Assembly (NCBI RefSeq): GCF_025602895.1
Contig: NW_026516482.1
Span: 1-33,596, forward strand
DNA length: 33,596 bases
Reading direction: 5' to 3'
From: Polychytrium aggregatum
Lineage: Eukaryota; Chytridiomycota; Chytridiomycetes; Polychytriales
Shown: in pieces, positions 1-33,596 of the stretch
How the letters are laid out: every line of letters begins with the position of its first letter
How positions within the stretch are numbered: the first letter of the stretch is position 1
Made by a program: the position numbers and the translations under genes
Notes under the pieces: model-generated
The model's database searches: none
Told to the model about the DNA's origin: nothing
The model's input: the letters and a program-made list of their open reading frames with translations, nothing else

Positions 1-14
1 ATGTAGCCACCCTG

Positions 15-75
15 CGAGAGCGAGCGAGCGAGCGAGTGAGTGAGTGAGTGAGTGAGTGAGTGAGTGAGCGAGTGG
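15..75. repeat. GAGC/GAGT tetranucleotide microsatellite
   Basis: Tandem 4-bp units, first GAGC then GAGT, with one GAGC unit near the end. On the minus strand this reads as CTCA/CTCG. It lies just downstream of the TIR reading frame and is followed (minus sense) by a good acceptor-like CTCGCAG near position 12, so it may belong to an intron of the TIR gene. Confidence 0.9.
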
Positions 76-102
76 CATCCGATATGGGCCCTGCATATCA
101 GA

Positions 103-840
103 TCATGTCCGATGATGGCATGATGCCAGGTCGTCCAGATGGATACCCACATCCTCCAGAGTCGCAATGCACAGCGGCAGGACAGGCAGGTCTGGCTTGG
201 CATCCTTGAGATCCAGGGCTGTCCTAATCTCGTCGACGACGCTGTCGGGCTCGCCCTGGTCGGCGAGTTCCTTCATGCCGTTCATGGACGACTTGCTGAC
301 GAGCAGGACGGCAACGGCGCTGCCGGGAAGAGCATCGGTGGACACGCCAGCTGTTCCGTCGAGACAGTCCGAGTCGAGAAAGACCGAGATGGGCTCGCCA
401 TGGCGACGCTGGCCGACCGAAGCCAGGAGGCGCTTGAGGTCTTGGGCAATCTGCTCGTCGGATGAGCGCCGATGCGAGAGGAAGAAGGCATGCTTGGGCC
501 CGTGCGTGGGGCACTGGAACGGCTCGCTACCAGCGGCAGACGGCATCGTATGCGATGAGTTGAGCGATGGGAGAAAGCAAACCGAGTTGGACTGGGTGGC
601 TGATCCAGGATCGAAAGCCAAAAGTGGAAGTGGGCTTGGTGACACAACCGAATGGCAGTCATGTGAGCCCATAGACGCAGAAACGTCATGACCATCTGGT
701 CCACTCGTTTTCTGTTCTGCACCCTCCCTCGTCATCTCAGATGCGAGCTTGAGTGTTGCACTGAAGGTACTGTGGCTGAGCGGATCCATGGGAATGGCAA
801 TGCTGCTTCGCTCATCAGCCAAGACATTCAATCCCAGCAT
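103..840 (-). CDS. TIR-domain protein (3' end uncertain)
   Basis: Open frame of 245 codons from an ATG at 840. The first ~115 residues are Ser/Pro-rich and look disordered. Residues ~117-232 read as a TIR domain: a box 1-like FFLSHRRSSDE at 119-129, a VFLD strand at 153-156, a second hydrophobic strand AVAVLLVS at 175-182, and VVDEIRTAL at 201-209. Glu204 falls where catalytic TIR NADases such as SARM1 carry their essential glutamate; this placement is by eye. The frame stops right after the predicted fourth strand (LPVLPL), so the last TIR helix is missing. A donor-like GTATCC near 142 and an acceptor-like TATGCAG near 92 suggest the C terminus continues through an intron. TIR proteins act in NAD cleavage or signalling; the substrate here is unknown. 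Confidence 0.65.
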   Translation of the reverse strand: MLGLNVLADERSSIAIPMDPLSHSTFSATLKLASEMTREGAEQKTSGPDGHDVSASMGSHDCHSVVSPSPLPLLAFDPGSATQSNSVCFLPSLNSSHTMPSAAGSEPFQCPTHGPKHAFFLSHRRSSDEQIAQDLKRLLASVGQRRHGEPISVFLDSDCLDGTAGVSTDALPGSAVAVLLVSKSSMNGMKELADQGEPDSVVDEIRTALDLKDAKPDLPVLPLCIATLEDVGIHLDDLASCHHRT

Positions 841-1412
841 TCACTCCCGTGATGAGGCTCAAAGCAGTTCCCCCGCCACTGGATGCAGAGTGATGTGCGT
901 GGGTCTGTTGAAGTGTATCCAGGCTGTGCTGGATGGAGTTGGTGAGCCACAAGCGACCGACTGAGTGTATTCAAGACCATGCCTCCCAAACCAATGAAAC
1001 CCAAGAGATTGCCAACCAGGACCAGAAACAGTCGCCGTTGGGGCCAACGGAAGTTCATCAGGCTTCAGGCCTCTGATGCCAGAGACAAGGGACACTGTCC
1101 GCTTTTTTCTGCATTGACTGTGGATCGGTAGTAACAATAATATCTATAAATTGCCACGAAATGGGCTTCAGTACTTTCACCTACACCATGAGTGCTATAT
1201 GAGTATGATCATTATCCAGAAATGCTCCTGGGGGCTCCTTGGAGCCAACATAGACACCTCTCTATCAGGTTCCTGGCGATTTGCCATACTGATGAATGAA
1301 AACACAGCCAGTACAGGGCGCATCGTTTGAGGACGGACCAGCTGAGGCCACGGTCATCTGGAGTGCTGGTCCATCTCATTGACGGCACGATTCCACCGGG
1401 CGGTTCAATGAC
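841..1412. other. Intergenic region between the exonuclease stop and the TIR start
   Basis: Both flanking genes read leftward, so this is 3' flank of the exonuclease and probable promoter of the TIR gene. The only notable frame is a minus-strand ORF at 828-1058 that would start MNFRWPQRR and contain a ~20-residue hydrophobic stretch. It could be an upstream exon giving the TIR protein a membrane anchor, but no clear splice pair ties the two together. I see nothing else. Confidence 0.5.
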
Positions 1413-2639
1413 TTATTGCGACGATTTGGCCTTCTTCCGCTTCTTCAAGGAGCCTGAATCAGGGTCCTGCCGCGCTACAGTCTCCTGTTGCCCTCGTTTG
1501 ATGCCCGACATTCGCGCCGCATGCGATGCTGGCGGCGATCCGGAGGAACACGGTAATCGAAAGAGGCGATTGTAGATTCGCAGTCCATACATGGCGTCCT
1601 CCGCGGCGTATCGGATGCATTCCAGGGTCAGCTCGGATGGAGGCGCGTCCCAGTTGGAGAGTAAGTTCGAGTTAGATTTGTCCAAGATAGCGCCATCGCA
1701 GTACATGTATGCCAGTGCTCCAAGTGAGCTCCGAGGAAGGCGAAAGGGCTTGACGGCAACATCCAAGTCGACAAGATTCGATACCTGTATGGCCAGTCAG
1801 CCCAGGCGTTAGTGGCGAGCGGTGCGGTTTCGGGCTGGATTCTGACAAGCACATACACAAAGTGTCCGAAAGGCCGGCATTCAGGTCTCCAGAGACCGAA
1901 GTGATGATGCAGGCCTACCTTGATGTTGTAATGTGCGAGGAGCGTTTCGGCATCCTTTGAGGCGCTGACGCCGGTTTTGACGATGGCGTTGTTTTCCAGC
2001 AGCCCTTTGAGGTTTTGAGGAATATTGGTGTGGCTGAAGCAAAAGCTTGGTCGCATCTCAAACGATCCATCGGGTAGCCGCTTTCGAAACAATTTGTTTG
2101 TGGGATCTCGTTCCCAGCACATCCGAAAGATCTGCAACAGCGGGTAATGTTGAAGGGGGACATCGAGCACGTTAGTCACGGCGGTAGCGCGGTATAGGCA
2201 ACCGATATCATATGATCAGATGGCCGCCTGGATCTTTGGCCGCTGGAGGTTGCATGGTCGCCTCCTGAGGGACGACGGGAGCAGGCATTGTCATGCGGAC
2301 CTGGAACACCACGGCGATTGACTCGGAGAATGCGATCTGGATGGTCGAGGTTTTGTCACGGCTCGAGTCCTGTGCGCCCACCCGCCGAATCTTGGTTTCA
2401 GTATCGAATCCGAGGATCCGGATGGAATCGATGCCGAGATAGCCCACGATCACATCGATAATTTGCGATGCTTCGCCGCTTTTGTCGACGATGTAAATGT
2501 GGGGATCGACGGAAAGCGGCTCGATGCCGAGGAGCCGAAGATCCTCCTCGATCTTGGGAAGGACCTGTTGGCTATCGTCCAGGGAGACTGTATCACTGGC
2601 TATCCACTTGACAGCGCTGCTCTTGGCGGATTTCGGCAT
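1413..2639 (-). CDS. DEDDy 3'-5' exonuclease domain protein
   Basis: Three exons (2639-2301, 2131-1919, 1784-1413) join in frame to 307 residues. All acidic catalytic positions of the RNase D/WRN exonuclease fold are present: FDTET (Asp79, Glu81, motif I), ASKDAETLL (Asp173, motif II) and YAAED (Tyr243, Asp247, motif III), preceded by the usual NWD..PSELT segment. The start is the ATG just inside the CT repeat; the longer upstream frame is a repeat artefact. Intron 1 has an unusual GTCCGC donor but a good GACTAAC branch site and CTGTTGCAG acceptor. Intron 2 runs GTAGGC to CATACAG. The C terminus KKRKKAK looks like a nuclear localisation signal. A nuclear RNA or DNA 3' trimming role is likely; whether it is closer to WRN-exo, EXD2 or Nibbler/Mut-7 cannot be told by eye. 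Confidence 0.85.
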
Positions 2640-2705
2640 TTGCTTGGTGCTGCGATCTGGATGTGCACGAAGGAGCAAACACGAAAGACTCTGGCGATCA
2701 AACCA

Positions 2706-2768
<63 letters not shown>

Positions 2769-2895
2769 CTCTCTCTCGTTCTCACTGCTGCGCGTCTGGC
2801 CAAAAGTCGATTCCAAAGTGATCTGGACCAAATCTCCGTCTTCTGGCTCCAAGATCTGATCACAAGTCCATCCACCCATTTGTGTCGTCAAGAGC
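2640..2895. promoter_or_regulatory. Divergent intergenic region of the exonuclease pair
   Basis: Only ~256 bp separate the two outward-facing ATGs (2639 minus, 2896 plus), so both genes must share this region as promoter. It holds a CT/GA dinucleotide tract at ~2707-2783. No TATA box stands out. Assigning promoter function is inference from position. Confidence 0.6.
2707..2783. repeat. CT/GA dinucleotide microsatellite
   Basis: About 28 perfect CT units followed by imperfect CTCGTT-interrupted units. GA/CT tracts of this type are common in divergent eukaryotic promoters. It produces spurious Ser-Leu and Arg-Glu reading frames on both strands. Confidence 0.95.
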
Positions 2896-4257
2896 ATGCC
2901 CCCCACAACGGATCTCTCTGGCCAAGAGACAGATGTCGTCGCGCCCATCCCCATCGATGTTCGAAGCGTCCTCGGCTCGATCGTCACCAGTCTTGCTGAT
3001 ATCGGCATCAAGCCCAGGATCGAGACGCCGGAGCTGACGGTGTTTCTCGTACCTCCGAAGCAGGCCAACTTTGTCCTCGAAAAGATCATACAGCACGGCT
3101 CGCGGCCCACGATCCTCAACTTTGCTTTCCCCGTCGCCTCGGTCACCTTCCAGCAGGGAGTCCGCCCACCATCCGAGCCACCCGCGCTTCTGCAACTTGG
3201 GTTCACCGAGAGCTTTGCTGTGCTCGTGCAAATGGACAAGACCCAGATGCGATCGTTTCCACGGCTAAAGTCGTTTATGCAAGGAATCCACGTCACCAAA
3301 GTCGGAACAAATCTCGCCAGTGTCGCAGGCATTCTGCAGAGTCACTTTGGGATCTCGGTATGGCTCTCGAGCTGGTGGCCAGTCCTCATCTGAAAAGTGG
3401 GTTGATTCAGCGGCAGGCTCGTATGGAAAGCATCAGTGTCCATGGCGAGTGTCGCTGGGCAGACGGCAGCTTGTATTGACTGTTCCCTCGGGACATATAT
3501 CCAGATTACCAGCACACTGGATCTGACCAATGTGGCCGCATCGCTTGGCTTTACCAACCCGAGTCGGCAACAGCTTGCTCGCGAATTACTTGCATTGAGT
3601 CCGCAACTCAATGAGGGCTACGATTGGGATACGGGCCTGTCCGGTATCGACAACGAGACAGTAGCCGCTGCCGGATTAGATGCAGTCTTACCGACACGCC
3701 TCTTCAGCAAGCTCGTACATCCGCCCGCACGGATTCCCTCGTTAGATGAACTTCCATCACGACCAAAGATCAAGAGCGGATTCCACAAGCTCATGAAAGA
3801 GCACTATACCAACGACAAGCTTCGACAAAGACGAGATGACAAACACATTACAAATCCCAGTTCGTCTCCTGGTCCCAGCTCTGCTGCAGACAGCTCTGTC
3901 GACAGTACCCACGCTGTCGTGGTGCCTTGCCAAAACGATCAACAAGATGCTATCGATGGCTCATCTCGTAAATCAAAGAGACCCTCGGAGAGCGATGCCA
4001 GCAACAGCAGTGGTGGAAAAGCCAGTGATGGCAATGCAGGCCATACCTCGACCGGGGATGCTCCGGTATCAAAGAAGAAGAAGAAGAAGAAATCGGCTGG
4101 CAAGTCCAACAACCCCGACGGTGATAAGGATGATGTCGCCGTCCTGTCAGAGCTCACTGCAACGACCAAGTCCAAATCCAGCACCCACGACGTCGCAGAA
4201 CCGAAGCCGAAGCGCAAAAGCAAAACCAAGAATGCCCAAACACTGTCAGCAGCATAA
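2896..4257 (+). CDS. Degenerate paralogue of the DEDDy exonuclease (probable pseudo-exonuclease)
   Basis: Two exons (2896-3357, 3505-4257) give 404 residues. The first ~225 residues align by eye with the neighbouring exonuclease along their whole length, including LLQLGFTESFAVLVQ against TIQIAFSESIAVVFQ and the YDWD/NWD segment. The catalytic residues are lost: FDTET is FAFPV (Asp to Ala77, Glu to Pro79), the motif II Asp is Val143 and the motif III Tyr is Ala209; only Asp213 remains. The intron (GTATGG donor, TATATCCAG acceptor) has the same place and phase as intron 2 of the exonuclease. The C-terminal ~180 residues are Ser/Thr-rich and basic with a run of seven lysines, like a nuclear or nucleolar signal. 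It is probably catalytically dead and may act as an RNA-binding or partner subunit. The function is unknown. Confidence 0.8.
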
Positions 4258-5098
4258 CGCCTTGTTGGCGACGTGAGTGGAGCAAGATGACTTGGCTATC
4301 AATATCGAAATAGATTGGATGGTGCGAATTTGACTGTTCAAGGGTGTAAAAGGATTGTATTGAGCATTCACAGAGGGTGGATTTGGAGGGGGACATCCGT
4401 CAACAGGTAGAAACCAGAGCGGTGGCGCCGGATCAACCAAACGGAACAGCGATGGTGGCGATCCAGTGGAAGCCATGATCACCACTTTAACCAACAGAGC
4501 TCAAAACGAAGCCGACAACATTTGGAAATTCGAAGAAGAAAACCTTAGCAGTGGAAGTAAAAGAAAAAATGGCGAACGAGGGTGGGTGAGGGGGCGAGAG
4601 GGCAACCCCCTCATGCTTTGCGACAATGTGGCATCGTCGGATGGCTCAAGCCAGGATAAGCAGAGATGTGTCCTTGCTGCACTGGTCAGACACCGGGGTG
4701 GGCTTTGACACCAAGCAGAGATTTGGCAGCCACTCTATCCGGCAACAGCGCCAGGGAGACTACAGGCAGGAATCAGCACAGAGAACAACGCCACGATCCC
4801 ACATAGCGACTTTGAGGGTCTTGATACTCAAGACCCAGATGGATCTGGGGATCACCAGGGAGGGCGATTGCGCAACGACTCGACTGCCAGCCACGGAATG
4901 TGGGCGGATATGCCAAGAGTATTTGTTGGATTGAGGCGCAAGGGTGGTGCCGTCGTGCTCGATCGAGGAGTATGACTCGGAAGACTCGATGAGTGGTCTT
5001 GACTCAAACAGGCGAGGGTGATTTCTGACGATCGCTCCAGCCAGCACAGAGGCAGTGGACAACGGGCAACGGAGATATCACCGGTAGACGGTTTCGGG
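4258..5098. other. Intergenic region between convergent 3' ends
   Basis: It lies between the stop of the pseudo-exonuclease (+) and the stop of SMG1 (-), so it is 3' flank for both. Only short frames without recognisable domains occur. I see no repeat array or RNA gene. Confidence 0.6.
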
Positions 5099-5277
5099 CT
5101 ATATCCATCCCATCCATCCCTCGTACATGAGCGCGAGGTTGTCGACGTTGGTGGCTTGCTGGACGATGAGATTGACGTGCTCCGAAACGTCCATTTTGCT
5201 GTACTCGCCCTCGATGCCATCCAACTTTGCGCGAACTCGACGGAGCACGTTCACTGCATAGGCATTTCTAGCTTGAG
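5099..5277 (-). other. SMG1: FATC domain exon of SMG1 (exon 29)
   Basis: Fifty-nine residues ending in the PIKK C-terminal signature. NAYAVNVLRRVRAKL leads into a helix and then ATNVDNLALMYEGWMGWI before the TAG. In PIKKs this tail packs on the kinase domain and is needed for activity. The exon starts after CCAACAG with phase 1, matching the end of exon 28 at 5408. Confidence 0.93.
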
Positions 5278-8200
5278 CTGTTGGTTTACGAGATTCGCAA
5301 GTCAATGACACGCTTGGCTGTGACTTAAAAGGATACTGGGCTACATTCCCTCGATGCCCAGGTTGCCGTATGGGCCACAGATCCCACACAGAGACGCTGC
5401 ACCATACCTTTGTACACAGGAATCACTTCGTTGGCTTCTATAAAGGCGACCGGGCTGTCGTCATCGCTGTCGTTGTCGTTGTCGTTGTCATGCTCATCTG
5501 CTTCGCCCATTTCCAGGCTTCCGTCGCTGTCGGCCTGGCTCAGCACTTCCCCCTCAGGCAGTCCGGGATTGAGCTGATCCATGTCTCCGTTGGCTCGAAA
5601 GTCGTGATGCTGTTCCGGAGCATCGACATCGAACAGGGGCTGGGACGGGTCGGCTTCATATTTCACTTTGGTTTCGAGTGTGCTCATGGTTTTGAAGAGT
5701 CGGAGGAGACGATACAGATTGCTCGCCAGCTGACGAATGGTACTGAATGCCGATGCCTGAAGTGACATGGGCGGTCACGGTTACAATCCCAGATCGGATC
5801 GCGCTATCTACAGCACTCTGTGGATCGGCTACGTACCAAGCCATTAAGGGACCCAATGGTCAATTCGCCTCCCATTTGCTCGACTCTGGCAAGATACTTT
5901 TTGATGGATGTCGCAGTGCTGTCGAGGGCCAATCGGAAGGCCTGGAGATAGATGGGAGGAGGAGCCAAGTCAGTGAATGACAGGATGAAGAATGCAGGTC
6001 AGCGACGAGCACGATAAAGGATGCGGCTCAGTGATGGGCACGATAACGGTCGCATCTCGCTTCTCCAAAGCAATATGTTGCTGCTGATGTGCTGTGCACT
6101 GCTTACAGAGATATCTTGTGCAAGCTTCGAGGCGACCGATAAATCAGCTGCCTCCTTGGCAAGGCCATCCAGGATGCTCTGTACGACTCCGAGCGACTGC
6201 TGGCAGGTCGTGAAAGTGGTCTTGAGTAGCATGGCGTCATGGACAATAGCCTGCGCCATCATCGCGGTCTGAGTGTAAAATGGAAGCGTTGCGGGTGAGA
6301 GGATTTCTCATGTGCACGGATCAGACAAACCACGGGCGATGCATCGACCAGAGCAGCAGCAAACTGGCTTAGCCTCATACATCGCACTGGTCGAGAGACT
6401 TGGCCATCGACTCGATTTGTGCCTCGATAGCATCTTTCCATGTTCCGTTTCTGCGGCTCTCAAGTGTTGCCAGTCGGTGCACCAGGTCCACGATTTTGTC
6501 GTACTGGCCCTTGAAGTTCAGGTCGATGGTGCGGGCAGCCTCAAAATGGACAACGGCGCCGATCTTGTCGCACAGGCTCTGAATCTGCATGACAACGTCA
6601 GTCAGCACCACAGAGGTGTATGAGTTGTACCGGACTCGAATGCCGCAAGCACCTTACCATCTCAGTGGTCTCGGTAATGGCTCTTTGTCGAGATTCTATG
6701 CGATGTTCGAGCTGGGATTCGTCAGGATGCGCTGCCTCTTGAAGCCTGGATAACACGCAGCGCTCGTGAGCCAAGGCGTGCTTTCCGAACGTTTCGAGGG
6801 CTGTTACCAAGCGCTGCAAGACTGCGCGATCAGCAGCAAGCAGCCTGATAAGCTATGGTAGAGAGGAGCGCAAGTGCATGGTATTGTTAGAACACACAGA
6901 GAGTTCGAAGAGGCAACTTGGCAAATGCCGGATCTCACCTCCGATCCATGCGACTCGGGCAAAGATTGCCCGTCCCTTGTGTGTCGCATCAAGATATTCT
7001 GATGGAGGTGCTGATAGCGTGGAAGGGCAAGCCGGTGCATGTGCACTCGCTCTTCAAGACCACCGAGCCTCCGAGTGCCGTGCTCGTTCAAAATGGCCTT
7101 CATATGACCCTTGAGAGTCTCGCCGACAAGGCCGATCAGATAGTGCTGGTCCTGAGAGTCTTCTCCGCTTTCCTTCATCCATGTGTACGCCACGCCGCGC
7201 GCGTGGTCTATGACAGGGATTCCTGTCTTGGTTTCGAGCTCGATGGCAGGAGATGATCCAGGCTCGCCAGTCATACTCTTGAGAATCCGTCCGCATAGTT
7301 TCAGCAACGCTTTCAGGACCACATCCCGGCAGAAGAAGCCAAGATACTTTTTGAGCGCCGCCACCGACTCTTCAAAGTCGTCCTGCTCCATGACCTCTTC
7401 GAAGTTGATGGCCCGGATGCACTCGTGCGAGGGGTCATCGACATCGTATTCGAATGAGCGATAGTAGTCGTACGAGTTCTTGAAAATGGCTGCCACGGCC
7501 TGCATATTCCGTCATCAGCCACCGTTAGCATCTACTGAGGCCAGATGGGTGGATACAGCTCGTTTGCTGGACGCTTACTTTGACTTTGTATATGCTGAGC
7601 TCGATCGCAAGCGATTCCGGGACGAGCAGGTCGGCTGCGGCCAATGCAGCGACAGCATCTTCCATCGGTTGGAAGGCCGCGGCGCACAGCCCCATCAGCT
7701 CACGGAGCTCCAAAGACTTGCTACTGATACCTTGATTCCTGAACTGCGCAATCTACTCGCGGATATGGGTCCAAATGGGGTATAGATCAATGGTAAATCA
7801 AAGAGCGGCCATCTGTCCAGACTTGGCAGTTCGTGCATGCACCGTGACTGGACTTGGCTGCAGACGGCATTCGAGATACACGTACCAGCTGCTTCCAGCG
7901 ATCGAGATCCGATCCGCTTGGCAGCGACCCGTTTGGCAGCTTGGACGAAAAGCCAAGAAACTGATTGACGATGGAGGGGCATTTTGTGTAATTTAATGCA
8001 ATGAACTCGAGCACGGAAGTCATGAACGTGCTTGTGAATCCATGAATGAACGCTTCAGCGCTACTCATGGCATTCCGTAGTGTCTCGAGAAGCTCGATTG
8101 AGTCGTCGCCCAAAATCAAGTCCAAGCTATACTGCATGTTGAGATCTGGCGAAGCAAACAGACGAAGGGTGAGGACAAGAGCAAGAGCAAGAGCAAGAGC

Positions 8201-11200
8201 AAGAGCAAGAGCAAGAGCAAGAGCAAGAGCAAGAGCAAGAGCAAGAGCAAGAGCAAGAGCAAGAGCAAGAGCAAGAGCAAGAGCAAGAGCAAGAGCAAGA
8301 GCAAGAGCAAGAGCAAGAGCAAGAGCAAGAGCAAGAGCAAGAGCAAGAGCAAGAGCAAGAGCAAGAGCAAGAGCAAGAGCAAGAGCAAGAGCAAGAAGAG
8401 TGCGTGTAAACCATCATACGGCGCGCACCAAGCTCGGGCTCATTTTGTGAGCAGTCCCAGTCGAGACCACCGAACTAAACCATGCAGCAAAGAGCTAACC
8501 AGTGCTCTGAGACATACCGCGGATTTTGGATCCAAACACCGTGATCATGTGTGCGACGAGGAAACCGGTTTGTGCCCCTTGTGGGCGGTAGACATACTTG
8601 CCCATCACATCAACAAATGTGTCGTTCAAGTCTGTGACGATCGATGACAGCTTCAGGCCTGACAAGGCGCCCTTCTCCATGTATCCACTCGACTGCGCCA
8701 GTTGAGAGTGGAGCATGAAGGACAGGTCGCAAAGTCCAAGGACCGATCCGCATTGAAACTTTTTCTTGAACACCTCCATCGGATGTGATTGCAGGTAGCC
8801 ATGGAGATCCTCCGAGGCGGTCTCTTTGAGGGTGTCGCTCTCCCTGCCAAGGACTGTCAGGCGATCAGCCAGCGTATCCACCGACGCGATGGCGTCCCTC
8901 AGACTCGTCTTCATTGTTGTCTCCAGCGTGGCTCGACGTGTGTAGACAATATGAGAGGATTCTCCCACGGTGTCTTCGTACTTTGTAGTCAAGAGCATGG
9001 ACGTGCCCGCCGAGCCTGTCAAGGTGGCTTCCAGCTCAGACGCGAGGAGCCTGAACCAATCTTGCTTGAGCAAGTGGTCACGAATCGTTTCCACGAGTTC
9101 TTGATAGGCATTCCAGTGTCCCGCAATATCCTGCATAGCTTCCGTGAGGTCCGTAACAAGACTGATTTGCTGATCTTGGAGTGCAGAGAGTTCATTGAAT
9201 TGATTCGGATCAAGTCCTTCAACATCTGTTGACCCTTGATCCGACCAGAATGGAATAATCGCAAATGCGGTGCAGTGCTCTAGCAGATCTTGGAAGTCGA
9301 GCGCCTGAGTATATACGACGCAAGCCGCAGAGTCAGACGGAGGTATCAAGCGACGTCCCTCTCCCCAGGCTAAAACCGATAACAGAAGACCAGTGGTCCA
9401 TATCGCTGGCCCCTGCTCTGTGTGGTCGTGATACCTACCTCATGGTTCATCATCGCTGCTTCATGACGGGCCTTCCAATCGCGGTACATCTCGAGTTGAT
9501 GAGCAAGCTCGGCTGCGGTCTCGTTCTCATCAGCCTGTTGCTGGTCAGGGCTCCACGACAGGCGCAACTCCTGCCGATACGCCTCAATCTTTTCCGTGAC
9601 ATCGTCGCGATGGTTCAGCCGTCGGATAAAGCCCTCAAGGTTACGTTGGATGTCCCTCACTGTCGTCATCATCTGTCGCTCGTCTTTGTCAAGTGCTGGC
9701 TTGAGCTCGGCTAATGAATACAAAGGATCGAGTCCGAGAGGTTAGCTCGACCGCAGAGCCGCCTGTGGCCGTCCGAACCCACCCAGCTCCAAAGCACACG
9801 ATCAATACCTAGGCGCAAGACAATCAGGCCAATGTGGACATTGACTTCCAGAACGCGCTTGCGCACACTGTCCGAGAGATTGCTGGTCCAGTCCACCAAA
9901 GGATCGTAAACAAAGGCTTCGAGCAGCGTCAGAATGATTTCCTTGTTGCGGCGCATCACCTGCATGGTGTGTTCGCAGGCAATGCGGAAGGTGCCCTCGA
10001 TGCCGGTGATGCCCAGGGCCGATAGAAAGTTCTGTGTTAGGCGGAAGGGCACTGTTTCGGGGATTCGCAGCTTCCTTCCCTTTTCAAAACACACGTTGTA
10101 GTCGATGTGCAGGACATCTCCGCTTGATGGATCAAAGAGAATATTGTCGAGATGGCGATCGCCCAAGCCAATGAGATAGCCCACAATGGACATGACGGCC
10201 AGTGACCGGGCATAGCTGTTTGTTTTCGTCCACCACTCGGCCGGAGAGCTGGACGAGCACCACAGCTCGCGCGAGAGGGCCATCGACGACGACTCGCTGT
10301 TAAGCTTTTTGAAGACATCGCGATGCAGCGAGCGCGGCCACGAGCCTCTTGGGGCGTTTCTTGGGAGTTTGTACTTTCTCAAGGCCACCCGGACCCTTTC
10401 GCCATAAAGCCCATGCGTCGTCGGAAACTTGTAATCGGCATCGGGTTGCTGGTTATTCTGGAGCATGGTGGCCACGTGGTCGCGCTGGAACCATCCCTTG
10501 TAGATGGCAAAGACGGGCATGACATTCTGGACCCACTGGATCATTCCGTGTTGGTGGCCAAAAGGAATCACGGAATAGCCGCGGGCATGCAGACGACGCC
10601 GCTTGGAGTCGTTATCGTGACGCAGCATCTGGTTCGTGATGGTGAGCAACTGCTGGACGCGCTCGTCGAGATGCAGATCCTCGTGGCCTTTCAGGAGATA
10701 CGTGTAGTACTGTCCGTTCGAGCCAACCATGGTGATCTTCTTGGGCTTGGTCTTGGTATTGAGCACCTGTACATCCTCGAGGATGCGCTCGATTGTAATC
10801 AGCTCTCCATGAATCGGGATGCCAGGGATGGGGATCATGGATCCCTGTCGTCCAGCCAGCAGCGGACTGATCGAATGCATTTTGAGTGCCCGGAATCGGT
10901 GAAGCTCGGATCCGAGTTTTGCGTGAACCTGGTCGTGTTTGACGATGCCGTTAGCGCAGATCGGGTTGTGCGGCGATATGGATCAGCCCTGCATCATATG
11001 GAGGAGGGGGTCGAGCTGGGACAAGCTGGGTCGAGCTGGGTCGAGCTGGGACAACCTGGGTCAAACGCGGCAGCAGGGAAGGCCAGGCGTGCTACCCACC
11101 TTCTTGAATAGTGTCCAGGCCTCTTGGGGCTTCTCTACATCACTAGGCGCTTTAATCAGCATCAAAGCCCGGTCAATCTCATCCTTGTAGAGCTGCTGAA

Positions 11201-14200
11201 ACAGTCGTTCGTGGTCCGTCGAGGCCGCCGCATGGATGGTGCTGCTGCCCAGATGGTCCAGCTCCACAAAGATGGGGTTCATGATGATGTTATAGGCATC
11301 CCGCAGAGCGGTTTCTCGGCTTCTGCCCGAGGCCGCCTTGTTGTGTGTGATCCTGTGGAGCTCATTCTCGTACCGCTGAAGGCGCTTGGCAATGTCGCTT
11401 TGCATTTGATCCAAGCGATGGAGCCAGGTTTCTTCCCACAGTACCGTGATGCGCTGCAGCTCGCTGACCATCCGCTCGACCTGGGAAACCAGCGTCGACA
11501 GCCCGTTTTTTCGCAGAGACGAGACGATTGCGATGAAGCTCGAGTCCGCTGCCGAAGACTCGCGAATCGCCAGCAGCGACCCAACGACAGCATGGTAGAT
11601 GACAAGGTGAGGGGAATCGCGGCCGATGCGGCAAAGCACATCTGTGATGAGCGAACGCACCAAATGCTCAGGGTGACGCAGGCGAGAAAACAGCTGGGGA
11701 GTGACGCTCTCCCAGGGAGCCGTGGGACTATCGGCAAAGCCTTGGCGGAATACGGGCTCGAGAGCTGCGCCAAATTTGACAAACAGCCGAAGAATTCGAA
11801 GTGCCGCAACGATCACATTGTACTCGTTTGTTGAGGTACCCGCGGCATCCGCCCCGCTGTGTAGCACCTGCTGGGTTCCAAGCACCTCGTCAGTCGTATG
11901 AAGAACCCCCCCCCCAGCAGTCGGCACGCATGGCGCCAACTCTGGATATGCAGGCAGAAGCACAATGGCAGCAATGGCAGCACTGATAGTCATGTGGTGG
12001 TATCCATTCATACCTCATCGTCGGGGCAGGTTTTAGAGTCCGCATCGTGGTTGAGACGCAGATACGTAAAGTAACCCACGACGGCATTCTCGTAGTGGTC
12101 CAGGATTCGCTTGTATATGCCCAGCACAATTCCGATGACCGCGCGAACGCCACTATCGTCTATGGATGGGAATGCTTGCCGAAGGCGTGTTTCGATTGCC
12201 TGAGCAACATCCAAGCCAGCGCTACCACCAGTCATGCCACTTTTCTCGACGTCTTTCAAAAAGATCTCGGCTAGAACCTGACGCATGGTGCTGGTATCGA
12301 CGGGCTCATCGCCGCCGGCAGTGTGGGCAAGAATGCATTTGAATTCGTCTTCGAGGAACACGAATTGCTTGTTGTGTGCCGCTGTCACCTCTTCAGTAAG
12401 CTTTCGTCCCAAGCGATAGCAGTACGAGGAGTAAGCGAACCAGACCTTGGCAGATGCCGGATTTGTGTCTTTTGCGCGGATCAAACTCTGGGTCGCGAGA
12501 TACTCAGCAAAGCGATAGTGAGCGTGCTCAGCCCCCGTTGTCAAGTCTCCGGCTTTCTGCGATATTTCGGGGGAGGCACAGATGACCACCAGATTCTCTA
12601 CCAATCGCGAGGACACCTCACTTTCGAGGTCGATACTGCGTGTCCTCTGGGACAGGTAGAGCAGTGCCTTGGACAAGATTGATGGGGCCTTTGAAGCTGT
12701 ATCGACATTGGCAGAGGCGGCCCAAGTTGCCAGCTTGGCGAGCGATCCGAGGAACTCGTCAACTTGGCCGCATTCAAAGTGCGTCTTGGCCTTTTGGTAA
12801 ATCCAATCGAACTGATCGATGTGCATTCCGGCATCCAGTTTCTCCAGTCGCCTCAGGGTTTTGATCGAAAGCGCGTGGCATTCGGACTTCCGGGCAACTT
12901 TGGCAATCTTCAAGACCACATCTGTGCATCCTTTGGCACAGTCCAAGTGGTGAGACTGGGCGAAATGGATCAGGGAGCCGAGGCGGTTGAGGTTGCTGAG
13001 ATGAGACGACTCGCTGTGTGCCACAAGGTCGGTCGAGTAGCCCAAGCAGCCGCCCAACATCTCTCGAAGTGCGCCTATAGCTTGCAGTTCCAAGAACGCC
13101 GATGAAAGCTGCTCGGGCGACTCCAGGTCAACGAGTTGCAGCGCCGCCAGCACTCGCTTCTCCGCTGAGTCGATAAGGCCTAATACCGACGAAACTAAAC
13201 TGTCGTCCGAACTAGCGCCGTGGAGCAGCAGTAGTGCGTCGGTTTGCTGCCTCGCAGCCCAGTTGAAAGTGCCCTTGACTAGGCCGCCATGAAGGAGCTC
13301 CACAGGAGTTGGGACCTCTGCAGACGACAACCGCGACTGGGATACACGTGGTGCATCGCCACGACCAAGTTGCCACCAGCTGCGAAGGTATTCGGTGGCG
13401 TATCCAGTGTCGAATGTGGAGGCCAGTTCAGTGCCGACATATTCAGACCGCCACTCCTTCAAAATTGGCAGCCACTGCTTCATTGACTCGTAATCGGCGA
13501 GGGCAACGTAGCAGTTTGTAATCTAAATCACAAGGGAATGTTGGTGGCGGTTTTGGCGAGCCACAAATCCAATTTCAGTTCCCAGTAGCCATAGCATCGT
13601 TTGTCAAGGCTTTGGCGGGTCATATCTCGCCTGCTGCCAGAGCACTTGCGAGCAATCCGGTAGATGGCGTCGATACAGACCTGCTTGATCAGCACAGATA
13701 TTTCATGGTGGTAGCTTGGCAGATCACCCTTTTGAATCATCATCTTGAGACGGGCACGGAGCAATTCAATCGCAGTTTCGAAGCGCGCATCGGAAATGCA
13801 GCCCAGTGCCTCGATCCAGGCCACATCAATCTTGACCGTGCCCGTGACAGGCACGAACGCATCTCCTGCGGGCTCGCTTCCAGACTCGACCGCGTCCGTG
13901 GGCTTCTTGGCCAGAATCAAGCGCTCTGCGCAGTGTTCCGTGCCAAAAATGCTGTGTTAGTACCGCTAGAGGCTGCTCAGATGGGTGTAGGAGCAGAATT
14001 CCAAGGCAGGTACGGATAGGGTCCCAGCGATGTATCTCGTTTCGTTCGTGGCTTACTCATGTCGGGCTCCTTGGTCCTTTTGGGAGTGACGTCCACGGGA
14101 ACGTAGGTGACCTTTCGCGACCATTGGACAAGACCCACAATGGGATCTGGATCCGTGAGCTTGGACATGGCAAGCGCCAGATGCACGATTCTGGTAGAAA

Positions 14201-17200
14201 CGTCGCTACTCCAGGCATCCAGATCTCGGACATTGCCTCGCCGCAAAAGTCCCATCCGGTCGGTGAGAAGCTGTGATGATTGACGATCGAAGAGTGAGCA
14301 CCGATGTGCAGGTGCAGCGCTATGGACGGTGGCTCTCGCTTGGGTTCGAGCGAATAGGGCCATGGACATCGAGGGACGGGTGCATGAGAACCACTGGGAA
14401 AGTGGGTGCTGGCGGCTTTACTTACCAGACTCGAGTGCCGAATGACAAGTTCAGATGAGCCCAGATACTGCCCTAGCGCCACGACACTCTTGCGGATGCG
14501 AGCAAACCAATCGTGGCACACTTTGCGGTTTGCCGAGAAGAAAGCAATCGAGGCTTTCGGCGCTGGTGGCAGTCGCTGACTGGACGTGCCAGCAATTGCA
14601 TTCTCGATTTGCAATTCAAGCAGATCGATAAACTGCAGCAAGTGGCGCGCAAGTTTCAGCTGATCCATTGCTCTGGAGGAAACAAAGCGTCGAGGAAGCG
14701 GTGGTGTGAGTTACGCGCCGCGGTCGCCCAAAGTGGTTACGGTGGGTGTCGACGAGGCACAGAGCGGCACCAAGGGATTGAGGCAATCTGGATCATTAGC
14801 ATGAATGACTACACCATTCCAGCACATGGCATAATTGGGCACAGGTACCTTTCGCCGTGCTCCGTATCGGACAACTTTATCCACTCGTGAGTAGCCTTGT
14901 GGACGTTTTGCAGAGAAAACTCAATGGCCTCGAACGTCTACGAATGTGGCACAAGGTTACTGTCAGTCGAGAGCCCACAAATCGAGAGCCCGTCGCACAC
15001 CAGCCGGATTTACTCAAATCACTTGTACATTTGCAGGGACATAGGCTCGCGATGATTACCTGCTTCGGTCCGCCAAAAGATGTGCGCAATCTGGCAAGTA
15101 TACAGTAGCGCGCCGCTTCCCACAGCGCCCAAAACATGAGGTTGTCGTCCGAGCTGATTGCCTCAACAAAAGTCGAGGAGTCTATGAGGTATGCAGAGTA
15201 TGAGGATAAGTAGGCAAGTTGCAAACGGGAGCCACTCCATAGTCTTTCACTCGGAGACCCACGGTATCGCAGACCATACCAAGAGAGGCTTGAGGATACT
15301 GGCGCGCTATCTCGTCGTTGTTACACGACTGGAACAGCTTGATGAGCCAATCGCTGAGGGAGCCCGAAGGATCGATCGAGAGCAGAGCCGGGGTTTGGTC
15401 TGCATCTTTTGAGGGCTGCAGGTGCGTGGCCATGCCCAAGTACGAAACTACGACCGAAAAGTGTTGCGATCGAAACACACCCGAATGGGCTGTTCCCATC
15501 ACCTTTCGCTGTGGAGGAGCAGCGAGAATTGAAGTAAGTATATGAGCTTGCCCAACAGCACTGGTGAATATACGAGATACGGACTCATATATAGCCGGAA
15601 AGCGCGTCCCAAGCACTCACCTTGAACGCCTGGAATTTGCTTGGCATTTGGCCATACAGGATCAGATCCGAAGCCGGGATCGACGGGCTCAGCCGAGCCA
15701 ATAGCTTCAGGAAGGTTCCACGGACGTGAGGATCGCTATCTTTGATATGGTTCAGCACAGGGCGAACAAAAGTCTGGCGCCGGTACTGAGTGCCGATACC
15801 CAGGGGCTCCAGAACGGCATCGAACCAAGGGCTTTGAAACTGCTCGACATAGAGCAACACCATGCTGCCGATCTTGAGGCGCTTCTCTGGGTCGCGTTCG
15901 GTGTCTGCGAGCGTGGGGTGTGAGGTGTGAGGTGTAAGGTGTGAGGTGTGAGGTGTGAGGTGTGAGGTGTGAGGTGTGAGGTGTGAGGTGTGAGGTGTGA
16001 GGTGTGAGGTGTGAGGTGTGAGGTGTGAGGTGTGAGGTGTGAGGTGTGAGGTGTGAGGTGTGAGGTGTGAGGTGTGAGGTGTGAGGTGTGAGGTGTGAGG
16101 TGTGAGGTGAGGTGTGAGGTGTGAGGTGTGAGGTGTGAGGTGTGAAGGCTTGAAGCGCTACGAACCTATCAACGGCATGATCAACTCAATGCTTTGCCAA
16201 AGGAGCAGGCAAAGACGATTCGTTTCCGTTTGTGTGCTCGGATTCCTTTCAAATCCAGGGAACTTGCATAGCTCCTTCATCAGGTCAAGCAAGAGCCCCA
16301 CGGCCGTCATGGTAATTTCCGACTGGCGCTTGCCAAAGGCTGCGATGGCATCTCGAACAAGCTGAATGAATGGCATCGGCTTATCGTCGAGAATCAGTTT
16401 GAGCTCGCCCGAAGGCAGTTTCATGGCTGTCAGCAAAAATCGCTGGCTAAAGGACGCAGAAAAATCAGCAAGTGCCTCTGCCAGGAGATGTCAAGATCGA
16501 ATCACAGCATAGATACGAAGTAATAGTGCCAATCTACAAGCCACAAGAGGCCTACCTTTTGACGGTCTCTCCTAAAGCACGGAATATCGACGAAACAGCC
16601 TTTGTCCATAGTGGCGAGCCAGGATGGTCGGCTTCAGCCCGAATCCATCCATCGAGCGAGACAAACAAAAGATCCATGATCGATTTCTTGGAAATCCCGT
16701 GAATCTCCCACTTGACGGCCTCCATAACAAGCGAGAGGTCGAAAATAAGCAAGGCAAGTAGGCCGGAATGCTCAATCTTCCAAAGGGAGGCTTCGACATC
16801 CGCAGGAACGCCTACGCTCCAGATATCAGCTGCGTCGCGATAGGGGTCAGGCAACGAATGGGTCTGGGAGTCGTCCCGCATGATCGATGCAATACACAGG
16901 AACTCGCTGATAAGCTCCTCAGGAGCGGGGTCTGGATCGTAGGCCTGAGATATGTTGGTTGCGTATGGATGCTTGCCAAACACGGAAATAACAATCTTGG
17001 AGAGCCTCAACAGTGATTTCATCATGCTGGCATTCATGCAGCATCGGATTCGAATCCGGTTCAAAAGAGGTGAAGTGAGCGGTCGCGTAAAGAACCAGAG
17101 AAGATTGGCGTCCAGGTTGGGCGACCATATGTCGATAAGCTGCAGTCAGTCAAGCCCAGACATGAGTCAGTATATGTGCCACAATGTGGCTGAGCACAAC

Positions 17201-19570
17201 GCTGCGTTGACAGCAGACGCTGGTAGTCGAGCGTGGGACCGAGCAGAACGAGGAGCACGACATTGCAATTCGATGCGGCTCACAGCACTGTAATGCACTG
17301 CGGTGTATCCACATGGCCAAACAAAGTGAGTGGCTGGTTGGACGCCTACCTCCTCCAGCTGCCCGAGCCACTCTTCGATCGTCCGAGAGTCCAAGGGACC
17401 ATCGAAGACGGGCTTGGGGGTCATCGACACAAGCCCGAGCCGTGCTTCCTCTTGCGATATAAACCAGTCCATCTCCAAAAACATAAACTTGAGGGCACGG
17501 GTTTGAAAAGGGCGGAACAGTGGGCCCACCATCGCTGTACTCATAAACTTGATGAGCTCAACGCCCTGCTTCAGCCAACGACGATCTCCGTACTCGGCGC
17601 CAACATTGTAGATCAAATCCAGTGCCACTTCAACAGTGTGCTCGTAGTCTTGATAATACAGAGACGAGCTCAGATCGAACTGGGTCTCCTTGTTGACAAC
17701 GGGAAAGGTAGCAAAGCTGAGGGCTTGCAGGATTGACTGGAAAGTTCTGTATGGTGTGGGTATGGAAAGGAAAGGAAAGGAAAGGAAAGGAAAGGGCGCG
17801 AGGGTGAGCGAGCCGATCCAGACAAACCCATTTCCGTCTCGCGTCTCACCCCTCTATTGTCAATCAAGGTACGGCACGGATAGCAAAAGCCCACCTGAGG
17901 AACGGCAGCACGGTCTCGGGAATGGGTTTGCAATTGGTATTGAGACCACCATCCAGCATATAAGTGGGCTCGGACTGAGGCTCCAACAATTGATTCGTAT
18001 GGCTTGCAATGTCGCTCAGGATCTGCTGCATAAAGTTCATGGCGCTTTCAATTCGAACGATCCAGAATGGCCAGACTCTACGGAAAAACTCTGGTGGAAG
18101 CACAGGCCAGCGGTTTAATAGTTGGCTTCGACTCCATCTTGGTCACTCATTTGGGCGATAACAACGGTGGGCCATCGGCCCAATAAAGGTTGCAGCGCCC
18201 TTGCCTACCAGATACTAGCTGTGAGATCTCCGGTGGAAGTGCAGGATCAATGGACCAGCCAACCAACAAATCGAGAAATTCCTGGATCGACATTTGGCAA
18301 ATCAGTAACGCGAGTGCGATCGGTGGATCGCAGTGATGCCCAACACAATCAGAGGCGAGGCGAGCTCACATCGAACGACGAGGCAAAGTTGTCGTGGTAG
18401 TGCTCCGACACAATCAGCAGGATCTCGAGCAGCTTAGTCAGATATTGGCCGGTGCTCATGGAGTCCATGAACTGCTGGACATCCAAGAGAATCCTTCGCA
18501 TCACATGGGATTGGTAGGTCTTGGGGACTTGCGAGCGTGGATCAATCAGCTGTTATCATGACAGGAAATGTTACTTTTCAACGCAAGGACTGAGCACGGT
18601 GCCTCTTTCGGCCACGCTGTCGACGCCGAGCCGAAGCAGTCCACCCGACCATGCAGAGTGCGCTTGCGGTACCTCCTGTAAGATGACTAGAAGCCAGCTC
18701 TTGAGTTCGTACTCTCGTTTCTCGGCCAGATCCAGGCTGTGGCCCCGAGTCAACGCTGGGACAGAGAGAAGGTGCTCGAATAGCCACTTGATGAATGGGT
18801 GGGATTCAGACTGAAGGGGAATGCAAGCTCCGATGGTCGCGATAGCAGTTGCAAAGGCTTGCTTGAGCTCCGTCGAGAGTCTGGAAAATCACCAGGCACA
18901 TCCGTCCATTTTGTTAATCGCAAGATATGTCAGGGAGTGAATCGAAGCCATGGCAGTATCGCACTTGTCGCGATGGATCTGCTCCCCAACACCGAGAGGC
19001 AGGGGCGGTGAGCTACGGGCTGTAGCCGTCTCTGTACCTCGGGTCCTCAAAGACAACGTGGAACGACTCGCCCGTTGACGAATGAAGGATCTTCATGCCG
19101 TTGGCCAAATCCTGGGTGGTTGTGCATGATTTCGCAATCGTGATGATTTGGGCGGCGATAGCCAAGCGCTTGGAGCCGTTGGCATCATCGTTCGAGCGGA
19201 CGATGCGTGAAAACAGCGATTGGATGCGATCGAGCTTGGAAGCTGCTCCTCCACCACCACCATCCTGGGATCCCCCGTACTGACTTGACGAGCTGCTGTG
19301 GGCATAGCCCCCACCGTTTCTTCGTCCGCCTCTTCGGGATCCTGGGCCGCCCCCGCTCCCACCTCCACTTCCTCCGCCGCTACTCCCGTTGTGAGGGCCT
19401 GACGAGCTTCCGCCGGCTCTCGGATTCGAAGAGTGGCTATCGCCTTGGTCCGGATGATAGCCAGCGGTGGTGGAGCCTTGGCCGCTACTGGGGTTGGTGC
19501 CTGAGTTTGCGTTGGAGCCTTTGGGATGCGGGTGCTTGCGACCAGACGATCGACGGCCTTGCGAGCTCAT
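5099..19570 (-). CDS. SMG1: SMG1, PIKK-family kinase of nonsense-mediated mRNA decay
   Basis: SMG1 phosphorylates UPF1 in nonsense-mediated decay. 29 exons sum to 10,527 nt, ~3,508 residues (human ~3,660): 19570-19038, 18880-~18598, 18519-18370, 18281-18209, 18090-17895, 17746-17350, 17139-16556, 16446-16166, 15904-15621, 15508-15280, 15181-15060, 14937-14849, 14672-14426, 14270-14057, 13925-13681, 13522-12014, 11870-11100, 10928-9809, 9710-9439, 9304-8518, 8145-7886, 7743-7579, 7499-6939, 6813-6658, 6584-6381, 6268-6107, 5941-5837, 5756-5408, 5277-5099. Family hallmarks: LLVGWSID, LWEAARY, NCYVALADY, APWESVTPQLFSRL, TKTKPKK, GLGDRHLDN, HIDYNVCFEKG, ~1,000 residues between kinase and FATC, terminal YEGWMGWI. 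Order: Gly/Ser/Arg-rich N terminus, HEAT/FAT helices, kinase, C-insertion, FATC. The exon 2/3 junction (~18600-18519) is unresolved; the start is the first ATG before MSSQGRR. Confidence 0.95.
5408..9710 (-). other. SMG1: SMG1 C-terminal insertion (exons 19-28)
   Basis: Ten exons encode ~1,007 mostly helical residues between kinase and FATC. An insertion of this size is specific to SMG1 among PIKKs. It starts with a coiled-coil-like segment (LDKDERQMMTTVRDI onward) and ends with an acidic Asp/Asn-rich stretch (HDNDNDNDNDSDDDS) in exon 28. In animals this insertion modulates kinase activity with SMG8/SMG9; no such partner is visible in this window. Confidence 0.85.
8174..8398. repeat. AAGAGC hexanucleotide tandem array in SMG1 intron 20
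   Basis: About 37 essentially perfect copies of a 6-bp unit. On the coding (minus) strand it reads as a pyrimidine-rich TTGCTC array and ends ~30 nt before the intron acceptor TTCGCCAG at 8146. It creates meaningless Arg-Ala, Leu and Ser-Cys frames. Confidence 0.97.
9809..10928 (-). other. SMG1: SMG1 catalytic (PI3K-like kinase) exon 18
   Basis: One 1,120-nt exon carries nearly the whole kinase domain, ~residues 2070-2442. Visible in order: the SMG1-specific TKTKPKKITMVGSNG region, KGHEDLHLDERVQQ, HARGYSVIPFG, the catalytic loop GLGDRHLDNILFD, the metal-binding HIDYNVCFEKG and LTLLEAFVYDPLVDW. The DRHxxN and HIDYN residues expected for activity are intact. It is spliced from GACCAG (acceptor) to GTATTG (donor). 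Confidence 0.95.
11008..11064. repeat. Imperfect 10-bp tandem repeat in SMG1 intron 17
   Basis: Five to six units of GGGTCGAGCT and the variant GGGACAAGCT. It lies wholly inside the intron between exons 17 and 18 (11099-10929) and so encodes nothing. Confidence 0.85.
15914..16144. repeat. GGTGTGA heptamer minisatellite in SMG1 intron 8
   Basis: About 32 head-to-tail 7-bp units, almost perfect, with one GGTGTAA variant near 15935 and one shortened unit near 16108. On the coding strand the unit is CACACCT and the array ends ~10 nt before the acceptor CGCTCGCAG of exon 9 (15904). Confidence 0.97.
17763..17796. repeat. GGAAA pentamer microsatellite in SMG1 intron 5
   Basis: Six to seven units. 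On the coding strand it is CTTTCC-type pyrimidine sequence shortly before the exon 6 acceptor ACCATACAG (17747). Confidence 0.93.
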
Positions 19571-20101
19571 CAATCTTTGTCGTGTGGTATCAAGGTCCCC
19601 GACCAAACAGGCAGTAAAATCTGTTGTTATTTGAATATGTTGACCGTCCAGCGCAATGGCGGTTGGACGACAGAGGACAGAGGACAGACGACGGACGGAC
19701 GGACGAGAGAGACGGCAATGTCAGGGAGCCGGAAGGTTGCCAGAGCCGGAGGGACAGCAACGAGCACGGGTCATCGGATGCACGTACGGTATAGGCTGCA
19801 GCGTCCTCAGCGGGCTGGGATAAGGCGATCGGTTGGCAAGGAACTGGAAATTCAGATATCTCGGTGCAGCAAGAGGCAGCAGACGCAGCGGGCCCACGCA
19901 GCACAGGCGTCTGTGAGCAGAGAGATGTTTGATCTCAAAGACATCACCCCGACTCGGCCTCCCATGCAGGTTTTGCAGATATCTCGGCCACTCTCGCCGA
20001 GGGAGCGAGGGACCCGGCGAGGACGCGCAGCGAGACGCAGATATTGGCTCGGCCGCGCAATTGACGCCTGTCCCGAGCTGTTCCGCCGCGATCAACCTGC
20101 A
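19571..20101. promoter_or_regulatory. Divergent intergenic region between SMG1 and HEN1
   Basis: About 530 bp between the SMG1 ATG (19570, minus) and the chosen HEN1 ATG (20102, plus). It contains short GGACAGA/GACGGAC direct repeats at ~19672-19712. The plus-strand frame stays open upstream of 20102 with earlier in-frame ATGs (for example 19926), so the HEN1 start and the size of this promoter are uncertain. Confidence 0.5.
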
Positions 20102-22441
20102 ATGACCCACACGCCGGATACTCTCGCCCGCGACTCGGACGACATCGATCACATTCGATTCGATCCGCCTCTGTGGAGACAGCGGCGGTCTCTTGTCTCG
20201 AGCCTGCTCGCTGCCCACAACGTGCAATCGGTGAGGAGACGGTGCTGGCTGGCAGCGGCATACCGGGGCCGCGGATTGGTAGCAACAGCAAATCCTGCAG
20301 CTGCCTACGGGCAGAAGCGACCCCTACAGCGAGTCGATCCGTCTGATTTGGTTGCTCCACGCAACGCTCATCTCCAAATCAGCCACTCGGATGGGTGCGC
20401 CGAGCATGCGAGCAGTGTTTGGCAGCCAGCAGAGGAATAAGCTCGCCCTGGTGCTCACGCATCTTCGCTCGCTCGCTTGGCCGCAACCGCAACCGCAACC
20501 GCAACCGCAACCGCAACCGCAACCGCAACCGCAACCGCAACCGCAACCGCAACCGCCGCCATCGCCAATATCTAGGTCGTCGACTATGGATGTGGCGAAG
20601 GTGCCCTGCTCGAAATCCTCCTCAACTCGACCCAGTTTGACCGGCTGATCGGTCTCGACATTTCGGAAGAGTCGCTCTACAGCGCTTGCGAAACCTGCTA
20701 TCCAACCGACAACGACTTTCGGTTCCTGAGGGAGCTGCCGATCGTGCTGGACCTCTATCTGGGCTCTGTGGACCGCTTTGACTCGCGACTGACGGGACAC
20801 GATGCCCTCGTCTCGTTGGAGGTGTAAGTGGACCGGCCATCATAGAACGCCGTGTTCGATCGACTTCGGGTGGCCAGAGGGGGCGATACGACTGAATGCG
20901 ATATGGAGCCTTGCTGTCGGAGCTGGTTGAATGTAGCGGCAAGATATCCCAGACTCACCCCGCATGCCAACATGCACATGCTCTGCCTGCAGCATCGAGC
21001 ACCTGGATCCCCCTGTGCTCGAGGCCTACCCGGAAATCGTTTTTGGTCGATACCAACCTCGGCTTGTGATCGTCACCACCCCGAATGCCGAGTTCAACGT
21101 CTTTTTCCCAAATCTGAACTATGGAACCCCACACGCAACGTTGCGGAACGACGACCACCGATTCGAGTGGACCCGCCGAGAGTTTGAAACCTGGTATGCG
21201 ATAAGCAACAGCATGACTGCATGCAGGAGAGTCGATACGCCCGAGCGCGCCCTCCCCCCTTGGGTCTTTGGCTAACGCAGCAACGATATTCCAGGGCACA
21301 AAGTATTGCGCTCGACTACGGCTACGCTGTGAGCTTCACCGGAGTCGGTTACTGGTACAACGACGAAAAAACTCTTACCGACATTGGCTTTTGCACCCAA
21401 GTGGCGATATTCCAGCGCAACGAACCCGATCCAGCTGCGATCGCGCCGGTCGACACTACAGCTGCTCCCAATGAGAGTGCCAGCACGACTCTTGCTGCAC
21501 CCTTGCAGTGCAGCCCTCCGGGGACGAGCTCGTCGAGCAAGCCGAGCGTCGAATTAGCAAGCGACACTGTCACCAGCCTTTCCAATCTTCCCTCCACCGA
21601 ACCAGCAGAGCCAGCCGATGCTCCTCAGGCCGATCCAGACACCAACATTGTGGTTGCGACGAGCCCGATTCACTCGCATATACTTTTCGAATCCATCGGG
21701 TATCCATTTTTTGATGAGCCGGCCCTATCTGGAAGCGAGCTGCTGGATCTCATCAAACAGGAAGCCACGGATCTGCACCACAACGATATAACGTGGGCTC
21801 ACCTGTCACGTTCGCCGCTGTCCACTGAGCCAGAAATCGATGCATCCGGCAGCACAATCAATCTCTCGCTCGGTCAACTGTGGTCGGTCCTGAAGGTGCG
21901 ACAACACTGCAAGCACATTGCCACGCTGGTGGATGCTCTTCGCACCGACCTCGGCAGGGATCTCTTTGAGCTCTATGAAACAGATTCGCCAAGCTCGGAC
22001 CTGGGTAGCCACGTAGAAGATTCGCTGAGAAGAACCTGGGTCCGCTCGAGGTTCCTGGCGCCGCCGGTGACATGGTTGCACTCTCTCGAAGCCCCGGCCT
22101 CGGACTCGGACACCGCCGAATCGGACGATGAGAGCATTCCAGAGCCCCCACGGGAGAAGCGTGATCCAGGCCCAGCCATGGCGGACTGGAAGACGGCCGA
22201 TATCGCCAATCGGACGTGGCAGCCCTCGGCAGCGCCCTGGCCGGCGCCTGGATGGGGGTCCGAGGCTTTGGGAGATGTCCCAGCCGACGGCAGCGGTATC
22301 CAAGGCCAGACCGAAGCGATAACGACGGGCTGGGGTGTGTATGAGGGCCCAGCACAGAGCGGCGCCGAGGAAGGAGGCTGGCAGGCATTTGTCTCGGACG
22401 GGAACGATCCTGCGCCGACAGTTAACAGCGGATGGGAGTAG
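20102..22441 (+). CDS. HEN1: HEN1-type small RNA 2'-O-methyltransferase with GW-rich tail
   Basis: HEN1 adds a 2'-O-methyl group to the 3' nucleotide of small RNAs, protecting them from trimming. Four exons (20102-20230, 20576-20823, 20993-21193, 21295-22441) join in frame to 574 residues. Visible signatures: FDPPLWRQR near the N terminus, SAM-binding VVDYGCGEG at 44-52, EVIEH spanning an intron with Glu125, Glu128, His129, then His181 in DDHRFEWTR. These four match the HEN1 divalent-metal ligands. IVTTPNAEFN and GVGYW also fit the family. Human HENMT1 is ~390 residues, so the ~330 residues after the domain are an extension. It is acidic and low complexity and ends in seven tryptophans (491-573), four of them in GW/WG context, resembling an Argonaute hook. 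The start at 20102 gives a typical N-terminal length, but earlier in-frame ATGs exist. Confidence 0.93.
20480..20556. repeat. CCGCAA hexamer microsatellite in HEN1 intron 1
   Basis: About 12 units, ending ~20 nt before the acceptor ATATCTAG (20575). It lies inside the intron that splits NVQS from VVDYGCG. Confidence 0.95.
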
Positions 22442-22882
22442 ATTGGATGAATATATAGTGGACGACCTGCAGATGACGTCAAGTCGCAGACACAGTCGGT
22501 CCAGAAAGAAACGGGACCCCCATTGTCTGCAGAATGGCATGCGACACCTCTGCCCTGCCAAGGAGGGCTGCTTGCCGACGCCCGATCAATATGCAGCATC
22601 GAAGCGAGTCCACAGCTGGTTGGCCTGATTGTGCCGTCGCCAGCCAAAGCGATCGGCGTGCTGGTCCGCCACCCGGCTGCCATTGGTCCAGGCCGGTGCC
22701 CACAATCCAACAGGTCTGGTTGCGTTCGGCGAGACGTTCTCCCCTTCCCGATCGGTGCGTCTCCACATCCGCCCGCACTGGACTCATCGTCGCCATCGCT
22801 CGCACCGCACTGTTTGCCGAACCCGAACCCGAACCCGCAGCCGCCTGAACCGCCTCCATCCGCCCTCCCGTCGCTGCAGCAA
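22442..22882. promoter_or_regulatory. Region between HEN1 stop and first PDK1 ATG
   Basis: About 440 bp. It should hold the HEN1 3' end and the promoter and leader of the first PDK1 gene. The PDK1 frame is open back to 22523 and would add a Pro/Asn-rich stretch, but contains no ATG before 22883. I see no other gene. Confidence 0.45.
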
Positions 22883-25660
22883 ATGCATTCGGAGCCGCTC
22901 GTTGCAGCACAGCCTCCCGAGGCGACCCTGGATGCCCCACCAAGCCCGGCCCCTGTCGATGCCACGCTCGAGGAGGATATTCCTCGTGCGGTCGAACAGG
23001 CAGAGCAGACAAAGCAGGCAGAGCAGACAAAGCAGGCAGAGCAGACAAAGCAGGCAGAGCAGGCAGAGCAGGCAGAGCAAGCAGAAGCAGTGGAGGTGGC
23101 ACCAATCGACACCTCGGTGAATAATACGCATGCTCCGACGGGCGACTCTGACGTCAAGCCAGACTCGAGCCCATCCGCCGAGCCGTCATTGCCGGCAGAC
23201 GCTTCAGTCAAAGGCCGGCCTCGGGCCAATACCGAAGAGCAGTCCGCCGACGACGAGCAGAGTCTTCTGCGTCCGCGAAACCGTGCTGACTTTGAATGGG
23301 GTGAGATTTTGGGGGAAGGCTCGTTTTCCACAGTCGTCCATGGCCGCGAGCCAGCAACCAACCGGCAGTACGCCGTCAAAATCCTCGAAATAAGCCGGGT
23401 TGTGCGGTACGACAAGGTCCGGTACGTCTATGTCGAGAAGCAGGCCCTCAAGATTCTACAGCATCCGTTCATCATTCGGCTTTACTACACATTCAAGGAC
23501 CGCGAAAGCCTGTACTTTGTGCTTGAGCTGGGTGAGAAGGGCGACCTGCTCCAGTTTATCAAAAGTGTAGGTGTCTTTGACATGGACACGGCCCGATTCT
23601 ACACAGCCGAGATCGTCACCGCCGTCGAGTACATCCACAGCTGCAATATTCTGCATCGGGACCTCAAGCCCGAGGTGAGTTGATGCCATCGCGACTCCAC
23701 GCTATTCTCTTTGCGAGCCCTCGACAATCGCACTTATCGGATTCGCTGTGGCATGGACAGAACATCGTCCTGGATGGCAAGGGTCACATCCGAGTAAGTC
23801 GAATGATTCCGGGGCAATCCACATCGCCGCTGAATCGATGCAGTTGGAGGGTCGGTTGGATATGACTGTGAGGGCGCTACGGACGAAGAGCTCGTGCGAG
23901 TGCCGTGCTTGAGCTATTCGAGAATCACGCCAATGTGATCTACGCGGCTGTTGATAGTCCAGCACCGTGTGCTGGCACTGTCAGGACGAAGATATGGTTC
24001 TGACCGGCCACGAATCGACTCGTCTTGGCAGATCACCGACTTTGGATGCGCCAAAATCCTAGAAAACGACCCAACAGCCGACCCGGAGGGTTCCACTCTG
24101 AAGAAAAAGCGATCGTTTGTGGGAACGTCCGAGTACTGCTCGCCCGAGCTGCTGCTGGACCAACCCATCGCGTGGCCATGCGACGTATGGGCGATCGGAT
24201 GCATGCTGTATCAAATGCTGGCCGGACGACCGCCGTTCAAGGGTGCCAATGAGTATTTGACACTCCAGAAGGTTCAGAACCTAGAGTACAGCTTTCCGAG
24301 CGACTTTCCTGAAGTTGCGAGAGATCTGGTGCAGCTGATCTTGACCCTGGACGCTGACGAGCGATACACGATTCCGCAAATCAAGGCACATCCCTTCTTT
24401 GATGGGTTCGATTGGACGGACCTCCATCTCCAGACGCCGCCGGTGCCGCTGCCGAGGGAGGTGCCCGTGTATTTCGACTCTCTGGAAGCAATCGCCCAGC
24501 GGCTCCCCACGGCTGTCGCTGAACAGGGCGGTGCCGAATGTGTCTATAACGATGGCTACTCGGATTCGGAAGCCGGCTGGCCTGACGCTGAAGCATCCGA
24601 CGTGATGCCCATATTTTTCCACGAGCCGATAGCCCTGAGCCGGAAAGCCAACGCAAGTGTCGACGAAAGCAGCATCCTGAGCGAAACTCATCTCAACCTA
24701 TATCGCGACGATGATCGGCCTCATCCAATTGGGGTCCCCACCATTGTCGACTGCAGCGAGACGGATACACAGTCGATGGTCTCGCACAACCATGGAATGT
24801 CCGGGACTCTCGGAAGGACCGGCAATCGCAACCAGTCCGAGCACAATCCTCCGGCCAACGTCGATCTTCGGAAGCAATCTATTATCAAGCAGGCAGAGTC
24901 GAATGGCGAGGATACAGACTCTGGCACGAACAGCCCAAAGTCCCGCAACGATAGTCGCGACTCAAGCTCACCCGATCTCTATGGAACGCCCTCCAACCGG
25001 CGGCTTTCACGAAATGAGCACAACATCGCCATGGACTTTAGCCGCGACGCCCTAGTGACCCAATTTATGGCCAAGAACAAGCTGGGATACTCTGTCGGAG
25101 ACTCTGCCAGGGACATTGCCTCCTCGGGCGACATCCGCGACTCGAGTTACAGCATCGAGTCGGCCACAACAAGCCCGTCGTCGGCTTTGGCATCCGAGTT
25201 TTACAACGATCGCGCTGCCATGGCGATGGCGACTCTCCCACGGTGGTCCGCAGACATGGGTACCCGAGACATGGGCGCCCGAGACATGAGCCCGCGGGAT
25301 CAGGGGATGAGGCTTCCTGGCGAAGTCGTCTTTGAGTACAACGAGAAGGGTGCACAGAAGCGATGGAACCTCCGAGAGATGTTCCCGGGCGACCGGATTC
25401 TGAAGCACGGGCTCGTGACTCGCAAAAAGACATTTTTTTCAAAGCACCGACTGCTGGTGCTGACGAACAAGCGGCTGCTCGTTGTCGATCCGGCGCAAGC
25501 AACTGTGCGAGACGAGGTTGTGCTGAAGGACGAGTTTTCGATCGAACTGAAGAACGCACGCAGATTCACCATCACGATGCAGAAGAAGGCGTGGGTCTTT
25601 GACGACCGCACGGGCGGCGCTTCAGACTGGGTCGATTCAATCAACTCGGCGCGGCCATGA
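22883..25660 (+). CDS. PDK1-type AGC kinase with PH domain (copy A)
   Basis: 3-phosphoinositide-dependent kinase homologue (PDPK1/Pkh family), which activates other AGC kinases by T-loop phosphorylation. Three exons (22883-23674, 23761-23793, 24032-25660) give 817 residues. Residues 1-135 are disordered with an EQTKQA repeat. Kinase ~138-415: GEGSFSTV at 144-151, Lys166 in YAVK, HRDLKPE with Asp260, NIVLD in the 33-nt exon, DFG at 278-280, and a T-loop RSFVGTSEYCSPE with Ser303 at the PDK1 autophosphorylation site. The PIF-pocket segment VEKQALKILQHPF is family-like. A Ser/Asp-rich linker follows, including the repeat GTRDMGARDM. The PDK1-type PH domain is at ~705-815 (KTFFSKHRLLVLTNKRLLVVDP). 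The start is the first in-frame ATG. All kinase residues are intact. Confidence 0.9.
22995..23087. repeat. Coding repeat, Glu-Gln-Ala-rich
   Basis: Tandem GCAGAGCAGACAAAG and GCAGAGCAG units inside exon 1 of PDK1 copy A encode EQTKQA and EQA repeats (residues ~38-68). It is likely a length-variable, disordered or coiled segment. Confidence 0.85.
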
Positions 25661-26622
25661 TCTGCGCCTGGAATTGTCGGTCGGGTGCATGATACGGCCC
25701 CTCCCACGGCGTGTTTTTGTCCGAACGAGACGCCGTCTCCCACTGTTTTTTCCAACACTATATTCAGGGGAAATGGGACACCTGCCCACAACCCATTTGT
25801 CGGCGTAGTATGCGATGGCGTGCGTCTAACTATGCCATAAGAAATAGAACAGATCACTTTGGCAGCCTCCGAGTGAAGACCGCCGGTCGCAGTGCAGCGA
25901 TGCGGAAATCGAGGGTGCTGTGTTTGGCCATGAATGCAATGAGTGGGTCTGTGTATTCAGGTCACAGAAAAGAACCCTGCCATGGCTCATCTGGGTGGGC
26001 GATTCTGCGACAAGCACGCCAGCAATCCATCCAGGACAGAGAAGCAAGCGCCGCCTTGGCGCAGCCTTTGGCTCTTGAGACACCGGCCTTGTTCGCCAGG
26101 GGCTGTGCGACGGGGCGTCTGGATTTGGGCGAGCAGCGCGGACAGGCTTGTGCATCATGGCACTGCAGCCGGTGCAAATGGGGCGAATATGACGAAGCAA
26201 GTGCGTCGGAGCAGTCCATCGTATCAGTCCTTCATATCAGTCCATCGGAGCAATGCTTTGGATCAGTCCACCCGAGCAATGCAGTCGAGCAATCCAATGC
26301 AGTCGAGCAATCCGATGCAGCCGGGCAACGAATGTCGTCCGTGTCGGTGCCCGAGCATTGCGCCGGCTTCGCCACGCCCCCATCCCCCTCCTTGTCACAC
26401 ACACACACGCTCTGACTCGTTTGCCCGTGTCTGGGCTTCCACATCCACATCCACATCCTCGTCCGCATCCTCATCCTCATCCGCCTTTGCGTCGTTTCTG
26501 CATCGTCGCCTGCCCGTCTCGTCCCCGTTGCGCTTCCTCTTCCTTTCTTTCTGCGTCGCTGCTCCGCCCGCACAGCGAATCGCACCCTCTCGCCTCGCCT
26601 CCAAACGCACCCCACCGTCACC
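25661..26622. other. Region between the two PDK1 genes
   Basis: Roughly 960 bp. It holds the 3' end of copy A and the promoter and leader of copy B. Visible structure: imperfect repeats of CGAGCAATCCAATGCAG type at ~26270-26330, a short CA run at ~26396-26410, and CCACAT/CTCATC-rich pyrimidine leader sequence up to the ATG. Frames on both strands here have no recognisable domain. Confidence 0.5.
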
Positions 26623-26652
26623 ATGGACGAGCCCCTGTCTGCTCCCTCGCAG

Positions 26653-26687
<35 letters not shown>

Positions 26688-28725
26688 GCCGGCAACACCC
26701 TCGACCCCAATCCATCCGCCACTGCTCTACGGACCCACAAACCCGCTCTCGCCCATGTCGCCCCGAACGCCCAGCGGCCGTGCTGTGCATCGCAGCGATT
26801 TCAAGTTTGGCAAGGTTATCGGCGAAGGCTCGTTCTCCACCGTCTACCACGCCCAGGAGCTCATCTCCGGGAGGCCCGTTGCGATCAAGGAAATCGAGCA
26901 GAAGAAGGTCATCCGGAGCCGAAAGGTCCGATATATCCACATCGAGAAGCAGGCCCTCAAGATCCTCAAGCACCCATTCATCGTCCGCCTGCACTCGACA
27001 TTCAAGGACTCGACCTTTCTGTACTTTGTCCTCGAGTACTGCGAGAAAGGCGATCTGCTGCACCTGATCCGGGGCGTCCGCCACTTTGACACCGACGCCG
27101 CCCGGTTTTATCTCGCCGAGCTCATCGTCGCCGTCGAGTACATGCACAAGACCAACGTGCTGCATCGGGATCTCAAGCCCGAGGTAGGCTTGCGGCAATG
27201 GCTGTGTGCGTCCTTTTCTGCGATGGAGTTTGTCGTCCGATCCGTCCGGCTCGGTGTTCATGACTTGTGCCGTGTCTGCCAGCCCGACCTGTCCTGCTTT
27301 GGAATGTGGGATGTGCATCCGTCTCTGACCTTGGCTCATGCTGCTTGCCCTCCCAGAACATTGTCCTGGACTCGGAAGGACACATTCGGGTACGTCCCTC
27401 TCATGCGCTTTCGTGATATCCGCACCCTGCCACCCGGACCGATTCGAGCCTCTCCGCATTTGCTCATCCCTTCCTGTCCCTTCTCTTTCAGGTCACCGAT
27501 TTTGGCTGTGCCAAGATTCTCGACACAGAGCCGACCGAAGACGACGGCAACCCAAAGCCCGAACGGAAGCGGTCGTTCGTTGGCACCCCCGAGTACTGCT
27601 CGCCAGAGCTCATCACCAGCCAAGGAATTTCATGGCCATGCGACGTCTGGGCCGTTGGCTGTATTCTCTATCAGATGCTGGCCGGCCGACCCCCGTTCAA
27701 GGCCCCGAATGAGTATCTCACTTTCAAGAAGATCCAGAATCTCGAGTACAACTTCCCGCCAGAGTTTGATCCCGTTGCCAAAGATCTTGTCGAGAAGATC
27801 CTCGTCCTCGACCAGGAGACACGATACACTCTCGAGGACATCAAGGCCCACGAGTTTTTCAAGGGCTTTGACTGGGTCGACTTGCATCTGCAGACACCGC
27901 CTGTGCTGCAACCACAGCCTGTGGCCACTCCAGACTCCGAGACGCTCGACAAGATCGCCTCGCGCATCATCAACTCGATCATGATCGGCGATACACCCGA
28001 GTTTATCCACGCAGATGCCTACTCGGACGATGAGTCGGCTTCAGAGGCCGAGCCGACGATGCCGACGATTCCCGCAGCCTTTCAAAAGACCTGCCGGACT
28101 GAAGCAGCCACAGCAGCTCCTGGTCAAGATGCCCGATCGCCTGGCCCCAGTGGATCCCTTGTTGGTGAAGTCTCGGCCAGCGCTCTTTGCTCAGAGCTCG
28201 CAAAGCGAAACGCTCTTCGAGACTGAGGCGGGCACGACAAACCAAGATCCGCTCAAGATCGTCCAGGGCCAGGCAGAGGTTGAGTCAGCCGCCGTCTATG
28301 TGCCAGGTCGATTCGCGACGGAACGAACAAGCCTCTCTGATCAGAATGCCGGCATCGCGCTAGCGCGAGAGCAAAGCAGTCAGAGCCTGCGCTACGAATT
28401 TGTTGAGCGGAACGTCCGAAAGCTCTGGCGACTCTCGGAGCTTTTGCCACAGGAGCAGGTCATCAAGTGCGGCGCGTTGATCCTGCGAAGAACATTTTTC
28501 AGCAAGCGGCGCATGGTCGTCCTGGCGGCCGCCAAGATCATCATCCTCGAGGGCGAGACCGGCGCCATCAAGGACCAAATCAGCCTCGGCGCCCAGCCCA
28601 CAGTGCAGCAGCGAACTGAAAAGACATTCACGGTGACCGTTGGCAAGCGCTCATGGGTGTTTGAGGAGCCGACAAAGCAGGTGCAGCCCTGGATCGAGGC
28701 CATCAAGGCAACCATCGACAACTGA
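26623..28725 (+). CDS. PDK1-type AGC kinase with PH domain (copy B)
   Basis: Second PDK1 homologue, same direction as copy A. The ATG has a strong CACCATGG context. Exons: 26623-27183, 27357-27389 and 27492 onward. A polyalanine run (residues 12-21) precedes the kinase: GEGSFSTV, Lys89 in VAIK, HRDLKPE with Asp183, NIVLD in a 33-nt exon, VTDFG, T-loop RSFVGTPEYCSPE. Both introns sit exactly where copy A has them. After the kinase the frame changes between ~28034 and ~28180: upstream residues read in one frame (stop at 28228) and the PH domain (RTFFSKRRMVVLAAAK, WVFEEP) in the next. A short intron would fix it (28123-28180 or 28034-28088 both work); a 1-nt sequence error is the alternative. 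Predicted length is ~590 residues. Catalytic residues are intact. Confidence 0.88.
26653..26685. repeat. GCT triplet run encoding polyalanine
   Basis: About ten GCT codons in the N terminus of PDK1 copy B. Confidence 0.93.
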
Positions 28726-29148
28726 GCCCGGCTGCTGCTCGCACTGTATACCAACGAGCCAGCCTCGGTTCCCGAATGCAGCGCCCACAACCCGAAACGG
28801 GACACCCTGCTCTTGTAGCCTTCGTCTGGGTGAGAATACACACATTAATTGTCCACAACGGCCATCCACCGGACTGTCGCTGCTGCGACTTGGTGCCACG
28901 CCGAGATATGCGCATCCAGTTCCAGGAGGCAGATGCTGTGCGCAGCCGAATGTCGGGACAGAGGCCGAGGCGCGGGTCTTGGTCTCGAAACTTTTTTTGG
29001 TCGGGGCTGCCGAGCGCCGCACAATCCGATCGTCGTCGGCTCTGGAACTCTGCATCCCACATCCCGGCCTGGCCTGTCGCCCACCGCCCCATACCCACAG
29101 CCGCTCGACCAGCACACCCGGCCGCCGCTGCTTCCGAACTATTTCGAA
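28726..29148. promoter_or_regulatory. Intergenic region between PDK1 copy B and the Nop8-like gene
   Basis: About 420 bp between a plus-strand stop and a plus-strand ATG. It is presumably terminator of one gene and promoter of the next. No repeat, TATA box or RNA gene stands out. Confidence 0.45.
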
Positions 29149-32100
29149 ATGAGCGCAGCAGCCAGCAGCAGCACCGACGGCCAAAAGGCCGCCCAGGGTG
29201 AGTCGATCTTGCGAAACGCCTGGCCACAGCCGCTGCTTGCCCAACACCGAAATCACCAGAGCCGTCGTGGCAAACTGACTGAAGCATCATCCGTTGTATT
29301 TTCTCCCCGTACTGACTCTGCTTCCTTAATGCCATGCGCCGGCTGCTTTCCTCTCACGGACCTTCCAACTGCCGTTGCGGCGCCCATGCCTTTTGTATGC
29401 GGATGGATGTCTGCTCGTCCTGTGCAGAAGATCCCGTCGGCCCCAAGCGACTCTATATCGGCGGCTTGACAGACAATAATCCTTCGATCGGCCGCGAGCT
29501 TGCTGAGCGATTCAAGTCGTTCGGAGCGGTCGTCTCGGTCGATGTACCAAATGACAACGGAATGGGTACGGCCTCGCTTCTCTCTTTCTAGCTTCGCTGT
29601 CGTTTCATTGGGAAGGGAGCTCGAAGGGCAGGCGAATCCCTGGCGCTCGTGCTTTTGCCGGTTACCTACCGAGAGTTTAACCTGAATGCACTCGCTGCTG
29701 TATCGGGACGCTGCAGGCCCGAGGGATTTCCGCTACATCCAGATCAACACCACATCGGCGCAGCTCAAGAAATGTATGTTATGTTGTCAGCAGCCAGCAG
29801 CACGACACGATGACATCAAATTGCAACAGTGATGATTCGACCGGCTGGATCCTGCCCTGCTACGATGCAGCGGCGGATGCTTGCCAGATCCCCCTGCTTA
29901 CCCATATCGCTGCGACTCCCCCCCCCACCTCGCACAGGCATCAATATCTACAACAACTCGAAATGGAAGGGCATGAAGCTCAAGGTTCAAGAAGCCAAGC
30001 CCACATACGTGCAGCGCCTGAAGCGGGAGTGGGAGGAGGCTGCCGCAACAAAGCCGCTTTCGAACGACGAGGTGATCAAGGTCCGTCGAAAGAAGCTTAA
30101 GCGACGGCCTGTCGTCTACGCCGAGGACATGACCCTGGTGACCGACGAGAACATGCGAACGCGGAAGAACTGGCGCAAAGCACGATACGGCCGGGCTATT
30201 GCTATCGTCAAGCTGAAGCACGATCGAACCAAGCGGGTGAGCAAGAGCAGATGGAGGGATAGATCAGAGCGAATGAAGATCGAGACGGAGCTGTGCTCGG
30301 AGCGATGCCTCCACCGGTCCTGGATTGGCTGACACGGACCAACACAATGATGCTCGGACTAGGTGATTACGATCGACCCGCTCAAGTTCAAGCATCATCT
30401 CGTCAAGCTCGACGCCGATGCGATGGATACGCCGGTCTGTGCCTTGAATTGGTCAGCCAACAAGACCCCCGAGGAACTTGAGAAGATTCGTCGTGAGCCT
30501 TCCCGGACAGCGATCAAGTCCCAGCTCACAAAATCAACACCGGCTGCAAAGTCCACGCCTGCTGCTGTTCAGGCTGCTGTTCAGGCTGCTGTCCAGGCTG
30601 TTGCGCCCAAGCAAAAGCCAAGCAAAGGCCGTGCTGAAGTGAATCACGAGATTGCGTCGCTCTTTGGAAACAATGACGACGAGCATACCGGCTTGTCCGG
30701 GTCTATCAGTGCGCGGAGCATGGCAGCCGACTTGGATGTGGAGATGCCCGAGGCGAATCCCGAGTCGAAGCCTGAGCCCCAACCAGTGGCCCATATCACA
30801 AAGGACAAGAAGCGTAGGCTCCTCAGCGATGGAGCAGAGACAGCAACCCTTGACGACCTCGACACGCAGATCGTGAAGGAGAAATCAACCTATTCAAACG
30901 TCTTGATGTCCATGTTTGGAGAGACGCACGATCCTGAAGCCAGGTGAGGACAATGCGCCGTGCGGATGGATGGATGGATGGATGGATGGATGGATGGATG
31001 GATGGATGGATGGATGGATGGAGCCAGTCTCAGTCACATGCCATTATCAATCATCCAGGCGTGCAGACCGGCACCTTTGAGAAACGAGGTACTGAGAGTC
31101 AGATCCATGCTGATCCTCCTAAACTTGCATTCAACGAGCAGTGCCTTCCAGAAGCCAAAATACTATGGCGAAGATGAGGATGAAAGCGACGTGGAAACCT
31201 ACAGCTGGACACGGAAGCCAGAAAATGCCAGGATCATCGGCGGCAAGGCGGCCGAGATGAAAATGCTCGAGAACATCAAGAGACGAGGTCTTGGCCTCCG
31301 CGAGGGCTTCATGCTGAATGCCGACGATGATGGTGATGATGGTGGTGGTGGCGACGATGCCGAGGACGAAAACATGGATGACGTAGGCGACGAGGAAGAC
31401 GAGGAAGACGAGGAAGATGAAGATGATGAAGATGAAGATGAAGATGTTGAAGATGAAGATGATGAAGAGAGTGTGGAGGGCATTGCGGACTCTGTCTCTC
31501 CAACCAAGACCAAGACTTCAAATGACATCCCTCCCAACGCAGCTTTATCTCCGCTGAACGACGACGCATCCCGATCCGCTGCGCCGACCACGGCCGAACA
31601 AACCGAATCTACTGTCGCCGCGAGCGCGGAGGCCTCAGAGCCATCAGCAGCACCTCTCTCGTACGTCGCCACCACCAATCTGCGCGCGCTCGTACTGGGC
31701 GACAGTAGTGGTCTATTTTCCTTCCAAGGCGAAGACGATGACGAACCGCCAAAGCTCGAGACCGATCCCGCTGAGCGCGGCAACAAGATGTTCTTTACCT
31801 TTGGTAGCGCCGATCAGCCCGCAGAGGCCGCGCACGCCAAGACAACAGAGGATGCTGCAGAGGACGTCGTCGACGAGGCCGAGATTGCCAAGAAGCTCGG
31901 CAGCTCGACCATGTTTTTCTTCCACATGAAGGACTCGACGCTGGCACACCGGTATGGAAGGATACTGGCGTGGTGTCCTCGTTCGACCAGATCTCCTCGA
32001 TGCGCAAGCTAATGCTCGATCACGCCACTCCGATTGCAGGTCGTTGTTCAAGGCGGACCGCACGTTTATGCGCAAGCACACAATGTGAGCATCTGTCGAC

Positions 32101-32772
32101 ACGAGCATGCGTATATTGACGATCAGCAGCGCGACTCAGCGCGGGGGCAAGAGTGGGCAGGGCGATGGGTCTGTGATATGAGCAAGCTCTTGCATAAGTG
32201 CTTGTGGCTAACACTTGGCGTACGCCGCCTGCAGGGAGGAAATCACCGAGGCCTGGGAAGCGAACAAGCAAGAGCTGACCTCCGAGTTCAAGCGGAAGCA
32301 CAAGTCTGCCTATCGGCGCAAGTCCAAGATGAAGCGAGCCCCCAAAAGTCGGGGGTGTAGCAGCGCTGCGACCGCGGCCATCCTGACGCAGCTTGCGCGG
32401 AGTGGCCTGTGCGATTCAGCATCTTGGATGGCCAGTCGCTTCCATGAACAGCACCCGTGCGGGTCGAAAGAGTGCATTTACAGCGCCGGCGACAGGATCC
32501 GGTCTCCGAAGGCACCTGCACAATTCGCACAACGACATGTCGTGGTTGAATATAGCGGGACGCGCGAGGCATATCCTCCATCGAGACGAGACTGGGCACG
32601 ATGTACTTGCGGAGCAGCCCGGTTGAATTGTGCGCCGTCGTTTCAAACAACCAGCTCGGTCACGACCAAAATATCTTCATTGTGCCTTCGATCTTTCGAT
32701 TATCGAGCGGGCAGCGGTATAGACCGCGCTGAGCCATGTCAGCACGGCAGTCTAAAGCAGGAGTGGATGTAG
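29149..32772 (+). CDS. Nop8/NOL8-like nucleolar RRM protein
   Basis: Nop8/NOL8 proteins act in 60S ribosomal subunit assembly in the nucleolus. Eight exons join in frame (29149-29197, 29428-29565, 29717-29773, 29938-30236, 30363-30943, 31142-31951, 32040-32084, 32235-32772). The RRM (~23-100) has RNP2 KRLYIGGL and RNP1-like FRYIQI. It is followed by the family trait [19 protein letters not shown] and a KARYGR segment. The middle is Ala/Glu-rich, then a long Asp/Glu tract (~31320-31475). The C-terminal block [32 protein letters not shown] and a basic [12 protein letters not shown] tail fits Nop8. After that tail, ~140 further codons look non-coding and overlap the antisense RING exon. The true stop may lie near 32355, after a missed splice or an indel in the GGGGG run at 32351. 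Confidence 0.85.
30963..31022. repeat. GGAT tetranucleotide microsatellite in Nop8-like intron 5
   Basis: About 14 units, starting ~20 nt after the GTGAGG donor at 30944. It lies wholly inside the intron. The long Trp-Met-Asp-Gly frame through it is an artefact. Confidence 0.96.
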
Positions 32773-33596
32773 GTTCAGTCGGCATCATGCACCTCATTCC
32801 AGGGGGCAAACCAGGGGACGCGAAATTCGGACCCGACGGAAAACATGCCGACAGGGACGTCATCGCGCTCGCCTACCTTCGCAAATGCACAGGTGGTTGC
32901 ATGGTAGCAGAATCACCGTCCGCATACGGTCACGGCAGATGATGCAGTTCCAGTTCCACTCGTTCACGGCGCGGCTCCGGAGCTTGCGAGTCAGAATGAC
33001 ATCGTCAACCATGGGGTTGAGGTACTGCAGGTTGTTGAGTGCGGCCACAAACACCTCGAGGCTGTTGGACGAAGACGAGGATGCAGGATCGGGCGGCACA
33101 ACAGATCCCTGGATGAGGGGACGGCTCGGGGCTGCTGGCAGAGCCAGACGCGATTTCTGCACGAGACGACGCAAGCCTCGAGTGTAAGTTCGGTCCGGGC
33201 AGATGTAGCTTTCGTTGATGGGTGCCAGCTGCAGGGCTTCGTCGGTGGCCGCGGTAATGCTGCTGCTGCTCCTTGACGATGGCGCCTCATGTTGGGTATC
33301 AGAAGCGGGAGATGCCAGATCCAGCGGACTGAAGGCCTCGGTAATGAGGGCATTGACTTCATCAGACTCAAGATCGGTATCGACAGCGGGCGGCGCTGGC
33401 CACCACGAATTGGAGGTGTGAGGCAAGTCAGACCTGCGCTCCAGCTGCGAGGACCGGAACCACTGATGAACGCTGCCCAGACCTGAATCGGTTGTCCTGC
33501 TGTGGTTGCGTACACGATGGGCGAGCAGCGCGGTATTCATATCATTCTGTTCTCCGATGTCGTGGGCGTCAAAGTCCTCGTCGTCGCTGATGGCAT
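32660..33596 (-). CDS. RING-finger protein, C-terminal part (5' end outside window)
   Basis: The frame is open to the window edge at 33596 and reads AISDDEDFDAHD upstream of the first visible ATG (33540), so the gene continues beyond the window. Visible exons: 33596-32877 and 32751-32660, with a GTAGGC donor and CTGCTTTAG acceptor joining phase 1. The joined C terminus gives a RING: CIIC, then LPCNHLCIC, then EDCRADM, then RCPLDNRKI, ending in GTMKIFWS. The arrangement (C-x2-C, C-x-H-x-C-x-C-x2-C) resembles C-terminal RINGs of the MUL1/CGRRF1/Asi type, suggesting an E3 ubiquitin ligase. The last zinc ligand is Asp instead of Cys, as in the CPLDN motif of RBX1. The rest is Ser/Pro-rich with no visible membrane segment. 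Confidence 0.85.

Follow-up and report, generated by a model that had tools for sequence, protein, structure and literature searches.

How HEN1 methyltransferases find Argonaute-bound guides is, to our knowledge, poorly defined at residue level. Among the systems closest to the gene described here, HENMT1, DmHen1 and bacterial Hen1 have in common with it a methyltransferase fold, a SAM motif and an E..EH...H metal site, and GW182 proteins are built from UBA, Q-rich and RRM domains. The binding sites of TNRC6 hold at least two tryptophans, ten or more residues apart, according to the accessible text of PMC9262622. WG/GW motifs also form AGO hooks on silencing-related proteins, namely Tas3, NRPD1b (Pol V), KTF1 and viral P1 (available sections of PMC2904775), and the HEN1 considered below likewise carries such motifs. 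In Tetrahymena, CnjB/Wag1 has GW repeats and acts in the pathway of Hen1p and the Argonaute Twi1p, and Hen1p methylates Argonaute-loaded RNAs (excerpts of PMC5666084).

The HEN1 small-RNA 2'-O-methyltransferase gene of the chytrid Polychytrium aggregatum lies at 20102..22441 on the + strand of a 33.6-kb contig (C202) of the 64.7-Mb genome; the contig, at its full length of 33,596 nucleotides, is the window analysed here. Its four exons (20102-20230, 20576-20823, 20993-21193 and 21295-22441) are separated by GT..AG introns throughout and encode a product of 574 aa. A protein search returned the public model P0001, an uncharacterised P. aggregatum protein, at 100% identity over the entire query. 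P0001 is 620 aa long and has 46 extra residues upstream, with the complete tryptophan tail included; the N-terminus, which differs between the two models, is uncertain.

The top solved-structure match was the methyltransferase domain of human HENMT1 (4xcx), both by sequence (E 5.9e-52) and by fold (E 1.4e-23). Alignment to 4xcx and the E..EH...H metal-site residues place the intron-interrupted methyltransferase domain at residues 18-236 (20153..21424, +). In an alignment of 45 sequences (620-aa numbering), the metal-site residues E174, H175 and H227 are present in 45/45 rows and E171 in 44/45, with one gap. A second folded domain with an LWxxLxIRQxCK motif follows at about residues 320-424 (21674..21988, +), where 10-residue AlphaFold pLDDT means are 71-98 and W435 and Q442 (620-aa numbering) are nearly invariant. 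The AlphaFold model, built with the 45-sequence alignment, has a mean pLDDT of 66.9 and a pTM of 0.62, with high confidence in these two domains. The 50 rows listed by the structure search contained matches to methyltransferases and no named relative of the C-terminal domain. A Pfam scan found methyltransferase families alone, with no dsRNA-binding domain and none of the GW182 type, and the match to TIGR04074 (bacter_Hen1; E 5.7e-53, 180 bits) lies below the family cut-off of 340. By fold, sequence and metal site, the gene is a HEN1, whose product would methylate the 3' ends of small RNAs.

Contig C112 carries a second copy of the gene, whose exon-4 frame of 406 aa is identical. The two copies differ solely by two repeat indels over 4.2 kb, both outside the tail, and C112 therefore gives no independent variation on the tail. 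One indel is 36 bases of a hexamer repeat in HEN1 intron 1 (20481-20516), and the other comprises 10 repeat bases within the N-terminal open frame of the downstream kinase (23048-23057); both are absent from the C112 copy. As a length of 10 is not divisible by three, there may be a misassembly in one of the copies, or the kinase may start further in. A number of genes are present in two copies, identical in protein or in score, on the contig pairs C135/C8, C112/C202 and C48/C375, which suggests that the duplicated contigs are haplotype copies retained in the assembly. Elsewhere in the genome the exon-4 query found weak matches, and two of the three that reach the tail region (L011 and L012) have no tryptophan in the matched part. 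The neighbouring kinase, which we take to be of the PDK1 type, occupies 22523-25660 (+), with a protein kinase domain over two open frames and a PH_3 domain, and one more protein kinase domain lies at 26623-27984 (+). On the minus strand, consecutive frames at 9711-13483 match PI3_PI4_kinase and FAT, with FRB and HEAT_ATR weak and below cut-off, and look like pieces of a PIKK-type kinase.

The C-terminal tail is predicted to be disordered over residues 425-574 (21989..22438, +). A preliminary description of this DNA had noted a tryptophan-rich, AGO-hook-like stretch at 22180..22441 (+) in a disordered context. The disorder agrees with the AlphaFold prediction, in which residues 471-519 and 521-620 (620-aa numbering) all fall below a pLDDT of 50, with the tryptophan-rich segment among them. 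The span is right for that segment, but the predicted disorder starts earlier, at about 21989. The seven tryptophans that had been listed (491, 501, 508, 513, 539, 555 and 573; codons starting at 22187, 22217, 22238, 22253, 22331, 22379 and 22433) and the terminal SGWE are exact in the spliced 574-aa product, with gaps of 10, 7, 5, 26, 16 and 18 between successive tryptophans. Glycine flanks are found as described at 513, 539, 555 and 573; the first three tryptophans read DWK, TWQ and PWP.

Read in any of the remaining five frames, the tail DNA encodes 1-2 tryptophans, as compared with 7 in the coding frame, which disfavours an effect of DNA composition. As a control we drew 176 non-overlapping open frames of at least 150 aa (coding status not established) from 200 kb of this genome. 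Windows of 85 aa with at least 7 tryptophans occurred in 4/176 of them, and in none (0/176) did the tryptophan-richest window hold at least 5 tryptophans with at least 4 of them Gly-flanked, where the HEN1 tail scores 7 and 4. These frame controls, together with the tryptophan-specific signals given below, disfavour chance, base composition or a DNA-level effect as the source of the tail.

Relatives were taken from the best 120 of 1566 protein matches, and 64 HEN1-like proteins were examined, with clade and order names assigned by us from the species names. Full length, a species name and the C-terminal motif were present in 47/64, and 43/47 have a tail. Left out were proteins with no recognised C-terminal motif (P0039, P0050, P0058, P0059 and P0061), partial ones (P0002, P0004, P0020, P0026 and P0057) and unnamed metagenomic ones (P0011, P0013, P0018, P0044, P0047, P0049 and P0062); the 12 partial or unnamed rows have 2-5 tryptophans in six and 0-1 in six. 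Four proteins in which the tail is absent or very short (P0037, P0041, P0046 and P0060) were kept out of the tail counts and count against universality. They include the HEN1s of the three Mucorales seen (Halteromyces, Syncephalastrum and Pilobolus) and Entomophthora muscae, whose tails of 5-28 aa have zero tryptophans. Zopfochytrium P0039 also has none beyond the C-terminal domain, and Blyttiomyces JEL0837 has one in its tail. At least 3 tryptophans were found in 40/43 full-length named fungal tails (for P0065 and P0068 the point where the tail begins depends on a doubtful motif match). The tail, far from being the oddity of one chytrid that it had appeared to be, is carried by other chytrids and further fungi and is common to most early-diverging fungal HEN1s seen here; it recurs across several fungal lineages. 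In Mucorales, the loop before the C-terminal domain holds three tryptophans in Halteromyces (P0037) and one in Syncephalastrum (P0046), and the hook may have been relocated to this inner loop. In P0050 and P0060, precomputed Pfam annotation joins the HEN1 models to DEAD/helicase domains, and P0050 by eye runs into Dicer-like helicase sequence, which suggests that HEN1 adjoins or is fused with Dicer in some fungi.

Tryptophan makes up 224/4246 residues (5.3%) of the 43 tails, as compared with 272/16046 (1.7%) of the remainder of the same proteins, and glycine precedes tryptophan 60 times where shuffles predict 17.3. With one sequence per genus (29 genera), tryptophan is enriched 3.05-fold in the tail, tyrosine 1.12-fold and phenylalanine 0.49-fold. 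In this set glycine stands before tryptophan 46 times (13.0 expected) and after it 31 times (13.4 expected), gaps of at most 4 between tryptophans are rare (8 vs 26.0 expected), gaps of 5-20 are frequent (86 vs 62.0 expected), and a tryptophan falls within the final six residues in 20/29 (8.3 expected); all of these expectations were calculated as if related species were independent. Tyrosine and phenylalanine in the 29-genus tails gave no Gly-flank or spacing signal. Tryptophans with a glycine neighbour exceeded the shuffles in Chytridiomycota (35 vs 13.8), Glomeromycotina (13 vs 4.1), Mortierellomycotina (23 vs 12.4) and Blastocladiomycota (8 vs 2.7), and the excess was absent from the two Endogone/Bifiguratus sequences (1 vs 0.7).

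A rule based simply on the last 100 aa gave a mean of 5.05 tryptophans and 2.27 GW/WG in 44 chosen fungal HEN1s (P0061 included; P0039, partial, unnamed and no-tail rows left out), 43/44 of which have at least 3 tryptophans. The 53 bacterial-type rows (P0063-P0120 less five, taken as a block rather than checked row by row) have means of 2.15 and 0.06 and at most 3 tryptophans and 1 GW/WG. The fern HEN1 P0089 has one tryptophan and zero GW/WG beyond its methyltransferase domain.

We then compared the retention of tail tryptophans with that of other tail residues, as the fraction of aligned cells kept, under a scoring in which tryptophan matches were valued no higher than alanine matches. Tryptophan was kept at 0.78, as compared with 0.35 for other residues, in Glomus/Rhizophagus/Funneliformis, at 0.77 vs 0.30 in Rhizophydiales and weakly, at 0.39 vs 0.29, in Mortierellaceae. 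Between chytrid orders the values were 0.22 vs 0.24, and in two Synchytrium tails 0 of 10 tryptophans vs 0.29 of other residues were kept. In an alignment of five Glomeromycotina and three Rhizophydiales, two tail tryptophans are invariant in 8/8 rows while the linker changes. The expectation that the tryptophans persist while the linker diverges thus holds in two families, weakly in Mortierellaceae, and fails between chytrid orders and in Synchytrium; tryptophan number is therefore widely kept, and tryptophan position only within some families. A word search with the C-terminal region by itself (235-457 of P0007, from the saprobic chytrid Spizellomyces punctatus, which has this tail) retrieved only P0007, because the tail diverges too fast for this kind of search.

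The P. aggregatum genome encodes candidate Argonaute partners, with PIWI-domain loci on C24, on C377 and on the C135/C8 pair, along with an RdRP match on two contigs and four Dicer_dimer matches. Two of the three findings that the preliminary description had named as speaking against a hook, absence of the tail from close relatives and a genome devoid of Argonaute, did not turn up; the third, removal of the tail by splicing, is countered indirectly by the public gene model, which retains it. The C135 Argonaute (891 aa by our own model, 96% identical to the public P0121) is nearer human AGO2 (8d6j, E 1.8e-216) than the C24 Argonaute (11gi, E 3.4e-117). In human AGO2, we take F587, V591, F653, Y654, L694 and Y698 to be residues of the tryptophan pockets. 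C135 retains P590, F653, Y654, K660, C691, L694, Y698 and P700; at E695 it has D, at V591 T and at F659 A, and F587 is changed. Of the 15 positions checked, 11 are kept, by residue identity only. K660, E695, Y698 and P700 are lost from the C24 and C377 paralogues, in a part of the alignment that is gapped. Among the 120 Argonautes listed out of 230 at E 1e-20, all of P590, K660, C691, D/E695 and P700 are kept in 113, and F587, V591 and F659 are kept in 0/120, so at least one pocket differs from that of human AGO2. Many Mucorales Argonautes of the set compared, and a few others, e.g. that of Basidiobolus, carry a catalytic DDD in place of DDH, with D for H at its third position. The accessible text of PMC9262622 assigns C691 and P700 to pocket 3, and a 2025 survey, in its available part, reports fungal Trp pockets as variable overall with TRP3 distinctly conserved (PMC12477606). 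C. elegans ALG-1 mutated jointly at K803, E838, P733 and F802, which we map by a constant offset to AGO2 K660, E695, P590 and F659, loses its GW182-type partners (PMC5147811, excerpted text).

Taken together, we put at about 0.7 the probability that most early-diverging fungal HEN1s end in an AGO hook that would dock on an AGO1-type Argonaute for small-RNA methylation. Docking is a candidate because tryptophan enrichment, glycine flanks, spacing and predicted disorder coincide with the C135 pocket residues in the same genome. The acidic disordered tail would hold out a series of spaced tryptophans to the PIWI-domain pockets, the hook would tether the methyltransferase near the guide 3' end, and HEN1 would methylate the 2'-OH of a small RNA that is loaded or being loaded; C135, with its kept pockets, would be preferred over the divergent C24 and C377. 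We infer from sequence both the binding of tail to pocket and its service to methylation. The simplest form of this reading is that HEN1 would dock on an AGO1-type Argonaute already loaded and then methylate the 3' end. The accessible text of PMC9262622 reports stronger binding of TNRC6 to loaded AGO than to AGO lacking a guide. The HEN1 of Rhizophagus irregularis (P0017) has a 3-W tail; in this fungus HEN1 peptides were detected, and 54 small-RNA loci show enrichment among methylated and also among AGO-loaded small RNAs (PMC8647823, in the part available).

The same tail evidence would fit a handover before loading: methylation of the duplex by HEN1 would come first, as it does in plants, after which the hook would hand the duplex over or bring in the Argonaute that loads it. 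Plant HEN1 indeed methylates double-stranded RNA, but mammalian HENMT1, whose methyltransferase domain gave the closest solved structure here, methylates only single-stranded RNA (both from the available text of PMC10781085). Plant HEN1 has dsRNA-binding domains, as given in excerpts of PMC3882329, whereas Pfam finds methyltransferase families alone in this protein. With the TNRC6 preference for loaded AGO (PMC9262622, as above) also against it, we regard the handover as unlikely.

We consider it quite improbable that the tail tryptophans bind some other partner with a tryptophan pocket, such as CCR4-NOT subunits, or a silencing-body scaffold. Tryptophan-based short motifs do serve several adaptors, and CCR4-NOT subunits are also used by GW182 proteins. 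Both Halteromyces Argonautes (P0186 and P0197) retain the five pocket residues, although the Halteromyces HEN1 (P0037) has no tail; partners are therefore not one to one, another partner must hold the pockets there, and HEN1 alone is an insufficient explanation for them. However, the HEN1 substrate would naturally sit on Argonaute, and the glycine flanks and the spacing are like those of AGO hooks. The acidity, predicted disorder and spaced aromatics of the tail would also suit a generic sticker-and-spacer region placing HEN1 in condensates, but this is very improbable, since tryptophan alone is enriched, with tyrosine near background and phenylalanine depleted, and neither of these is Gly-flanked or spaced. 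That a fast-evolving C-terminus came by such a tail through chance or compositional drift, to which the self-only match of P0007 might point, is hardly credible given the 40/43 fungal tails rich in tryptophan, the tryptophan-specific retention in two families and the single tryptophan-rich frame out of six.

Beyond docking of the HEN1 hook on Argonaute, it is a tentative proposal, somewhat short of even odds, that the hook is ancient among fungi, being shared by Chytridiomycota, Blastocladiomycota, Glomeromycotina and Mortierellomycotina, that it was lost in Mucorales, and that it decides which Argonaute's guides are methylated. This last role is suggested because the AGO1-type protein keeps pocket residues of which its two paralogues lost several. 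HEN1 may be one of the GW partners that preserved the Trp pockets in fungal Argonautes.

We found no HEN1 with a GW tail in the listed titles and abstract beginnings of papers on HEN1, AGO hooks and early-diverging fungi, and such a tail goes unmentioned in the available portions of PMC2904775, PMC3882329, PMC4246224, PMC5666084, PMC10781085, PMC6123492, PMC13136243, PMC11855461 and PMC2877743. Within the portions surveyed, a known enzyme and a known kind of motif thus stand in a pairing described nowhere. If the docking reading is true, a hook fused to the enzyme would be a simple residue-level answer to how HEN1 finds guides, and would explain how methylation could be confined to the guides in one Argonaute. 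It would also supply a fungal GW partner where the available part of the 2025 survey judged the Argonaute pockets variable (PMC12477606). Its scope would take in many early-diverging fungi, including a mycorrhizal one with reported methylated, Argonaute-loaded small RNAs (available part of PMC8647823).

Set against the known systems, the P. aggregatum HEN1 differs from the HENMT1/DmHen1/bacterial Hen1 family in adding a tryptophan-rich tail past the C-terminal domain. This tail resembles the Argonaute-binding domain of GW182/TNRC6 in being disordered, by prediction, with spaced, Gly-flanked tryptophans, and the pocket residues are largely present in Argonaute; unlike that domain, it is fused to a small-RNA methyltransferase rather than to a deadenylase scaffold and has no Pfam-detected homology to it. 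The hooks of Tas3, NRPD1b, KTF1 and P1 sit on other host proteins and have been tested for Argonaute binding, whereas the HEN1 tail is known from its sequence. Past its methyltransferase region, the HEN1 of the barnacle Amphibalanus (P0119) has an acidic stretch like the fungal tail, here with five tryptophans in some 40 residues, but further sequence follows, and it is a single sequence from an animal. In Tetrahymena, GW repeats and methyltransferase are described as separate proteins in the accessible text of PMC5666084, whereas the fungal HEN1 has both in one chain.
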